64,000 nt of DNA, from NCBI RefSeq assembly GCF_000695095.2, contig NZ_CP011454.1, positions 3,658,001 through 3,722,000 on the forward strand, read 5' to 3'. The notes below the pieces were generated by a model. It made no database searches, had not been told where the DNA came from, and saw only the letters and a list, made by a program, of their open reading frames with translations. The stretch's first letter is position 1; each line of letters starts with the position of its first letter. Source of the stretch: Gemmatimonas phototrophica (lineage in GTDB: Bacteria > Gemmatimonadota > Gemmatimonadetes > Gemmatimonadales > Gemmatimonadaceae). The position numbers and the translations under genes are program-made. Below, in pieces: positions 1 to 64,000 of the stretch.

Positions 1-450
1 TTGACTGAGTCGCTGGCCATGAGCGGGAAAGCCAGTGCCGCCTCAATGGCGGCCATGTACCAGGACGCTCTGCTCGCCCATCATCGGGCGCCGCACAACC
101 GGCGCGAGATGGGCGACGCGACGGCGAGCGCAGTGCACAAGAACCCCGTGTGTGGTGACGAAATTCGCGTGATGGTACGCGTGGACGGCGACGAACTGGT
201 GGATGTGTCCTTTACGGGCCGTGGCTGCTCCATTGCCACGGCGTCCGCCAGCATGATGACCGATGCCACGGTGGGGCAGTCCGTTGGTGATGCCGTAGCC
301 TTGGCCGAGCAGGTGGAGCGGATGCTGACCGGCGCCGACGGTGCACTACCTGATGGGTTGGCACCATTGCGTGGCGTGGCGCCATTTGCCGGGCGTCACG
401 GCTGCGCGCGCATGCCGTGGCAGGCGCTGCGGGAAGCCCTCAGCACGTAG
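1..450 (+). CDS. sufU: SufU-type iron-sulfur cluster assembly scaffold
   Basis: Member of the SufU/IscU family, which in SUF systems accepts sulfur from the cysteine desulfurase SufS in the cytoplasm. The three conserved cysteines are visible in NPVCGD, GRGCSI and HGCARMPW, the last followed by the usual W-x-AL ending. The family core begins near MYQDALLAHH (ATG at 55). Earlier in-frame starts are ATG at 19 and 46 and TTG at base 1, so the true start is uncertain and could lie outside the window. A sufS partner would be expected upstream but is not in view. The ending RMPWQALREAL is typical of the family, so the 3' end is complete. Confidence 0.88.
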   Translation: MTESLAMSGKASAASMAAMYQDALLAHHRAPHNRREMGDATASAVHKNPVCGDEIRVMVRVDGDELVDVSFTGRGCSIATASASMMTDATVGQSVGDAVALAEQVERMLTGADGALPDGLAPLRGVAPFAGRHGCARMPWQALREALST

Positions 451-490
451 GCGTTTACGAACACCGTTGTTGCCGGCCGGCTTGGGTTGG

Positions 491-660
491 AACTGTATTG
501 CGAGGACTGCGCGGCTTGGGCGGACAGGACGTCCAAACGAGGACTGGCTCCGGCATGGGTAAGCGGCGTACTGCGGCGGCGAGCCCGATCACTTTTGATT
601 TTCGGATCGAGAGGCGGTGGAGAGTGTCTGTAGCCCCAGCACTATTGCCAGCGACCGGCC
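491..660. repeat. Palindromic intergenic repeat R1, copy 1 (right arm decayed)
   Basis: The left arm AACTGTATTGCGAGGACTG at 491-509 matches the left end of the copy at 2905. The match continues through the inner CGAGGACTGGCTCCG block and the GGTGGAGAGTG block near 613-625. The right arm, which should read CAGTCCTCG..ATGCAGTT, is degenerate here (a CCATGCAG remnant lies near 660). It occupies the gap between two genes that converge. The right boundary is approximate. Confidence 0.7.
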
Positions 661-674
661 ATGCAGCGGCGGCG

Positions 675-1634
675 TTAACGAATCCGCACACTCGCCTGCC
701 GCTCGGTATTGACGTGCAACTGCAGCACGTCGGGGCGGCCATAGTGGCCCGCCACATCAAAGTTCTGTCGCTCCTCGCGCACGCGGGTGTGGGCAATATC
801 CACCACGAATAACCGTTCCTCGTGCGGCGTGGGCTCCACCAGCCAGGAAGCGTCGGGAGCCGCAATGGCGGTGCCCCCCTCGCTGATGATCTCGGGGAGC
901 CGTTCGCGGAGCAGCTCGGCATGCGGCACGTGATCGCCAATATGTTCGCGGCGTAGCACGCCGCACACCGACATCACATACGAGCGCCCTTCGCGCGCCA
1001 GGAAGCGCGTAATGGCTTCGGTGTTGCGCACACTCCCGGGCCAGATGGCCACGTGCAGATCCTCGCCCTGCCCGTAGAGCGCCGCACGGGCCAGCGGCAG
1101 CCAGTTTTCCCAGCAATTCAAAGCGCCCAGTGTGAACGGTCCCACGGGGAAGGTGCGCAAACCGTGCCCATCACCCGGCGCCCAGCTGAGGCGTTCTTCG
1201 TAGGTGGGCATGAGCTTGCGGTGCACATTCACGATACCCTGCGAAGGCGTGATGGTCACACAGCTGGCGAATACGCTGTGCCCGCCACGATCGGCGGGGC
1301 GCTCGATAATGCCCAGCACCACGGTGATGCCGTGCGCGGCGACCGCCTGCACCACCGGCTCAAGATGCCCGGCCTCGATCTGAACGGCCTGATCGAGATA
1401 ATGCGCGTGCATGGTTTTCTGCATCACGCTGTCGAAACGCGCCCCATCCGTATGCTCAATCCAGAACGGATAGCCGGGCACGAACGCCTCGGGAAAGGCG
1501 AGCAATTGCACCTGCTGCTTGGCCGCATCGGCAATTGCCTGCACGACTTTGGCAATCGTGCCGTCGCGGTGCAGCCACACCGGCGCCAGCTGGGCACCGG
1601 CAATACGGAGCGTGTCAGCGATGTGGTCTGTCAT
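675..1634 (-). CDS. Nitrilase-superfamily carbon-nitrogen hydrolase
   Basis: Cytoplasmic C-N hydrolase of 319 residues with the Glu-Lys-Cys triad of the nitrilase superfamily: E49 in AFPEAFVPGYPFW, K140 in HRKLMPTYEERL and C174 in LNCWENWLPLAR. The NCWEN context and the FVPGYPFW block resemble true nitrilases and cyanide or aliphatic nitrilases more than amidases or NAD synthetase domains. Substrate cannot be told from sequence. The length is slightly shorter than fungal and plant nitrilases, and the C-terminal tail is brief. It stands alone, ends next to repeat R1 copy 1, and its upstream neighbour 32 bases away is on the same strand. Confidence 0.88.
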   Translation of the reverse strand: MTDHIADTLRIAGAQLAPVWLHRDGTIAKVVQAIADAAKQQVQLLAFPEAFVPGYPFWIEHTDGARFDSVMQKTMHAHYLDQAVQIEAGHLEPVVQAVAAHGITVVLGIIERPADRGGHSVFASCVTITPSQGIVNVHRKLMPTYEERLSWAPGDGHGLRTFPVGPFTLGALNCWENWLPLARAALYGQGEDLHVAIWPGSVRNTEAITRFLAREGRSYVMSVCGVLRREHIGDHVPHAELLRERLPEIISEGGTAIAAPDASWLVEPTPHEERLFVVDIAHTRVREERQNFDVAGHYGRPDVLQLHVNTERQASVRIR

Positions 1635-1666
1635 GCGGCACGAAGTGGAAAGGGGTGATGGCCGTA

Positions 1667-2866
1667 CTACAGGCGGCTGCAGGACGCCTGCACCGCCAAC
1701 GCGTTGCCTACGGCCCGTTCGGTGGGATCAGAGGGCGTATTCACCACGCGCACCGTCCCGGTGGTCAAATCGCGCAGCACCAGCGCACTCGAACCGCCGC
1801 CGTCGAGATTCAGCGCCTGTGTGGCCCCGAGGGCGCGCAGCAGGTCGGCGGTCTGTCGCAAGGTGGTCCCCATCGTTACCCCAGGCTTGCGTCCGTCAAT
1901 GACGGCCAGCCACAAACGCTTCGTCCCCGGGTGCAGCCCCAGCGCCGATCGCGGATTGAGGCCACGAAAACCGGCGTTTCCTTCCGTCTCCACATCGTTC
2001 ACCACCACGCTGTCCACGATCAGCATGGGCCGCCCCCCGACGGCGTCACGGGGGACCATTTTGTTACGACTGCTGATGATGCGTACGCGGAGAGTGACCG
2101 TGTCTCCCACCGTGACCGCAGCCTCACGAGGTGTCAGGTGCAGCAGCACGGTATCACCGCGCACCAGCGTATCGGCGGCACCGGCCGGACGCACCACGTA
2201 ACGCCCATCAATGGTGCGCGCGGCGCCCGCGCGGTTGGCCACCGGCTCCAGGCGCCACGTGCGGCGACGTACCAGCGTATCGATCGGTACACCCCAGCGG
2301 GCATCCACCACGCCATTGCTGCGGCGTACGGGCCGGTTCCAGGCCCCCAGCGAAATGCTGCGTGTGCCCTGCACCAGCGTGCCTTCGGCGTGCACGGAAT
2401 CAAAAACCAGCTGCTGCAATCCATCAAACGCCACGACAGGGCGCGTCCCCGGGCCAGCCAGAAGTAGCCCGTCTTCGATATGCAGGTTGGTGGGCACGCC
2501 CGGCGGCGCAAACTCGAAGAAATCGGCGTTGATGGCGGCAAAGGCGCGCGACGACAGGGGCAGCCCGGCCAGCAGGGCACTGGTTCTGGTGCGCCCCACC
2601 GCGGTGCTGCTTCCCTTGAGTGCCCGCACACTGCCGCAGGTCATATCCACCTCCAGGACATACGCGCGCCACGGCGCGGCGGTATTGACCAAGGTGATGA
2701 GCCGAGCCGACGGCGCGATCATTTCCGTGCGCACGCTGTCGGCCACCCCGGGCGGCAGCTGTAGCGGGGCAAAGCGCAGCGGGCCCTGTTTGGGTGTGGT
2801 GGCGCAGGCGGCCAGCGCGATGGACGTCGCGAGTACGCGGCACACGGCGGTAGAGAGACGGTTCAT
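1667..2866 (-). CDS. Phosphodiester glycosidase-family (NAGPA) lipoprotein
   Basis: Predicted lipoprotein of 399 residues. A short basic start and hydrophobic stretch lead to an ATSIALAAC lipobox-like site, so it is probably exported and lipid-anchored. The C-terminal two-thirds match the NAGPA (N-acetylglucosamine-1-phosphodiester alpha-N-acetylglucosaminidase) domain: INADFFEF near residue 115 and the signature ALNLDGGGSSAL followed by RAVGNALAV near the end. Family members cleave sugar phosphodiesters, or act in sporulation and envelope processes in bacteria. The bacterial substrate is unknown. It ends 32 bases before the nitrilase start, so the two may share a transcript. Repeat R1 copy 2 lies just upstream. 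Confidence 0.85.
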   Translation of the reverse strand: MNRLSTAVCRVLATSIALAACATTPKQGPLRFAPLQLPPGVADSVRTEMIAPSARLITLVNTAAPWRAYVLEVDMTCGSVRALKGSSTAVGRTRTSALLAGLPLSSRAFAAINADFFEFAPPGVPTNLHIEDGLLLAGPGTRPVVAFDGLQQLVFDSVHAEGTLVQGTRSISLGAWNRPVRRSNGVVDARWGVPIDTLVRRRTWRLEPVANRAGAARTIDGRYVVRPAGAADTLVRGDTVLLHLTPREAAVTVGDTVTLRVRIISSRNKMVPRDAVGGRPMLIVDSVVVNDVETEGNAGFRGLNPRSALGLHPGTKRLWLAVIDGRKPGVTMGTTLRQTADLLRALGATQALNLDGGGSSALVLRDLTTGTVRVVNTPSDPTERAVGNALAVQASCSRL

Positions 2867-2904
2867 TCCCTAAAATAACGCCCAAAGACGGCTGGCTCCG
2901 CTGG

Positions 2905-3116
2905 AACTGCATGACGAGGACTGCTCCGAGTGGGCGGACGGGGCGTCCAGACGAGGACTGGCTCCGGTATGAGTCGGGCGGCGTACTGAAGCCGAGAGGT
3001 TGTCCATTTTTTGATTTTGGATTTCGCGGAGGTGGAGAGTGCTCGTCGCCCTCGCCGTCGCAGTCCTCGGTCAGACGCCCTGTCCGCTGCCACGGGCCAG
3101 TCCTCGTAATGCAGTT
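2905..3116. repeat. Palindromic intergenic repeat R1, copy 2 (complete)
   Basis: A 212-bp element with long inverted arms. The left end AACTGCATGACGAGGACTG (2905-2923) pairs with the right end CAGTCCTCGTAATGCAGTT (3098-3116) with one mismatch. Further inside, GCGGACGGGGCGTC pairs with GACGCCCTGTCCGC, and a second GAGGACTG block is also mirrored. It separates two divergently arranged genes. No coding potential is convincing. It is the best-preserved copy alongside the one at 50437-50649. Confidence 0.85.
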
Positions 3117-3166
3117 CAAAGGTGCCAGCCATCAACACCTGAGCCGGTGGCCACTAGTTTTGTCCC

Positions 3167-3709
3167 ATGCATTCCCCGGGCCCGCTCAGCCGCCTCCATG
3201 ACCGCCTGCAACAGTGGGCCGACGCCGGCTGGTCCAACGGCGTGGTTTTTGGATGGGGGTTGCTGCAGGGGGTGATTTTCCCCGGGGTCGCCGACCTCTT
3301 TTTCCTGCCGCTCTCCCTCGCTCGCCCCGAGAGGGCCTACCGGCTGGCGCTGGTGGCCACGGCGGGTACGCTCATTGGCAGCGTGGTGCTGTATTGGGTG
3401 GGCGCCGAAGCACTAGTGTGGCTGGAAGGGCCACTATCGCGCTTTGTGGGCCTGTCACCGAGTGACCTGCACGCCTACCGCGAGCGGCTCGCCGAGTGGG
3501 GAGGGCTGGCCATTTTTGCCAGCACCATGAGCCCGTTGTCCACGAAACTCACGAGTATCGCGTCGGGCGCCGCAGGTGTGCCCTTCGTGGTCTTCACGCT
3601 GGCGCTGCTGGCCGGTCGGCTCACCCGCACCATGGCGCTGGCCTGGCTGGTGCGCCACGGCGGGGCGGCGGCGGTGCAGCGGTGGCTTCAGCCGGTACGA
3701 CACGAGTAA
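3167..3709 (+). CDS. YqaA/DedA-like small inner-membrane protein
   Basis: Integral membrane protein of 180 residues related to the YqaA branch of the DedA/VTT (SNARE-associated Golgi) family. The family core is visible as a re-entrant-type segment around FGWGLLQGVIFPGVADLFFLP, a glycine-rich helix GTLIGSVVLYWVGAEAL, and a later SPLSTKLTSIASGAAG segment followed by a basic exit. These proteins are thought to act in membrane lipid or drug homeostasis; the exact role is unknown. It is followed after 8 bases by the HD nucleotidase gene and then tgt, so it is probably the first gene of a three-gene operon. Confidence 0.75.
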   Translation: MHSPGPLSRLHDRLQQWADAGWSNGVVFGWGLLQGVIFPGVADLFFLPLSLARPERAYRLALVATAGTLIGSVVLYWVGAEALVWLEGPLSRFVGLSPSDLHAYRERLAEWGGLAIFASTMSPLSTKLTSIASGAAGVPFVVFTLALLAGRLTRTMALAWLVRHGGAAAVQRWLQPVRHE

Positions 3710-3717
3710 TCTTCGGG

Positions 3718-4320
3718 ATGAGCATCCCATCAGCCGACCTGCTCGGCATTCTGGATTTTTTGCGGGCCGCCGAGGCGTTGAAGCACACGACGCGGGTGGC
3801 GTGGACTTCCACCGGCAAACAGGAGACGGTGGCCGAGCATACGTGGCGGCTTTGTCTCATGGCCATGGTGTTTGCGCCGCGCTTTCCCGGTGTGGACGTG
3901 GGCAAGCTGCTGCGCATCTGCATCGTGCACGACCTGGGCGAAGCCATTGGCGGGGATATCTCTGCCAAGCTGCAGGTGGATATGCCCAACAAGGCCGAGC
4001 AGGAGCGCCGCGACCTGTTGCAGCTGACCGAACCGCTGCCGCCCCACACGCGCGAGGAGATCGTGGCGTTGTGGGATGAATACGAGCAGGCGGCGTCGTT
4101 GGAGGCGCGCATTGCCAAGGGGCTCGACAAGCTCGAGACCATTTTGCAGCACAATCAGGGGGCGATGCCGGCGGATTTCGATTTCCGGTTCAACCTCGAG
4201 TACGGCGCGAAGTACACGACGGACGATCCCATTTTGCGGACCATCCGGGCGGTGCTGGATGAGGAGACTGAACGTCGGGCGCAGGAGCAGGACCGCATCA
4301 CTCGTCACCCGTCGTTGTGA
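3718..4320 (+). CDS. HD-domain 5'-deoxynucleotidase-like protein (HDDC2/YfbR type)
   Basis: Cytoplasmic protein of 200 residues with the HD metal-binding set: H41 in VAEHTWRL, H71-D72 in IVHDLGEAIGGD, and a later Asp in the GLDKLETILQHN helix. This arrangement is that of the HDDC2/YfbR group, which dephosphorylates deoxyribonucleoside 5'-monophosphates. The frame stays open upstream, but ATG 3718 is chosen because it gives the family N-terminus and follows the YqaA stop. The stop overlaps the GTG start of tgt as GTGA, which indicates translational coupling. The pairing with tgt may only reflect an operon, not a shared pathway. Confidence 0.83.
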   Translation: MSIPSADLLGILDFLRAAEALKHTTRVAWTSTGKQETVAEHTWRLCLMAMVFAPRFPGVDVGKLLRICIVHDLGEAIGGDISAKLQVDMPNKAEQERRDLLQLTEPLPPHTREEIVALWDEYEQAASLEARIAKGLDKLETILQHNQGAMPADFDFRFNLEYGAKYTTDDPILRTIRAVLDEETERRAQEQDRITRHPSL

Positions 4321-5534
4321 CGGCGTTCGGGTTTCGCACCAGTCACGCCAACGGTCACGCCCGGCTGGGGTGGTTCACCACGCCACATGGTGTGGTGGAG
4401 ACGCCGGCGTTCATGCCGGTGGGCACGCATGCATCGGTGCGTGGGTTGGCGATGCAGGAAATTCGCGACGCGGGGGCGCAGATGATTCTGGCCAACGCGT
4501 ACCACCTGTATTTGCGTCCCGGCGATCAGATGGTGCGGGCCCTTGGGGGCTTGCACGCATTTTCGCGCTGGGAAGGCCCCATGCTTACCGACAGCGGCGG
4601 CTACCAGGTGTTTTCGCTGGCGCGCTACCGCAAGGTGAGTGAAGAGGGAGTGGAGTTCCGCAACAAGATCGACGGGTCGCTGCACCAGTACACCCCCGAG
4701 AAGGTGATGCAGATTGAGCGCAACATTGGCGCCGATGTCATCATGCAGCTGGACGAGCTCATTGAAGGGGGCTCGGAGCATCGGGCATCGTATCGCGCGA
4801 TGGAGCGCAGCCTGCGTTGGCTGGAGCGGTGTCGGGTGGAGTTTGAACGACTGGATCGCGACGGGCGGGCGCCAGTGAGGGGATTGACGGTGCCGGATGG
4901 CGCGCCCGCCTTGTCCACGCAGGATATGACGCGTGATGTGGTGGCCCCGCCGCAAGCGCTGTTTCCCATTGTGCAGGGAGGCACCTACGCCGACCTGCGC
5001 ACGGCGTCCATCAACGGTATTCTGCAGAGCGGTGACTGGGCCGGCATTGCGGTGGGCGGCTTATCGGTAGGTGAAGCGAAGAGTGCGATGTACGACACCT
5101 TCGACACCTGCGCGCCACTGCTCCCGCTCGACAAACCCCGCTATCTCATGGGCGTGGGCTTTCCGGACGATCTGCTCGAAGCCGTCTCGCGTGGCATGGA
5201 CCTGTTCGATTGCGTGGCGCCCACGCGCATGGGGCGGCACGGCACCGTGTTCACCTCCGACGGCAAAGTACAGATTCAAAAGAGCAGCAACCGCACCGAC
5301 CGGCGCCCGCTCACCGACGACTGCGCCTGTCCGGCGTGCATGCAATACGATCGCGCCTATCTGCGGCATCTCATGGTGACCGAAGAGCCTTTGGGACCAC
5401 GCCTGCTGGCGTTGCACAACCTGACGTTCCTCATGGCGCTGATGGCGAAGGCGCGGGAGCAGCTCGCGGCCGGGGAGTTTGGGGCGTGGAGTAGCGGGTG
5501 GCTTTCGCGTTATCGCTCGAAGGGAATGGGTTGA
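4317..5534 (+). CDS. tgt: tRNA-guanine transglycosylase (queuine/preQ1 tRNA-ribosyltransferase)
   Basis: Exchanges guanine 34 of GUN-anticodon tRNAs for preQ1 in queuosine synthesis. The 405-residue protein shows the catalytic Asp of MLTDSGGYQVF (D92), the nucleophile D298 in MDLFDCVAPTR, the substrate-recognition block VQGGTY and GGLSVGE, and the zinc site C336, C338, C341 and H367 in CACPAC and LLALHNLT. Translation starts at GTG 4317, inside the stop of the HD gene. No other queuosine gene (queA, queC-F, queG) is nearby. Slightly longer than the E. coli protein (about 375 residues), mostly through small loops. Confidence 0.97.
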   Translation: MTAFGFRTSHANGHARLGWFTTPHGVVETPAFMPVGTHASVRGLAMQEIRDAGAQMILANAYHLYLRPGDQMVRALGGLHAFSRWEGPMLTDSGGYQVFSLARYRKVSEEGVEFRNKIDGSLHQYTPEKVMQIERNIGADVIMQLDELIEGGSEHRASYRAMERSLRWLERCRVEFERLDRDGRAPVRGLTVPDGAPALSTQDMTRDVVAPPQALFPIVQGGTYADLRTASINGILQSGDWAGIAVGGLSVGEAKSAMYDTFDTCAPLLPLDKPRYLMGVGFPDDLLEAVSRGMDLFDCVAPTRMGRHGTVFTSDGKVQIQKSSNRTDRRPLTDDCACPACMQYDRAYLRHLMVTEEPLGPRLLALHNLTFLMALMAKAREQLAAGEFGAWSSGWLSRYRSKGMG

Positions 5535-5576
5535 CGGCGGTTCGGGCTAACTGCGACTGCGGTTCGGGTTTACGGC

Positions 5577-5906
5577 AACTGCGGTTCGGGTTTGGACCTG
5601 CCACTGCGGTTCTGGACTGCCACTGCAGTTTTGGACCACCACTGCAGTTGAGGAGCACCGCAGTTGGGGTCTGTGTGGAAGCGCCCGTCGGCTTTGCCGA
5701 ACGGGCGCATTCCTTTGGTGGTTGTCTCACTGCAACGGCAGTGGCGGTTACATCAACCACCAGAAGCGTGCCGCCACGGCGAAGCCGGGCGGCACTTCCG
5801 CATACACCCAAACTGCCGTGTTCCTCAACTGCAGCAGCAGTCCAGAACCGCAGTGGCTGTCCAAAGACTGCTGTGGCAGGTCCAAACCTGAACCGCAGTG
5901 GCAGTT
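5577..5906. repeat. Palindromic repeat R2, copy A (330 bp)
   Basis: Fills most of the 380-base gap between tgt and the S23 gene. It begins AACTGCGGTTCGGGTTTGG at 5577 and ends with the mirrored GGTCCAAACCTGAACCGCAG near 5880-5899. Several nested hairpins lie inside: GCGCCCGTCGGC/GCCGAACGGGCGC, TTGGTGGTTG/CAACCACCA and GTGCCGCC/GGGCGGCAC. It is in the same orientation as copy B and the inner part is roughly 90% identical by eye. A further partial GCGGTTCGGG unit repeats just before it at 5537-5575. No protein-coding role is apparent. Confidence 0.85.
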
Positions 5907-5913
5907 CGCGGCC

Positions 5914-6261
5914 TTAAAGGAGTGTCTTCTGAAGCGCGATGATCATTCGCTTGAGAGTCGCCAGATCGTCGCGAACCTGCAGGGCAATGCGCAAGTCGAT
6001 GAGCCCGCGATTCATGAGCGTCACCAAATGGCTGTCTGTTTCGTTCGCGCTCCCCAACGCGATATTGAGATAGCGTCGGAACTCCTTGGGCGTACGACGG
6101 TTCCCTTCGGCAATGTTGGCCCCAACAGATTCGGACGAAGTGCGAATTTGTCTCACGGTGTGCATCGAGAGCCCCGGGGCACAAGACATGGTTTCGCGCC
6201 ACACGATTTCCGCCACCTGTTGTGCCAATTGCCAGACTTTCAGTTTGCGGTGGTCTGTCAT
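5914..6261 (-). CDS. S23-family four-helix-bundle protein
   Basis: Small helical protein of 115 residues of the S23/TIGR02436 four-helix-bundle family, first known from open frames inside 23S rRNA intervening sequences and related to the Avd protein of diversity-generating retroelements. Hallmarks are the opening KLKVWQLAQQVAE, the central SSESVGANIAEGNRR and the FRRYLNIALGSANETDSHL helix. ATG 6261 (MTDHRKLK) is preferred; TTG 6276 would add five residues. No rRNA or reverse transcriptase is in the window. The gene sits exactly between two direct copies of palindromic repeat R2, starting about 75 bases from one and ending 8 bases from the other. Function unknown; probably nucleic-acid binding. 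Confidence 0.85.
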   Translation of the reverse strand: MTDHRKLKVWQLAQQVAEIVWRETMSCAPGLSMHTVRQIRTSSESVGANIAEGNRRTPKEFRRYLNIALGSANETDSHLVTLMNRGLIDLRIALQVRDDLATLKRMIIALQKTLL

Positions 6262-6337
6262 GGTACGAGCATACAACGGCTCGGCCTTTCCACAGTCATC
6301 GAATGTGCGGAGGTTGGGTCAGTTCAACGCGTTCTTG

Positions 6338-6667
6338 AACTGCCACCGCGGTTCGGGTATGGACCTGCCACTGCGGTTTTGGAAGACACCAGCAGTTCTG
6401 GACAGCCACTGCGGTTGAGGAGCACGGCAGTTTGGGTGGAAATGGAAGCGCCCGCCGGCTATGCCGGGCGGGCGCGTTCCCTTGGTGGTTGTCTCACTGC
6501 AACGGCAGTGGTGGTTACATCAACCACCAGAAGCGTGCCGCCACGGCGAAGCCGGGCGGCACTTTCCTAGACACCCAAACTGCCGTGTTCCTCAACTGCA
6601 GTAGCAGTCCACAACCGCAGTGGCTGTCCAAAGTCTGCAGTGGCAGGTCCAAACCCGAACCGCAGTT
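6338..6667. repeat. Palindromic repeat R2, copy B (330 bp)
   Basis: Same length and orientation as copy A. It starts AACTGCCACCGCGGTTCGGG at 6338 and ends GTCCAAACCCGAACCGCAGTT at 6667, whose reverse complement matches the left end of copy A exactly over about 30 bases. It carries the same internal hairpins, including GCGCCCGCCGGC/GCCGGGCGGGCGC near 6447-6475, where both arms have changed together relative to copy A (compensatory differences). Nothing else is seen between the S23 gene and the aquaporin. Confidence 0.87.
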
Positions 6668-6688
6668 GCAGGCAACCCTAACCGAAGT

Positions 6689-7414
6689 TCAAGTGAGCCG
6701 CGCCCATGCCAGCGCTGCCACACTAGCCCCCACCACCGGCCCCACCACCGGAATCCACGCATAGCCCCAGTCGCTCCCGCCCTTCCCGGCAATCGGGAGT
6801 AGCGCGTGCATAATGCGCGGCCCCAGATCGCGTGCGGGATTGATGGCATAGCCCGTCGGGCCGCCCAACGACAGACCAATGCCCCACACCAGACAGCCCA
6901 CCAGGAACGACCCTATGTTCGTGGCCGGCGTGGCGCCCAATACGCCGCGCGCGCCAATGGCGCCGGCCACGAGTACCAGCACCGCGGTGCCAATGATTTC
7001 CGCGAACAGATTGGGGCCCGTGGTGCGCACCGCCGGCGCGTTGCAGAAGCTGGCGAGGATGAGCCCCTGATCCTTGGTGCGGGCCCAGTGCGGCAGATAG
7101 TGCAACCAGACCAGGGTGGCCCCGCACATGGCGCCCAGCATCTGCGCCGCGACATGCGCCAGCCCCGTCGCCAGCGGATAGACGCCGGTCACCACGTTGG
7201 CAATCGACACCGCTGGATTGAGTTCGCCGGGCGCGCCGAGTGCCACGGCCACCATGCCGCCGGACATCACGGCAAAGGCCCAGCCGGCGGTGATCACAAT
7301 CAAGCCCCCACTGTGCCCCTTGGTATCGGTAAGGAGCACGTTGGCTACGACGCCGTTGCCAAGCAGCAGCAGAATCAACGTGCCGAGAAATTCACCGGTG
7401 ACGGTGGAGGGCAT
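6689..7414 (-). CDS. MIP-family aquaglyceroporin
   Basis: Six-helix channel of the major intrinsic protein family, 241 residues from the ATG at 7414 (MPSTVTGEFLGT). The frame runs on to 7459 but the family N-terminus begins at GEFLGTLILLLLGNG. Both pore half-helices carry NPA boxes, LNPAVSIAN and INPARDLGPR. The Asp after the second NPA and the inserted loop after helix 3 are typical of glycerol facilitators rather than strict water channels. No glpK or glpD is next to it, so glycerol transport is inferred from the channel alone. It stands as a single gene on the minus strand. Confidence 0.92.
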   Translation of the reverse strand: MPSTVTGEFLGTLILLLLGNGVVANVLLTDTKGHSGGLIVITAGWAFAVMSGGMVAVALGAPGELNPAVSIANVVTGVYPLATGLAHVAAQMLGAMCGATLVWLHYLPHWARTKDQGLILASFCNAPAVRTTGPNLFAEIIGTAVLVLVAGAIGARGVLGATPATNIGSFLVGCLVWGIGLSLGGPTGYAINPARDLGPRIMHALLPIAGKGGSDWGYAWIPVVGPVVGASVAALAWARLT

Positions 7415-7582
7415 GAGCGGGGGAGTGAGGGCGGGAAGAAGGCGGCGGGCGTGGCACAAGGATTGTAGGGGCCGGTGCGGTCCGGCGCGAGACAGCCTGT
7501 GTCACAAGTGCGACTGAAGAGTTGAGGGAGCGCGAGCCACCGTGGTGTTTGCCGAGGAGCGCATTGGCCCCCATAATCGGGC

Positions 7583-8539
7583 ATGGTCAATTCCCTGCCC
7601 CGCCGGCTGGTCTCCATGCTGTTCCTGGCCGCCACCGCCGTCTCCGTGTTTGCCCCCTGGACCGCCTCTGCGCAGGTCCGCACCGCCGACCCCGCGTTGC
7701 GCGGCGTACCGCTTACAGACTTCCCACGCTTCGTCAAGCTGTCCAAGCACGTCTACGGCTACGAGGAAATCCGACAGCCGGGCTTCACGACCGTGAGTCT
7801 GATCGTACTCGGCAAGGACGGCGTGCTCATCGCCGACGCGCAGGGGTCTGCGGCGGCGACGCAAACCATGCTCGACCGCATTCGCACCATCACGCCGCTC
7901 CCCATCAAGTGGTACGTGGTAGGGAGCGATCATGGCGATCATACCGCGGGCAACCACGTGCTCCCCGGTGGGCTCACGTGGGTGGTACACCCCACGTCGC
8001 TCGCCCAGCTCAAGCGCGACTCGGCGGCGGCCACCGCCGGACGCACCGTTGTCGTGCCGCCCACAGCCATGACCGGATCAGAGCAGACCATCGACCTCGG
8101 TACCACACAGGTGGTGGTACGGTTTCTGGGTCGCGCGCACACCGGCGGTGACCTCATGGTGCATCTGCCCAAGGAGCAGATTCTTTTCATGAGCGAGGCC
8201 TTCCTCAATCGTGTCTTCCCGGCCATGCGTTCCGCCTACCCCACCGAGTGGGCCCGCACAGTGGACGCGGCGCTCGCCCTGCCGCGCGTGAAGCGCTTCG
8301 TGCCCGGCCACGGGTTCATCGAAAAGGACAAACGCTCGCGCGAAGAACTGATCACCTTCCGCGACGCCATCACCAGCGTCATTGCGGAAAGCAAGCGACT
8401 CAAGACGCTCGGCCTCACGCTCGAGGAAGCCACCAAGCGCGCCAACTGGGGCGACGTGGGCACGTGGTTCCTGGCGGACCAACAAGCGCCCATAGCCATA
8501 CGGCGAGTGTGGGCAGAGATGGACGCAGGCAACCGCTAA
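7583..8539 (+). CDS. Secreted metallo-beta-lactamase-fold hydrolase
   Basis: Exported protein of 318 residues with a signal peptide ending near APWTASAQ. The MBL fold is recognised from the strand SLIVLGKDGVLIAD, the metal loop VGSDHGDHTAG, the later GRAHTGGD His and the distal VPGHG. The first His of the usual HxHxDH motif is replaced by Ser (S-D-H-G-D-H), and the bridging Asp region reads MSEAF, so one metal site may be altered. Substrate unknown. The stop codon TAA (8537-8539) is the first base set of repeat R3 copy 1. Both neighbours converge on it or diverge from it, so it is probably monocistronic. Confidence 0.85.
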   Translation: MVNSLPRRLVSMLFLAATAVSVFAPWTASAQVRTADPALRGVPLTDFPRFVKLSKHVYGYEEIRQPGFTTVSLIVLGKDGVLIADAQGSAAATQTMLDRIRTITPLPIKWYVVGSDHGDHTAGNHVLPGGLTWVVHPTSLAQLKRDSAAATAGRTVVVPPTAMTGSEQTIDLGTTQVVVRFLGRAHTGGDLMVHLPKEQILFMSEAFLNRVFPAMRSAYPTEWARTVDAALALPRVKRFVPGHGFIEKDKRSREELITFRDAITSVIAESKRLKTLGLTLEEATKRANWGDVGTWFLADQQAPIAIRRVWAEMDAGNR

Positions 8540-8696
8540 CTGCAGTAACTGCTGTAAATGCGTTATGGGTCATGGGTTACCGGGGTACCGAGTAACTGCG
8601 GGCACTGCGGTGTCTCGCTTCTATTCCGCAGTTACTCGGTGACCTGCTGACCCATGACCCCTAACGCTCCTACGCGCTTCTACATGTCGCAGTTAC
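8538..8696. repeat. Palindromic repeat R3, copy 1
   Basis: Fills the gap between two convergent genes. GCGTTATGGGTCATGGG (8560-8576) pairs with CCCATGACCCCTAACGC (8651-8666), and an inner hairpin pairs ACCGAGTAACTGCGG with CCGCAGTTACTCGGT. The left end AACTGC lies inside the TAA stop of the metallo-hydrolase, and the right end GCAGTTA carries the TAA stop of the gene on the other strand. It resembles the element at 61302-61464. Confidence 0.8.
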
Positions 8697-9034
8697 GCGT
8701 CACTCCGCAGTAACCGCGCGACTCCTCCTGCTATTCCGCCTGACTGCAAGGCGGGCAGCAACAGCGTCATCAGCACGATGACCGTTGCTGGCACTTTGAA
8801 GTTCGCGCCGAGCATGCCGGCAAAACCGAGCACATTGCCGCCACGAATGGCCACCATGCCCAGCAGCAGTGCCGCCGCGACAGCAGCGGCACCAAAGCCA
8901 ATGCGGAAGGCGCCTTTCTGACGGAGGGCGAGCCCGATGAGCAGCCCGCCTACCGCCGCACCCCACACCCCACCCAGCGCCTGCGCGGCGACTTGCAACA
9001 CCAGCGCGGTCATGAACAACGGAGTCTTGGACAT
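8693..9034 (-). CDS. Small integral membrane protein, function unknown
   Basis: A 113-residue hydrophobic protein from ATG 9034 (MSKTPLFMTALVLQV), with four likely membrane helices: the N-terminal one, GGLLIGLALR, the Ala-rich AAAVAAALLLGMVAI and VIVLMTLLLPAL. I do not recognise a family. The start lies 11 bases after the stop of the penicillin acylase gene on the same strand, so the two are very likely cotranscribed. The frame stays open upstream inside the acylase, but that extension has no support. Its stop codon is part of the end of repeat R3. Confidence 0.65.
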   Translation of the reverse strand: MSKTPLFMTALVLQVAAQALGGVWGAAVGGLLIGLALRQKGAFRIGFGAAAVAAALLLGMVAIRGGNVLGFAGMLGANFKVPATVIVLMTLLLPALQSGGIAGGVARLLRSDA

Positions 9035-9045
9035 GATGCGGAGCC

Positions 9046-11571
9046 TCAGCGCGTCAGAGTGAGTGTCGCGCGAAGATCGCGCGCCGACAGGTCGGCAGGC
9101 GTGCGCGGTGTGCGCACGCTGTCCAGCTGTCCGTTCCCCCACATGGCGAGGCGATCGAGATACCGTGGGCTCGCCGGATTGCCACTCTGCCCGCCGGGGT
9201 ACACGCCCATGATGCGTGGCTGCGCGTCCATCTCGGCCACCATACGCCAACTGGCGCCGAAATTCGCGAAGCGCGAACCCACCGAGGGGTTGAGCGTGCC
9301 GCGTCCGCCATCAATGGGCATGTTGGGTGCCGAGAAGCCGTCGAGCCGCAACAGATGTCGTGGCTTGGCGGGCGACACCGTGCCCCACGTCCATGGTGTC
9401 TTGGCCGGATCGCCAAAGTCCACCACCAGCGTGTCGTACGCGGCTACCAACGCGCGCGCGAGCAACATGTCGCGATCTTCTCGCACGCCGGTCGTGCGAC
9501 GATCATCCCACCACGCACTGCCGGAGTCTGCCACCAGCTGCAGCAACCGCGACTCGGAGGGACGCACCAGGGCCGCATCCTTGCCGGTCGGAATGAACTC
9601 ATCCCACAACAGCATTACTACACGACCAAGCGCCGTTTCAAACAGCCGCGCGCCCGTATTGTCGCGCGTGTAGCGACGATCCCACGCCGACAACATCGCT
9701 TCCGCCGCAGCCAGCGACTTCGACGTATCTCCCTGCGCGATGCGCGCCTTGGCTGCCGCGACCAGCGCCGGTGCCAGACGGTCGGCCCGTACACTGCCGG
9801 GGTTGGTGTGAAACTGCCGCATCTTGTCGGGCGTCATGCTGCTGTCAGCCCGCAGCAAGCGATTGATCTGCAGGGCACGCCAGATTTCGTAGTGCGGATC
9901 GGTGCCCAGATACAGCGAATCGTACTGCGGATCGATGGGCTCCTGGTTGGCGGAGGCGAGATAGCCCTGCGCCGGCCGAACACTTTGCGGATATTGTGCG
10001 ATAGTGCGGAAGCCCATCCAGTCGTTGGCGCGAGTGCGCCCATCAAGGATCTCCGTACCACGCCCGCGGTTGGCGCGAATGGGGTGCCGCCCCGTGCTGC
10101 GAATCGCAATCGTGCCCGCCGTATCGGCCACGATCATGTTCTGTGCGGGCGCCTGGTAATACGTTGCCAGGGAATCGAGGAACCCTTCGGCCGTGGCTGA
10201 GCGCATCCCCTGATAGAAGCCCAGCAGTTCACTGCCTGCCTCCAGCACCGTCCAGCGCATGGAGAGCCATTCGCTTCCCTGCTTCCGCATGGGACCACGA
10301 TGGGTGAAGTACACCGTGTCGGTGGCAATCACGCGCCCGGACTTGTCGCGGTACTGCTCCACGCGCGTCTCGAGCGGTTGCTGCGCACCATCCAGTTCAT
10401 ACGTGGTGGGGCGCGCCGCATCGTTCACCGTTTCGCGCCAGAAGTCCATGACATCGGCGCCGGTATTCGTAAAGCTCCAGGCAAAGCTGCGCGTGTAGCC
10501 AATGGTCACGCCGGGCAAACCCGGAATGGTCACCCCGCCCACGTCCATGACGCCGGGGACCACCAGGTGGACTTCGTACCAGATGCTGGGGAGCGTGAGC
10601 TCCAGGTGCGGATCACCCGCCAGCAGCGCCAACCCATTGGCACTGCGCGAGGGTGACACGGCCCAATTGTTGGAGGCAAAGGCCCGCTCTTGCTGTACAT
10701 CGGCGCGCTGATTGACCGGGAGCGTGGCATCGCGGGTCCAGAGCAGCGGTCCGCTCTGTGCCCCAAGGGCCGCCACCATGCGCGCGGCGGCACTGTCCGG
10801 TGTACCGGGTGCCGGCAGCGATGCCAGTGCCTCACGTGACGCACTGCGCGGCGCCGGTTGAATGGGCTCCTGCACCGGCGACGAGCTATCCCAGAACGCC
10901 CGGGCCGCACTGTCGCCCACCAGGGCGCGTGCCTGCAGCAGATCGAGCTCCAGCGGGGAATGGGCCAGCGTGTACCCCATGCGGTTCAGCAGATGCATGG
11001 AGTGCACCGGCAACCACTCGCGTGGTGTCTTCTGCAGCAGCTTGTACTCCACAGGCAGCTGCGCCGTGGAGAGCGACGTCCGATACGCGTTGATCCCATC
11101 GGCGTAGGCCCGCAGAATGCCGTACAGCATCCCGGTGGTATCCATGGCCGTCATGCGCGCTTCCGCCGATCGCGGCATCCCCAGGTGTCGCGTTTCCTGG
11201 TCGGCGGGCAACGCCACATCACCGACGAGTTCCGTGAGAGTCCCCTCGCCGGCCCGTGCTTGCAGTTCCAGCTGGAAGAGCCGGTCGCGTGCCACCACGT
11301 AGCCGAGCGCCCGCACCGCATCCAGATCCGTTTTGGCGAAGATGTGCGGCACGCTGCGCGTGTCGTAGCGAATGTCCACCGCGTCAGTGAGACCGGGGAT
11401 GTTCGCCGAGGCCTGTGCCGGCAGGTCACCGGTGGTGTTGATCCAGAGCCCCACCGCCGGCGAGAGCAGGGCGCCCAGCGGTGGTACCTCGCCCACGCCG
11501 CGCACACCGAGCCAGGTGGCGCCTAGACCGGCAGCGAGAGACAGGACGGCGACAGGAGTAAAGCGGGCCAT
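9046..11571 (-). CDS. Penicillin acylase-family N-terminal nucleophile hydrolase
   Basis: An 841-residue exported Ntn-hydrolase with an N-terminal hydrophobic signal or anchor (VAVLSLAAGLGATWLG). It is laid out as alpha chain, linker and beta chain. The beta-chain nucleophile is the Ser of FASNNWAVSPSRSANG, where self-cleavage is expected just before Ser. Upstream blocks DTRSVPHIFAKTDLDAVRALGY and QLELQARAGEGTLTELVG are typical of the alpha chain. Downstream are AGDPHLELTLPSIWYEVHL, FAWSFTNTGADVMDF and the C-terminal GGRGTLNPS. Members cleave penicillins, acyl-homoserine lactones or other amides; the substrate here is unknown. It is followed closely by a small membrane protein gene. Confidence 0.92.
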   Translation of the reverse strand: MARFTPVAVLSLAAGLGATWLGVRGVGEVPPLGALLSPAVGLWINTTGDLPAQASANIPGLTDAVDIRYDTRSVPHIFAKTDLDAVRALGYVVARDRLFQLELQARAGEGTLTELVGDVALPADQETRHLGMPRSAEARMTAMDTTGMLYGILRAYADGINAYRTSLSTAQLPVEYKLLQKTPREWLPVHSMHLLNRMGYTLAHSPLELDLLQARALVGDSAARAFWDSSSPVQEPIQPAPRSASREALASLPAPGTPDSAAARMVAALGAQSGPLLWTRDATLPVNQRADVQQERAFASNNWAVSPSRSANGLALLAGDPHLELTLPSIWYEVHLVVPGVMDVGGVTIPGLPGVTIGYTRSFAWSFTNTGADVMDFWRETVNDAARPTTYELDGAQQPLETRVEQYRDKSGRVIATDTVYFTHRGPMRKQGSEWLSMRWTVLEAGSELLGFYQGMRSATAEGFLDSLATYYQAPAQNMIVADTAGTIAIRSTGRHPIRANRGRGTEILDGRTRANDWMGFRTIAQYPQSVRPAQGYLASANQEPIDPQYDSLYLGTDPHYEIWRALQINRLLRADSSMTPDKMRQFHTNPGSVRADRLAPALVAAAKARIAQGDTSKSLAAAEAMLSAWDRRYTRDNTGARLFETALGRVVMLLWDEFIPTGKDAALVRPSESRLLQLVADSGSAWWDDRRTTGVREDRDMLLARALVAAYDTLVVDFGDPAKTPWTWGTVSPAKPRHLLRLDGFSAPNMPIDGGRGTLNPSVGSRFANFGASWRMVAEMDAQPRIMGVYPGGQSGNPASPRYLDRLAMWGNGQLDSVRTPRTPADLSARDLRATLTLTR

Positions 11572-11710
11572 AGGGGCGTTGGGAGGGAAAAGGGAAGCCG
11601 AAGGATCCCCTGTTGGCGGCCGGTGTGCAAGTTCCGGAGGCGGTGGCGTCCTACAGGGTGACTGAGTCGTGGCACCCGGGTCGTGAGCACGTCACCACCA
11701 TTTCCCAACC

Positions 11711-12256
11711 ATGGACTATCTCGAACGATTATTCCGGGAGTATCACGGGCCCGTCGTGCGGTACCTCACGCGACGATTGGGCGACCGTGATCTCGCCGAG
11801 GAGCTGGCGCAGGAGACCTTCCTGCGGGCCATGCGGCACGGGCCGGTGGCGCGGGAGCGTGCCTGGCTCTTTGCGGTGGCCACCAACCTGGTACGCGACG
11901 AAGCCCGCCGGGACGCCCGGGAACGGAAACGGCTTTCGTTGATCAAGGCCCAGGTGGATGCCGAGGGGCCGGCGGAGCCGGAGACCGTGACCGCAGAACG
12001 GCTGGCTGATGAACTGCGCGAACAGGCGCTGGCCCGCGAGGCCGTGGATGCGCTGGCCGAACGCGATCGCATGGCGCTGCTGCTGCGCGAAGAAGGGTTG
12101 GACTATCACGAAATCGCTGCGGCCCTCGGGCTGAGCGTGGGGAGCGTTGGCACAACGCTCTCGCGCGCCCGTCGCCGCCTGGTTGAGGTCTACGAAGCGC
12201 TGCAGCGGTCCCGTACGGGCGACCGCGCCGCCAAGGAGGGGTCAGGTGTTGCCTAA
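11711..12256 (+). CDS. ECF-type RNA polymerase sigma factor
   Basis: Sigma-70-family factor of 181 residues with only regions 2 and 4, the ECF layout. Region 2 shows YLTRRLGDRDLAEELAQETFLRAM and WLFAVATNLVRDEARR. Region 4 shows LREEGLDYHEIAAALGLSVGSVGTTLSRARRRL, a helix-turn-helix for -35 recognition. The stop codon overlaps the start of the next gene, which begins with an anti-sigma-type zinc finger, so the pair is likely a sigma/anti-sigma module. Its target regulon cannot be read from the window, and I did not find a convincing shared promoter motif. Confidence 0.92.
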   Translation: MDYLERLFREYHGPVVRYLTRRLGDRDLAEELAQETFLRAMRHGPVARERAWLFAVATNLVRDEARRDARERKRLSLIKAQVDAEGPAEPETVTAERLADELREQALAREAVDALAERDRMALLLREEGLDYHEIAAALGLSVGSVGTTLSRARRRLVEVYEALQRSRTGDRAAKEGSGVA

Positions 12257-14915
12257 TCAATTTGAAGTCTCCAGCGAGCGTTTGGAGCCGGTATTCGACG
12301 CGGCCGGCCATGTGGATGAAGGCACGGTGCACACGTGGCTGGACGGGGCGTTTGACACCGCGTCGGCCACCCGGGTGGAAGAGCATGTGGCGACGTGCGC
12401 ATCGTGTGGGGCCATGGTGGCCGAAGCGCGTGGCCTGATGGCGGCCAGCAGCCGCATTCTGGGTGGGCTGGATACGGTGCCGGGAGGCGTGGTGCCAATG
12501 GCCGATGCGGCCCGCACCGCCATGCGCGTGGCGGCAGGATCAGCGCCCCGGTCGCGCTGGACTCAGGGGTGGACGGTTCGCGCCGCGGCCGCGCTGTTCC
12601 TCGTGGTGGGGGGCACTGTGGTGCTGCGCGATCGTGGTACGGCCCCACGACCCGCCTCGCCGCAACCCGTCGCCGCGGAGCCCATGCCCGTCGCTGCCGA
12701 TACCGCGGTAGTGGCGGCGGCGCCACCGCGTGCCGATACCCCGTCTGTGGCCGCACCCGCCACGGCTCCTAAAGCCATGGCGCGCACGGCGGAAGCCGCA
12801 GCCAATCGCGTGGCCGCAAAGGCAGCACGCCCACAAGTAGTGGCGGAAGCGGCCGATCTCGCGGCCGGAGCGGCGCCTCGGCCAACGGCGCCATCGTTGG
12901 TGGCGCAGGCAGCGCCCGCTCCAGCGCCGCCAGCGGTGGCGTCAACCGCGCCCGTCGCCGCTTTGCGTGTAGCGGCGGCGAGCGAAATGACGGCGCCGGT
13001 CGAAGCACGGCCGTTGGTTATCACCGGCTTCGTACGTGACGCCGCAACACAGCTGCCATTGGCCAACGTGGGAGTCGCGGTGATGGCCGACGCCAGCACA
13101 AACGCAAGACAAGCAGGAGCCATCACGGATGTTGGCGGAAGGTATACAATCACGCTCGCGACACGGCCAGCCGGCGGCACGGTATATCTCACCGCGCGAC
13201 TCATTGGCTATGCCATGTCGAGAGTGCAGCGGCTGGCGCCGGGCGATACGGTCAACGTGTCGTTCACAATGGCGCGTACAACCATGTCACTCAGTCAGAC
13301 GGTGGTAACGGCGGAACGATCCCGCCCCGAGCGTGCCTCCAACGCGCCGGCCTCCATTGCCACCGTAGCCGGTGCACCGCCAGCACCCATGGGACGCATC
13401 GTGGCCGTGCGTCCGATCAATAGCGGTGAAAGGGTGGCCGCCGACAACGGAAAGGCGGGCACCATTCGCCGCATGAACCGCGAGCAATACGACCGCATCG
13501 AGGACAACCCGTTCCTCGGCGTCAAGAACAACCCGCTCAGCACCTTCTCCATCGATGTGGACCGCGCTTCGTACACCAACGTGCGGCGGTTCCTCCAGGG
13601 CAGCACGCGTCCGCCCAAGGATGCCGTGCGCATTGAGGAGTTCATCAACTACTTCCCGTATCAGTTGCCCGAGCCACGCGGCAACGATCCGGTGTCCATC
13701 AGCAGTGAAGTGATTGCCGCGCCGTGGCAGCCGCAGCACAAGCTGGTGCGCGTGGCGCTGCAGGCCAAGCGTATCGAGACCGCGAACCTGCCGCCCAACA
13801 ATCTTGTGTTCCTGCTCGATGTGTCGGGCTCGATGAACGAGTGGAACAAGCTGCCACTGGTGAAGCAGGCGCTGCGCCTGCTGGTGGATCAGCTGCGGCC
13901 GCAGGATCGCGTCGCCATCGTGACCTACGCCGGTGCCGCAGGGCTCGTGCTCCCCAGCACCAGTGGCGACGAAAAGGTGCGCATACTGAGCGCGCTCGAT
14001 CGGCTGGAGGCGGGTGGCTCCACGGCCGGTGGCGCGGGCATTGACCTGGCCTATCGCACCGCCCGCGAACACTTCCTCCCCAACGGCAACAACCGCGTCA
14101 TTCTCGCCACCGACGGCGACTTCAACGTGGGGCCCAGCAGTGATTCCGAACTCGAACGCATGGTGGAGCAGCGCCGACGCGAGGGCACCTATCTCACGGT
14201 GCTCGGCTTTGGCACCGGCAACTACCAGGCGTCGAAGATGGAAAAGCTCGCCAAGGTGGGGAACGGCAACGCGGCCTACGTGGACAACATTTCGGAAGCA
14301 CGAAAGGTGCTCGTGGAAGAGATGGGCGCCACGCTGCTCACAGTGGCCAACGACGTGAAGCTGCAGGTGGAGTTCAACCCGGCCGCGGTGCAGGCGTACC
14401 GCCTTATTGGCTACGAGAACCGGTTGCTCGCCACCGAAGACTTCAACGACGACACCAAGGATGCCGGCGACATTGGCGCAGGGCATCAGGTCACCGCACT
14501 CTACGAGGTGGTGCCGGTGGGCGTGCGTGGCACGGTGAACATTCGTGGCATCGACTCGCTGCGCTATGTCACCCCCGATCGCAGCATGGGGGCACCGGCA
14601 TCAGGAGGCGCCGACGAACTGCTCTTCGTGAAACTGCGCTACAAGCGTCCGGGGCAGTCCACCAGTCAGCTCATGTCCCATGCGGTGCCGTCGCGCACGG
14701 TGCGGGCCAGTCAGGACATGCGCTTCGTGTCGGCCGTGGCGAGCTTCGGCATGCTGCTGCGCGACAGCGAGTACAAGGGAAACAGCAGCGCCGCGCAGGT
14801 CCTGGAGCAGGCCCGCGCGGCGCTGGGGGAAGACATTGGAGGCTATCGCGCCGAGTTCGTACAGCTGGTGGAACGGTGGCGCGCGCTCGGGGTTACGGCT
14901 GGCGAACGGCGGTAA
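12246..14915 (+). CDS. Membrane protein joining anti-sigma zinc finger, CarboxypepD-like and vWA domains
   Basis: An 889-residue protein starting at GTG 12246 behind a strong AAGGAGGGG site and overlapping the sigma-factor stop by 11 bases. Domain order: a zf-HC2/anti-sigma zinc finger (HVATCASC near residue 55); one membrane helix (ALFLVVGGTVVL, about residues 115-130); a long Ala/Pro-rich linker; a carboxypeptidase regulatory-like beta domain (ITGFVRDAATQLPLANVGV); then a YfbK-type von Willebrand A domain with MIDAS motif DVSGSM, the TAGG threonine and ATDGDFNVG. The inferred topology is cytosolic zinc finger and periplasmic vWA, so it could transmit envelope events to the sigma factor. The frame runs open upstream to 12147 without support. 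Confidence 0.85.
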   Translation: MLPNQFEVSSERLEPVFDAAGHVDEGTVHTWLDGAFDTASATRVEEHVATCASCGAMVAEARGLMAASSRILGGLDTVPGGVVPMADAARTAMRVAAGSAPRSRWTQGWTVRAAAALFLVVGGTVVLRDRGTAPRPASPQPVAAEPMPVAADTAVVAAAPPRADTPSVAAPATAPKAMARTAEAAANRVAAKAARPQVVAEAADLAAGAAPRPTAPSLVAQAAPAPAPPAVASTAPVAALRVAAASEMTAPVEARPLVITGFVRDAATQLPLANVGVAVMADASTNARQAGAITDVGGRYTITLATRPAGGTVYLTARLIGYAMSRVQRLAPGDTVNVSFTMARTTMSLSQTVVTAERSRPERASNAPASIATVAGAPPAPMGRIVAVRPINSGERVAADNGKAGTIRRMNREQYDRIEDNPFLGVKNNPLSTFSIDVDRASYTNVRRFLQGSTRPPKDAVRIEEFINYFPYQLPEPRGNDPVSISSEVIAAPWQPQHKLVRVALQAKRIETANLPPNNLVFLLDVSGSMNEWNKLPLVKQALRLLVDQLRPQDRVAIVTYAGAAGLVLPSTSGDEKVRILSALDRLEAGGSTAGGAGIDLAYRTAREHFLPNGNNRVILATDGDFNVGPSSDSELERMVEQRRREGTYLTVLGFGTGNYQASKMEKLAKVGNGNAAYVDNISEARKVLVEEMGATLLTVANDVKLQVEFNPAAVQAYRLIGYENRLLATEDFNDDTKDAGDIGAGHQVTALYEVVPVGVRGTVNIRGIDSLRYVTPDRSMGAPASGGADELLFVKLRYKRPGQSTSQLMSHAVPSRTVRASQDMRFVSAVASFGMLLRDSEYKGNSSAAQVLEQARAALGEDIGGYRAEFVQLVERWRALGVTAGERR

Positions 14916-15282
14916 AGGGCAACGCGCCCATGCCGCTCACGTCGAGCACACCACTCATGTTGTCCTTGTCCTTCAGCACGCCCGCGCCGTTGATCACCAA
15001 GGCCTGTCCGCCCATGTCCAGCTGGAAGGCGAACATCACGGAGTCACCCTTCACCACGCCAGTCATGGGCGCCGTGCCGAGCTGCGATTCAATGGAGCCG
15101 GACAACGAGTCCGCCTTCTGGGTGACGGTCATGGTGGAGGGCTGCGTACCACCATCGGGGGTAGCCACCGTCACGGCCCACTTGCCGGAGACATCGGCCA
15201 GGATACGCGGAGCGGCAACGGCGATGCTGGCGGACGCGGCGATCATGGAAAGAGCCGCAACAACGCGACGACGAATGTTCAT
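14893..15282 (-). CDS. Small secreted beta-rich protein, function unknown
   Basis: A 129-residue protein from ATG 15282 (MNIRRRVVAALSMIA) with a clear signal peptide ending near ASIAVAAP. The mature part reads like a small beta-barrel: DVSGKWAVTV, TMTVTQKADSLSGSIES, TGVVKGDSVMFAF and a final DVSGMGALPFTAVR. This is the pattern of short lipocalin-like proteins often seen in Gemmatimonadota and Bacteroidota. I cannot name the family with certainty. Its last 23 bases overlap the 3' end of the convergent vWA gene. An upstream start at 15345 would destroy the signal peptide and is rejected. Confidence 0.75.
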   Translation of the reverse strand: MNIRRRVVAALSMIAASASIAVAAPRILADVSGKWAVTVATPDGGTQPSTMTVTQKADSLSGSIESQLGTAPMTGVVKGDSVMFAFQLDMGGQALVINGAGVLKDKDNMSGVLDVSGMGALPFTAVRQP

Positions 15283-15471
15283 GGGGCGCTCGAAAAGGAA
15301 AGATGTGACCAGCGGCACGCGCTGGGGTGGAACGGCCTGAGCCAACAGACACTGCTACACGGCTGACCAGCCAAAAGATACCAGACCTGCCATGGTACGG
15401 GGCAGTCGGGGCCCGGGTTTCCGGTGCCCCGCCGCCTTCCGGATACCGATAACCGGATGTGAGGGGGTGGG

Positions 15472-17580
15472 TTAGCGGGTGCGGAGCGCCAGCTGGCGTT
15501 TGACCACCGCCAGGATCTGCTCCGTACTGGCCGGCTTGGGAATGAAGTTCTCCCCTGGCAGCATGGTCACGTCGGACGGGTCGTATTCGGGATCGTACCC
15601 GCTGGTGTACACCACGGGGAGTTCGGGGAACAATTGTCGCAGCTCGCGCCCCAGCGCCGTGCCGCTCATGCCGCCCGGCATGACCAGATCCGTAATGACC
15701 AGATCGAGGGTCGTCCCCTTTCGCGCACACCATTCCAGCGCCTCGGCGCCCGTGGACGCCGAATACACGACATACCCCTCACGTTCGAGCACCCGTTCCA
15801 TGAGCCGACGCACCGTAGGCTCATCTTCCACCACCAGCACCGAGGCCCGGAGCTGGTGCTCCCCCGAATCGTGACTGAGCGCCTCGCCGCCGGCGACGAG
15901 ATCCGCTGGCAGTGGTTCGTTGGAGAGCGGGATCCAGACGTCCATGGTGGTCCCGCGGCCCAAGATGGATGTGGCACGCAGCGTCCCTTTATGCTGCTGC
16001 ACAATGCCGTACGCGGTCGCGAGACCGAGCCCCGTTCCCTGTCCCGGCGGCTTGGTGGTAAAGAATGGCTCGAACAACCGTGGCATGTGCTCGTCGGCAA
16101 TGCCGGTGCCGTTGTCTCGCACACTGAGCACCGCGTAACGACCGGCGGGCAAGTCAGGCGCCGTACTGGTCTGTTCACGCAGGGCGGTGGCTATCACAAT
16201 GCTGCCCCCCTGGGGCAGTGCATCGCGCGCGTTGAGCACCAGATTCAGCAGCACCTGCTCCACCATGCCGCTGTCGGCCGAGACCACCAGCGGGCCCGGG
16301 TGACACGACACGGAAAGCGTGTGCGATGTGGGAACCACACGCTTGAGCAGTTTGGCGTGCGTGCGCACCAGCGTATTGAGGTCGAGCACCTGCGATTGCA
16401 TGGCCTGCTGACGGCTGAAGACCAGCAGCTGTCGGGTGAGTCGCGCGGCGCGCTGTACCGATGTTTCCACATCGGTGATGAGTTCGCGGGCAACGCGGGG
16501 CATCTCGCGCACCAATCGCAACTCCTCCAGTTGCATCATGACGGCGGCGAGCACGTTGTTGAAGTCGTGCGCCACGCCGCCGGCCAGCTGGCCAATGGCT
16601 TCCATTTTCTGGCTTTGGCGGAGCCGTTGCTCGCTGGTCTTTAGCGCCTCCACCACGCGGGCATTCTCAAGGGCTGTTTCCTGCTGCTCACGCAGCGCGG
16701 TGGCCAGCACGAGCGACGTAATGGCGAGCACGCCCAAAAACACCTGGAGCACAATGAGGGAGCCGGCCGGGGTATTACCCCCAAACGCCAACGGGTGATC
16801 GGCCATGAGCATTGTCATGCCCACTGCGGCGATCTCCAGTACCGACAGCATGGCGCCAATCTGCCCGAACCGCAGCGTGGCCCAGAGCACCGGGACCACC
16901 ATCATGTAGGGGCCCATATTCACTTCACCAACCAGCCCTCGCTCCAGGTACGACCCAACCGATGCCGCGAGAATCACCACCAGCATGAGGAGCGTTTCCA
17001 GCGCCCACCCCACCGGGGTCCGCCCCGGCGCACGCGAGGGCGGCCGGTCGAGCACGAGGACCGTAAGCGGGGTGATGACGACAAAGGCAATCACGTCGCC
17101 AACCCACCACACGGCCGCTGATTCGAGGAACGGCGCGCCACTGAAAGAGCGGGCGATGAATGCAGACGGAATGCTGGCGAGTGCGGTGGCACCACCGGTT
17201 GCGGCGAGGAGCACAAAAACATCGCGCAGGCGGGCGAAGCGAAGCGGCAAGGAGGCAAAGCGTCGCAGCAGCGCCTCGGCAAGCAGCATTTCGCCCAGAC
17301 TCACCCCGAGGTAGGCAATGGCCGGAGGGGTCGCGAAGCCCTGCAACAGATTGGAGACCGTATCGATGGCGATGTAGCCACCAATGATCAGTGGCCGGTG
17401 GCTGCGCGGGAGCGAAATGAGCGCGGCGAGGGCGAGACCAACGGGCGGCCAAGCGGGGGCGAGCGGACCGCCAAAGCGGATGAAGGAGAGGGAGAGCGCG
17501 TGCGCCAGAAACGTCGCGAGGGCAAAGCCCAGCAGGCGACGAGTGTGGAGCGGCGACGGCAGTACCCAACCTGCTGGCAT
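15472..17580 (-). CDS. MASE1-type membrane hybrid histidine kinase
   Basis: A 702-residue sensor kinase from ATG 17580 (MPAGWVLPSPLHTRR). The first 300 residues are eight or so membrane helices of the MASE1 sensory domain (WPPVGLALAALISLP and WWVGDVIAFVVITPL are typical). Next come a HisKA dimerisation helix with the phospho-acceptor His338 in VAHDFNNVLAAV, a HATPase domain (NLVLNARDAL, DNGTGI, GTGLGLATAYG), and a C-terminal receiver domain (VVEDEPTVRR, phospho-Asp in VITDLVMPGG, conserved Lys in FIPKPAS). No separate response regulator or output gene is adjacent. The frame remains open upstream into the decayed transporter gene. A decayed copy of its first 26 codons is at 20802-20879. Confidence 0.9.
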   Translation of the reverse strand: MPAGWVLPSPLHTRRLLGFALATFLAHALSLSFIRFGGPLAPAWPPVGLALAALISLPRSHRPLIIGGYIAIDTVSNLLQGFATPPAIAYLGVSLGEMLLAEALLRRFASLPLRFARLRDVFVLLAATGGATALASIPSAFIARSFSGAPFLESAAVWWVGDVIAFVVITPLTVLVLDRPPSRAPGRTPVGWALETLLMLVVILAASVGSYLERGLVGEVNMGPYMMVVPVLWATLRFGQIGAMLSVLEIAAVGMTMLMADHPLAFGGNTPAGSLIVLQVFLGVLAITSLVLATALREQQETALENARVVEALKTSEQRLRQSQKMEAIGQLAGGVAHDFNNVLAAVMMQLEELRLVREMPRVARELITDVETSVQRAARLTRQLLVFSRQQAMQSQVLDLNTLVRTHAKLLKRVVPTSHTLSVSCHPGPLVVSADSGMVEQVLLNLVLNARDALPQGGSIVIATALREQTSTAPDLPAGRYAVLSVRDNGTGIADEHMPRLFEPFFTTKPPGQGTGLGLATAYGIVQQHKGTLRATSILGRGTTMDVWIPLSNEPLPADLVAGGEALSHDSGEHQLRASVLVVEDEPTVRRLMERVLEREGYVVYSASTGAEALEWCARKGTTLDLVITDLVMPGGMSGTALGRELRQLFPELPVVYTSGYDPEYDPSDVTMLPGENFIPKPASTEQILAVVKRQLALRTR

Positions 17581-17597
17581 AAACTCCGATTTACAAT

Positions 17598-18034
17598 TCA
17601 GGCAGGGACATGGGGCTCCGGACGACGTCGCATGACGCGTCCCACGAATGTACCGCCCAACAGCGCGACCGCATACCCGTAGGGGGCGAAGGCGGCGGTG
17701 ACCCCGCAGGCTATCGCGAGGGCAAACGCGGTCGGGGTGTGCCATTGATCCCGGACCAGGAGCAGCACCGTGATGGCTTCGACGAGGAGCAGCGCGCCGA
17801 GGATGGGGCCGGGCACCAGTCGTTGGAACGCGGCGGGGTCTCCCACGAGGAAGAATCCGGCCGCGACCAATGCCATTCCGTAGATCACGGCACTGCCGCC
17901 GGTGCGGGCGCCAAAGAAGTGATGGCCCACCACGCCACCGGAGCCGTGGCAGACTGGCAGCCCGCCCAGAGGGGCTGCGATCAGATTCATGAGGCCGTAG
18001 GTATTGCCGATCCGGCGGACCGTGAGTGGTTCCA
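17598..18034 (-). pseudogene. Decayed C-terminal fragment of a molybdate/sulfate transporter
   Basis: About 145 codons matching the C-terminal 40% of the intact transporter at 20897-22042, from PLTVRRIGNTYGL through CHGSGGVVGHHFFGARTGGS to the GGTFVGRVMRR end. Homology stops abruptly near 18034; the open frame continues to 18116 with unrelated sequence that cannot supply the missing helices. About 100 bases further lies the left end of the IS3 element. The fragment is visibly diverged from the intact copy, so the duplication is not recent. It precedes the histidine kinase on the same strand. Confidence 0.8.
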
Positions 18035-18197
18035 CTTTTTGGTAATCACGCCCACAACCCACTCTCGCAACGAACTTTTGAGGGGTGGCAGTGTAGATCA
18101 GCTTCCTCAAACCCAAAGCCTGAAGACAAGTGGAGATTTGACGTGACCCCCGAATCCTGATCCAGACTGCATGTTAGTCCCAGCCCAAGGGGGACGC

Positions 18198-18464
18198 ATG
18201 AAGAAGAGTCGGTTTACGGAGGCCCAGATCGTGGCGGTGCTGCACGAGTGGGACGCGGGGGCGAAGACGGCGGACTTGGTACGGCGCCACGGGGTCACTG
18301 AGCAAACGCTGTATCGCTGGAAGAAGAAGTACGGTGGCCTGCAGGTTTCGGAAGCGAAACGGCTGAAAGCGCTCGAGGAAGAGAATCGGCAGCTCAAGCG
18401 GCTCGTGGCGGACCAAGCGCTGAATCTCCAGGTGGTGAAAGACCTGCTGGGAAAAAAGTGGTGA
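18198..18464 (+). CDS. IS3-family transposase OrfA
   Basis: DNA-binding half of the IS-1 transposase, 88 residues from ATG 18198 (MKKSRFTEAQIVAVL). It has the helix-turn-helix ADLVRRHGVTEQTLYRWKKKY and a C-terminal leucine-zipper-like coiled coil (ALEEENRQLKRLVADQ) used for multimerisation. The stop overlaps orfB by seven bases. The run GAAAAAAG at 18451-18458 just before the stop is a typical slippery site for -1 frameshifting, which would make the OrfAB transposase; orfB is indeed in the -1 frame. Confidence 0.92.
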   Translation: MKKSRFTEAQIVAVLHEWDAGAKTADLVRRHGVTEQTLYRWKKKYGGLQVSEAKRLKALEEENRQLKRLVADQALNLQVVKDLLGKKW

Positions 18465-19297
18465 CGCCCGAGCAGCGGCGGACGGTCGTCGAGCACGCGA
18501 TGGAATCCGCCGGCCTCTCGGAGCGCCAAGCGTGCCGCTACACGGGCTTCGCGCGCTCGTCGCAGCGCTACCAGTCGACCAAGGATGATGCGGCGCTGGG
18601 CGAGCGCCTGCGGACGCTGGCAATCCTGCGCCCGCGGTGGGGCTATCGCCGGCTGTATCGGTTGCTGCGCCGCGAAGGGCTGCGGGTCAATCGCAAGCGC
18701 GTGCAGCGCGTCTACCGCGAGGCCGGGCTGCACGTGCGCCAGCGACCACGGAAGCGTGTGGCACTCGAGCGCGTCCCCAAGCTGGCCATCAGCGGGGCCA
18801 ACCAGCGATGGAGCATGGATTTCGTCAGCGATGCGTTGGCCGATGGGCGCCGGTTTCGGAATCTGACCGTGGTGGAGGACGCGACGCGGGAGTGCCTCGT
18901 CATCGAGGTGGAGCGCTCGCTGCCGGCCGAGCGCGTCATCGCGGCGCTGGATCGCGTGGCGCGGTCGCGCGGCTACGCGCCCAGCATCGTGTGCGACAAC
19001 GGGCCCGAGTTCCACAGTGAAGCGCTGGATCAGTGGGCCGATCACCACGGTATCACACTGGCGTTCATCGAACCAGGACGTCCCGTGCAGAATGCCTTCA
19101 TCGAGAGCTTCAATGGACGCTTCCGGGACGAGTGCCTGAACGAGCATTGGTTCCTCGACCTGGCCGATGCCAAGGCCACCATTGAAGCATGGCGACTGGA
19201 CTACAACACGGTCCGTCCGCATGGACAACTGGGAGGAAGAACACCAGACGAATACGTCGCGTACCTGCAGGATCAGCTACACGCTGTACATTCTTGA
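18458..19297 (+). CDS. IS3-family transposase OrfB (DDE integrase-like)
   Basis: Catalytic half of the IS-1 transposase, 279 residues, most likely made as an OrfAB fusion by frameshifting. The HTH_21-like region GYRRLYRLLRREGLRVNRKRVQRVYREAGL precedes an rve/DDE catalytic core with Asp in RWSMDFVSDAL, Asp in VCDNGPEFHS and Glu in NAFIESFNGRFRDECL, correctly spaced. The ending YNTVRPHGQLGGRTPDEY is standard for IS3 members. All catalytic residues are present, so the enzyme is probably active. Confidence 0.93.
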   Translation: MVTPEQRRTVVEHAMESAGLSERQACRYTGFARSSQRYQSTKDDAALGERLRTLAILRPRWGYRRLYRLLRREGLRVNRKRVQRVYREAGLHVRQRPRKRVALERVPKLAISGANQRWSMDFVSDALADGRRFRNLTVVEDATRECLVIEVERSLPAERVIAALDRVARSRGYAPSIVCDNGPEFHSEALDQWADHHGITLAFIEPGRPVQNAFIESFNGRFRDECLNEHWFLDLADAKATIEAWRLDYNTVRPHGQLGGRTPDEYVAYLQDQLHAVHS

Positions 19298-19424
19298 TCA
19301 ACCATCGGCTAACAGCAGGGGTGGATCAGCAACTGGGGTCACGTCAGATTGATTGGTTTCATGAGCATATTCTTCATTTATCACACAAGTTATCATGGCG
19401 AAATACATCAATACTCAGTTTTGA

Positions 19425-20687
19425 ATGGCAATGTTTTTTCGACGCCACTGGAGTCTTATACTAGCCCTGTGCCTGCTAACGGCAGGACAGTTCCTCTTGT
19501 TGGAAAGAATTGGCGCCGGCCTCTCCCCGAGTCACATTGGCGACCCGTATAGCGAGGCCGACGCGTTCCGAGCAAGTGGCTTTTACGCCGAACACGGGCT
19601 GTGGTCCAATGTGGGGCTCCCTGACATACTATCAGTACCTCGCTTTTTAGACGATGGGTGGGTCGCCGACCTTCGCTACAAGGTTGAGACTGGAGATTCG
19701 AATTCTGATGCCACGGACCTTCCGCACGGTGTGTATACCCGCTATCCGCCGCTTCCGATGTTAATGCTAGGGGCAATGGAGCAGCGCTTTGGGTTTCATC
19801 CACAGTTGTTCCGACTTTTGCCTGTCCTTATTGGACTGCTCTCACTTTCACTCTGGTGCACACGGCTTCGTGATTCTGTGGGAGGCCCAGCGGGCCATCT
19901 AGGGGTGCTGCTCACTGGCGCGCTTCCCATGACATTTCAATACATGTCGGGCACTCACTATCAAGGTTATGCGCTGTCGCTATACCTAATTGAATGTTGG
20001 CTAATAGTCGGAGCAATCAGCAGTAACGCTTATACTCGTTGGAAGTTATCAGGAATGGCAGTGATATGCTTCCTTCAAGGATGCCTATCATTCGACTATC
20101 TCTTTATTGTTACGGCGACCCCGGTTCTTTTGCCGATGATCATGGGCAACGTAACGGACCAGAGAACACTTCCCCGTTTGTCACTAGAAGCGGCCTTGAT
20201 TGCGGGGGGATGCTTCGTGTTGGCACTTTCGCTGCATTTTCTTCAGGTAGTATCATTTTATGGCAACTTCGATTCTGCGTTCGCCGATTGGTTCGGACGA
20301 GCTACTCACAGAGTACATGACAATGGTGGACTCGCATCGAGAGTTATTGTGGCGCAAGCCATTCAAGGATACTTGAGAGAGTTTTTCATTCCAAATTCAC
20401 GACACTTTGGCTGGCAACCATTGTTTCTCTGGCTGTCATTAGTTGCGCTCCGCGGTCCGAGATGGATTGTAAGTCGCCGAGACGCTCTTCGTCCATTCAG
20501 TACATTTGCGTTATGTATGGTTTGCTCCCTTTGCTGGGTTGCTACCATGCCTGCCATGTCATTAAAGCATATGCATTTCATCCCTAGACTTTTTTTCTTG
20601 CCTTACCTCGCCTTGCTGATCCCCACCTTAAGCCATCTGAACGCATTGGTTGGGCAATCGCGTGACAGACGTGTCGTGCCTAATTGA
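19425..20687 (+). CDS. Integral membrane protein, GT-C-like, function unknown
   Basis: A 420-residue protein with about ten membrane helices. The first large loop contains DPYSEADAFRASGFYAEHGL and later HGVYTRYPPLPMLMLGAMEQRFG, a layout reminiscent of GT-C glycosyltransferases (ArnT/PMT type), where an acidic loop after helix 1 is catalytic and the YPP motif follows. No closer family is recognised. Base composition is clearly more AT-rich than the neighbouring core genes, and it is flanked by IS-1 on one side and the decayed kinase fragment on the other. It is therefore probably horizontally acquired and linked to surface glycan synthesis. Confidence 0.65.
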   Translation: MAMFFRRHWSLILALCLLTAGQFLLLERIGAGLSPSHIGDPYSEADAFRASGFYAEHGLWSNVGLPDILSVPRFLDDGWVADLRYKVETGDSNSDATDLPHGVYTRYPPLPMLMLGAMEQRFGFHPQLFRLLPVLIGLLSLSLWCTRLRDSVGGPAGHLGVLLTGALPMTFQYMSGTHYQGYALSLYLIECWLIVGAISSNAYTRWKLSGMAVICFLQGCLSFDYLFIVTATPVLLPMIMGNVTDQRTLPRLSLEAALIAGGCFVLALSLHFLQVVSFYGNFDSAFADWFGRATHRVHDNGGLASRVIVAQAIQGYLREFFIPNSRHFGWQPLFLWLSLVALRGPRWIVSRRDALRPFSTFALCMVCSLCWVATMPAMSLKHMHFIPRLFFLPYLALLIPTLSHLNALVGQSRDRRVVPN

Positions 20688-20801
20688 ATACATATTTAAG
20701 TTGGCGCCGCTCCAATTTTGGATTTCATCACGCTTTTTTGTGGTGGCCATGCTCTTGTGTATCGAAAGCGGCCTGTTAAGACGACCCGTTTTCTTTTCGA
20801 T

Positions 20802-20879
20802 CGCCACGAATAACGCTATGATGAGGCCCATCAGCCTACGAGTGCGGAGCGTCGATGGTAATTGCGAGACTGCGTCCAT
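20802..20879 (-). pseudogene. Decayed N-terminal fragment of the MASE1 histidine kinase
   Basis: About 26 codons, starting at an ATG at 20879, read MDAVSQLPSTLRTRRLMGL and then IIALFVA. They align with the start of the kinase at 17580 (MPAGWVLPSPLHTRRLLGF, then ALATFLA). Similarity ends near 20802 and the rest of the kinase is absent. The fragment follows the intact transporter exactly as the full kinase follows the truncated transporter at 17598. The surrounding 20688-20896 gap holds nothing else I can recognise. Confidence 0.65.
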
Positions 20880-20896
20880 GAAACACATATAAACGT

Positions 20897-22042
20897 TCAA
20901 CTGGGGACAGATGACTCCATCTGACGTCGCATGACACGGCCTACGAACGCACCTCCCAATAAGGCGACGGCATACCCGTAAGGAGCGAAGGCGGCAGTCA
21001 GGCCGCAGGCGATCGAGAGAGCAAACGCCGCCGGGGTGCGCCATTGATCCCGGACCAAAAGGAGCACGGTGAGGGCCTCCACGATTAGGAGCGCCCCAAG
21101 GATAGGGCCGGGCACCAGGCGCTGGAAGGCGCTGGGCGCTCCCACGAGAAAGAGCCCCGCCAACACCAGCGCCCCTCCGTAAATCACGGCGCTGCCGCCG
21201 GTGCGGGCGCCAAAGAAGTAGTGAGCAGCAATACCGCCCGACCCGTGACAGACCGGTAGCCCACCCAACGGGGCGGCGAGGAGATTCATGAGGCCGTAGG
21301 TGTTTCCAATGCGGCTTACCGTGAGGGGGGCTCGATCAGGAAACAAGTCAGCCACTACCTGTTTGGTGGCGAGCACAGAATTGCCTAGGGAGAGCGCAAT
21401 TTGTGGGAGCGCGAGCAGCAGGGCGGCGCGTCCAAATTCATTGGGGGTTGGCCAGCGGGTAGGCAGCGAAGGGAGCTGGAAGCCCCAAAGTTCGGGGAAG
21501 TCTTGGGGCCAGTTGAAGGCGGCCCAAGTGAGCCCGAGTGCCAGAACGGCAATGCCCGCAGGTAGGCGTCGGTTTCCGCGCAAAGCGACAATAAGGCCAA
21601 TGGCGGCGGCGGCGAGCAGCCATCCGCTGGTGCCTCCTCCCGGAATGAAGCGAGTGAGGGCTAGGTTGAGCAGCTGAAGCCCCAGTCCCACCTGAATACC
21701 GCGCACCACCGCTTTGGGAACGGTGCGGGCAATCCATTCTAGGGCGCCGGAATTGGCCAGCGCGAGCATGGTGAAGCCGACGATGAGCCCCCCCGCCGCG
21801 AGGAGCGCGGGCGCAATTTTCCCGGCAATGGCAATCGCAGCCATGGCCTTGAGCGGCTGCACCGGCATAGGGAGCCGGTAAATGAGCCCCGAACCGATCT
21901 GAAGTAACCCGAAGGCCACAAACGCGGCGGGGGCGTCCATGCCTGTGGCCATCACCACCCCGACCAAAAGGGGGAGATCGGTGCCGAGGTCACCGAACGC
22001 ACCGGCGAGTTCGTTACGGGAGAAGGAGAGGGGTGTGGGCAT
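20897..22042 (-). CDS. Putative molybdate/sulfate transporter (MOT1/SulP-like)
   Basis: A 381-residue integral membrane protein of the MFS_MOT1 type (molybdate transporter 1, SulP-related), with ten or so helices. Diagnostic segments are AGAFGDLGTDLPLLVGVVMATG at the N-terminus, PVQPLKAMAAIAIAG and the second repeat PVCHGSGGIAAHYFFGARTGG. The family moves molybdate or sulfate across the cytoplasmic membrane. It is GC-rich although its neighbours on both sides are AT-rich. A diverged, truncated copy lies at 17598-18034. No modABC or molybdopterin gene is near, so substrate is inferred from family alone. Confidence 0.82.
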   Translation of the reverse strand: MPTPLSFSRNELAGAFGDLGTDLPLLVGVVMATGMDAPAAFVAFGLLQIGSGLIYRLPMPVQPLKAMAAIAIAGKIAPALLAAGGLIVGFTMLALANSGALEWIARTVPKAVVRGIQVGLGLQLLNLALTRFIPGGGTSGWLLAAAAIGLIVALRGNRRLPAGIAVLALGLTWAAFNWPQDFPELWGFQLPSLPTRWPTPNEFGRAALLLALPQIALSLGNSVLATKQVVADLFPDRAPLTVSRIGNTYGLMNLLAAPLGGLPVCHGSGGIAAHYFFGARTGGSAVIYGGALVLAGLFLVGAPSAFQRLVPGPILGALLIVEALTVLLLVRDQWRTPAAFALSIACGLTAAFAPYGYAVALLGGAFVGRVMRRQMESSVPS

Positions 22043-22055
22043 ACCAAACCGTAAG

Positions 22056-23696
22056 CTACTTGATTGCCTCCAAGCCGAGCGATCTAAGCTCTTCGACCGA
22101 AACGCGCATTACCTTAGCCTTTGAGTCGACTGGCAAGTGCTGTATCCCAATCTCGGCGGCAACGGCCCCATCCACCAGAATGGGCCTGTTTGACAAACCA
22201 GGTGAGTTTCGAATTAGATCACGCCCGTACCATACTGAGTCGGAGGGGACTATTACCACATCAGCATCGACGCGACTAAGCCAATTATGAGCGAGAGTAA
22301 ACGGTCGCGTGAAGTGCTGTACTTCCCACGCTCGGTAGGGAACTTGCACTAGTACGGTAAACAATAAGGAAGACTTCAATGCCCTTCGTGCCGCTATAGA
22401 ACCGACTTGAGCGGTAAAGCATGGCCAAAGAGCAGCCGAGATCAGGGCGAGATTGCCCAATACCTGATGGCCATAGCGCCACCCCCAACCGTGGCCTTGA
22501 TTCACCATGCTAAAGAACAGATAGAAACCAAGACTCAAAAGAATCCCTGCAAACAGGTCGCCCTCAAAAGATTCCAGTCTTCGTCGGCCCTTTATGGCCA
22601 TGCTTAAGAGAACTGCCGCGATCGGCGTATTCCATGCGGCAAGGAGAACAACGTTCGCCACAAGGACGAAAAGGTGCCCGAGTGTTGGTAATGAGAGTGC
22701 TCCTCTTACCACTCCCCCAAGATGAGACCAGTAGAGCAACGAGGTAAAAGCGCAAGCGTATGCTGTGGCGCAAGCCATCAACAATCGCCAGTCCTGCTCG
22801 CGCAACTTGCGAGTCAGGAATGGTAGCGCAAACAGCGGATGCGGCACTGGCTGATGCAGAACGCACGCAAAAAAGCCAAGTGGGGCAGTGAGGTATCTAA
22901 CTCGGGATTTTGACCGGAGAGCCCATAACCAGAAAAGATTCATGGTCAAATGCGCAGGCATCACATACCCCGTCAAACTAGTAGCAAGCACCTGAGTACT
23001 CCCAGAGTAAACCAGGATAGCTACCCACTGTCGCTCCGCTTGGCCGCGCCATTCCTGCCGGGACAGCCCTGCAATTGCCACCATTCCAAGACCGGTAAGG
23101 GATGGGTTTAGCCATCCGTCTGCACCGAAGCGATTAAACAGTACGCTAAGGAACGAATAGCCTGGAAGATACATCAACACCCATGAACTACCGTCATTTC
23201 CCCGTTGAACGAACACAGGTGTAACGGCATTTCGCCATTGTTTCCACTGAGCAGGGAATGTCGAAGTCAGCTCGCGCTTTGCCAGCATTTCTGATTGTAA
23301 TGCAGCACCGTATTCATCCATCGAGAAAAGTGTGCCTTCGGTAATTAAGCCACGCGCAAACCATGTGGCCAAAGCGATGCCTAACGCGGCCATCCCAACT
23401 GAAAACCAGCTAACGTTCCTCTCGATGTGCTGCTCGGATCCAATAGTGTTAGCTACATTCCTCGTTTCTCGACGAAAGCTCCACCAAAAAAAGGCGAAGA
23501 AAAAAAACATTAAAGTAACAATCCACGGCTCTGCGATTGCAATTACCCGATAATAGATGTGCAAAGAATTCTTGTCAGGTTCGATAAAGCCGCTCGTTCT
23601 CAGGACAACTATGTACCCTAGGCCAATTGCGAAGAAGACGAGCAGCCTTTTCAACTCCCACTCAAGACGAGATGCGGTATCTGTACTATGCTCCAT
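22056..23696 (-). CDS. Polytopic membrane protein, GT-C-like, function unknown
   Basis: A 546-residue protein with about twelve membrane helices and a C-terminal soluble tail (VDADVVIVPSDSVWYGRDL). The loop after the third helix has FSMDEYGAALQSEMLAKREL, an acidic D-E pair in the position where GT-C glycosyltransferases carry their catalytic acid. The loop MYLPGYSFLSVLFNRFGADG also fits that fold. No specific family is recognised. AT-rich composition and the company of another such protein, PAP2 and IS elements suggest a transferred surface-glycan island. It lies 13 bases before the transporter start on the same strand. Confidence 0.65.
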   Translation of the reverse strand: MEHSTDTASRLEWELKRLLVFFAIGLGYIVVLRTSGFIEPDKNSLHIYYRVIAIAEPWIVTLMFFFFAFFWWSFRRETRNVANTIGSEQHIERNVSWFSVGMAALGIALATWFARGLITEGTLFSMDEYGAALQSEMLAKRELTSTFPAQWKQWRNAVTPVFVQRGNDGSSWVLMYLPGYSFLSVLFNRFGADGWLNPSLTGLGMVAIAGLSRQEWRGQAERQWVAILVYSGSTQVLATSLTGYVMPAHLTMNLFWLWALRSKSRVRYLTAPLGFFACVLHQPVPHPLFALPFLTRKLREQDWRLLMACATAYACAFTSLLYWSHLGGVVRGALSLPTLGHLFVLVANVVLLAAWNTPIAAVLLSMAIKGRRRLESFEGDLFAGILLSLGFYLFFSMVNQGHGWGWRYGHQVLGNLALISAALWPCFTAQVGSIAARRALKSSLLFTVLVQVPYRAWEVQHFTRPFTLAHNWLSRVDADVVIVPSDSVWYGRDLIRNSPGLSNRPILVDGAVAAEIGIQHLPVDSKAKVMRVSVEELRSLGLEAIK

Positions 23697-23875
23697 CTAT
23701 ATCCGCCTTAAAGGGCAATATGTTTATCAGAAGCGAATGGCTTGGTGATCCAAAAGTCCGTTTCGTGCTGACTCGGCGCACAGTGCAACTCGACCACAAG
23801 GATTACTCAGCAAAGTATGCTCTACGAGTCTTGACTTGAACCTATCAGACCGTCGTTTGAAGTCTGGATAAACGT

Positions 23876-23923
23876 TTGACGTGACCCCAGTTACTGATCC
23901 CCCCCCTGCTGTTGGCCGATGGT
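23876..23923. mobile_element. Solo terminus of an IS-1-type element
   Basis: About 48 bases that begin TGACGTGACCCCAGTTACTG and continue through CTGCTGTTGGCCGATGGTT. They match the right end of IS-1 (read inward from 19346) with only a few differences. No other part of that element is present; IS-2 begins about 20 bases later. This is a scar of a second IS-1-type insertion, truncated or replaced. The remaining 23697-23875 stretch contains nothing I recognise. Confidence 0.75.
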
Positions 23924-23965
23924 TAGTTTGTTCTAGCCCCCAAACCTGGTCCAGCCAGACTCACT

Positions 23966-24817
23966 TTATGCGGAGCTGGAGACGCTGGCGGTGATCGCCA
24001 TGGCGGCCCAGAAGTGGGCCGGTGGCACGTTACCTAAGCTGCTGTGGGGCCGGTCGTTATTGTACTCGGACCGGTACTGCTCGATCTGCTGTTGGGCGTC
24101 GATGATATCGATAAGGTAATGCTGCGTGAGGCACTCACGTCGGAAGCTGTTGTGGAAGCTTTCGAAGGCCGCGTTGTCGGTCGGTTTGCCAGGCCGACTG
24201 AAGTCAACGCGCACCTGATTCCAGCAGCACCAGTGGTCGAGCGCGACCGACGTGAACTCGGCACCATTGTCGCACTGAGTGATCGTGGGGATGCCACGCT
24301 CGTCGCGCAGTCGGCTCAGCATGGCCACCACATCGTCCGCGCGAAGCCGGATGGCCGGCACGAGCCCGACGCATTCGCGCGTGTAGAGATCGACGATGCT
24401 CAGCACGCGGAACGCGGTGCCATCGGCGAGTTGATCGTGGATGAAGTCCATAGCCCAGCGTTCGTTGGCGGCGCCCGGCAGCAAGCGCGCAGCGCGAGGT
24501 ACGGCGCTGCGGCGTCGCTTCGGTCGTTTGCGGTGCTGCGTGAGCCCTTCGTCCTGATACAGCCGCTGCACGCGCTTGTGATTGACGGGCCAGCCCTCGC
24601 GACACAGGAGCACATGCAAACGCCGATACCCGTAGGCCACCCGCGTCTGTGCTAACTCGCGCAGGCGCTGCCGCAGCGGCTCCTGCGGGGCCGCACTACT
24701 CGCGTAGCGGACGCTCGAGCGCGCGACGCCGCCGGCATCACAGGCCAGGCGCTCCGAGACCGCATACGCCTCCTGCACCCAGCGCACCCACGTCCGCCGC
24801 TGCGCTGGGCTCAGCAT
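23966..24817 (-). CDS. IS3-family transposase OrfB of IS-2
   Basis: Catalytic half of the IS-2 transposase, 283 residues. It shows the GYRRLHVLLCREGWPVNHKRVQRLY region and a DDE core with Asp in RWAMDFIHDQL, Asp in QCDNGAEFTS and Glu in NAAFESFHNSFRRECL. The ending YNNDRPHSSLGNVPP is typical of the IS3/IS407 branch. It overlaps orfA by seven bases in the -1 frame, and an AAAAG run just before the orfA stop is a plausible frameshift site. All catalytic residues are present. Confidence 0.92.
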   Translation of the reverse strand: MLSPAQRRTWVRWVQEAYAVSERLACDAGGVARSSVRYASSAAPQEPLRQRLRELAQTRVAYGYRRLHVLLCREGWPVNHKRVQRLYQDEGLTQHRKRPKRRRSAVPRAARLLPGAANERWAMDFIHDQLADGTAFRVLSIVDLYTRECVGLVPAIRLRADDVVAMLSRLRDERGIPTITQCDNGAEFTSVALDHWCCWNQVRVDFSRPGKPTDNAAFESFHNSFRRECLTQHYLIDIIDAQQQIEQYRSEYNNDRPHSSLGNVPPAHFWAAMAITASVSSSA

Positions 24818-25077
24818 TCTTTTCGCAGGGAGTCCTGCAAAATCGTCTTGTCGAGGCTGAGATCGGCGACCAGCCGTTTCAGCTTCCGGTTTTCTTCCCC
24901 GAGCTGCCGCAGCTCGCGCACCTCAGGGGTGCCGAGCTCGCCGAACTTCTTTTTCCACCGGTAGAACGTCTGCGCCGTGACCTGGAGCTTGCGGCAGATT
25001 TCCGCGATGGGCGTGCCACTCTCGGCCTGCCGCAGGGCCTGCGCGATCTGCTCCGGGCTGTACTTGCTGGTCCGCAT
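24811..25077 (-). CDS. IS3-family transposase OrfA of IS-2
   Basis: DNA-binding half of the IS-2 transposase, 88 residues (MRTSKYSPEQIAQALRQAE). The helix-turn-helix IAEICRKLQVTAQTFYRWKKKFG and the following LGEENRKLKRLVADLSLDK coiled coil are standard for IS3 OrfA proteins. The C-terminus DSLRKEC ends inside orfB. It is more closely similar to IS407-group OrfA than to the OrfA of IS-1. Confidence 0.92.
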   Translation of the reverse strand: MRTSKYSPEQIAQALRQAESGTPIAEICRKLQVTAQTFYRWKKKFGELGTPEVRELRQLGEENRKLKRLVADLSLDKTILQDSLRKEC

Positions 25078-25191
25078 CTGCTGTCCTCCTCCGCCCGCTC
25101 TCGGGGCTTGAGCCAGCCTCTACACTACCGCCAAAATGTGAGTCGCGCTGGGTCAGGCTATTGGTTGCAGACCACAGATCACTTTGCCCAT

Positions 25192-26139
25192 TCAATTTCG
25201 AGACTTGGTATCTGATCGGCCACGGATTACACGATGCGTAGTCCACCAACCGAAAGACGCCATAGCGATTCCCATCAGGGCATCGACTAGGTAATGCTCA
25301 CCACCGTAAACGATACCCCAGAGCATGAGCAGCGCATATATGCCCGCAAGTATCGAGACTACTAGGTGGATTCTAGCTGCGGATAGAAAGACGAGCCAAG
25401 TCACCATCATATGTACCGACGGCATCGCTGCTACATCATTCCCTGAAATATCTATTCCTTTCTTGACGGCTTCGGGAGAAAGCTCGCTACCAACTTTCAG
25501 GAAAATTCGCGAAACGTTTTCTATGACTTCGTTCTGGGATGCAAGCCACGGTGGCGCCGTCGGGTAGGCGAAGTGAACAGCTAATGAAATGAAGTAGCAA
25601 AGTACATTTGACAGCATAAATGCAGAAAATCTCACTTCATCTTTAGCCCACAGGAACAACGCAGCAAGCCAGATAACAAAAAAATGGCCGGCATACAGAA
25701 CGGCCATGAGCTGATCATACCATGCTACATCGCCTTCGCTATACAGCCACTGCTGTAGCATGTGCGTTGGAAGTTGACCATTGCCCAACCAGAGATCAAA
25801 AGTGATAGGTGCCTCAACAATCACTGGGCGTGCCGTCTCGTCCGCGTAACTTCGGAGGCCGACAAATATCGCCAGAGCGCCAATGTGGATAAAATATAAC
25901 AACCCAACTCTTATGAACTGCTTATTCTCCCTTGAATACCAAAAGGGTAATCCAATGGCGAGAAGCGTCGCAAACTGAGCCAACGGAATGAATCCCAAAC
26001 TAATTGCACCAAGCCCTAACGCACCGAGGAATACTATGCTCGGTTGAGAAACCCTGCTCGAATGGTTAGTTGTAACTATCGGTCGGCTACTTGTATTGAT
26101 TTCTTCGTCTGAATAAGACATTACTGACTTTCTCCCCAT
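25192..26139 (-). CDS. PAP2-superfamily membrane phosphatase (AUR1-like)
   Basis: A 315-residue membrane protein of the PAP2_3 (inositolphosphotransferase/AUR1-like) branch. Catalytic blocks are AAMPSVHMMVTW near residue 235 (P-S-x-H motif) and GGEHYLVDALMGIA near 285 (H-Y-x-x-D motif), each followed by a membrane helix. Members dephosphorylate or transfer lipid phosphates and head groups at the outer face of the membrane. The leader before the first helix is hydrophilic, with MGRKSVMSYSDEE; ATG 26121 is an alternative start. AT-rich like the other island genes. A role in processing a lipid-linked glycan carrier is an inference from context. Confidence 0.78.
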   Translation of the reverse strand: MGRKSVMSYSDEEINTSSRPIVTTNHSSRVSQPSIVFLGALGLGAISLGFIPLAQFATLLAIGLPFWYSRENKQFIRVGLLYFIHIGALAIFVGLRSYADETARPVIVEAPITFDLWLGNGQLPTHMLQQWLYSEGDVAWYDQLMAVLYAGHFFVIWLAALFLWAKDEVRFSAFMLSNVLCYFISLAVHFAYPTAPPWLASQNEVIENVSRIFLKVGSELSPEAVKKGIDISGNDVAAMPSVHMMVTWLVFLSAARIHLVVSILAGIYALLMLWGIVYGGEHYLVDALMGIAMASFGWWTTHRVIRGRSDTKSRN

Positions 26140-26342
26140 AAGTTGGCTCTTTGTCCCAAACCATTACTTGTCGATGGGCGTTCATTCTGAATCCAGATCC
26201 AAACTCAGAACCCGAGGACTTTTTGGCGGGTAGGCAACAGCATCACTTATGTTAGGTGAATGCCGTGCTCACACCCCGCGCGTACAGAGTTTCTACGTAC
26301 TTGGTATTACCTGTTCCCTCCTCGCCGCCTTTATTGCTCGCA

Positions 26343-26894
26343 CTATGTTCTTCGAAAGACCAAGATATTGTTTAGTCCTAGTTGAAAATTTGAGTGAACC
26401 TTTAGTTCAAGCGTGCTTTTCGTGCAGTTGCTTTTTAGTTCAAGAACTACCATTCCATAGTGTTGCTCAAGCTTCTGCCCATCAATCAATCCCAGGAACT
26501 TGAGCACCGGCAGAATCCAGTCGACCAGCGGCGACGGCACCGTCATGATGAGAAGCCCGCCCGGGCGGAGCCGGTCCCGTATGGCAGACAACAGTGCGAG
26601 TTGCGCGTCCGGCGGAATGTGCTCCATGACCGCCAGGGCGACGATCGCGTCGAATCGACGGTCAGGATCCACAGCATCGGGGAAGTACCCCTCCACCAAG
26701 GTGACTCGCGGCGGGAGCTCCAGCGTTCGGTGAATTTCCGGGTCCACGCCAACGCCCCAGATCCCTTTGTTCGCACCCTCTACAAACAGCGCCCCGTCGA
26801 ACGTGCCAAGGTCGCACACCTCGGCACCATGCGGCACGTGTGCCAGGGCCACACGAATGCGCCAACGCTGAAGGACCCGATCCAGATACTTCAT
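26343..26894 (-). CDS. Class I SAM-dependent methyltransferase
   Basis: A 183-residue methyltransferase of the Methyltransf_11/23 group. Motif I is EVCDLGTFDGALF, motif II lies near FDAIVALAVMEHIPPD, and motif III follows in IRDRLRPGGLLIMTVPSPL. The start ATG overlaps the stop of the upstream glycosyltransferase as ATGA, so translation is coupled. The last 40 or so codons (VVLELKSNCTKSTLEL onward) are encoded by much more AT-rich DNA than the rest and do not resemble the usual C-terminus, suggesting that the 3' end was replaced when the low-GC island arrived. Probably modifies a sugar or lipid-linked glycan. Confidence 0.8.
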   Translation of the reverse strand: MKYLDRVLQRWRIRVALAHVPHGAEVCDLGTFDGALFVEGANKGIWGVGVDPEIHRTLELPPRVTLVEGYFPDAVDPDRRFDAIVALAVMEHIPPDAQLALLSAIRDRLRPGGLLIMTVPSPLVDWILPVLKFLGLIDGQKLEQHYGMVVLELKSNCTKSTLELKVHSNFQLGLNNILVFRRT

Positions 26895-28048
26895 GCGCCG
26901 CGCCGTTGATCAGAGGGCAGCCCGAGTAGACTGAGGATGAAACTGGCAAAGCACCCCTGGACCCCTATCACCAGCAGCAGCATGGATGGGATCACCAGTC
27001 GCATGGTGTCCACCGGATCGATTGACCCGAAGGCGCGATCACGCCACCCGACCACCGCCAGGCCGCCGATCGCCACTCCCAGCGCAATGAAGACCGCACT
27101 GAGCACCAAACCTGTCTCCAGAGTAATGCGCTGCCACAGGGACTTGAGCAGTGGATCCGCCGGCAACAGCCCCGCAGTAATGGCGTACGTGCGGGCCATG
27201 ATGGCGAATAGCGTCACCTGCACGCCGACCAATACCAGCGCGGCCGCATACAGCATGGTGTGAACATCCAATGTCACCCCCGCCACTGGGAGCGGGCCAT
27301 ACATGAGCCGCAGCATCAGCGCGCCCCCGCCAAGAATCATGGCAAGGCCCGGATACAAAAACAGCCAGCGCGGACTGAACGACAGCAGGAACCGAAGGTG
27401 CCGCCATCCATCCCGCCATGTGCGAAGATGCGGCGGGCGGTCGCGCCCGTCCTTCTGAAGCGTGGTGGGAACCTCGCGGATCCTGAGACCGTGCAGACTG
27501 GAACGCACGATCATTTCCGAAGCGAACTCCATGCCCGTGGTCTGCAATGGCACCGCCGCGAATGCCTGCCGATTCAGCCCGCGTAGGCCGCAGTGAAAGT
27601 CCCCCAGCGGCACCTTGAAAAACAAACGACCGAGCCAGGAGAGGACCGGATTGCCAAGGTATCGATGCAAGAATGGCATGGCACCCGGGCCAATGCCGCC
27701 CCGAAACCGGTTGCCGACAACCACCTCGGCTCCTGCACGGAGCGCTTCAACAAACGGAAGCAGCGCCGAAAAGTCATAGCTGTCGTCGGCGTCCCCAAAA
27801 ATCACGAAACGGCCGTGCGCGGCCTGGATCCCCCCTCGCAATGCGGCGCCATATCCACGGTCGGCGATGGGGACCACGCGCGCACCGGCATTGACCGCGA
27901 GTGTCTGCGAGCCGTCGGTGCTTCCGTTATCGGCAATAAGCACTTCACCCGTAATCGCATGCGTCGCCAGAAAGGCGCGAGCCTTGGCAATACAAACGCC
28001 AAGTGTCCGCGCCTCGTTCAGGCAGGGCATGAGAATGGTCAGTTCCAT
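26891..28048 (-). CDS. GT2-family glycosyltransferase with membrane anchor
   Basis: A 385-residue family 2 glycosyltransferase of the dolichyl/polyprenyl-phosphate sugar synthase type. The N-terminal GT-A domain has ILMPCLNEARTLG, IADNGSTDGS, the DxD-type GDADDSYDF and the acceptor block FHCGLRGLNRQAF. It is followed by a GTR-like C-terminal region with four membrane helices (PRWLFLYPGLAMILGGG onward). It would load a sugar on a polyprenyl phosphate at the inner face of the membrane, for use by the GT-C-like proteins nearby. Coupled by ATGA to the methyltransferase. Confidence 0.88.
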   Translation of the reverse strand: MELTILMPCLNEARTLGVCIAKARAFLATHAITGEVLIADNGSTDGSQTLAVNAGARVVPIADRGYGAALRGGIQAAHGRFVIFGDADDSYDFSALLPFVEALRAGAEVVVGNRFRGGIGPGAMPFLHRYLGNPVLSWLGRLFFKVPLGDFHCGLRGLNRQAFAAVPLQTTGMEFASEMIVRSSLHGLRIREVPTTLQKDGRDRPPHLRTWRDGWRHLRFLLSFSPRWLFLYPGLAMILGGGALMLRLMYGPLPVAGVTLDVHTMLYAAALVLVGVQVTLFAIMARTYAITAGLLPADPLLKSLWQRITLETGLVLSAVFIALGVAIGGLAVVGWRDRAFGSIDPVDTMRLVIPSMLLLVIGVQGCFASFILSLLGLPSDQRRGA

Positions 28049-28108
28049 AAGATCAGCGTGCGGAGGGATCTAGATAGCTCCACTGACGACGAGCGCAGGG
28101 ACAGGTGG

Positions 28109-30088
28109 TCACCGGCGCGAAGCCCCCTGCCATTCGCTGCAGGCCACCAGGTACACCACCGATCGAACCTCCCAGGGTTGCCCAGGGTCCTGAGGCGGCA
28201 ACAACTGTGGAGCCGGAAGCTCAAACCGCGTGGACGTCTGCGACCAACCGGGCGCCTCCAACAATGCCACGGCCGTCGGTGGATCGCCGGCCGAACAGAG
28301 CTCCTGCATAGCCTCAGGCGAGTGGTACAATCGCTCCATACCAAGACGATAGCGGGGATCCTTCACGCTGGCTTCCAGCGACAGCAGCTGGCGCCTTCTC
28401 GCCCCCCATTGCATCGCCAGGTCCCGACTGAACACCCGGGGGGTTCCCTGGATGATTGAGCCGTAGCCGGCACTTCCCAGGAAAGCCCATGGTTCAAGCT
28501 CACCGTCGGGCCAGAGCACGGGGCCCGAGATGACAGTTCGGGCCGTGGCCATCTGTTGCACCAACCCCTGCTCAACCGAACGCTGATAACGGGACCGGGA
28601 GTCGAAGGTGAAGAACAATGCCAATGTCAGTACCGCCGCCGTTACCGGCTGCCACGACCGGGCGGCCTTGGCCGGCCACAGTCCAGCCAGCGCCGGAACC
28701 ACAGCACACGCCACTGCAAAGCGTGGCACCCCAGCCAGGACCCAGGTTGGCCACAACCACAGCATTTCCCGCGCTGGTGACGCCGCATAGAGGGGCAGTA
28801 CGACGCTGGCTTCAGCCGCAGCAATCACCGCGAGCAGCATCAAGGCCACGACCGGTGCGACACGGACTAAGCTGCCCGGGACGGTCAAGCCCGGGCGGAA
28901 TGCGGGTAGCCACCACAGGAAGGCGGCCAACATCGACAGCGTTGCCGCCGCTGTGCTGGTGCCCACCATACACCATGCCAAGACCAGCGTATACGCGCCA
29001 GCAGTTCGGAAGGCCGCTTCGTTGGCATTGCGTGCTGATGAACGCAGCGAGAGGAGAATAACTCCTAACAGCACCGCGCTGACGAAGGCCAGTAACCACA
29101 GGACGCGCCACGGCTGCGCCTGGGCAATCAGCACCATTTGCAGGTGATCCGCCCCAACGAAGGTGAGCGCCAGCGAGGAGCAGGCCATGACCACCACGGC
29201 CACAAGCAGGCGCTGGCCCTTTGCGGTCAACAGCCGGTACGCGATGGCCACCGTACTCAGATGCACAAGCAACCGAGCGAAGTCGAGCGGCTCCCATCCA
29301 CTCAGAAAAACCAGAGACCCGTAATCCTGCAGGACGCGTTTCCACTCCCCATCAAATCGAGCGGTTAGCCCGCCCAGTGGTACGCCGAACCAAGCGCCCA
29401 ACAGCAGTGCGCATACAGCAAGCCCGCCCATCGCCGCCGCATACCAGCGCATGCGGTTCGACGGGAGAAGGACAAAAACGGCAGCCGCCGCCCCGCCAAT
29501 GGCCATCAAGGGGTGGATGGCCATGGCCGTGAGCAGCCATAACGCACTGGGGATAGCCGCCCCTCCGAGCGCGAAACTCAGTCCCAGGAGGACACACGCC
29601 TCGGCCAGTGTCCTGGGCGAGGCAAACGGTTCGGCGAAATGGAAGGTGGTGGACCCACCGTAGTAGGTATGCAGACTGGTTGCCAGAACCAGAACGAGTG
29701 CCAGTGCGCCAGCACCCATTACACGTGGAGCGAACCGCCCTGCGAAGCGCCAGGCTCCGAGGAACCACAATGCGAGTGCCAGATATGAAGTGACCATGGC
29801 AGCCGCCGCCGGACCGATCAGGCGCACCATCTCCCGCAAGAAGACTGGATAGATGGAGTATCCGGATTGTCCGTCCTGCTGGAAAAGAATGTCCAGACCG
29901 ATTCCGTCCGGATCCAATGGTGCCAAGGCATACCCCACATACAGCCGCGCGTCATGCACGATCCCCTCATAGGGACGCATGACCAGGAAGACCGCGAACG
30001 ACAGCCACATCACCAACCAGGTGACCCGTGGGCCACTGGCCGTGTCACCACCGACTGACGTGGGCGTCCTATGGGAAAGGCGGTACAT
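28109..30088 (-). CDS. Large polytopic membrane protein, function unknown
   Basis: A 659-residue protein from ATG 30088 (MYRLSHRTPTSVGG) with about fourteen membrane helices and a 150-residue soluble C-terminal domain. The first periplasmic loop has MRPYEGIVHDARLYVGYAL, an acidic segment in the GT-C position, and the second loop carries DGQSGYSIYPVFLREMV. No named family is recognised. GC content is that of the core genome. It is 60 bases upstream of the GT2 gene on the same strand and divergent from the flavoprotein gene, so it fits a polysaccharide cluster. GTG 30127 is an alternative start. Confidence 0.68.
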   Translation of the reverse strand: MYRLSHRTPTSVGGDTASGPRVTWLVMWLSFAVFLVMRPYEGIVHDARLYVGYALAPLDPDGIGLDILFQQDGQSGYSIYPVFLREMVRLIGPAAAAMVTSYLALALWFLGAWRFAGRFAPRVMGAGALALVLVLATSLHTYYGGSTTFHFAEPFASPRTLAEACVLLGLSFALGGAAIPSALWLLTAMAIHPLMAIGGAAAAVFVLLPSNRMRWYAAAMGGLAVCALLLGAWFGVPLGGLTARFDGEWKRVLQDYGSLVFLSGWEPLDFARLLVHLSTVAIAYRLLTAKGQRLLVAVVVMACSSLALTFVGADHLQMVLIAQAQPWRVLWLLAFVSAVLLGVILLSLRSSARNANEAAFRTAGAYTLVLAWCMVGTSTAAATLSMLAAFLWWLPAFRPGLTVPGSLVRVAPVVALMLLAVIAAAEASVVLPLYAASPAREMLWLWPTWVLAGVPRFAVACAVVPALAGLWPAKAARSWQPVTAAVLTLALFFTFDSRSRYQRSVEQGLVQQMATARTVISGPVLWPDGELEPWAFLGSAGYGSIIQGTPRVFSRDLAMQWGARRRQLLSLEASVKDPRYRLGMERLYHSPEAMQELCSAGDPPTAVALLEAPGWSQTSTRFELPAPQLLPPQDPGQPWEVRSVVYLVACSEWQGASRR

Positions 30089-30148
30089 TGTTCCTAGAAT
30101 AGCTGCCGAGACGGTACCGCGCAGCACGTGTTTGTCCTGTCCTCAAAG

Positions 30149-31630
30149 ATGCCACCCACCACTCTGGTAATTGGAGCTGGTCCTGCCGGCCTCACGGCCG
30201 CATACCACCTCAGTCAATGCGGGTTTCCCGTGCTCGTTCTGGAAAGCGACCCCACGTACGTTGGGGGCATTTCCCGTACGGTAGAATTCAAGGGATTCCA
30301 CTTCGATATTGGTGGCCATCGATTCTTCTCCAAGTCGGAGCGGATTGAGGCGCTCTGGAGGGAAATCCTCCCCAATGACTTTCTCGAGCGCCCTCGTTCG
30401 AGCCGCATTTACTACAACGGTCGATTCTTCGCGTATCCGCTCAAGCCCCTGCAGGCGCTTTGGGATCTCGGAATACTGGAGTCGCTACGGTGCGTCGCGT
30501 CGTACATCCAGATTCGACTGAATCCGATCAAAAACCCGCGAAACTTTGAAGAGTGGGTAACCAATCAGTTTGGGGCTCGGCTGTACAACATTTTCTTCAA
30601 GACCTATACCGAAAAGGTATGGGGTATGAAGTGCACCGACATCTCTGCCGATTGGGCAGCGCAACGCATCAAGGGCGTCTCGCTGGTTTCGGCCGTGCTC
30701 AGCGCCCTGCTCCCGGCAAAGAAAACAGGTGGCGATACCATCAAGAGTTTGATCAGCACATTTCGCTACCCGCGATTGGGTCCGGGCATGCTGTGGGATG
30801 CGTGTGCCGAAGCCATTCGGACAAAGGGTGGGGTCATACGGATGGGGCGCACCGCGACGGGGTTGTCGTTCGATAAAACGACTAGCCAATGGTTGGTCAC
30901 TCATAGCGGCCCCGACGGATCTCGGGAGGTTTCGACAGCCGATCACGTGATCTGCTCAGCCCCGCTTCGTGAAATCGTCAATGCACTGACCCCGCCGGTT
31001 TCTGAAGGCGTGAATCACGCCGCAAACAGCCTTGGCTATCGGGACTTCATCACGGTGGCCGTGGTGCTCAAGGATCGTCAGCGCTTTTCAGACAACTGGA
31101 TCTACGTGCACGAACCCAGCGTGAAGGTGGGGCGCATTCAGAATTTCAAGTCGTGGTCACCGGAAATGATTCCTGATCCGGCACTGACCTGCTACGGACT
31201 GGAATATTTCTGTTTCGAAGGAGACGGCCTTTGGACGAGCGATGACACCACATTGGTGGAGCGCGCCATTGCCGAACTGGAACAGCTGGGACTGGCGCAA
31301 CGAGTCGACGTCATTGAAGGTGTTGTTGTACGGCAGAAGAAGGCATACCCGGTGTACGATGACGCGTATGCACAGCATGTAGAGGTAATTCGCGATGCGT
31401 TGCAGACCGAATACCCGAACCTGCATTTGGTCGGGCGCAATGGGATGCACAAATACAACAATCAGGACCACGCCATGATGACGGCACTGCTGACGGCAGA
31501 GAACATTGTGGCAGGCATGTCCCTACACGACCCGTGGCGCGTCAACGAAGATGCCGAGTATCACGAAGAAACATCCGGCAACGTGGGCGCATCAGGGCTT
31601 CGAAGCGTCCCCTCCAGAATTACCGACTAA
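30149..31630 (+). CDS. FAD-dependent oxidoreductase, UDP-galactopyranose mutase-like
   Basis: A 493-residue flavoprotein from ATG 30149 (MPPTTLVIGAGPAGLTAAYHL), with a Rossmann GxGxxG dinucleotide motif, the GGISRTVEFKGFHFDIGGHRFFSKS block typical of the NAD(P)-binding_8/amine oxidase superfamily, and a C-terminal FAD segment LVGRNGMHKYNNQDHAMM. Close relatives are annotated as UDP-galactopyranose mutase-like proteins, and similar genes occur in polysaccharide loci, but true UGM lengths are about 370-400 residues. The substrate is therefore uncertain. Its 3' end overlaps the convergent membrane protein gene by 39 bases. GTG 30128 is an alternative start. Confidence 0.8.
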   Translation: MPPTTLVIGAGPAGLTAAYHLSQCGFPVLVLESDPTYVGGISRTVEFKGFHFDIGGHRFFSKSERIEALWREILPNDFLERPRSSRIYYNGRFFAYPLKPLQALWDLGILESLRCVASYIQIRLNPIKNPRNFEEWVTNQFGARLYNIFFKTYTEKVWGMKCTDISADWAAQRIKGVSLVSAVLSALLPAKKTGGDTIKSLISTFRYPRLGPGMLWDACAEAIRTKGGVIRMGRTATGLSFDKTTSQWLVTHSGPDGSREVSTADHVICSAPLREIVNALTPPVSEGVNHAANSLGYRDFITVAVVLKDRQRFSDNWIYVHEPSVKVGRIQNFKSWSPEMIPDPALTCYGLEYFCFEGDGLWTSDDTTLVERAIAELEQLGLAQRVDVIEGVVVRQKKAYPVYDDAYAQHVEVIRDALQTEYPNLHLVGRNGMHKYNNQDHAMMTALLTAENIVAGMSLHDPWRVNEDAEYHEETSGNVGASGLRSVPSRITD

Positions 31631-33217
31631 CAGGCACTCGTTGTGTTTGCGAGCGAGTGATCTCCGGATCCACAGCTCCGCGCCCGACGCCGCGGTATCG
31701 GGCGAGAACGCCACCCTCTCCCAACCGCTATCAGCAGCAATGTGGCCGATGGTGGCGTGACCAGGCGGGAGAAGGGCCAATTCACTTGAACGCCATGGTG
31801 GCTCCACCAATGATCCATGCCGAAGCTCCTGCCGCACTTCGGCCATGGCAACGGAGTCAGGAAAGATGGAGCGACCGTCTACCGACCACGATACGGTCGG
31901 CACTCGCCACGTAAGGTAGCTCCCGTAGTTGAACACCGTGGTTCCACGCACGGGCTGCGAGTTCGCGTCTTTTTGAAAAAGGCACGACAGCACCCCGACC
32001 GCCTTGGCGAGTGCCGGCGATTCGGAGTGCGGAAGGATGTCCACCCTTGGCATTTTTTGTCGCATGGTAAGGCCCTGTCCAACGAGGCCCACGATTGAGA
32101 CCATCCACCCCACCACCACCAGCCGCTTGGTGAGCGTCAGGCTCGGTAGCGGAATGGAGGCAAAGGCCATGGCCACCAACGGCAGTGCAAGTAGCCACCA
32201 AATCAAGAGTCCCCGTAAGGCGAGACCATAGAGTCCCAGGCCGGCCATCCACGCCATGCCATACCACCATCTCTCCCGTTGACGCAGGGAAGACATAAAT
32301 GGCAGCAGGGGAAGCACGAGTAGAATCCCCACCAGAATGCGCGTACCAATTCCCGAGTGCATCAATACAGCAAAGCCGTTTTCAAGCTCGGTGATTGGCG
32401 AGGCAAGCCCAACCAGCGGGTTCGGGCTCAGGTACAGGCGAAGAATATCCAGCAGTTTCAGCGCATACGGCGTACAGAGCCAGCCCAAAACTGTTGCGCC
32501 CACGTACAGCAGCGCGTTCCTCCATGGCACAGGGTTGGCTGCAAGCAGCACGACACCCGGGACAATGGTCAACAGGAAGAACAGGTGAGCATTGACCGCA
32601 AGCAATGCCGCAAACCACACCCGAATCAATCCGCGCCACGGGTTGGAGACGCTGCTATGGTCCCGTAGCCGTATCGCACCGGCCCACGCGAGCGGCAAAG
32701 CAATAGCGAGCATGAGCTGTGGGCGGGTTGCCGGCTGAACCAGAAGCCACAGGATCAAATGAATAGACACGACGAGACGGGTGGCCCACAGCGACCAGCA
32801 AGCAGTGCGTGCCAAGTCCCACAGCGCCGCCACTGCCCCAGCGACGAACACCGCATGCAGAAGGGATAGGCCCCATGGGCCCCCCTTGGACCACGCCAGC
32901 TGATACAACACTTCCGGCAACCACGAATACGCGTAAAACGGCGCACCGTCGCGGGTCCACGCAAAGGGCTCCACGAACGGCACCGTGCCATGCTCCAGTA
33001 TCCAGGCACCGGTCCGCAAATGCATGGGCAGGTCCGTGTCGTCCAGCGGGAGCAGCGCCGCGCTCACCATGGACACCACCAGGCACAACAACACGTCCCA
33101 GCGCCACCAGCCTCCGGGGAGGACGGTACCGCTGTTACCTTCCACCAGGGTGGCCGGTCCGTCGGTCACGGGTCGCTGCACTTCCATCTCTCCGGTTTGC
33201 CGTGGTGTCTCCATCAT
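31592..33217 (-). CDS. Polytopic membrane protein, GT-C-like, function unknown
   Basis: A 541-residue protein with about eleven membrane helices and a C-terminal soluble domain of about 140 residues. The first loop has LDDTDLPMHLRTGAWILEHG followed by WTRDGAPFYAYSWLPEVLYQ, and the architecture closely parallels the protein at 57726-59255 (acidic loop, then a W..LPE/W-F helix). I take both as members of one unnamed GT-C-like family. The start is ambiguous: ATG 33217 or 33214 would overlap the divergent ABC ATPase start, while ATG 33187 would not. The 3' end overlaps the flavoprotein gene tail to tail. Confidence 0.7.
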   Translation of the reverse strand: MMETPRQTGEMEVQRPVTDGPATLVEGNSGTVLPGGWWRWDVLLCLVVSMVSAALLPLDDTDLPMHLRTGAWILEHGTVPFVEPFAWTRDGAPFYAYSWLPEVLYQLAWSKGGPWGLSLLHAVFVAGAVAALWDLARTACWSLWATRLVVSIHLILWLLVQPATRPQLMLAIALPLAWAGAIRLRDHSSVSNPWRGLIRVWFAALLAVNAHLFFLLTIVPGVVLLAANPVPWRNALLYVGATVLGWLCTPYALKLLDILRLYLSPNPLVGLASPITELENGFAVLMHSGIGTRILVGILLVLPLLPFMSSLRQRERWWYGMAWMAGLGLYGLALRGLLIWWLLALPLVAMAFASIPLPSLTLTKRLVVVGWMVSIVGLVGQGLTMRQKMPRVDILPHSESPALAKAVGVLSCLFQKDANSQPVRGTTVFNYGSYLTWRVPTVSWSVDGRSIFPDSVAMAEVRQELRHGSLVEPPWRSSELALLPPGHATIGHIAADSGWERVAFSPDTAASGAELWIRRSLARKHNECLLVGNSGGDASKP

Positions 33218-34179
33218 CCGTTGCCATTCGCGTGGAACATGTCCGCAAGGCCTACGCGAACCATATCGCGGTTAAAGACGTCTCGCTTACGGTCCCCGCT
33301 GGCACCGTATTCGGTTTGCTCGGCCCCAATGGCGCTGGTAAAACGACGACTATCCGCATGATGCTTAACCTCATGGTGCCCGACCAAGGCACCATTGAGG
33401 TGCTTGGGCGCCCCGCCGGGGACCCGCAGGTCAGCGACCGGCTGGGGTATCTCCCCGAAGAGCGTGGACTATATCGCAAGATGCAGGTCCGGCGTGTGTT
33501 GCGCTTTCTCGGGCGCCTGAAGGGATTGGACACCAAAGACGCCGATCGCCGCATTGACCACTGGCTGGAGCGTCTGGGGCTGCGGACCGCCCAACAGGAC
33601 TGGAGTACGGCCAAGGTTGAGGATCTTTCCCGCGGCATGCAGCAGAAGGTGCAGTTCGCCGGCACCATGCTGCACGACCCCGATCTGGTGTTTCTCGACG
33701 AGCCGTTCAGCGGGCTGGACCCGGTGAACGCGCAGGTGCTCAAGGACACCGTCCTGGATCTGCGCCGGGAAGGGCGCACGGTCGTGTTCAGCACCCACGT
33801 CATGGACGCCGCCGAGCGCATGTGCGACGCCGTGGCCATCATTGCGCGCGGCGAAGTGGTGGCGAACGGTTCCCTCAAGGCGCTCAAGGAAGACTTTGGC
33901 GGACATGGGCGGGTCTCCATCACCTTCAGTGGCGACGGACGTGACCGTGCACGGGAAGTGCTGCTCGATCCCTCGCTGGTGGCATCCATTGACGACCATG
34001 GGCAGCAAGTCGAACTGGATCTCGCCGCAGGCGCCACATCACAGCAGCTGCTCAAGGCGCTGGTGGCTCACGACGTGGAAATGAAGAAATTCGATCGTAC
34101 AGAGGCCTCCCTGCATCGCATTTTCCTGGAGCGGGTGGGCGCGACCGGCGTAGAAACGGGGCTCAGTGGCCATGGGTAA
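33202..34179 (+). CDS. ABC transporter ATP-binding protein (NatA-like exporter)
   Basis: ATPase of a two-gene ABC-2 type exporter, about 325 residues from GTG 33202 or 33205; no ATG is available before the ATPase core. Walker A is LLGPNGAGKTTTIRMM, the signature LSRGMQQKVQ, Walker B LVFLDEPFSGLDP and the switch His in STHVMDAAERM. The C-terminal 80 residues are the NatA-type extension. The permease gene overlaps its end by 14 bases. The frame is open for a further 390 bases upstream on the antisense of the divergent gene, which is not coding. Likely exports a drug, ion or lipid; substrate unknown. Confidence 0.92.
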   Translation: MVSPSSVAIRVEHVRKAYANHIAVKDVSLTVPAGTVFGLLGPNGAGKTTTIRMMLNLMVPDQGTIEVLGRPAGDPQVSDRLGYLPEERGLYRKMQVRRVLRFLGRLKGLDTKDADRRIDHWLERLGLRTAQQDWSTAKVEDLSRGMQQKVQFAGTMLHDPDLVFLDEPFSGLDPVNAQVLKDTVLDLRREGRTVVFSTHVMDAAERMCDAVAIIARGEVVANGSLKALKEDFGGHGRVSITFSGDGRDRAREVLLDPSLVASIDDHGQQVELDLAAGATSQQLLKALVAHDVEMKKFDRTEASLHRIFLERVGATGVETGLSGHG

Positions 34180-35461
34180 GTTGATGGCGGTCATTGGCCG
34201 CGAATTCGGGGAACGGGTACGGTCCAAGTGGTTTCTCATCTCCACACTCTTTGGCCCGCTGCTCTTTGCCGCACTGTTCATTGGCCCGCCGTATCTGGCG
34301 TTCAAGTCTTCGCGCTCGGTAGATCTGTCGGCACTGGTTATCGTTGACGGGACGGCCCAGCGCATTGGCGATGGCATTGCCACCGAATTGGCGGGTGGTC
34401 TCATGGCCACCGACACCCGGCGCGCCAAAGTCGTTCACGTGCTTGGGCCGGAAGCCGGGCGGGTGATTGACTCGTTGCGCCAGGCACTCAGCAGCAACAC
34501 ACTCCCCGCCGTGGCCCTTGTTGATGATCGGACCGTGGCCAACGGGGATGTGCGGCTGTTGTTGGGTGGCAGCGCGCCGCTGGCGACATCGGAGCGCTTT
34601 CAGCGCGCTCTGGAGCGCGAACTGCTGCGGCTACGGGTTACCGAGGCGGGACTCGATATTGAGCAAGCCGAGCGCATTGCCAAGGTAAAGGTGTCGGCCA
34701 CGGTTGAGCGTGTCATGCGCGATGGCCGATCAGGCTCAGCACAGGTCAATCTGATTTTCGGTGCGGGCGTGGCCATTCTGCTGTACGTGGTCATTGTGCT
34801 GTACGGCCAGATCGTGTTGCGCTCCGTGACCGAAGAGAAACAGTCGCGTGTTTCGGAACTGGTGCTGGCAAGTGTGTCGCCGCGCATTCTGCTCTCAGGC
34901 AAAGTGCTGGGCATAGGTGGCGTCGCGTTGCTGCAACTGGGATTCTGGACAGTGTCGGCCGTAACACTGCTCACCAATCGTGGGCGGGTGTTGGCGGCGC
35001 TGGGTGTGGCATCCACCAACATGACCATTCCCGCCGTCTCCTTCACCGACCTCATTCCGCTGTTTGCCTTCTTCCTGCTGGGCTACGTGCTATATGCCGC
35101 GCTGTTCGCGGCGGTGGGGAGCATTGTGAGCTCGGAGCAGGAAGCGCAGCAGGCACAGACGCCCGTCATCATGCTGCTCGTAGGCAGTGTGGCGCTGCTG
35201 CAGCCGGCGTTGGCCGACCCTGACGGGCCCATTGCCCGCACCATGAGCATGGTGCCGTTTTCGTCACCCATTCTCATGCCGCTGCGACTGGGCATGGCGA
35301 GCGTGCCGGTGGAAGAGCTCTCGGTCTCCATCTGCGTGCTGGCGCTCACCGCTATCGCGGCCATGGTGGCGGCTGGACGTCTCTATCGCACGGCTCTGCT
35401 GATGTACGGCAAGCGCCCGTCCATCCGCGAAATCATTCGCTGGATCCGACTGGACGCCTGA
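34166..35461 (+). CDS. ABC-2 type permease (NatB-like)
   Basis: Membrane partner of the preceding ATPase, 431 residues starting at GTG 34166 or ATG 34172. One helix near the N-terminus (FLISTLFGPLLFAALFIGP) is followed by a large extracytoplasmic domain of about 170 residues, then five or six helices beginning INLIF-like at NLIFGAGVAILLYVVIVLYG. The EEKQSRVSELVLASVSPRILLSGK segment is the cytoplasmic coupling region typical of NatB/ABC2_membrane_3. Gene overlap with the ATPase shows that the two are made together. Substrate unknown. Confidence 0.9.
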   Translation: MAMGKLMAVIGREFGERVRSKWFLISTLFGPLLFAALFIGPPYLAFKSSRSVDLSALVIVDGTAQRIGDGIATELAGGLMATDTRRAKVVHVLGPEAGRVIDSLRQALSSNTLPAVALVDDRTVANGDVRLLLGGSAPLATSERFQRALERELLRLRVTEAGLDIEQAERIAKVKVSATVERVMRDGRSGSAQVNLIFGAGVAILLYVVIVLYGQIVLRSVTEEKQSRVSELVLASVSPRILLSGKVLGIGGVALLQLGFWTVSAVTLLTNRGRVLAALGVASTNMTIPAVSFTDLIPLFAFFLLGYVLYAALFAAVGSIVSSEQEAQQAQTPVIMLLVGSVALLQPALADPDGPIARTMSMVPFSSPILMPLRLGMASVPVEELSVSICVLALTAIAAMVAAGRLYRTALLMYGKRPSIREIIRWIRLDA

Positions 35462-35480
35462 TCCGCGTTCCCGCGCGGCG

Positions 35481-37010
35481 CTATGCCTTGGGCTGAGGCT
35501 TGGCGCCGCTGCACTCCGCCGGCAGCTTGAGATAGCGCAGCAGCGGTTCGCGGGCCAATTGTGGCCGACGCGGGTCGGTACATGGAATCTGACGAACGAC
35601 CAGCATGGCCTGCTGCGGAGTATTCAAGCCGTACGACACCGCGGCTCTGAGCAGCAGATCCATCCAGCCGGCTTCTTCCAACGCCGCCCGGGTCATGAGG
35701 GGCTTGATGCGCTGTTTGGTGCGGAGCGTATCGCGCACCGACAGGTCAATGAAGGCACCCGCCAATTCCCCCCAATCTTCGCGCCCCAGCCGTGTGGCCA
35801 CCTCTGCGTCCGACCACCCTTCACGACGCTCCCCCAACGTGCTGCGCACCACCGCGCGCCACACGTAGGCGGGGGCGAAGAGCGGGTCGAGCGCAACGGC
35901 CCGGTTCAGCACCCGACAGGCCGCGATCGGATCGCCCACCCGACGTTCCAGGTCGGCGCGTACCATGAGCGCGTTCACGCTGCGCTCAGTCACCGGCGAG
36001 GAGGCCCGCAGTCCGCGCAGCGCTTCCTCATCGCGTCCCACCGCGCGCAGTGCCTGCGCTCGCAGGGTAATGGCTTCAGATGACGATGGGGCCACCCGCT
36101 CGAGTGCGGCAGCGACCGGCAGTGCCAACTGTGGCTTTCCACTGTGCAAATAGAGACGCCCCATCAACGCCAGCGCACGTGGATTGAGCGGGTCGCGCAT
36201 GAGCACACTGCCAATGGACCACAGCCCCTTTCGAACGAGGGTGCTGCGCTCGGCATCGCGCTGTTCCACCCAGTCCAACTGTCGCACACTCAATTCGGCC
36301 ATGCGGAAACGCGCGGCCACATACTTGGGGTCGGCCGTGATGGCGGCCTGCAAACTGCTGTCGGCCTGCAACAGGTGCGCGCGGTCAAACGCATGCACCT
36401 CCGACAGAGCCCGCATGTACGACAGTAACGCCGTGCGCGACGGCGTGGAGACACGATCCTGCGGCGGGGGCACGTAGGTGGGCTTCCCAAACGCCCGGGT
36501 GAGCGTGGCCGTCATGGCCCCTACCAGACTGTCTGTCGCGCTCACCGGCTGGCTGAGCGTGCCGTTGCTCATCTCCTTGCCAGAGCGGGCATCGACGAGG
36601 CGCCAGGACACGATGGACCGATCATCCTGGCTGCGCACCGTACCTACCAGAACAAAGCGGACCCCAAGCACTCGCCCCTCGGCAACAGCCGAGGAGGCAT
36701 CGGTCTGTTCCGGTCCGGCGGCAATCCCGCGCGACCGGACATCCACGTTGAGCGCTTGCTGAATGCGGTCGGCGGTGAGCGTACCCAGAGCGCGAGCGAG
36801 GAATGCGTCCTCGGCGTTGGTAGCAAGCCCCGGCGAAAAGCGGATCAGGACCCGTGAGTCGCTACTCGTCGTGTCTGGCTTGAGAGGCGCCGCCGATCGC
36901 ACGCCGCAAGACGAGGCTGGAGAAGGGTCGAGTCCCTGCGCTCCAGCACTCAAGAAGGGCGTCAGGCCGATAAGGCATGCAAGACGTCGCGCCGGCACCG
37001 GTGCCTTCAC
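35481..37010 (-). CDS. Secreted TPR-repeat protein of the Tad locus (TadD-like)
   Basis: A 509-residue exported protein starting at GTG 37010, which overlaps the tadG stop as GTGA. Signal sequence ARRLACLIGLTPFLSAGAQ. An N-terminal alpha/beta domain (FVLVGTVRSQDDRSIVSWRLVDARSG) resembles the FlgO/TolB-N type. It is followed by tetratricopeptide repeats from about residue 230 (AAITADPKYVAARFRMAEL, LMRDPLNPRALALMGRLYL, NRAVALDPLFAPAYVWRAV). TadD pilotin-like TPR lipoproteins occupy this place in other Tad loci, but this protein is twice their size and lacks a lipobox, so the role is inferred from position. Confidence 0.75.
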   Translation of the reverse strand: MKAPVPARRLACLIGLTPFLSAGAQGLDPSPASSCGVRSAAPLKPDTTSSDSRVLIRFSPGLATNAEDAFLARALGTLTADRIQQALNVDVRSRGIAAGPEQTDASSAVAEGRVLGVRFVLVGTVRSQDDRSIVSWRLVDARSGKEMSNGTLSQPVSATDSLVGAMTATLTRAFGKPTYVPPPQDRVSTPSRTALLSYMRALSEVHAFDRAHLLQADSSLQAAITADPKYVAARFRMAELSVRQLDWVEQRDAERSTLVRKGLWSIGSVLMRDPLNPRALALMGRLYLHSGKPQLALPVAAALERVAPSSSEAITLRAQALRAVGRDEEALRGLRASSPVTERSVNALMVRADLERRVGDPIAACRVLNRAVALDPLFAPAYVWRAVVRSTLGERREGWSDAEVATRLGREDWGELAGAFIDLSVRDTLRTKQRIKPLMTRAALEEAGWMDLLLRAAVSYGLNTPQQAMLVVRQIPCTDPRRPQLAREPLLRYLKLPAECSGAKPQPKA

Positions 37011-38287
37011 CGAACGAGGATTAAGCGCTGGCCAAGCGATGGTGCATTTCCAAGAGCCGTACCGGGGCCAAGTGTTTCGCCAAGTTCAACCGGATATCCA
37101 ACGATTGTTCCGGCCGAGAACTGGTTCGGCATCGCGGGAGTGGCAGCGTATCCCGCATCGACCATGCTCGAATACCAAGCACACCGCTCGGCAGGATCAG
37201 CCTCGCCGCTGTTCTTCCCTTGAAACACACACATCACCCGGAACCCACTAAGTGTTTTCACCACCGCAGATCGACCACCGGGAGCTGGATCACGTATCCA
37301 GGAAACACTTACCGTCACACCAGGCGAACCAGAGAAATTCGAGCCGACCGGGTAACAATCTGCTCGTTTGGCTGGCCCCCCTCTTCCAGGTCCACCGCCA
37401 GGCGTAGCCTGCTCGCAAAGGCTTCTTCCACCGGTAGACCCTCCGGGTCCACCATGTGCGCCATCTGCAGTCTTCTTGGGTACCGCACCGCCGCCCTTAC
37501 CTGGAAACGATTCCGCCGTATCAATGGCCGCCGATGACGCTGCCGCACATGTGGACCCGTCCGCGATCTGATCACGATAGGCGTTCATGTTGACGTTATC
37601 GTCATCGATTGCTTCAAAAGGCGCGGATGGATCGACATCCGTTGCATCTGAAGGACGAAAGACCATCGATATTGACAGCGCTCCGCCGTTTCGCAGGGTA
37701 TCTAGCAACCTATCGTAAGAGTTTACCGAAACGTTCGTGCTGTCGATGGTCCCGAAAAGTTTGTAATTCAATTCACTAAGCGGAAAACCCCATGGCGCGG
37801 GGCACTCTACCCGCGTAATGTTGGCGATCCAGGCGATAGACCTACGGCCTACATTGGCGGTACCCGCCGAAAGCAGGCGCCCGAAGAGCAATCCTCCTGC
37901 GCGTGGCGCGGTAACCTGTACCGCGTTGGCGTCATCCCATGCGCCCAGCACTGAGGCATTTGGCGACACCTCTGGATCCCAGAAGATTGGCAGGATGCTG
38001 TCGCCCGGCACACGAATGGAATCGCTCAACGCCTGATTGAGCAGCGCGAAGCGTGTGACGCTGTCCGCGGGGCTTACGCCACGGTTTCGCTGCAGCTGCA
38101 GCGCTCCACGCAACGCAGCCGCGTCGGCACCGGTCTGCAGCTCATTGTATCCCGTATGCAACCGACTCATGTCGATTGCCACGGCGGCTACGCCAACCAA
38201 GACGACCGAGAGAAAAGCGACAAAAACGAGCGTGGCACCCCGACGAGCGCGGCGCCCCTTGGGATGGCGAGTGCGGTTGTTCGTCAC
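37007..38287 (-). CDS. tadG: TadG-like pilus assembly protein
   Basis: A 426-residue protein with the TadE/TadG N-terminus: RRGATLVFVAFLSVVLVGVAAVAIDMSRL, a single membrane helix followed by YNELQTGADAAALRGAL, the classic TadG start. The rest is extracytoplasmic. Between residues 260 and 320 it has a Gly/Pro-rich stretch (GKGGGAVPKK, GGPGRGGPAKR) with several cysteines (C253, C294 and others) that could form disulfides. It follows tadC by 11 bases and overlaps the next gene. TadG is thought to be a minor pilus-associated or anchoring component. No vWA domain is present here, unlike many TadG proteins. Confidence 0.83.
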   Translation of the reverse strand: MTNNRTRHPKGRRARRGATLVFVAFLSVVLVGVAAVAIDMSRLHTGYNELQTGADAAALRGALQLQRNRGVSPADSVTRFALLNQALSDSIRVPGDSILPIFWDPEVSPNASVLGAWDDANAVQVTAPRAGGLLFGRLLSAGTANVGRRSIAWIANITRVECPAPWGFPLSELNYKLFGTIDSTNVSVNSYDRLLDTLRNGGALSISMVFRPSDATDVDPSAPFEAIDDDNVNMNAYRDQIADGSTCAAASSAAIDTAESFPGKGGGAVPKKTADGAHGGPGGSTGGRSLCEQATPGGGPGRGGPAKRADCYPVGSNFSGSPGVTVSVSWIRDPAPGGRSAVVKTLSGFRVMCVFQGKNSGEADPAERCAWYSSMVDAGYAATPAMPNQFSAGTIVGYPVELGETLGPGTALGNAPSLGQRLILVR

Positions 38288-38298
38288 TATTCCTCCTG

Positions 38299-39231
38299 CT
38301 AATTCGCGAGATTACCCAGCTCCCGAGCAACCGTAATGGCTGCGGGTCCAACGATCACGGCCAACAGCGCCGGCAACAGGAAAAGTGCCAGCGGAAAGAT
38401 CATCTTCAAAGCGGCCTCAGCCGCGCGCTTTTCGGCTTTCTGTCGGCGGCGAAGACGCAATGACTCCGCGTTCACCCGCAGGACACGCGCAATCGACGTA
38501 CCGAGGCGCTCCGTTTGAACCATGCTCGACACCAGCGTGCGCAACTCGTCCACGCCCGTGCGAGCGGCCAACCCCTGCAACGCACGTTCACGCGGCATAC
38601 CGGCATTGACCCGGCGTACCACCTGGGCAAACTCCAAGGCCAACTCGGGGCGCACATTCGACAGATCGCGCGCCACCCGGATAATTGCGGCATCAAGCGA
38701 CACACCAGCTTCGACACACACGACCAGCAGGTCGAGCGCATCGGGTACCGCCCGACGAATTCGATCCTGCCGGTTGGTAGCCAACCGATCGAGCACGGCC
38801 TGCGGGCCGGCAACACCGGCCACCAGCCCCATGACGACGGCAATGGCCAGCCACGTGGGGTTATCGCGCGGCGCGGCGACAAACGCGAGCACCGGGACCA
38901 GAAGGGCCGACACGATACGCAGCGCCGCAAAGATGACAGGCGCTGCACTCCCGTCGAATCCGGCGTGCACCAGCTTGCCGGCATAGGACGTGTCGGCCAG
39001 AAACCCTTCTGGCATCCGCTCCCGCAACCAGGCCGCCAAGCGGGAGGACGCGGTGGCGTCCTCATTGAGCAATAACCGCTCTGCCAGCCTTGACGCTTCC
39101 AGATCCGGCGAGACGCGCTGGAACGTTTCGCGCCGCTGCCGCTCGGCGATTGCCACGTACAACACCGTTACCACGGCGATGATCAGCGTGACAATCAGCA
39201 GAATAAGTGAAATGGGGAGTTCGCTGGTCAT
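38299..39231 (-). CDS. tadC: TadC, inner-membrane platform protein of the Tad pilus
   Basis: A 310-residue type II secretion F-domain protein. Membrane helices occur at the N-terminus, around residues 110-150 and at the C-terminus (FPLALFLLPALLAVIVG). The cytoplasmic T2SSF domain lies between, with PDALDLLVVCVEAGVSLDAAI, VVRRVNAGMPRERALQGLA and the VQTERLGTSIARVLRVNAE block. It pairs with TadB, from whose stop its start is separated by 5 bases, to make the platform on which the CpaF ATPase acts. Confidence 0.93.
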   Translation of the reverse strand: MTSELPISLILLIVTLIIAVVTVLYVAIAERQRRETFQRVSPDLEASRLAERLLLNEDATASSRLAAWLRERMPEGFLADTSYAGKLVHAGFDGSAAPVIFAALRIVSALLVPVLAFVAAPRDNPTWLAIAVVMGLVAGVAGPQAVLDRLATNRQDRIRRAVPDALDLLVVCVEAGVSLDAAIIRVARDLSNVRPELALEFAQVVRRVNAGMPRERALQGLAARTGVDELRTLVSSMVQTERLGTSIARVLRVNAESLRLRRRQKAEKRAAEAALKMIFPLALFLLPALLAVIVGPAAITVARELGNLAN

Positions 39232-39236
39232 ACGGC

Positions 39237-40195
39237 CTACATGTCCACGTCAGCAATACGGCTCATGATAAAATACCCGACAATGACGGAGATCAGGGCA
39301 TAGAGCATGACCAACTTGCCGATCGGCTCATTGATGAGCGGTTGCATGTACTGCGGATTGATGCTGTATACGGCAAAGAACATGACAAATGGCATACCAG
39401 CCAGCACTCTGGCCGACATTTTGGGTTCTGCCGTGAGCGTTTCGAGGTTGGCCTGGAACTTGAGCCGTTCACGGATAAGGTTGCCGATGTTCGTCAACAA
39501 TTCGACAAGATTACCGCCGGTTTCCCGTTGGATAACCAGCGATGTGACAAACAGGCGCGCCTCTTCGGTGCCGATGCGTTCCTGCATCGCCATGAGCGCG
39601 GTCCGTACATCTACGCCAAGGCGCTGTTCATCGTAGAAGCGCAGGAACTCCTGCCGAAGCGGTGCCGGCGATTCACGCCCCACAAACTCCATGGCCGCCT
39701 GCAACGAATAGCCCGCCCGCAGGGCGTTCGTCATGAGGTCCAGCGCATCGGGGAAACCCACCTCAAACTTCCGCCGGCGGATTCCCTGTTTCCGCTTGAG
39801 CAACAGCCAGGGAATGGATGCGGACACCAACGCGATGACCAGGCCAATGAGTGCTCCCAAAAAGAACTGCGCAATCGTCAGTCCCATCATCCCGGCCAAC
39901 ACCGTGAACAGAATGAACTCGCCCGGCTTTTGCCGGGACCCGGCATGCGTCAGCTCCTTCTCCAGCAGAATCGTAAAGCCGCGTCCCGAGAGGAGCTGAT
40001 TCAGCGTCGCCAGATCAGAGACCCGCTCGTCCTTGAGAATGGACAGTGGGGTTTCACTGCGCAGGATACCGCCAGAATCGCCAACGCGAATACGCGCCGC
40101 GTCCGCGGCCGACAACCGCCGGCGATTGATGAAGACAAACGCCCCCACCACCAGCAGGAGGGCGCCAAGAAAAACGGAAACAAGAACCAGCGCCG

Positions 40196-40199
<4 letters not shown>
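39237..40199 (-). CDS. tadB: TadB, inner-membrane platform protein of the Tad pilus
   Basis: A 320-residue paralogue of TadC. N-terminal helix [17 protein letters not shown], a central helix pair near residues 110-140, the T2SSF domain ([25 protein letters not shown], then [18 protein letters not shown]) and C-terminal helices. Its ATG overlaps the cpaF stop as ATGA. Together with TadC it forms the membrane platform of the pilus machine. Confidence 0.93.
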
Positions 40200-41692
<1,493 letters not shown>

Positions 41693-41694
41693 CG

Positions 41695-42906
41695 CTATTT
41701 CCTCAACTTGCCAAGCAGACGGCCAAATCCGGCCGTTGTACCGGTCCGCGAGGACTCTGGTTCTTCAATTGACGACGGCACCGTTCCTCGCTGCCCCATA
41801 ATGCGAATAGCGAGCAGGTTATAGGCGTCGATCAGTGCCTTCATCCCTGGCGCGTTGTCGTTTGCCGCAATGGGAATTCCACGTGTCTGGGCATCGGCAA
41901 CTCCCTGGAATGCGTTGGGGAGTCGGAAATCCACGCTCCGCCCAAGTGCCTTGGCGACATCAGGCCACGACATGACATCGCCGGCACCAACACGGTTTGC
42001 GACCAGCAGAACCTTCTCGGCGGGGAACTCCAGTTGTTCGAACAGGGTGAGCGCGCGCTTTACCTTACGCAGCCCGGCCACCGTGACTTGGAAGACCATA
42101 ACAATACGGTCTGCGGCATCAAGGGCAGCGATGGTGCGAGGCGATACGGTATGCTCTACGTCCAGTACCGTATAGGAGTAGGAAGCACGCATCAGCGCCA
42201 GAATGCGTTGCACGGCCTCGGCCGTGACCTCTTCGCCCAGCTCGAGATCACTGGTGCCAGCCAGCGCGTCCATACCGTCGGCCACGCTCTCCGTAATGCT
42301 GTGCAGCGATTCACCGTCGGCGCGATCCAGCTTGCGCACCAGCTCACCGAGATCGTATGTGGGCGCCAGATTCAAATGGGTCGTCACATCGCCCAAGCCA
42401 ACGACAAGATCAGCCACAGCCACCCGACCGGCTGGTTTTCTGCGGGCCAGTGCGTGCGCCATGTTCACCGCGACGGTGGTTACGCCCGCTCCGCCGGCCG
42501 GGCTGTATACCGCCGTGACATGTCCGCCCTTGGGCGCGCGCGCCCACTTGGATTCGAGCCGGGCCAGCGCACCGGCCAGCTCATTGGGGCCTGCGGGCAC
42601 CACAAGAAATTCGGAGAGCCCACGACGAAATCCCGCGAGAATAAGCTCGCTGTCGGGTGTGGGCGCCGTACCAATGGCCGCGAGGTTGGCACGATCCCGC
42701 AACATGCCCTGCAGTTCGTCGAGCACATGATTGCTGGTGGTAGCCAACGACAGGACTACGAGATCGGCACCGACCTCGGAGACCAACGCCACCAATGCCT
42801 CAGGACTCTCCACTTCGACCGGCTTGTTGAAGCCGGCCCCGGTGAACACCGGGATGAGTGGATTGAGCGGACCTAGCGCATCACGAACGACGATTGCACG
42901 ACGCAT
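41695..42906 (-). CDS. cpaE: CpaE/TadZ pilus localisation ATPase
   Basis: A 403-residue protein from ATG 42906 ([11 protein letters not shown]). A receiver-like N-domain without an obvious phospho-site (residues 1-120) is followed by a MinD/ParA-type ATPase fold with deviant P-loop [18 protein letters not shown], switch region [16 protein letters not shown] and [14 protein letters not shown]. The P-loop has Val-Thr where Lys-Thr is usual (GGAGVTT), so ATP hydrolysis may be weak, as reported for some TadZ proteins. It directs the pilus machine to its site in the cell. The frame upstream to 43089 lies inside cpaC and is not used. Confidence 0.9.
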
Positions 42907-42938
42907 CAGCGGAACCGGAAAGACTGGAGAGACGACAC

Positions 42939-44114
42939 TTACTCGGGGGGCAGGCGCTTCTTGATCGCATCCGCAGCAGGCATGGTGCTGTCGGGCTTGA
43001 AGCGCAGCGTACGGCCACTGCGGGCAACGTTGGGATCGAACAGTTCCGGCGACACCACGACGAGCAGCTCGGACTCGTTCTTCTGCCACCGGTTGCTGGA
43101 GAAGAGCGCTCCAATGATGGGAAGGCTCATGAGCCCTGGAACGCCAGTACGAATGGATTCCCGCTCTTCATTGAAGAGCCCCGAGATGACCAGGCTCTCG
43201 CCAGGCCGTACATCGAGCGTGGTTTCCACGCGCCGTGTGCGGATGGCGGGGATACGAAAGCCCGACAAGAGCACGGCATTGGTGAAGTCGAGCGTTGAGA
43301 CTTCGGGGGTGACTTTCAGCTTGATGAGCGAATCGGACATGACTTCGCCGCGGAACTTGAGCTGTACGCCGTAGGGCCGATACTGAATGACCACAAAGAT
43401 CTGCCCGCCCTGCCCCGGCTGCACTACGGGAATGGGAAGCTCACCACCAGCGAGGAAGGTCGCTTCCTCACGATTGCCGGCAATGAGCGTGGGTTCGGCG
43501 AGTGAGCGCGCCCTTCCGGCCTGCTGCTGGGCGTCGAGGAATGCCGTGATGTCTTGTGTGCCGAAGTTCAGCAAGGCGCCCAAGAAGCGATTCGCGCCGG
43601 TTGATGTACTCGCCCCCGGAGCAAGCACACCCGTACCAGCGTCGGTGCTTCCATTCACGGACTTGTAGCTGCCAGACACGCCGAGTTCTAATAGCGCATC
43701 TTTGCGCACTTCGGCGAACTTGACGCCAAGGGCAATCTGGCGCTGTTCGGTGGCCTGGTTCACCGATACGCGCAAATGGCGACGACCGAAGGCCGGGCCG
43801 GAGAGCAGTACGTCGGTCTCGCCGAGGGCCTTGGCGTTGAGGACCACGCTGCGCTCGTTGAGCACCACGACATCGGCCACACCCGGATTGGCCACCGTGA
43901 CCTGTGTGACCGCCGAGGTAAAGTCGAGCGGCAACGCGCGACCAACCGATAATGCAATGAGCTCAATGGGCGTAGTTGACGCCGGAGCGCTGGGCGGGGT
44001 AGCCTGTGCGCCGACCGCGGCAACTGGAGACAGGGCCCCGAGGCCGGCCATTGCCAGCGCCACGAGTTTACCGCGAGCCGATACGTGAGACGGCGAGAAC
44101 CACACCATATGCAC
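42939..44114 (-). CDS. cpaC: CpaC/RcpA outer-membrane secretin
   Basis: A 391-residue secretin of the Tad type with a signal sequence ending near SPVAAVGAQA. An N-terminal BON-like pilus-associated domain (VGRALPLDFTSAVTQVTVANPGVADVVVL, ALGETDVLLSG) precedes the secretin domain (ATFLAGGELPIPV, YGVQLKFRGEV, ETTLDVRPGESLVISGL, VPGLMSLPIIGALFSS). It forms the outer-membrane ring for the pilus. The organism is therefore expected to have an outer membrane. It is shorter than typical Caulobacter CpaC (over 500 residues) because the N-terminal region is compact. Confidence 0.92.
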   Translation of the reverse strand: MHMVWFSPSHVSARGKLVALAMAGLGALSPVAAVGAQATPPSAPASTTPIELIALSVGRALPLDFTSAVTQVTVANPGVADVVVLNERSVVLNAKALGETDVLLSGPAFGRRHLRVSVNQATEQRQIALGVKFAEVRKDALLELGVSGSYKSVNGSTDAGTGVLAPGASTSTGANRFLGALLNFGTQDITAFLDAQQQAGRARSLAEPTLIAGNREEATFLAGGELPIPVVQPGQGGQIFVVIQYRPYGVQLKFRGEVMSDSLIKLKVTPEVSTLDFTNAVLLSGFRIPAIRTRRVETTLDVRPGESLVISGLFNEERESIRTGVPGLMSLPIIGALFSSNRWQKNESELLVVVSPELFDPNVARSGRTLRFKPDSTMPAADAIKKRLPPE

Positions 44115-44167
44115 TCCAGAAAATCGGGAAGGAATTGAGCAGCCGGGGGTCCGGCAGACGCGTTGGG

Positions 44168-45130
44168 TTACTGTTGCCGGAACAAGCTGGAGTCACGACG
44201 CAGTTGCGCCTTGCGCACCGAATCGCGACGAGCGCTGTCGCGAGCCTGTTCGAAGCGCAGCTGTTGCATATCCACGCCGCGATAGACGCGCACGACCACC
44301 GAGTCCGTCTTGTCCGGTACCGGCACGGTTACGGGTGCCGGTGCTGGCGCGACTGGCGCTGGCCGTGGTACCGAGGGACGGCGCACCACCGGGGCCGGAG
44401 CCGGCGCCGCCTGATAGGTCACGCCGTTGAGCAGATTCTCACGCTTGGCGCCACTGGTCTGCACGGAATCAGGATCGCCGTAGCCACGGAGCACCAACTG
44501 AATGCTGCCCTCACGCATGGCGAGAGCGAGCCGCTCCGCCTCTTCCGGAAAGACTTCAAGCGTAGCGGTGGGGGCATTGATGGGCCGGCCGTCTTCGCCA
44601 CGCGTAACCTGGGCACCAATGGAGAGCACCCGCATATTGCTCATGAAGAGCTTGGAGATCTGCCCGCCACCACCACGCGAATCGCCGGTGGTGAGCATGA
44701 CGTCCACGCGTGAATTGGGCTGCACCATGCCCGACAGTCCCGCAACGTCGTCAATGCGCAGCGACATGGCGCGCTTGCCGGGGGGAATCTTCACTTCGAT
44801 GCCGCCGGCGGTCCCTTCCGGCGCCAGCCGACCCGGCACGATCGCCTCACCCTTGAAAATCGGGATGCGCGACACCCGCCCAACGATAGAGTCGGGGACC
44901 GTGAAAGATCCGGCGGGGACTGCCGCAATGGGCAGTTCCACCACGGCCAGTGTAGCTGCGGTTAACGCCTCACCTTCGGCGATATCGGCCGACGCAATCA
45001 CCACACTTTGGGTAGCGATGCGGCTGCTGGCACGCATGCCATCAATCACGCGGTACACGCCAAACGTGGCGAGACCGGCAACCAATAAGGCAACGTACAG
45101 AACGAAACGATAGCGGCGATCACCGAACAT
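44168..45130 (-). CDS. cpaB: CpaB/RcpC pilus assembly protein
   Basis: A 320-residue protein with an N-terminal helix (FVLYVALLVAGLATFGVYRV), a SAF domain (IASADIAEGEALTAATLAVVELP) and the RcpC domain (GKRAMSLRIDDVAGLSGMVQPNSRVDVML). The C-terminal 80 residues are a Pro/Ala-rich linker (VAPAPAPVTVPVPD) and a charged helix rich in Arg and Asp. The SAF/RcpC part is thought to support the secretin and may bind peptidoglycan. Genes on both sides belong to the same operon. Confidence 0.92.
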   Translation of the reverse strand: MFGDRRYRFVLYVALLVAGLATFGVYRVIDGMRASSRIATQSVVIASADIAEGEALTAATLAVVELPIAAVPAGSFTVPDSIVGRVSRIPIFKGEAIVPGRLAPEGTAGGIEVKIPPGKRAMSLRIDDVAGLSGMVQPNSRVDVMLTTGDSRGGGGQISKLFMSNMRVLSIGAQVTRGEDGRPINAPTATLEVFPEEAERLALAMREGSIQLVLRGYGDPDSVQTSGAKRENLLNGVTYQAAPAPAPVVRRPSVPRPAPVAPAPAPVTVPVPDKTDSVVVRVYRGVDMQQLRFEQARDSARRDSVRKAQLRRDSSLFRQQ

Positions 45131-45181
45131 GAGTGTCTACGTTTGCAAGAGTGTGATTTTCAGCGAATGCTTTAGCAGTGC

Positions 45182-45625
45182 TCACGGCGCACGCTCCCAC
45201 CTGAATGTTGCCGACGCGTTCAGCGTAATGGCCCGCGTCAGGAATCTCGGAATGGAGACCCCTGAGCGGCTGACATAAGGCTGATTGACGATGCGGACGG
45301 TGATGTCCTGCCCACCCTGGAAGGCGCACGTGATACCTGCATCCGGCACAGAATCGACCCCGGCGGTGACGCGAGACTTAACCACCGCTTTGATAGCCGC
45401 GAGATATTCCGTACAGGGGTCGGCCGCTGCGGGTTGAACTGCGGCGAAACGTGCACCTTCCCGAACGGCGCCGACATAGCTGTTACGCGTATTGAAAGCC
45501 CAAGCGAGTTCGATGATCCCGATCAGAATGAGGACCAGCACGGGCACAATGATCGCAAACTCCACGATCGGACCGGCGTCGAGTTCCTGTACAAACCGGG
45601 ATGTCTTGAATCGTCGAAGCATCAT
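45182..45625 (-). CDS. tadE: TadE-like minor pseudopilin
   Basis: A 147-residue protein from ATG 45625, which overlaps the prepilin peptidase stop as ATGA. After a basic lead (MMLRRFKTSRF) it has the TadE motif GPIVEFAIIVPVLVLILIGIIEL, a pseudopilin-like helix with Glu at the fifth position after the cleavage-type Gly, then AFNTRNSYVGAVREGARFAA, diagnostic for TadE. Two cysteines later (DPCTEYL and ITCAFQGG) could form a disulfide. Probably processed by the adjacent peptidase. Confidence 0.88.
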   Translation of the reverse strand: MMLRRFKTSRFVQELDAGPIVEFAIIVPVLVLILIGIIELAWAFNTRNSYVGAVREGARFAAVQPAAADPCTEYLAAIKAVVKSRVTAGVDSVPDAGITCAFQGGQDITVRIVNQPYVSRSGVSIPRFLTRAITLNASATFRWERAP

Positions 45626-46161
45626 CGCCCCCCGAGCAGCTGCTGCCCATTCACGAACCACCATGCGGTGGCTACACCTGTTGCAATGGCCACCGCATAT
45701 GGAATACGCTCACGGGGCTCGAAAGGTCTCATCTTCATCAGCCATGGAGAGCGTAGCGCCGTACCCACGGTGTGCAGGGCACTGAGCGCGCCATCGGATC
45801 GTACCAGCCAGAGCGCACCGAGCACGCCGCCGGCCACACCCGTTGCCAACGTGGCAACGATCGCCCCCTGCCACCCCAGCCACGTCGAGGCAGCCGCAAT
45901 GAGTTTCACATCGCCGGCGCCCATGAGTCGCAGCGCAAACATGGGGAACCAGATCAGCAAAGCGACGCCAACCCCAGACAACGCGTGCCCCACGCCGGAC
46001 CAGAGGCCAACCTGGAGTGTCGATACCACAAACCCGATGAGGAGGATGATCAGATTGAGGCCGTTCGTGACGCGACGTTCACGAACATCACTGATGGCCG
46101 CAGCACAGAGCAACGCACCCAACACCATGCCTTCTGCGGCGACGCGAACATCAGAGATCAT
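45622..46161 (-). CDS. cpaA: CpaA/TadV prepilin peptidase
   Basis: A 179-residue type IV prepilin peptidase of the short Tad type, without the N-methyltransferase domain. The two catalytic aspartates are D25 in AISDVRERRVTNGLN and D84 in the LMGAGDVKLIAA (GxGD) motif. Five to six membrane helices. It would cleave the three Flp-like pilins and TadE, whose genes lie next to it. Overlaps the tadE start. Confidence 0.93.
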   Translation of the reverse strand: MISDVRVAAEGMVLGALLCAAAISDVRERRVTNGLNLIILLIGFVVSTLQVGLWSGVGHALSGVGVALLIWFPMFALRLMGAGDVKLIAAASTWLGWQGAIVATLATGVAGGVLGALWLVRSDGALSALHTVGTALRSPWLMKMRPFEPRERIPYAVAIATGVATAWWFVNGQQLLGGR

Positions 46162-46212
46162 CCGTACTTCCTGTGAGAAAGCCCGTACCGGTCACGCCCT
46201 GCGTCAGCGGCG

Positions 46213-46581
46213 TCAGTCCTTGCCCTTATCCTTGTCCTTATCCGGCTTCTTGTCGTTGCCGTTGTCCTTGCCGTCCTGATTGCCTTGCCCGTTCCCATTG
46301 CCTTGTCCACCACCATTGTTGCCGGTCGTGCTGCCTCCGGCGCCACCGCCGTCTGTTGGCGAATCGCCTTGGCCGCCCGCCGACGCATTAGCATTGGCCA
46401 ACGAGTCAGTCGATCGTCCAAAGGCATTGCCGATGGCCCCACGGAACTGCGTGATGACCAGAACCAACGCCAAGGCGAGTACGCCGAGCAGAACGGCGTA
46501 CTCAGACAACGACGCCCCTTCGTCGTGTGCGAAGCGGCGTCGAATGTCTGACCAGCGACGGAAACTTCCCGCGCGCGGCAT
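46213..46581 (-). CDS. Flp-type pilin with long disordered tail
   Basis: A 122-residue protein with a Flp prepilin start: basic leader, cleavage Gly22 in AHDEGASLSEYAVLLGVLALAL, Glu27-Tyr28 at positions 5 and 6 of the mature chain and one hydrophobic helix. After residue 62 it changes into a low-complexity tail rich in Gly, Asn and Gln and finally in Lys and Asp (GNGNGQGNQDGK, KPDKDKDKGKD). Ordinary Flp pilins end after about 60 residues. A minor or tip pilin, or a surface-displayed charged brush, are possible; both are inferences. It is the third pilin gene in the row, 21 bases after flp-2. Confidence 0.8.
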   Translation of the reverse strand: MPRAGSFRRWSDIRRRFAHDEGASLSEYAVLLGVLALALVLVITQFRGAIGNAFGRSTDSLANANASAGGQGDSPTDGGGAGGSTTGNNGGGQGNGNGQGNQDGKDNGNDKKPDKDKDKGKD

Positions 46582-46602
46582 TGGAACAACCAGGCCGACG
46601 CC

Positions 46603-46785
46603 TTAGCTCGCGGAGTTGAGCGTGTTGGTCGTGCGCTGGAAGATGTTCGAGATCGAATTGCGGAAGCCCTGAATGACGGCGATGAGCGCCACCGTGATCA
46701 CGCCAAGGAGCAGCGCGTATTCGGCGAGCGAGGCGCCTTCTTCTTCGGCAACAAAACGACGGAGGGTCTGATTGAATGCGGACAT
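46603..46785 (-). CDS. flp: Flp-family type IVb pilin (flp-2)
   Basis: A 60-residue prepilin. Leader of 17 residues ending EEEG, mature start ASLAEYALLLGVITVAL with the Glu-Tyr pair at mature positions 5-6, a single helix, then FRNSISNIFQRTTNTLNSAS. It is nearly identical to flp-1 over its whole mature part. A GGAG ribosome-binding site sits just upstream. Expected major pilus subunit, secreted and assembled by the Tad machine encoded downstream. Confidence 0.95.
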   Translation of the reverse strand: MSAFNQTLRRFVAEEEGASLAEYALLLGVITVALIAVIQGFRNSISNIFQRTTNTLNSAS

Positions 46786-46849
46786 GATGACTCCAGTGTG
46801 TGGTTAATGATGAGAGAGATAGCGCAGTGCTGCCGATTGCTGCGGGTGC

Positions 46850-47032
46850 TTACGACGCCGAGTTCAGCGTATTGGTGGTGCGCTCGAAAATATTCGAAAT
46901 GGAGTTGCGGAACCCCTGGATAACGGCGATCAGCGCCACCGTGATCACGCCAAGCAACAGGGCGTATTCGGCGAGCGACGCACCTTCTTCTTCACGGACA
47001 AACCGGCGAAGCGTGTTCTTGAGGCTGGACAT
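46850..47032 (-). CDS. flp: Flp-family type IVb pilin (flp-1)
   Basis: A 60-residue prepilin and the first gene of the Tad locus. It differs from flp-2 at a handful of positions, mostly in the leader (MSSLKNTLRRFVREEEG), while the mature chain is almost unchanged (Glu for Gln near the C-terminus). AGGAG precedes the ATG. The 64-base spacer to flp-2 resembles the spacer before flp-1 only weakly. As the promoter-proximal gene it is likely the most highly expressed pilin. Confidence 0.95.
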   Translation of the reverse strand: MSSLKNTLRRFVREEEGASLAEYALLLGVITVALIAVIQGFRNSISNIFERTTNTLNSAS

Positions 47033-47571
47033 TGGTCAGGCTCCTGGTAGGGACGATAAGACCATCGGCGATCTCATCTGTTGATAACACAGCATGCGCT
47101 GCACGGAACGAGGACAGAGCAATCGTCGCGCCACCGATGATGCGCTGATCACAAAACGTCAAATCCACACAAGACGCGTAAAAACCCGAGGCAAACTCAA
47201 CCGTAAAGGCGTTCTCCGCAGCACTAAGCTTATGAAAAACAGTGCTTTATGCGGTTAAGGCCGCTTCAGATATGAAGCATACTCCATATTCCACATTAGT
47301 TGAAGTCATGATGTACTTTTCATACTTTGCGTGCGATGCGAAGCGTTTGCGCAACAGTTCGGTGCAACCACGCAACGGTACAGTCTCACCACCGTCTCAC
47401 TGATGGGCCCATGCTGCACGGGTATTCTCCATGCAACAGTTTCGTGTCACACCACGTGAATTCGCTATCAGATTCTTCGTGCTGCAGGAAAGACCCGCTG
47501 CCTTGCACTTCGCAACATTAGGAAAGCTTTAGTATCCATTCCAGAAAACAAAAAGAATCGACCGGCCGCTG
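47033..47571. other. Gene-free stretch upstream of the Tad pilus locus
   Basis: About 540 bases without a credible gene, between flp-1 and the small membrane protein gene; both are read leftward. It is more AT-rich than average (for instance 47225-47340), as expected for a promoter region that drives the pilus operon on the minus strand. I looked for a cyclic-di-GMP riboswitch fold and for clear sigma-70 boxes and could not support either. Short repeats such as TGCAACCACGCAACGG are present but have no clear meaning. Confidence 0.4.
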
Positions 47572-47587
47572 TCAGCGACCGGTCGAT
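47557..47587 (-). terminator. Rho-independent terminator (minus strand)
   Basis: The hairpin pairs ATCGACCGG with CCGGTCGAT around a short GC-rich loop. On the minus strand it is followed by TTCTTTTTGTTTT. It overlaps the last codons and stop of the 57-residue membrane protein gene and would end the kinase/GroES/bacilliredoxin transcript before the pilus locus. Confidence 0.8.
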
Positions 47588-47745
47588 ACCTCTTCCATAT
47601 TCACGACTGCCGGCGCCGGCCCGGGATTCGTCAGGACCACCATGGTCGCCAGCGCCAGCAGCTCGATCACCAGCATAGTGACGAGAAACTCAATGCGCAG
47701 GGCCCGTGGGGCATCCCGCCACATCCACCGTAGATAGTGCAGCAT
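47572..47745 (-). CDS. Small single-helix membrane protein (57 residues)
   Basis: Reads MLHYLRWMWRDAPRALRIE, then one hydrophobic helix (FLVTMLVIELLALATMVVL) and a short Pro-rich tail ending EEVSTGR. It begins 38 bases after the bacilliredoxin stop on the same strand. GAGC precedes the ATG, which is a weak ribosome-binding site. The stop lies inside the terminator hairpin. I recognise no family. Its length, amphipathic leader and position at the operon end make it a plausible real gene, but only comparison with relatives would settle it. Confidence 0.5.
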   Translation of the reverse strand: MLHYLRWMWRDAPRALRIEFLVTMLVIELLALATMVVLTNPGPAPAVVNMEEVSTGR

Positions 47746-47783
47746 GAGCAGCTCCGGTCAAGCAGGACAACGCGGTGTGAAAA

Positions 47784-48218
47784 TCAGGCGGGCTGACCAG
47801 ACGTGCAGAACTGGTCGAACGCGCTGGTCAGGTCGGCCGCAATCTGCTGCGCGCTGCGCCCTTCGATCTGGTACCGCTCCAGCATGAACACCACATCCCC
47901 ATCCTTCATAAGCGCAATGCTCGGCGACGACGGCGCGTAGCCCACGAAATAACCACGGGCCCGGTCGGTGGCCTCACGATCCTGACCGGCAAAGACGGTC
48001 GTGGACACGTCAGGCTTGGTGGCATGCTGCAGCGCCATGGCAATGGCCGGCCGCGCGTTCCGCGCCGCACAGCCACAAACAGAGTTCACCACCACCAGCG
48101 CGGTCCCCTTCTGATCGGCCAGCTTGGCGTCCACATCGGCCACGGTACGCAGCTCTTCCACGCCGAGGCGCGTGAGCTCCTGACGCATGGGGATGAGCAA
48201 CTGTTCGGGATACATCAT
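47784..48218 (-). CDS. BrxA/BrxB-family bacilliredoxin
   Basis: A 144-residue thioredoxin-fold protein of the YphP/YqiW family, which removes bacillithiol from S-bacillithiolated proteins. The redox motif is C-G-C in VVNSVCGCAARNARP, as expected. The opening MYPEQLLIPMRQELTRLGV and ending RYQIEGRSAQQIAADL are family-typical, and the full length is present. It implies that the organism makes bacillithiol or a related thiol. It begins 14 bases after the GroES-like gene and is probably cotranscribed with it. Confidence 0.92.
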   Translation of the reverse strand: MMYPEQLLIPMRQELTRLGVEELRTVADVDAKLADQKGTALVVVNSVCGCAARNARPAIAMALQHATKPDVSTTVFAGQDREATDRARGYFVGYAPSSPSIALMKDGDVVFMLERYQIEGRSAQQIAADLTSAFDQFCTSGQPA

Positions 48219-48232
48219 ATGGAAGGCTCCGG

Positions 48233-48615
48233 TTAATAGTCGGGAATATCTTCGCGGGGCTCTCGCACCAGCGCCAGAATGGCGGCCTGCGGAACCACCA
48301 GGTACTGCTCGTTTTCGAACGTGATTTCCACGGCCGCCTTGCGGAAGAACAGCGCGTAGTCGCCCACCGAGGCCTGCATGGGCACGTACCGCGCCTCCCG
48401 CCCGGCCTGTCCGCCAATGCGCCAGGGCTCATCCCCCTGGTCGGCCAGATCCGGTAACGCCAGCCCGGGGCCGGTGGCGACAATCTCCCCCCCTGCACAG
48501 CCTGGTTGTCCACCGCGGTGGGCGGAAGATACAAGCCAACCTTGGACCGCTGCTCGCCATCCTCCAGTTTCACGAGCACCCGGTCACCGACAACAATGAG
48601 ACGCTTCTTGGTCAT
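48233..48615 (-). pseudogene. GroES-like co-chaperonin gene with a one-base frameshift
   Basis: The first 43 codons (MTKKRLIVVGDRVLVKLED, then KVGLYLPPTAVDNQAVQGG) and the later part in another frame (EIVATGPGLALPD, YVPMQASVGDYALFF, then ENEQYLVVPQAAILALV) together make one GroES-type beta-barrel protein of about 127 residues ending TAA at 48233. The frames meet at a run of seven C at 48487-48493 (G on the coding strand). One more base restores the reading frame exactly. It may be a sequencing or assembly error, a real disruption or a slippage site. No groEL is adjacent. The long single frame to 48010 is not the product. Confidence 0.8.
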
Positions 48616-48624
48616 GGTGGAAAG

Positions 48625-50400
48625 TTAGCGGCCGGCGGAAGGGCTACCAGTGGAGGTCACACGCCCGGGAGGACCTGCTGGCAGGACCCCCTGGGCACCA
48701 CGAGCCGACGTGACATTTGCCTGGGCAAATCGCGCGAGCTCCTCCACCAGCTCGCGCAATTCCTGCCGCTTGGTGCCCACGTGCCGCACAAAGCCCCAGC
48801 GAACCAGGGCATACAGGGAAGAAGCCATGGACGCCCAGACAAGTGCGCCCAGCGCCGGTGACCCGCTTTTGGCGATCAACCCCATGGCAATGCCTCCCAA
48901 GGCCATACCAACGCCGCCCACGAGCCCCCCGAACATCCCCCCGGCGACTCCCCCGAATTCCTCCAGCACCCGCACTGTGGTGCGTCCATTGCGCACCGAC
49001 ACCGTCAATTGCAGCTGCCGCCCCTGCCCGTTCTGCCCACCGCGCATGACGTTGGTATTCATGGTCAGCGTCCGTCCCACAGCACTCACACTCAGAATGT
49101 CGCCAAGCGACCGTCGGGCCATGTCGGCCAGATCCTCGAACGCGTCCAGGGTGAGCTCGCCTTCCACGACCCCTTCAAATTCCAGCTTGGTGGGCGCCCC
49201 CAAAAACGCGTTCACTTTCTTCCTGAGGAATGGCCCCTCCTCCACGCGCACGGTCGCCACGGGGGCGACCGCCGCATCGCGCTCGGCCAGCGCCCGCTCC
49301 ACATACTTGGAGCTAATGCCCGCTTCGGCGGCAGCATCTTTCACCAGCCCCACGTTGTAGCCGCGCGTGAGCGGCTCCCCCTCCACCGGCGCGGGAAAGC
49401 TGGCGGGCGGCACCATCATCCCCGTATTCGCCTGCAACTCGGCCGCCCGGGCCCACACCGCCTGCGCATCGGCCGACGACAACGACTGCGCCGACGGCGT
49501 GCGGGCGGGCGGCACGACCGCAGGAATCCCCTCCCGCGTGGTTGCTTCCTGGCCAAGCGCATCGAGTTGTCCCAACAGCGCCCGCGCCGACGCCACCCGT
49601 TGATCGGGACGCTTGGCCAGCAACTGCATGACCAGCGCGTCCACCGCCGGCGGAATGTCGGGGCGTAAGGTGGACATGGGGGTGGGCGCACTGTTCACAT
49701 GCGCCACCAGCACCGCCGACGGCATGGAACGTTCTAAAGGAAAGCGGTGCGTGAGCAGGTGATACAGCAGCACGCCCAGCGCGTACAGATCACTGCGCCC
49801 GTCGAGCGTATCGCCAGTGACCTGTTCGGGGCTCATGTACTGCACGGTACCCAGCACGGTGCCGGTGGCGGTGAGCGGTTGCGCCTCACTGAGCCGGGCA
49901 ATCCCGAAATCGGTCACCAACACGCGACCGGTTTCGTCGAGCAGCACGTTCTCCGCCTTGATGTCGCGGTGCACCACCCCTGCCGCATGCGCCGCCTCAA
50001 GCGCGAGGGCCAGCTGACGCGACACCGCCAGCGCAGTGTTCACCTCCATGGCTCCCTCACGCTGCAGCCGTTCGGCCAGTGATTCGCCATGCACATACCC
50101 CATCGTGAAATACACCACGCGCTCGCGCTCGGCCGCGGAATAGATGGGGACGATGTTGGGGTGTGACAGACCGGCGGCCGTACGCGCTTCACGCAGGAAG
50201 CGTTCACGCACCGCGGCATCGGCGGCGAGATGCGGCGGTAGTGTTTTGATGGCGACACGACGTTGCAACTGTGTGTCTTCGGCGAGAAACACGACACCCA
50301 TGCCGCCGCGGCCAATCTCGCGCAGCAGCCGGAACTCGCCGGCCACGGCACGGGCCAGCGAAGGGGCTGGTTCAGGCCAGGTGAGGGCGTCGGTGTTCAT
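48625..50400 (-). CDS. Ser/Thr protein kinase with membrane-associated C-terminus
   Basis: A 591-residue Hanks-type kinase. The N-terminal 280 residues show all motifs: Gly loop IGRGGMGVVFLA, Lys in VAIKTL, catalytic loop VVHRDIKAENVLL, DFG in VTDFGIARL, and APE-equivalent YMSPEQV. The C-terminal half has a soluble alpha/beta region (GPFLRKKVNAFLGAPTKLEFEG) and two hydrophobic helices (Gly-rich GGLVGGVGMALGGIAMGLI and GALVWASMASSLYALV) rather than PASTA or TPR repeats. Substrate unknown. It starts the transcript that continues through the GroES-like and bacilliredoxin genes; repeat R1 copy 3 is just upstream. Confidence 0.92.
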   Translation of the reverse strand: MNTDALTWPEPAPSLARAVAGEFRLLREIGRGGMGVVFLAEDTQLQRRVAIKTLPPHLAADAAVRERFLREARTAAGLSHPNIVPIYSAAERERVVYFTMGYVHGESLAERLQREGAMEVNTALAVSRQLALALEAAHAAGVVHRDIKAENVLLDETGRVLVTDFGIARLSEAQPLTATGTVLGTVQYMSPEQVTGDTLDGRSDLYALGVLLYHLLTHRFPLERSMPSAVLVAHVNSAPTPMSTLRPDIPPAVDALVMQLLAKRPDQRVASARALLGQLDALGQEATTREGIPAVVPPARTPSAQSLSSADAQAVWARAAELQANTGMMVPPASFPAPVEGEPLTRGYNVGLVKDAAAEAGISSKYVERALAERDAAVAPVATVRVEEGPFLRKKVNAFLGAPTKLEFEGVVEGELTLDAFEDLADMARRSLGDILSVSAVGRTLTMNTNVMRGGQNGQGRQLQLTVSVRNGRTTVRVLEEFGGVAGGMFGGLVGGVGMALGGIAMGLIAKSGSPALGALVWASMASSLYALVRWGFVRHVGTKRQELRELVEELARFAQANVTSARGAQGVLPAGPPGRVTSTGSPSAGR

Positions 50401-50436
50401 GGCGTAATGGGACTGTTGCGGTGTGGGCGACTTTTA

Positions 50437-50649
50437 AACTGCATTCCGAGGACTGCTCCAAACATACGGACAGGGCGTCTGAACGAGGACTGCGACGGTG
50501 TAGGCGAAACGCACTCTCCACCTCCTCAAGATCTCAAACAAATAAAAAAGAACTGCCCCGCCGTAGCAGTGCGCCGCCTGCCCATACCGGAGCCAGTCCT
50601 CGTTTGGACGCCCCGTCAGACTACACGGAGCAGTCCTCGTCATGCAGTT
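50437..50649. repeat. Palindromic intergenic repeat R1, copy 3 (complete)
   Basis: A 213-bp element. The left end AACTGCATTCCGAGGACTG pairs with the right end CAGTCCTCGTCATGCAGTT (50631-50649). Inner arms GGACAGGGCGTCTGAACGAG and CTCGTTTGGACGCCCCGTC also pair. The middle carries CTCCACCTCC, the inverse of the GGTGGAGAG block of copy 2, so it is inserted in the opposite orientation. The right end directly abuts the TAG stop (50650-50652) of the oxidoreductase gene. Confidence 0.87.
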
Positions 50650-52257
50650 CTACCCAACTATTTGTACCACCCGATCGGCCGCCTGCCCCCCGTGCCACTG
50701 CGCTTCCTCAAAAAGACTCAAGTTGCTGAGATCGGCGTGGGCGACGAACAGCCGCTCAGCTGGAGCCCACTGCTGGAGACGGGCCACACGATCCAGTGTG
50801 CCCGGGACGGGACGCGCCATGGCGTGCCCCCAGCGCATCACGTCGACGCGAAGCAGTCGTTGCGCGATGTCGGGGTGCGCGCGCTGCAGGTCGGCAACAA
50901 TGGTGTCGCGCCAATGGGTCCAAGGTTGCGCCTGCAGCCAGCGGCGTGCCTCCACCGCAGGTCGATCGACCACGGCATAATACCAGGTCCAAATGTGCTC
51001 GCGCGACGACGTGCCCAACTGCTGATGCTGGGCGTTCACATACCCCAGCGACGGGCTGCCATAAATGACATTGTCCCACGCGAGCGGTGCACCACGCTCC
51101 TGGGGTAACCCATCCAATACCAGATTGGCTACCACCCACGGGGCGTACTCGAGCGTGATCGGCAGCGTGACGCCGGGACAGACCCGCGGCAACAAAAACA
51201 GCGGCGCGCTCCAGATCACGGCGTCAGCAATCACCCGCTCGCGCGGTGTATCCACCACCCACTGTGTGCCGCGCCGCGCAATGTGCACGACCGGAGCATC
51301 AGTCCGCAGTCGTTCCTGTCCACGGGCATCACGAGTACGCGACAGCCGCCGCGTGAGCTCGCGGGCAATGAAGTCGTTCCCTTCGGGCCACGTGAGCGGC
51401 CCCTCGTCTTCACTTTCGCGACCGGCAAAATAGTGCACCGCCGCCCACGCGCTGGCTTGCGACAGTGAGGCGCCGTAGTCGTCGCGGGTGCCGTACTCCA
51501 CCCACCAGCGGAGCGCCGGTGCGGTAAACCGCTGCGAGATCATCCACTCGCGCGCGGTCATGGTATCAAGCGCCAACACGTCACGCGCCCGCGCAGCCGG
51601 CGACCCACCACCACGTAGCGCGCTACGTCGCGCGTCATGCCCCATGAACGACGGCACCTGGAACATGCCCGTCTCGCGCCACCCGCTTATGACATCATGA
51701 AAGCGGGCAAACTGCTCGCGCTCCTGCACTGTGGCGGCGTCAAGCGGATCGAGCCCCTCATGCCAACGCCCGTGCTGCCAAATGCGCTCCTGCGGCGAGT
51801 GACAGAGCACCCGCTCGTCCCACTCGCCATTGGCATGCAACACTCCCAACTCACGAAAGAGCTGCCGCACATGCACCGCGTTGTGCGACGGCACCGGTAC
51901 GTAGTGCGCACCCCACGGCGCCCGTTGCCCCTGCAACCCGGGATATGATGCTGAGCGGGCGTTGCCTCCGGTGCGCGACGACAGCTCGAGCAGTGTCCAG
52001 TCGGTATGTCCCAAGGCGTCGAGGCGCCAGCCTGCACTCAACCCGCCCATGCCGCCGCCGGCAATGACCACACTGACCCGACGCTCGGGACGATTGGATG
52101 CCAACGCCAATGCCCCGTCGCGCAACGCGTGCCCGGCGCGACTGTCGTCGTCGGCAAAGCCGCCGCCAATCACCCGCCCCTTCTGCGCCAATCCCAACAG
52201 CGCGGGCGCTGCAACAAGTCCGCTCAGGGTGCGCAGCGCCTCACGCCGACTCGTCAT
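50650..52257 (-). CDS. Tat-signal FAD-dependent oxidoreductase (amine-oxidase fold)
   Basis: A 535-residue flavoprotein. It starts with a twin-arginine-type signal (TSRREALRTLSGLVAAPALLGL), so it is probably exported folded with FAD. The dinucleotide motif VIAGGGMGGLSAGWRL near residue 65 is followed by ELSSRTGGNARS, as in the amine oxidase/phytoene desaturase superfamily. Later segments WPEGNDFIARELTRRL and VIWSAPLFLLPRV are also typical. It is the last gene of the eight-gene polyamine/SPFH operon, 9 bases after the aminopropyltransferase. An amine or polyamine substrate is inferred from context only. Repeat R1 copy 3 abuts its stop. Confidence 0.83.
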   Translation of the reverse strand: MTSRREALRTLSGLVAAPALLGLAQKGRVIGGGFADDDSRAGHALRDGALALASNRPERRVSVVIAGGGMGGLSAGWRLDALGHTDWTLLELSSRTGGNARSASYPGLQGQRAPWGAHYVPVPSHNAVHVRQLFRELGVLHANGEWDERVLCHSPQERIWQHGRWHEGLDPLDAATVQEREQFARFHDVISGWRETGMFQVPSFMGHDARRSALRGGGSPAARARDVLALDTMTAREWMISQRFTAPALRWWVEYGTRDDYGASLSQASAWAAVHYFAGRESEDEGPLTWPEGNDFIARELTRRLSRTRDARGQERLRTDAPVVHIARRGTQWVVDTPRERVIADAVIWSAPLFLLPRVCPGVTLPITLEYAPWVVANLVLDGLPQERGAPLAWDNVIYGSPSLGYVNAQHQQLGTSSREHIWTWYYAVVDRPAVEARRWLQAQPWTHWRDTIVADLQRAHPDIAQRLLRVDVMRWGHAMARPVPGTLDRVARLQQWAPAERLFVAHADLSNLSLFEEAQWHGGQAADRVVQIVG

Positions 52258-52266
52258 GACCTGGTG

Positions 52267-53763
52267 TCAGCGATTGATGGCATCAAACTCGTGCTCGTAA
52301 TAGCGCACGAGCACCTGGTCGTTGAGACGGTTGGGTTCGGCCGGTACTCTTTGCATGTCGGCGGGAAAGTCGAACAATCCCGGCACCGACGCCGCGGTGA
52401 GATAGCGCAGTCCACCGGGTAGCGAGGACGGCGGCGCGTAGCTGTCCAGCCCCGCAATGACAAACCCCCACTCCCCGAAGCTTGGCACGTACACGTGATA
52501 CGGCCATGTACGCAGTCCGGCCCCTTCCAGCGTGGTCACAATGCTCCAATACGACTGGCGGGCGAACATGGGCGAGGTGCTCTGCACCGCGATGAACGCC
52601 CCCGGTGCCAGATGCTGCTTGACGAGGCGATAGAACGCGCTCGTATACAGCTTGCCCACGTGATAGTTGGAGGGATCGGGGAAATCGATCACCACAAAAT
52701 CAAACTGCGCCGGATGGGCGTCGAGCCAGGTGAAGGCGTCGTCGTTGACAACCTCGACCCGCGGGTCCAGCAGCGACTTGGCATTCAACGCGGTGAGCCG
52801 CGGATGCGTCTTGAACAAGGCGGTCATGCCTTCATCTAGATCAACCAACGTGACGCGCTGCACGTCGGGATACTTGAGAATTTCCCGCACTGCCAGTCCG
52901 TCACCACCACCCAGCACCAGCACGCGCCCACGCGCCCGCCCGGCGCTCAGTCCGGGGTGTACCAACGCTTCGTGATAGCGGTATTCATCGCGGGCGGCAA
53001 ACTGCAGATGCCCGTTGAGGTACAGGCGCAGATCATCCTTCCAGCTGGTGAGCACGATGCGCTGGTAGCGCGTGTCCTTGGCCAGAATGATGGGATCGGC
53101 GTACATGCCTTCTTCGGCCAGCGTGGTAATGGCCTGCCCCTTCCACAGGCCGGCACCCAGCAGCAGCAACGCCGCGATACCGGCGCCCTGCAACCAGCGA
53201 CGGCGTGGCAGCACATCGCGAAACAGCCACGTGCTCCAGAGCCCCACCAGCACATTGATCACACCAAAGAGCAGCGCCGAGCGTACCAGGCCAAGGCGTG
53301 GCACCAACAAGAGCGGAAAGAGCAACGAGGCAAAGAGCGCCCCGATGTAGTCGAAGGTGAGCACATTGGCCACCACGTCCTTGAAGGAGAATCGGTCCTT
53401 CAGAATGCGCATGAGCAGCGGGATTTCGAGCCCCACCAGCGTGCCAATGAGCATGACCAGACTGTACAGCGTGAAGCGGAACGCTTCGGTGTAGGCGAAC
53501 GCCAGAAAGAGCAGCAGCGACGAGACGCCCCCGACCACCCCCACCAGCAATTCGATCACCACAAACTGCGTGACCACCCCTCGCACCACGAACCGGGAGA
53601 GCCAGCTGCCAATGCCCATGGCAAACAGATACGTCCCGATGATCGTGGAGAACTGCGTGACACTGTCCCCCAACAGGTACGACGCCAACGCGCCGGCGAC
53701 GAGCTCATAAATGAGCCCGCAGGCGGCAATCAGACAGACCGAGAGGAACAGCGCGAGTTGCAC
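52267..53763 (-). CDS. Membrane-embedded polyamine aminopropyltransferase (SpeE-like)
   Basis: A 498-residue fusion starting at GTG 53763. The first 200 residues form six or seven membrane helices (LFLSVCLIAACGLIYELVAG is characteristic of membrane spermidine synthases). The remainder is a spermidine synthase domain with the decarboxylated-SAM loop VLVLGGGDGLAVREIL, the acidic VTLVDLDEGM, VEVVNDDAFTWL and DFVVIDFPDPSNYHVGKLY. It would transfer an aminopropyl group from decarboxylated SAM, made by the SpeD of this operon, to an amine acceptor at the membrane. It is 3 bases after DUF350 and 9 bases before the oxidoreductase. Confidence 0.9.
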   Translation of the reverse strand: MQLALFLSVCLIAACGLIYELVAGALASYLLGDSVTQFSTIIGTYLFAMGIGSWLSRFVVRGVVTQFVVIELLVGVVGGVSSLLLFLAFAYTEAFRFTLYSLVMLIGTLVGLEIPLLMRILKDRFSFKDVVANVLTFDYIGALFASLLFPLLLVPRLGLVRSALLFGVINVLVGLWSTWLFRDVLPRRRWLQGAGIAALLLLGAGLWKGQAITTLAEEGMYADPIILAKDTRYQRIVLTSWKDDLRLYLNGHLQFAARDEYRYHEALVHPGLSAGRARGRVLVLGGGDGLAVREILKYPDVQRVTLVDLDEGMTALFKTHPRLTALNAKSLLDPRVEVVNDDAFTWLDAHPAQFDFVVIDFPDPSNYHVGKLYTSAFYRLVKQHLAPGAFIAVQSTSPMFARQSYWSIVTTLEGAGLRTWPYHVYVPSFGEWGFVIAGLDSYAPPSSLPGGLRYLTAASVPGLFDFPADMQRVPAEPNRLNDQVLVRYYEHEFDAINR

Positions 53764-53766
53764 GCC

Positions 53767-53979
53767 CTAATGAATCGCGGCGGCGACGATGATACCGAGC
53801 GCGATCGCCACCGAGCCCATGAGAATGGCCGCGGCCGTGTTCTTCTTCTCGGCAATCTCATCCCACAACTTGCCTGGGGTGAGCATATCGATAATGAAGA
53901 ACGCCGCCACGAACATCACGATGCCGATACCGGCAAACGCAGCGGAATTGAAGACGTTCGCCATGAACTGTTCCGTCAT
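53767..53979 (-). CDS. DUF350-family membrane protein (YjfL-like)
   Basis: A 70-residue protein with two membrane helices (FAGIGIVMFVAAFFIIDML and AAAILMGSVAIALGIIVAAA) joined by TPGKLWDEIAEKKNTA, the hallmark loop of a single DUF350 unit. Longer relatives such as YjfL carry two or more units, so this is a minimal version. DUF350 proteins are recurrent partners of SPFH, DUF4178 and polyamine-linked genes, but have no assigned function. Packed between a 62-residue secreted protein and the aminopropyltransferase. Confidence 0.87.
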   Translation of the reverse strand: MTEQFMANVFNSAAFAGIGIVMFVAAFFIIDMLTPGKLWDEIAEKKNTAAAILMGSVAIALGIIVAAAIH

Positions 53980-53989
53980 GCGGGATTCC

Positions 53990-54178
53990 TCATTTGCCGC
54001 GGAGCGTACGCCCCGGGATGTAGTACGACGAACGATACGCGCCGGGATTGTCGCGTACCGAGCGAGGGTTGTTGCGGGTTTCGTTGCTGCGGGTGAACGT
54101 CCATCCGCGGTACTGGGCCATGCCCAGTACGCCCACCACGGCGAGGACCCACACGGTATACACTCTGGCGGCCATCAT
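53990..54178 (-). CDS. Small exported protein of the SPFH/polyamine operon
   Basis: A 62-residue protein. An N-terminal helix (MMAARVYTVWVLAVVGVLGMA) is a signal or anchor, followed by a polar tail rich in Arg, Asn and Ser (TFTRSNETRNNPRSVRDNP, then SYYIPGRTLRGK). It fits precisely between the DUF4178 gene (8 bases) and DUF350 (10 bases), which argues that it is a real gene of the operon. I recognise no domain. The repeated R-x-N-P pattern may be a binding motif. Confidence 0.7.
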   Translation of the reverse strand: MMAARVYTVWVLAVVGVLGMAQYRGWTFTRSNETRNNPRSVRDNPGAYRSSYYIPGRTLRGK

Positions 54179-54186
54179 GCGTGTGT

Positions 54187-55506
54187 CTACTCCTCGTCGT
54201 CGCTGCTGGTGGTGCCACCAATGGGGTGGTCGCTTTCGGCCCAGCGCCGGTTTTCAAACGCAGCCGCGGGGAAGAGCGCAAACACCATAGGCGTCACCAA
54301 GGCCAGAAAAGCCAGTCCGTAGAATCCGTAATGCGGCGGATCCCGCCGCACACTGAGCGTATAGTTCACCGACTGACGGCCCACTTCGCCGCCCTCCGGT
54401 TGCACGCGCAAGAAGTACCGGCCCGCCGGCACCGACGACAAGCGAACCGTTTCCGAGCGATCGCCCTCGCTCCACGACCCGTCACTGTCGCTGCCGGAAT
54501 AGTACTCCAGCTGTCGCGTGACTTCGCGCGTTTCGCCGGTCTGCTCGTTAATGAGCGAGAGGGTGAAGAACACCCAGTCGTTGACCAAATCGGCCACGAG
54601 ATCGATGGCCACACCGGACGGGCGGCCGCCCAACTCAAACGCCGGCGTAACGTACGCGCCGTTGTCCCCCACACTGCGATCGTAGTGGTAGGACTGCCGG
54701 AATACTTCGGTGTTGCTGGCCATCATGACGTTCAGCACCAGCATGGCCACCAGCGCGAGCAGGCCGAGCATGAACCGCTCGCCGAGTCGCTTGGGAAGAT
54801 CGCTGTACGGATTGGGCTGGTTGGCAAAAACGCCAATGGGCGCCATGAACTCGCGCTTGAGCCCAAAGGCCTTCTGAATGGCATCGCCACGGGTGTACGT
54901 GCCCTGCGACCAGGTGACCTCACCTTCGGACGCTTCGGCGCTGAGCAGGTACGGCGCGGCCACGTAATCCTGGCTCACCACACTGTCGCCTACCCGCAGC
55001 TCCCAGGGAAACTCGCCCAGCGCCGCCGTGGTACGCGCCACCGCCGTCTGGAAGTGTTTGTAGGTGCGCCCGTCAAGCGTGTACGTAGGCTGATCGCCGC
55101 CACTGCTTTGCATGGGGCGCCGACGCAGCTTTTCAATGACGTTCCAGTGCCCCTGGTACTCCGAGAGATACAGAAACCCGCGGAACGGATTGAAGCAGAC
55201 GTATTCGGTCCACGAATAGTCCACCCCTTCTACCGTGACCGTGACCTCCTGACAGCCAATGGCTTCCCATGGCACACCCTTCCACGTGCCTCGGGTGCCT
55301 AACGGAATGCGCGGCTGCAAGGTGACCTTTTCGCCGTACTGCAGGACGCGCAGGTTGGCGTCGGTGGCATCCAGCTGTGCACCACACGCCGCACACACCA
55401 CGCTCACCGCCCACCCCTGGGCGTGCAGTTCGATACCTGCACCGCACGACGTGCAGTTCAGGGCCGACGTACGCGGAATGACCTGACCGGCCACCGGGTT
55501 CACCAC
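54187..55506 (-). CDS. DUF4178 protein with zinc ribbon and membrane helices
   Basis: About 439 residues from GTG 55506, placed behind GAGGGG; TTG 55524 would add six residues and overlap the previous gene. A zinc ribbon (LNCTSCGAGIELHAQG, VVCAACGAQL) is followed by a DUF4178 beta domain (GTWKGVPWEAIGCQEVTVTVEGVDYSWTEYVCF), a membrane helix (FMLGLLALVAMLVLNVMM), a jelly-roll-like extracytoplasmic domain (ending VPAGRYFLRVQPEGG) and a final helix (GFYGLAFLALVTPMVFALFP). It resembles the smaller paralogue just upstream in the operon. Probable membrane sensor or scaffold; function unknown. Confidence 0.83.
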   Translation of the reverse strand: MVNPVAGQVIPRTSALNCTSCGAGIELHAQGWAVSVVCAACGAQLDATDANLRVLQYGEKVTLQPRIPLGTRGTWKGVPWEAIGCQEVTVTVEGVDYSWTEYVCFNPFRGFLYLSEYQGHWNVIEKLRRRPMQSSGGDQPTYTLDGRTYKHFQTAVARTTAALGEFPWELRVGDSVVSQDYVAAPYLLSAEASEGEVTWSQGTYTRGDAIQKAFGLKREFMAPIGVFANQPNPYSDLPKRLGERFMLGLLALVAMLVLNVMMASNTEVFRQSYHYDRSVGDNGAYVTPAFELGGRPSGVAIDLVADLVNDWVFFTLSLINEQTGETREVTRQLEYYSGSDSDGSWSEGDRSETVRLSSVPAGRYFLRVQPEGGEVGRQSVNYTLSVRRDPPHYGFYGLAFLALVTPMVFALFPAAAFENRRWAESDHPIGGTTSSDDEE

Positions 55507-55510
55507 CGGG

Positions 55511-56155
55511 TCACCACCCCTCAAACTCGCGCAGATTCTTCAGCGCGAGATCATCAAAGGTGACGTACTCTCCGAGGTACAAGAGCGGCGGTGTTTCAGT
55601 CCCGTCCACCGTGGCAAAGGCCCCCTGATCGTTCTGCAGGTCGATAAAGGTGCTGGCGTCCTTGCGGTACGTGTAAAACGGGAGATCTCCCTCGGTGCCG
55701 ATGTAAGTGGCCTCCAGAATATTGGCCACCTCATAGCGCACATCGTACCACACGTAGCTGTCACCCACGTAGGTACTGCGCAGCTCTGGCATCTTGCCGC
55801 GCGGTTCGGACACCATGGTCATGGCGTATTCGAGCTGCGCGTCGGAGAGCCAGGCGCTCAATCCATCGTTCAGCACGCAGTGCCATTCGTTCCAGCGGCC
55901 GCGCGCCCACGCGTAGGTAATGCGCCCCACCACCACGAAGCTTTTGCCGCGCCACTTTCCTTCCGTACCTATCTGAATGGGCGAGCCGGTGACGGGAAAG
56001 TCGGCCTGCACTCCAACGCGCTCGAGATCGAGGTCGCGTCGGACGAGCACGGAGCGGCAGTAGGCGCAGGTGGTTTGCACCGCTTGCGCCCAGAGGAAGC
56101 GTACCGGCGCGCCGCAATTGGGACAGGTCGCCCCGTGTGGCTGGGGAACGATCAC
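55511..56155 (-). CDS. DUF4178 protein with zinc ribbon (short paralogue)
   Basis: A 214-residue protein starting at GTG 56155, overlapping the speD stop as GTGA. The zinc ribbon CPNCGAPVRF / TTCAYCRSVLV is followed by one DUF4178 domain (GKWRGKSFVVVGRITYAWARGRWNEWHCVL) and a second beta region with YVGDSYVWYDVRYEVANI. It has no membrane helix, in contrast to its neighbour. The long upstream frame to 56401 lies in speD and is not used. The tandem pair is a feature of these SPFH/DUF350 neighbourhoods. Confidence 0.85.
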   Translation of the reverse strand: MIVPQPHGATCPNCGAPVRFLWAQAVQTTCAYCRSVLVRRDLDLERVGVQADFPVTGSPIQIGTEGKWRGKSFVVVGRITYAWARGRWNEWHCVLNDGLSAWLSDAQLEYAMTMVSEPRGKMPELRSTYVGDSYVWYDVRYEVANILEATYIGTEGDLPFYTYRKDASTFIDLQNDQGAFATVDGTETPPLLYLGEYVTFDDLALKNLREFEGW

Positions 56156-56544
56156 GAGGCGGGCACTGGCTGCGGGGCGTATTCTCGGGCCACGTGACGC
56201 ACGCGCACGTCGGTGGCGCCCAGCAACGCCGAGAGCCGCTCCACCCACGCCCATTCGGCGCGCGGGGTGCAGCAGAACAGGTTGAGGCACGCCGAGCCGT
56301 GCTCGGGAAACGTGTGGATGGTGAGATGTGATTCCGACAGCATCACCATGCCGGTGATTCCACCCGCGACGCTTCCCGCCGGCGCGGGAAACTGATGCCA
56401 CTGCGGCGCCCCTACGGGGTGCAGCGCGAGCTCGCGTATGATGGTTTCAAACAGATCGTGCAGCACGGCAGGGCTGGCGAGGCGTTCGGAGTGACATCCG
56501 TACGCCTCGACAATCCATTCATGGCCGGAGGAGGAAGTCGTCAT
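56152..56544 (-). CDS. speD: S-adenosylmethionine decarboxylase proenzyme
   Basis: A 130-residue class 1B pyruvoyl enzyme that makes decarboxylated SAM, the aminopropyl donor. Self-cleavage is expected between E71 and S72 in the motif LSESHLTIHTFPEHG, leaving a pyruvoyl at S72; H77 and the Cys pair at 91-92 occupy the proton-donor and catalytic Cys region. Size and motif match the Thermotoga/Bacillus SpeD type. It lies 26 bases after the SPFH gene and overlaps the DUF4178 gene. No arginine or ornithine decarboxylase is in the window, so the amine acceptor must come from elsewhere. Confidence 0.93.
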   Translation of the reverse strand: MTTSSSGHEWIVEAYGCHSERLASPAVLHDLFETIIRELALHPVGAPQWHQFPAPAGSVAGGITGMVMLSESHLTIHTFPEHGSACLNLFCCTPRAEWAWVERLSALLGATDVRVRHVAREYAPQPVPAS

Positions 56545-56570
56545 GGAGGGTGACGACGGGCGGCGCGTAC

Positions 56571-57584
56571 TTACGCCTGCGGCGTGCCGCAGGCGGAGCA
56601 GAATTTTGCGATCGCCGGCAGCTTCACACCGCAGTTGATGCAGAACTTGCTCTCCCCACTCGGCTCTGCCGGCGTGGCCATACGCGTAGGCGGCACCGCC
56701 CCCCCTGGGGCAGACGGAGCGCTCATGCCGCCCGTAATGGCGTTGGCAATAGCCCCACCCAGCCCGACGCCAGCGCCGAGTCCAGCACCCAGTCCGGCCA
56801 GCCCCCCTTCATTGGCGGCAGCAATGGGGATGGACTGCGCGGCCTGATACGCCGCGTAGGTGCGCATGTCGCCAATCATGTTCATGGAGATGCGCTCGTC
56901 GAGGCGCTTCTGCAGCTCGTCGGGGAGCGACAGGTTCTCCACGGTGAACGAATCGAGCTTGAGCCCGAGCTGTTCAAACGCCGGCGCGACCGCCGCACCA
57001 ATCTGGGTGGCGAGTTGCGCCTGATTGGCCGCCATATCGAGGAACGGCACATTGGCGTTGGCAAAGGCACCCGTGAAGCCGCTGATGATGGCGTTGCGCA
57101 GCTGTGGTTCAATTTGCGCAACGGTGTACTCGGCGTCGGTGCCACCCACATTGGCCTGGAAGACCGTGGGGTTGGCTACGCGGAACGCGTACATGCCGAA
57201 CGCACGCAGCCGCACCGCGCCAAACTCACGGTCGCGAATGGTGATAGGCTGCTGCGTGCCCCACCGCTGACCGGTCTGCAGGCGCGTGGAGAAGAAATAG
57301 ACATCACTCTTGAACGGCGACTGGAACATCTTGTCCCAGTTCATGAGGTTCGTGAGCAACGGCAGATTCTGCGTGATGAGCGTGTGCAGGCCAGGCGCAA
57401 AGGCGTCGGCCGCCCGCCCTTCGTTGACGAACAGCGCCAATTGGGATTCACGCACGGTGAGCTGTGCGCCGCTCTGGATTTCCATGTCCTGCATGGGGAA
57501 GCGGTGCATGAGCACACCCGGGCCCGATTCGGTCCACTGGATGACGTCGATGAACTGCTTGCGGAGGAAATCGCCTAATGCCAT
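56571..57584 (-). CDS. SPFH/Band-7 protein with C-terminal zinc ribbon (YdjI-like)
   Basis: A 337-residue protein from ATG 57584 (MALGDFLRKQFIDVIQW). It has the SPFH domain of the YdjI/virion-core-like branch, without an N-terminal membrane helix: WTESGPGVLMHRFPMQDMEI, LTVRESQLALFVNEG, KMFQSPFKSDVYFFSTRLQ. It continues with a coiled helical region (RLDERISMNMIGDMRTYAAY), a Gly/Ala-rich linker and a C-terminal zinc ribbon (CINCGVKLPAIAKFCSACG). Such proteins form oligomeric membrane-surface scaffolds. It is the first gene of the eight-gene operon. Confidence 0.9.
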   Translation of the reverse strand: MALGDFLRKQFIDVIQWTESGPGVLMHRFPMQDMEIQSGAQLTVRESQLALFVNEGRAADAFAPGLHTLITQNLPLLTNLMNWDKMFQSPFKSDVYFFSTRLQTGQRWGTQQPITIRDREFGAVRLRAFGMYAFRVANPTVFQANVGGTDAEYTVAQIEPQLRNAIISGFTGAFANANVPFLDMAANQAQLATQIGAAVAPAFEQLGLKLDSFTVENLSLPDELQKRLDERISMNMIGDMRTYAAYQAAQSIPIAAANEGGLAGLGAGLGAGVGLGGAIANAITGGMSAPSAPGGAVPPTRMATPAEPSGESKFCINCGVKLPAIAKFCSACGTPQA

Positions 57585-57725
57585 GGAGCCGCTCCGATAC
57601 CGAACAACGGGGAATGGAACAGAACATCGCGAAGCCCGCACGCGAACGCGTCCCGGTTATTCGAACCGGAACGCGTAGATGAAGTCCACGTTAGGGGCTG
57701 GAGCGCACTACGGCAACCACCCGAT

Positions 57726-59255
57726 TCACGTTTCAGTGACCGACGGGGCGCGCCGGAGTTCAGACGGGGTGGTGCACGGCGACAATGTCGTGGTGGCATG
57801 GCGCCGAGCAAACGCGGCAATGGTGGCATCGCTGCCAATGGTCACAAATGTGCTGTCGGCATGCAGTTCGGCAATGAGCTCCGGATGCATGCGCGCATCC
57901 ATCACGATGACGTGGAATTCGCGAAACCATTGGTCGCTCGCCGCGAGGGTGGCGTTGGCGTACGCACGACCGAGTGCCCTCAGGTACTCGGCCGGCAGCG
58001 TTTCCACCCGGACATCGTGGGCCACAATGCCCTTGAGGCGCGGGAAGTACCACAGGAATCGATCGGCCTGTTGCTCGTCGACCAGAATGCACTGGCCGGG
58101 GACGGCGGCGGCGGCAACCCGGGCCACCAACGCGGTAGGCTGAGCAAGGCGCTGTTTATCTAATGCGAGCAAGGGTAGGCCAACAAGAAACAGGGCGCTC
58201 GCGATGGCCAACACGACGCGCGCGGCAGCGCTGCGAATTTGCGAAAACTCCAGCGGAAAGTTTTGCCCCAACGCTTCGTCCAGCACCCTCGGCAAAAGAA
58301 CCAACGAGGCCAGCGCCAGCGGCGTAGCGTGGCGAATGGACGTGGCGAACATGACGCCAAGCCCGGCCAACATCAGCATGGTGTAGGCGTCAGTTTTGGC
58401 ACGAGCGTGCCATAGGGCAGTCACTACCATGGCGAGGAAGGCGATCCCCCCGACGTCTCCGTTGGACCAGAGCGGATACCACTCGGTGATGAAATCGCGG
58501 AATACCGGATTGCCGGCGGTGTTGCGATAGTACTGCAGTACATCGGCGCCATAAGGCGTAGCAAATACCGCCGCCGCCAGTGTAACTGCGAGTACCGCAT
58601 CTCTGGCGGCCGCGCGTCCGTCAATGCCCTGCCCTGCGCGCAGTCGATCCAGCTGCCTCCCCACGAGCAAGGCGCCCGCAAATATGGGTGCAAGGAGGAC
58701 CGAGCCATGTAGGTTGGCCCAAAGAGCGGCGGCGGGCACCAGCCACCAGGTTCGCTTGGACGCGTGCCGACTGTCGAGCCAGAGCATGGCCGGAAACAGG
58801 AGCAGGAACGGATAGGCCAAGGTTTGCGCGCGCAGCACAACTTGGGCCCCCATGGCGGCAAACGCCGTCAACGTCACCAGCAGTGTGCGACCGGCGGTGG
58901 CCCTGTGGCGTACACTGAAGTGCGCCCCCCACATGAAGCTTGCCGCAACCAGCGCGGCGCCAGCGACAATCACCCCGGCAATACCCACCACTCCCTCGAC
59001 GACAAAAAAGAGGTAGTGCGCAAACCATTGGACGTCAACGACGGGCATACCCCAGCCAACGGCAGTCGTGCGATTGCTGGTAATCATTCCCGACTCTGCC
59101 ACCTCGCGGCCAAGCACGAGATTGAACCAGGTATCACCCCAGACAAACAGGGGAATGCGCAACAACACAAACAGCAGCACGCACGCCATCGTGATGTACA
59201 GGAGGGCGCGGTGCTGCTGCATGTGTGACTGACCGCTCTGGACGCCGTGCGGCAT
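57726..59255 (-). CDS. Polytopic membrane protein, GT-C-like, function unknown
   Basis: A 509-residue protein with about eleven membrane helices and a soluble C-terminal domain of about 120 residues. After the first helix the loop reads FVWGDTWFNLVLGREVAESG with GMPVVDVQWFAHYLFFVVE beyond, and the order and spacing follow the protein at 31592-33217. Similar proteins are annotated only as hypothetical. An acidic first loop suggests a GT-C-type glycosyltransferase. ATG 59222 is an alternative start. It lies between the SPFH operon and an M24 peptidase gene on the same strand. Confidence 0.7.
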   Translation of the reverse strand: MPHGVQSGQSHMQQHRALLYITMACVLLFVLLRIPLFVWGDTWFNLVLGREVAESGMITSNRTTAVGWGMPVVDVQWFAHYLFFVVEGVVGIAGVIVAGAALVAASFMWGAHFSVRHRATAGRTLLVTLTAFAAMGAQVVLRAQTLAYPFLLLFPAMLWLDSRHASKRTWWLVPAAALWANLHGSVLLAPIFAGALLVGRQLDRLRAGQGIDGRAAARDAVLAVTLAAAVFATPYGADVLQYYRNTAGNPVFRDFITEWYPLWSNGDVGGIAFLAMVVTALWHARAKTDAYTMLMLAGLGVMFATSIRHATPLALASLVLLPRVLDEALGQNFPLEFSQIRSAAARVVLAIASALFLVGLPLLALDKQRLAQPTALVARVAAAAVPGQCILVDEQQADRFLWYFPRLKGIVAHDVRVETLPAEYLRALGRAYANATLAASDQWFREFHVIVMDARMHPELIAELHADSTFVTIGSDATIAAFARRHATTTLSPCTTPSELRRAPSVTET

Positions 59256-59288
59256 GTCCGGAGAGCGTACTGGTGGCGACGTGTCTGC

Positions 59289-60710
59289 TTACTTCACCAG
59301 ATGGAATTTGGACTGGCGCCCAAACGCCCAGCGCACTTTGCCGGACGCGTCGATGATCACGTCTTCTTCCTGCGCCGACCGCACCTGCTGGTTGTTCCAC
59401 TCCGGCACGGGCGTGGTGGCCTGCAGTTCGATGGAGTACCACATGCCGGGAATGATCGTGTGGTCGCCGCGCCCTGGCACGCCATCCTGATAATCCCACA
59501 GCCCGATCAACGCACCGGCGCCGTGGCCGTGCAGGCCGATGGGGTGTGAATACTCGGTGCCGTCGATCTTCTCGCTGCGCATACGCGTGAGGACGGCCTT
59601 GAGGACGTCGTTGCCGGTGCGGCCGGGCTTGAGCTCCTCTACCGTGAGATCCTGCAGGCGGTTGGAGTTGGCGAGCGCCTTCTTGAGCCCCGCCGGTACA
59701 TCCGTTTCGCCGTCTTTCAGCACGTAGCCCATGTGCTGGGTGTCGGTGTTCAGTCCAAGCGCGGTCACGCCGAAGTCGCAATGGAGCACGTCGCCCTTGA
59801 GAATCGTGGGGTTCACCCCCACCAGTTCAGGGCTGCCAAAGGCGCGCTGAATCTCGACACTCGGCTGGAACCAGGTGGACAGTCCGAGGTCGGCGAGCCG
59901 CTGGCGCATCCACCACACGACATCGTCTGTCTTGGTGACTCCCGGCGTGATCACCCTGTTGGAGAACGCTTCGGTGATGATCTCCCACGCCACGCGGTTG
60001 AGTTCGCGGAACGCCGCTTCTTCTTCGGGTTGACGCGCCGCAATGAGATCGACGGCCAGCGCCTCGGCGTTCACGATCTTGGACGTCCACGGGGCGCCCA
60101 GCGCCTGCAGCATGCCTTCCTTTTCGCCGCTGGAGAGGCCGTCGGCAAAGGCGAAGTTGCGCGACGTATTGATGGCGATCTTGTTGGGCTTCCGCTCCTC
60201 GATGACCTGCTTGAGGATGTTCCATTGCTCGTCGCCCCACAGTTCAGCCTGTCGGTCATTGCCGCGGCTGCCGGCCGCGGGCTGCGGGACGGCCTTCATG
60301 CTGCGCACGGCCTTGAACACGTTCCCCTGTGACGTACCCCCCAGGGCAATACGCTCCACGCCCTGCGCGCCACGATCAAAGAAGACGTAGATGGTGCGAC
60401 GGCGCGCGGCAAACGTGGTGGGCGAAGTGATGGCCTTGAACAGCGGGTCTTCGTTGTACTCGCGCATGGGCACGACCCACATATCCACACCTTCGCGGCG
60501 CATGAGCATGGGCAACGTGCGTTCCATGCGCAGCTCGAACCATTTCTGCTGCTGAAACGCCTGATCGCGCAGCAGTCCGAAGGGGCGAAGCGTGTCGGCG
60601 GCCGGCGACCCGGACGTGCGGCTCCCCGGTGAGACGGGGAAGGCAATGGGTTGCGCGGCAGCGGTGGCCAGCGGGGCAACCGCGAGCAACAGAACGGAGA
60701 GCGTACGCAT
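59289..60710 (-). CDS. Secreted M24-family metallopeptidase (Xaa-Pro aminopeptidase-like)
   Basis: A 473-residue exported peptidase. ATG 60710 (MRTLSVLLLAVAPLATAAAQ) gives a clean signal peptide; ATG 60743 is possible. The pita-bread fold shows its metal ligands: Asp in LHCDFGVTALG, Asp in NTDTQHMGYVL, His in GLHGHGAGALIG, Glu in WYSIELQATT and Glu in AQEEDVII. The N-terminal creatinase-like domain is present (MRREGVDMWVVPMREYNEDP). It probably trims X-Pro peptides in the periplasm. The upstream frame to 60941 overlaps the preceding gene and is not used. Confidence 0.9.
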   Translation of the reverse strand: MRTLSVLLLAVAPLATAAAQPIAFPVSPGSRTSGSPAADTLRPFGLLRDQAFQQQKWFELRMERTLPMLMRREGVDMWVVPMREYNEDPLFKAITSPTTFAARRRTIYVFFDRGAQGVERIALGGTSQGNVFKAVRSMKAVPQPAAGSRGNDRQAELWGDEQWNILKQVIEERKPNKIAINTSRNFAFADGLSSGEKEGMLQALGAPWTSKIVNAEALAVDLIAARQPEEEAAFRELNRVAWEIITEAFSNRVITPGVTKTDDVVWWMRQRLADLGLSTWFQPSVEIQRAFGSPELVGVNPTILKGDVLHCDFGVTALGLNTDTQHMGYVLKDGETDVPAGLKKALANSNRLQDLTVEELKPGRTGNDVLKAVLTRMRSEKIDGTEYSHPIGLHGHGAGALIGLWDYQDGVPGRGDHTIIPGMWYSIELQATTPVPEWNNQQVRSAQEEDVIIDASGKVRWAFGRQSKFHLVK

Positions 60711-60753
60711 GGGGCGGGACGCGGTGAAAAGTGGAAGAGACATCAACACCCGG

Positions 60754-61251
60754 TCAGTTGGGCGTAGCGTGTACAGGGCGGCGCTGATCGACGGCGCGGC
60801 GCACCAGTTGCACCACGACCGCCAGAATGAGGGTGAAGAGCACGATGGTGAGTCCGCGTTGCCACAGCGCCTGTCCGGCCATGGGCCACCAATCCCCCCA
60901 GGTGGCCAACTGCGACCCGTAGCGTTCGCGGCCAAAAACAATGAGCACGGAGCTCATCCCCATCTCCACGGCGCACTCAATGACAAAGAAGGCAAACGCG
61001 CGCAGCGGCCAGCGCTTGACGGGATAGTTGCCGAGGTGCCAGGTGAGCATACCGCACAGAAAAAGCACGCCTACCGTGAGGCCGCTCACAAAAAAGATCC
61101 AGCTCCCGCTCCCCAGAACGATGGTCCGCCAAACACGAAGCACGAGCCCGGTGATGCCGGCAGGCTCAATGGTTCGTATGGCAAAGGCGCGCAGGGGATG
61201 GAGCTTCTCCTCACCCCAATGCACGACATCACGCGGGAAGAATCGGGACAT
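60754..61251 (-). CDS. Integral membrane protein, function unknown
   Basis: A 165-residue protein with three or four membrane helices (GSWIFFVSGLTVGVLFLCGML, AFAFFVIECAVEMGMSSVLIV, GLTIVLFTLILAVVVQLV). It begins with an amphipathic leader MSRFFPRDVVHWGEEKLHPL. No family is recognised. It ends 43 bases before the M24 peptidase start on the same strand and may share its transcript. Repeat R3 copy 2 is just upstream of its start. Confidence 0.65.
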   Translation of the reverse strand: MSRFFPRDVVHWGEEKLHPLRAFAIRTIEPAGITGLVLRVWRTIVLGSGSWIFFVSGLTVGVLFLCGMLTWHLGNYPVKRWPLRAFAFFVIECAVEMGMSSVLIVFGRERYGSQLATWGDWWPMAGQALWQRGLTIVLFTLILAVVVQLVRRAVDQRRPVHATPN

Positions 61252-61301
61252 GCAGCCAAGCTAAGCCGCCCGAAGGCAGCCGCTAGGGTCAGAGGTCGGG
61301 G

Positions 61302-61464
61302 AACTGCGTAAAGGCGTTATGGGTCATGGGTTAGCGGTAACGGCGCAACTACGTAAAGCGTCATGGGTTATGGGTTAGCGGGTTACCGAGTTACCGCGGA
61401 ACTGCAGTGGCAGTGCCCGCAGTTACCCGGTGACCTGATAACCCATAACCCATAACGCCGTTAC
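61302..61464. repeat. Palindromic repeat R3, copy 2
   Basis: Fills the gap between the membrane protein start and the esterase stop. AAGGCGTTATGGGTCATGGG near 61311-61330 is mirrored by CCCATAACCCATAACGCCGT (61442-61461). An inner pair GTTACCGAGTTACCGCGG / CCGCAGTTACCCGGT matches the inner hairpin of copy 1. This copy carries an extra GTCATGGGTTATGGG unit on the left arm. The right end GTTA contains the TAA stop of the esterase gene (61461-61463). Confidence 0.8.
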
Positions 61465-62468
61465 TCTTTTCCGCCTGTCCGTGTGAGCAGAAACACCAGG
61501 CTCTCCGCCGCGTGCGCTTTCCAGTATGTCCACGTATGGGCGCCGGGGTATTCCGTGTACTCATGGGCCACGCCAAGGGCTCGCAGCGAGGCGGCGAGGT
61601 CGCGGTTCTGCGGCGTCCACGTGTCGTCTACACCAATATCAAAACGCAACGCCGGCCACTGGGCCTCGCCGCGGGCCACGCGGGCTTTCAGCCGTTCCGC
61701 CAGCAGCGCCGGGTCGCGCCCCCGCCAGGCGAGCGTGTCGCTGCCAAAGACGGCGCGCAACGAGGGCCACAGGTGCCGTACGCCGGCGGCCAGTTCGTTC
61801 ATCTCGCGGCCGTACCGCAGCGAGTCCGTGACGGCCGCGCCGATACGCAGCCGAGGCGACAACACGCCGGAATGGCTGACGGCGGCCGCAAAGACATCGG
61901 GATAGGCCAAGGCCAGTGTGAGGGCGCCGTACCCCCCCATGCTCAGCCCCGCGATGCCGCGGCTCTCACGGGTGCCAACGGTCCGGTAGTGGCCATCGAG
62001 ATGGGCAACGATGTCGCGCGCGATGTAGTCATCGTAGTGTGGCCACGGCACACAATACGTGGCGGCCGGCTCGCGGCGCACGGTATCGGTGGCGCACCCG
62101 GCGTCGGGGAGCGACGCCCAGGTGGTGTACCAGCCATCGTCGCCGTCGGGCATGGCAATGATGGCCTCCGGCTGGCCAGCGGATACGAGCGAGTCCATGG
62201 TGCGATGCAGCAACCCGGCATTGGTCCAGTCGCGTTCGTTGCCGCCACGACCATGCAGATACACCAGCAGCGGATAACGCCGGGTGCTGGTGCCGTACGA
62301 CGGCGGCAGGTACACGGTGAGCGCCTTGCGAACGCCAAGGGACTGCGCCCAGAGCGTGTCGGTGCGCACGGTACCTTGCCGTGCCGCTGTCTGCTGTGCG
62401 GCGGCGGCCGACGGCGCCATCAGCGCGGCTACGAGCGCCACGACCGTCACCGCGGCGTGCGCGCGCAT
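61461..62468 (-). CDS. Secreted alpha/beta-hydrolase esterase (esterase D/tributyrin type)
   Basis: A 335-residue exported esterase from ATG 62468 (MRAHAAVTVVALVAALMAPS), whose start overlaps the lepB stop by one base (TGATG). The mature enzyme has the oxyanion region LLVYLHGRGGNERDWT, the nucleophile Ser in GIAGLSMGGYGAL, an Asp candidate in FDIGVDDTWTPQN and the His in PGAHTWTYWK. This matches the putative esterase (EstD/feruloyl-esterase-like) family. Coupling to signal peptidase I may only be operonic. The upstream frame to 62753 lies in lepB. Its stop codon is part of repeat R3. Confidence 0.88.
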   Translation of the reverse strand: MRAHAAVTVVALVAALMAPSAAAAQQTAARQGTVRTDTLWAQSLGVRKALTVYLPPSYGTSTRRYPLLVYLHGRGGNERDWTNAGLLHRTMDSLVSAGQPEAIIAMPDGDDGWYTTWASLPDAGCATDTVRREPAATYCVPWPHYDDYIARDIVAHLDGHYRTVGTRESRGIAGLSMGGYGALTLALAYPDVFAAAVSHSGVLSPRLRIGAAVTDSLRYGREMNELAAGVRHLWPSLRAVFGSDTLAWRGRDPALLAERLKARVARGEAQWPALRFDIGVDDTWTPQNRDLAASLRALGVAHEYTEYPGAHTWTYWKAHAAESLVFLLTRTGGKE

Positions 62469-63268
62469 CAGCGGATGATTGTCCCGATGCGGCCCCACCG
62501 GATGTCCGTGAGGAAAGGCAGCGGTCGGTCGCTTTCGTCGGCGCGGTAGGAGTAGTACACGAAGACGGGCCGCCCACGGACGTTCTCCCGCGGCACGAAG
62601 CCCCAGTAGCGTCCGTCCTTGGAGTCGTAGCGGTTGTCCCCCAGCATGAAGAGCATGTTGGCCGGCACGACCAGCGGGCCCCAGTCGTCGAGCGTTGGCT
62701 GCGCCGGCGGATCGCCGGCCACCGTGCCACGCACTTCGAACGGCTTCTGCCACTGGAAGAGCGGATGCGAAAACCCGCCGTCTCCCTTGGGGTTCTGATC
62801 GGCGCCAAAGCCTTGACGCTGCGGCATGCCATTCACATAGAACAGACCGCCGCGCATCCAGACCGTGTCCCCGGCCGTGGCCACGAGCCGCTTGACGAGC
62901 GTTGGGTTGGGATCGTCGGGCTGGTCTACCTGATTGGGTGACACAAAGACCACCACATCGCCACGCTCTGGTTCGTCGTACCCCGGGAGATTGATCTCCG
63001 TAAACGGCACATGCGGCCCGTAGGCCAGCTTGTTCACGAAGAGCCAGTCGCCCACGAGCAACGTGGGAATCATGGAGCCCGACGGAATGCGGTAGGCCTC
63101 AATGAGGAACGTGCGAATGACGAGGAAGAACGCCACCGTCACGAGGACCGCTTTGATGTTCTCCCAGGCGGAGGCGCCCCCACTGGGGGTGGCGGACTTC
63201 CCACTGCGGAGTGCGGAAACCGTGTTACCGCTACTGGTGCGATCGGAGGCAGGCTTCTTCGAGGCCAC
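62468..63268 (-). CDS. lepB: Signal peptidase I
   Basis: A 266-residue membrane peptidase from GTG 63268. After a polar N-tail of about 35 residues comes one membrane helix (VLVTVAFFLVIRTFLIEAY), then the catalytic Ser in RIPSGSMIPTLLVGD and the catalytic Lys in LVKRLVATAGDTVWM, the Ser-Lys dyad of S26 peptidases. The C-terminal box GDNRYDSKDGRYWGFVP is complete. It removes signal peptides from exported proteins, of which the window has many. Two-helix types are usual in Proteobacteria; this is the one-helix type. Confidence 0.95.
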   Translation of the reverse strand: MASKKPASDRTSSGNTVSALRSGKSATPSGGASAWENIKAVLVTVAFFLVIRTFLIEAYRIPSGSMIPTLLVGDWLFVNKLAYGPHVPFTEINLPGYDEPERGDVVVFVSPNQVDQPDDPNPTLVKRLVATAGDTVWMRGGLFYVNGMPQRQGFGADQNPKGDGGFSHPLFQWQKPFEVRGTVAGDPPAQPTLDDWGPLVVPANMLFMLGDNRYDSKDGRYWGFVPRENVRGRPVFVYYSYRADESDRPLPFLTDIRWGRIGTIIR

Positions 63269-63331
63269 GGGCGGTGCGGGTAGATGAATCGGACATGTCC
63301 GGCGGCCCGGACAGGCGAACCCGGAGAAATC

Positions 63332-63364
63332 TAAAGGGGCGCGTCCCGTGAGACGCGCCCCTTC
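63332..63364 (-). terminator. Rho-independent terminator downstream of the SWIB gene
   Basis: The strong hairpin AAGGGGCGCGTC / GACGCGCCCCTT has a six-base loop. Read on the minus strand it is followed by TTTAGATTTC. It lies 26 bases after the SWIB gene stop and separates that gene from lepB. Confidence 0.82.
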
Positions 63365-63389
63365 AAACTACGCAGCAACCGGTCGTTGG

Positions 63390-63821
63390 TTACGACAGGT
63401 GCTTGGACACGAGCTTCGTCATGTCGAACATGCTGACCGACGTCTTGCCGCCGAACACCTTCTTGAGCTTGTCGTCGGCGTTGATCTGGCGCTTGTTCTT
63501 CTGGTCCTGCAGGCCGTTCTTCTTGATGTAGGCCCAGAGCTTCTTCACGACTTCCGTGCGCGGGAGACCCTTTTCGCCAACGATGGCGGCCAGGTCGGCG
63601 CTCGGGGTGAGGGGCTTCATGAACGCGGCGTTCGGCGCGCGCTTGGCGGCCTTCTTGGCCGGCGCCTTCTTGGCCGGAGCGGCCTTCTTGGCCGGAGCCG
63701 CCTTCTTGGCGGGGGCCTTCTTTGCAGCCGCCTTCTTGGCCGGAGCCGCCTTCTTGGCGGGAGCCTTCTTCGCAGCCTTCTTGGGTGCAGCCTTCTTTGC
63801 GGACTTCTTCGCAGCGGCCAT
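63390..63821 (-). CDS. SWIB/MDM2-domain protein with lysine/alanine-rich histone-like arm
   Basis: A 143-residue protein from ATG 63821, behind an AGGAG ribosome-binding site. The first 60 residues are repeats of KKA, APAKK and PAKKA type, as in histone H1 tails and in bacterial HU-like DNA-compacting proteins. They lead to a SWIB domain (MKPLTPSADLAAIVGEKG, LWAYIKKNGLQDQ, INADDKLKKVFGG, SMFDMTKLVSKHL), the fold of eukaryotic SWI/SNF BAF60b and of chlamydial SWIB proteins. Likely DNA-binding and nucleoid-associated; the mode of action is unknown. Its own terminator makes it a single-gene unit. Confidence 0.9.
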   Translation of the reverse strand: MAAAKKSAKKAAPKKAAKKAPAKKAAPAKKAAAKKAPAKKAAPAKKAAPAKKAPAKKAAKRAPNAAFMKPLTPSADLAAIVGEKGLPRTEVVKKLWAYIKKNGLQDQKNKRQINADDKLKKVFGGKTSVSMFDMTKLVSKHLS

Positions 63822-64000
63822 GTCGTCTCCTGAGAGTGGTGACCGTGAGGGTCGCGTCGAGCAACCGATATGATCTCGACAGATCGCGCGAAGACGTGAC
63901 AGGCTTCGCGGACGGGCACAAACTACAATCGCACCTATGCTGCGCAATAGTGGATTTTGCGTTTTCCCTCTGAAAAATGCGTTTTTTTTCGAACTTTTTT

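Follow-up and report, generated by a model that had tools for sequence, protein, structure and literature searches.

Since the 1990s, S23 proteins have been familiar only as enigmatic open reading frames (ORFs) in rRNA inserts, and no catalytic residues or activity are known for the family. The heptameric repeats of bacteria, among them those of Calothrix, Nostoc and Xanthomonas, are known as orphan repeats of obscure origin. The closest described systems to the element discussed here are the intervening sequences (IVSs) of 23S rRNA in Leptospira, Coxiella and Brucella, in which an S23-family ORF also lies within a long-stem element. These IVSs have stem-forming ends, are excised by RNase III and are suspected of horizontal transfer (PMC4990558). 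The stem of the Coxiella IVS measures 28 bp (PMC4990558), the distribution of IVSs is patchy, and horizontal transfer has been proposed for them. REP/BIME sequences with their RAYT genes are similar in that a gene is flanked by a palindromic repeat and many gene-less copies lie between genes, although the gene there encodes a Y1 transposase and here S23. The Avd protein of diversity-generating retroelements shares the four-helix-bundle fold, yet those elements include a reverse transcriptase. MITEs are likewise short palindromic intergenic repeats present in tens of copies, whereas the S23 elements have no known matching transposase ends, and their arms are specific to each S23.

The window, a stretch of 64,000 nucleotides from the genome of Gemmatimonas phototrophica (a single contig of 4.72 Mb), contains an S23 gene that lies between the tgt and aquaporin genes and not within a 23S rRNA gene (Table 1). 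As in a 23S rRNA IVS, this ORF is enclosed by terminal inverted repeats. These are supplied by two units, A and B, of ~335 bp each, which lie in direct orientation at a spacing of 767 and are 88% identical. Each unit is itself composed of inverted halves with 75-79% complementarity, both are strand-symmetric, and the two pair with each other across the S23 gene through their outer arms (86%); for the arm motif left of unit A, this across-gene pairing is also recovered by gapped alignment. Unit A consists of a long outer stem with a pair of GC-rich side hairpins and a GGTGGTTG/CAACCACC hairpin at its centre; as DNA, its predicted folding energy is -137.9 kcal/mol (z = -18 relative to dinucleotide-shuffled sequences). 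Transcribed in the sense direction, the A-S23-B block is predicted to be able to form one long hairpin with the ORF in its apical part. An Rfam scan of the whole 64-kb window gave zero matches. With a TTG start the ORF spans 5914-6276 (120 amino acids), and the ATG of MTDHRK lies at ~6261.

Table 1. Positions of the S23 element and of solo hairpins in the window
Feature	Position	Strand	Basis or remark
Copy of the GAGGACTG family	488..596		Absent at the syntenic site in G160, G163
Solo hairpin, GAGGACTG-motif family	2902..3086		Absent at the syntenic site in G160, G163
Extra outer arm-motif copies (CTGCGGTTCGGG) left of unit A	5533..5571		Pair with 6673-6699; inverted repeats I5/I11, 85-86%
Hairpin unit A, palindromic	5572..5908		11 full-length copies in the genome
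S23 / PF05635 four-helix-bundle gene, centre of the element	5914..6276	-	Profile match, fold match, dN/dS
Hairpin unit B, direct and, being palindromic, inverted copy of A	6339..6672		88% identity to A
Outer arm remnant right of unit B	6673..6699		I5, arms 5545-5607 / 6637-6699
Solo hairpin, L033 family (S23 copy at genome position 3778395)	8554..8667		Absent at the syntenic site in G160, G163, G017
Copy of the GAGGACTG family, complete hairpin	50437..50655		Pairs I6, I7, I10
Second solo hairpin, L033 family	61358..61464		Genome search with single arms

A first-pass annotation of this stretch had described two direct repeats of the same length, each with inverted arms, around an S23-type gene, and both the identity of the units and the profile match (PF05635, E=1e-22) bear this out. 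Its gaps of 8 and ~75 bases between gene and repeats lie close to the measured 5 bp on the side of A and 62-77 bp on the side of B. It had also taken compensated differences between the arms as a sign of conserved structure. Such changes do occur, as RNAalifold on the 11 genomic copies of the unit (alignment A3) returned 115 pairs, 21 of them with at least one double-sided compensated change. Some of these stem, however, from copies with an inverted inner segment, whose two side hairpins stand the other way round (L007, L008, L009, L012 and L014), and the count is thus weaker evidence than supposed and not an independent proof of selected structure. The annotation was, moreover, too narrow in its picture of the locus, in that the pairing across the gene, the strand symmetry and the generality of the pattern escaped it.

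The S23 protein of the window matches PF05635, the 23S rRNA-intervening sequence protein family, with 80.8 bits (cut-off 33.8), and TIGR02436 with E=3e-22. Its AlphaFold model consists of four helices (pLDDT 94.4), for which Foldseek found 2gsc (TM 0.83-0.85) and also 2rld. The former is Xcc0516, the crystallized S23 homologue of X. campestris, which forms a pentameric ring in the crystal (as cited in PMC4990558). The model also superposes on the Avd of a diversity-generating retroelement reverse transcriptase complex (8ub7) with a TM of 0.77-0.78; the structurally aligned sequences are 8% identical. Most S23 domains are basic, with a median pI of 8.46. Between the S23 gene of the window genome and its orthologues in G160 or G163, dN/dS is 0.05 with dS near saturation; judged by these substitution rates, purifying selection is keeping S23 while solo hairpins turn over between sister species.

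Within the window genome, the A/B unit occurs in 11 full-length copies and a few fragments, of which A and B alone lie next to an S23 gene. Four S23 genes are present in this genome, each accompanied by long inverted repeats of a different family, which span the gene at three of the four. At C1:3778395 (L033), S23 lies between 57-nt arms of 96% complementarity, and at C1:1231390 (L034), between 124-nt arms of 83%. The remaining gene, at C1:1684458 (L031), has a 136-nt palindrome directly downstream and no arm pair across it. Genome searches with single arms gave 57 half-hits (~30 hairpins) for the L033 family and 65 half-hits (~35-40 loci) for the L034 family, mostly as paired plus and minus arms without S23 between them; the family sizes are estimates from such paired half-hits. 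By these counts, three families each contain one S23-bearing copy and 9 to ~40 copies without the gene. Arms of the L033 and L034 families are adjacent or nested at C1:902935/903012, 907489/907567, 4155644/4155740 and other places, as if one family inserts near the other. The GAGGACTG hairpin family has no obvious partner among the four S23 genes, and an S23-bearing copy of it was not seen. The complete window genome returned zero matches to either the reverse transcriptase profile RVT_1 (PF00078) or the Y1 transposase profile Y1_Tnp (PF01797), a result that speaks against any reliance on a retroelement or a transposase of the REP type. By eye, no target-site duplication is evident in the flanks of 22 L033-family hairpins.

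In a comparison with relatives, the A-S23-B block occupies the tgt/aquaporin junction in the window genome, G160, G163 and G168 (there cut by the contig end), while G052 and G158 have a short gap only and G065, G157 and G152 have unrelated hairpins. The solo hairpins at 488, 2902 and 8554 are missing at three of three syntenic sites of both G160 and G163, two of which are occupied by another hairpin family instead. Related species thus differ in whether this one site holds the S23 block, and solos turn over between sister species, a pattern drawn from one S23 site and three solo sites that could include losses. S23 runs against tgt in the window genome and with tgt in G160 and G163, as expected from inversion between two palindromic units. 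Unit A is more similar to units of its own genome (80-90% identity) than to those that G160 and G163 carry at the orthologous site (80-82%); other A/B copies of the window genome are only 73-80% identical to copies in those two species. The site in G160 (C4, L344) that corresponds to window 8525-8712 has a CTGCCGTCT-family hairpin interrupted by a transposase-like gene, judged by eye to be IS5-like (13299-14809), and one intergenic region of the same locus (2390-2900) contains several tandem copies of that hairpin family.

The association of S23 with such arms extends well beyond this genome. PF05635 genes occur in 81 of 150 genomes of the phylum. An arm score, obtained by aligning the upstream flank of a gene with the reverse complement of its downstream flank, was computed for 40 S23 loci of the phylum with 4-kb flanks; it reached at least 50 at 24 of the 40 S23 genes vs nine of 400 placements at other positions of these loci. 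When 84,980 species genomes were scanned with profile A2, 80 S23 loci from more than 10 phyla emerged, where a score of at least 35 was found at 48 of 72 S23 loci vs 10 of 689 placements (~1.5%). This cross-phylum sample, in which loci from MAGs are numerous, was drawn by the motif S[VAI]P[AL]N[IM]AEG. Under a stricter control restricted to genes bordered on either side by 60 bp or more of intergenic sequence, arms were present at 83 of 114 S23 genes vs one of 62 control genes (Fisher p 2e-22). Chance association of S23 and arms is excluded by the placement and gene controls. In the non-redundant set of 173 S23 genes, 130 (75%) score at least 35 and 146 (84%) at least 30, which leaves about a quarter without arms at the former threshold and 16% at the latter.

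In Gammaproteobacteria, 18 of 27 S23 loci reach a score of 35; the closest relative of Xcc0516 found (L308, 65%) has arms below the threshold. All six S23 genes examined on cyanobacterial plasmids are armed, one of them between nrdB and nrdA. On the Anabaena sp. 90 plasmid pANA02 (L267), an armed S23 lies between cas6 and cas4 of a CRISPR operon of type I-D, a setting in which a four-helix-bundle gene could pass for part of the CRISPR system. No S23 match was obtained in phage records, and none of the rRNA signature words searched for was present in the S23 loci checked. The loci tested here differ from IVSs in lying outside rRNA genes, and they differ further in arms that are mostly tandem 7-mers and in solo copies dispersed genome-wide; neither 7-mers nor solo copies were found described for IVSs in the literature examined.

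These numbers also decide how the remaining proposals of the first-pass annotation are to be read. Its view that repeats and S23 gene belong together agrees with all four S23 genes of the genome and 75% of the 173 elsewhere, and a non-autonomous element with its own small protein fits one S23-bearing copy accompanied by solo copies. It had held that the link would be chance if most repeat copies lacked S23 neighbours and S23 genes lacked repeats. The first half applies, as nine of the 11 full-length A/B units have no S23 beside them, and the second does not, so that the link stands. A particular 330-bp unit as the ligand of S23 is not supported, as the arms differ with every S23.

The arms themselves share a composition. 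Across 146 arms, identity at lags of 7, 14 and 21 is 0.54, 0.49 and 0.43, vs 0.26-0.32 at other lags, and the best period is 7 in 92 arms and 8 in 16; control arms have no period-7 peak. Examples of the repeated word are GTGCAGA, GGGTGTA, AGGATTG, GGCAGTC and TTGGCTA. The arms of Gemmatimonadota, including those of the A/B family, are often longer and less regular than in other phyla. The strand that runs inward is G-rich (G exceeds C in 135 arms and falls below it in 8), and because the elements are inverted repeats, this polarity belongs to the element and not to gene direction. A G3 quadruplex motif was found in only 30 of the 146 arms, by which the G-quadruplex as a common arm feature is ruled out. 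Mismatches within arms are of the G-U type in 215 cases and of the A-C type in 240 (p 0.26), such that there is no wobble excess and nothing points to sense RNA as the selected form. The suggestion in the first-pass annotation of a structured RNA as such is therefore not supported.

The word repeated in the arms varies with the protein. Over the elements with arms, S23 identity and arm similarity are correlated (Mantel r 0.32, with a maximum of 0.09 in 500 permutations), and mean arm similarity is 0.57 for proteins of at least 0.7 identity vs ~0.15 for distant pairs. The relationship persists among pairs from different phyla only, where arm similarity is 0.43 at an S23 identity of at least 0.65 (n=14) vs 0.16 below 0.35. 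A Chitinophaga MAG and a betaproteobacterial MAG, for example, have S23 proteins of 82% identity and the word AGGATTG in common; errors of MAG binning could touch such single pairs and hardly the overall trend. Where one genome holds several S23 genes, their arms are unrelated (mean similarity 0.10-0.14). Given the coupling across phyla and the unrelated arms within a genome, the word belongs to the S23 lineage; as judged from these alignments, it is the sequence of the S23 protein, not the host, that it follows. That S23 binds its arms is read from this co-variation, which could also reflect mere linkage of gene and arms.

Solo repeats of the same kind are found in other genomes. In Bosea (G174), GGCAGTC flanks S23, and about ten further sites carry it in convergent pairs separated by 24-100 bp. 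In Phormidium (G173), the pattern of GGGAGTC/GGCAGTC dimers greatly exceeds a reversed-pattern control (124+62 vs 14+17). The gammaproteobacterium G543 carries a frameshifted S23 with GGGAATC arms between accB-like and accC-like sequence, and its genome holds 29 dispersed GGGAATC dimers, several in convergent pairs. Dispersed convergent tandem 7-mers are thus present in Bosea (GGCAGTC) and G543 (GGGAATC), while the A/B family of the window, with its longer irregular period, fits this class only loosely. In the genomes examined, arm families linked to S23 also occur as many S23-less solo hairpins.

Repeats with this unit length have been described without a link to a gene (PMC4692102, PMC4679880), as have elements in Geobacter (PMC2700814). 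The GGGAATC repeat of Xanthomonas was treated as an orphan, G-quadruplex-forming repeat with 70 convergent pairs in X. campestris (PMC4692102). The Xanthomonas GGGAATC, Nostoc GGGGA(C/T)T and Calothrix heptanucleotides have the same unit length as S23 arms, and the Xanthomonas repeats are also paired convergently as in S23 elements, the S23 pseudogene of G543 having GGGAATC arms. The orphan heptamers were read as G-quadruplexes, whereas the G3 motif is confined to the minority of S23 arms given above. No literature linking S23 to heptameric repeats was found in a search that covered mostly non-subscription journals, and an earlier description is possible.

Together, these observations show that in many phyla long inverted arms, mostly of inward-G-rich tandem 7-mers, enclose S23 genes, and a widespread class of mobile hairpin elements probably has S23 as its partner. 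The S23 element would be a mobile element of intergenic DNA, and the S23-bearing IVSs of 23S rRNA would form a minority of such elements, those located in rRNA genes. The S23 protein, a pentameric ring of four-helix bundles in homologue crystals, may bind the hairpin into which its own arms fold, either as single-stranded DNA or as RNA, in a manner dependent on the 7-nt repeat. It would then promote the copying or insertion of elements with matching arms, whether its own or solos, by means of host replication or repair enzymes. Hairpin binding with copying by the host is favoured by the lack of RVT_1 and Y1_Tnp matches, the lack of wobble excess, the basic character of S23 and the superposition on Xcc0516 and Avd. 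Taken as a whole, the statement that these are IVS-like mobile hairpin elements, on whose cognate arms S23 would act and which host enzymes would copy, is one towards which we lean on balance; the association of S23 with its arms is held with much higher confidence. A bolder version is offered tentatively, as possible and not as probable. Here, a widespread mobile class with no recognized transposase, recombinase or reverse transcriptase would exist, in which a non-enzymatic protein of the S23/Avd fold recognizes hairpins of tandem heptamers in a 7-nt register, itself determines the specificity, and drives its own spread and that of solos.

Several other explanations have to be weighed against this one. 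Strong purifying selection on S23 would suit a host post-transcriptional regulator for which heptamer hairpins in UTRs and in its own mRNA are conserved, non-mobile regulatory sites, and coupling of arms and protein would be expected of it too. Against it, solos of the window are absent at all three syntenic sites of the sister species, with other hairpins at two; the presence or absence of the whole S23 block among species, the similar S23-arm pairs in different phyla and the missing G-U excess also speak against regulation, which is for these reasons considered unlikely. Mobility through RNA, in which RNase III excises the hairpin and a reverse transcriptase acting in trans reinserts it with S23 in an Avd-like role, draws on the superposition with Avd (8ub7, TM 0.77-0.78) and on the cutting of IVS hairpins by RNase III (PMC4990558). 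With no RVT_1 match in the complete window genome and no wobble excess on the sense strand, it is improbable.

S23 might instead be a passenger, tolerating or captured by heptamer arrays and palindromes that arise from polymerase slippage and template switching. Many bacteria indeed contain an excess of heptameric repeats, for which slippage has been suggested as the source (as cited in PMC4679880), but comparable arms are rare at control genes (1/62), the arm word tracks the protein across phyla and not the host, and the inward G-rich polarity holds in 135 of 143 arms, all of which render this reading highly improbable. The least probable of all is that the hairpins are ordinary MITEs, non-autonomous IS copies moved by a DDE transposase with S23 as cargo. 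Their copy numbers, intergenic position and solo and loaded forms resemble those of MITEs; against this, the arms differ for each S23 and are mostly tandem 7-mers. Neither a target-site duplication, sought by eye in the 22 L033-family hairpins, nor a Y1 transposase was seen, the latter in a search of the window genome confined to the Y1 transposase and reverse transcriptase profiles.

Returning to the preferred reading of S23 as partner of a mobile hairpin element, its interest lies in joining S23 and the heptameric repeats, since the protein is usually found between such repeats and its sequence predicts the word. S23 thereby gains a testable candidate ligand, a possible origin is suggested for the repeats, and a great many natural S23 protein/hairpin pairs become available for study. 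S23 elements may account for orphan heptamers such as Xanthomonas GGGAATC and those of Nostoc. If the mechanism holds, this would be a kind of mobile element without a recognized mobilizing enzyme, and if the bolder version were true, the orphan heptamers of bacteria would be accounted for and the 23S rRNA IVS would be a special case.

The window contains other repeats as well. Two 300-bp stretches (17605-17904 and 20904-21203) are 79% identical and overlap the ends of unrelated ORFs, one sensor kinase-like (15472-17745) and the other transporter-like (20897-22042). Two direct 184-bp copies with 80% identity lie at 46602-47032, beside ORFs that resemble a Flp pilin and a prepilin peptidase. 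At 63627-63771, tandem repeats of 15-18 bp resemble the coding sequence of a lysine/alanine-rich histone H1-like tail.
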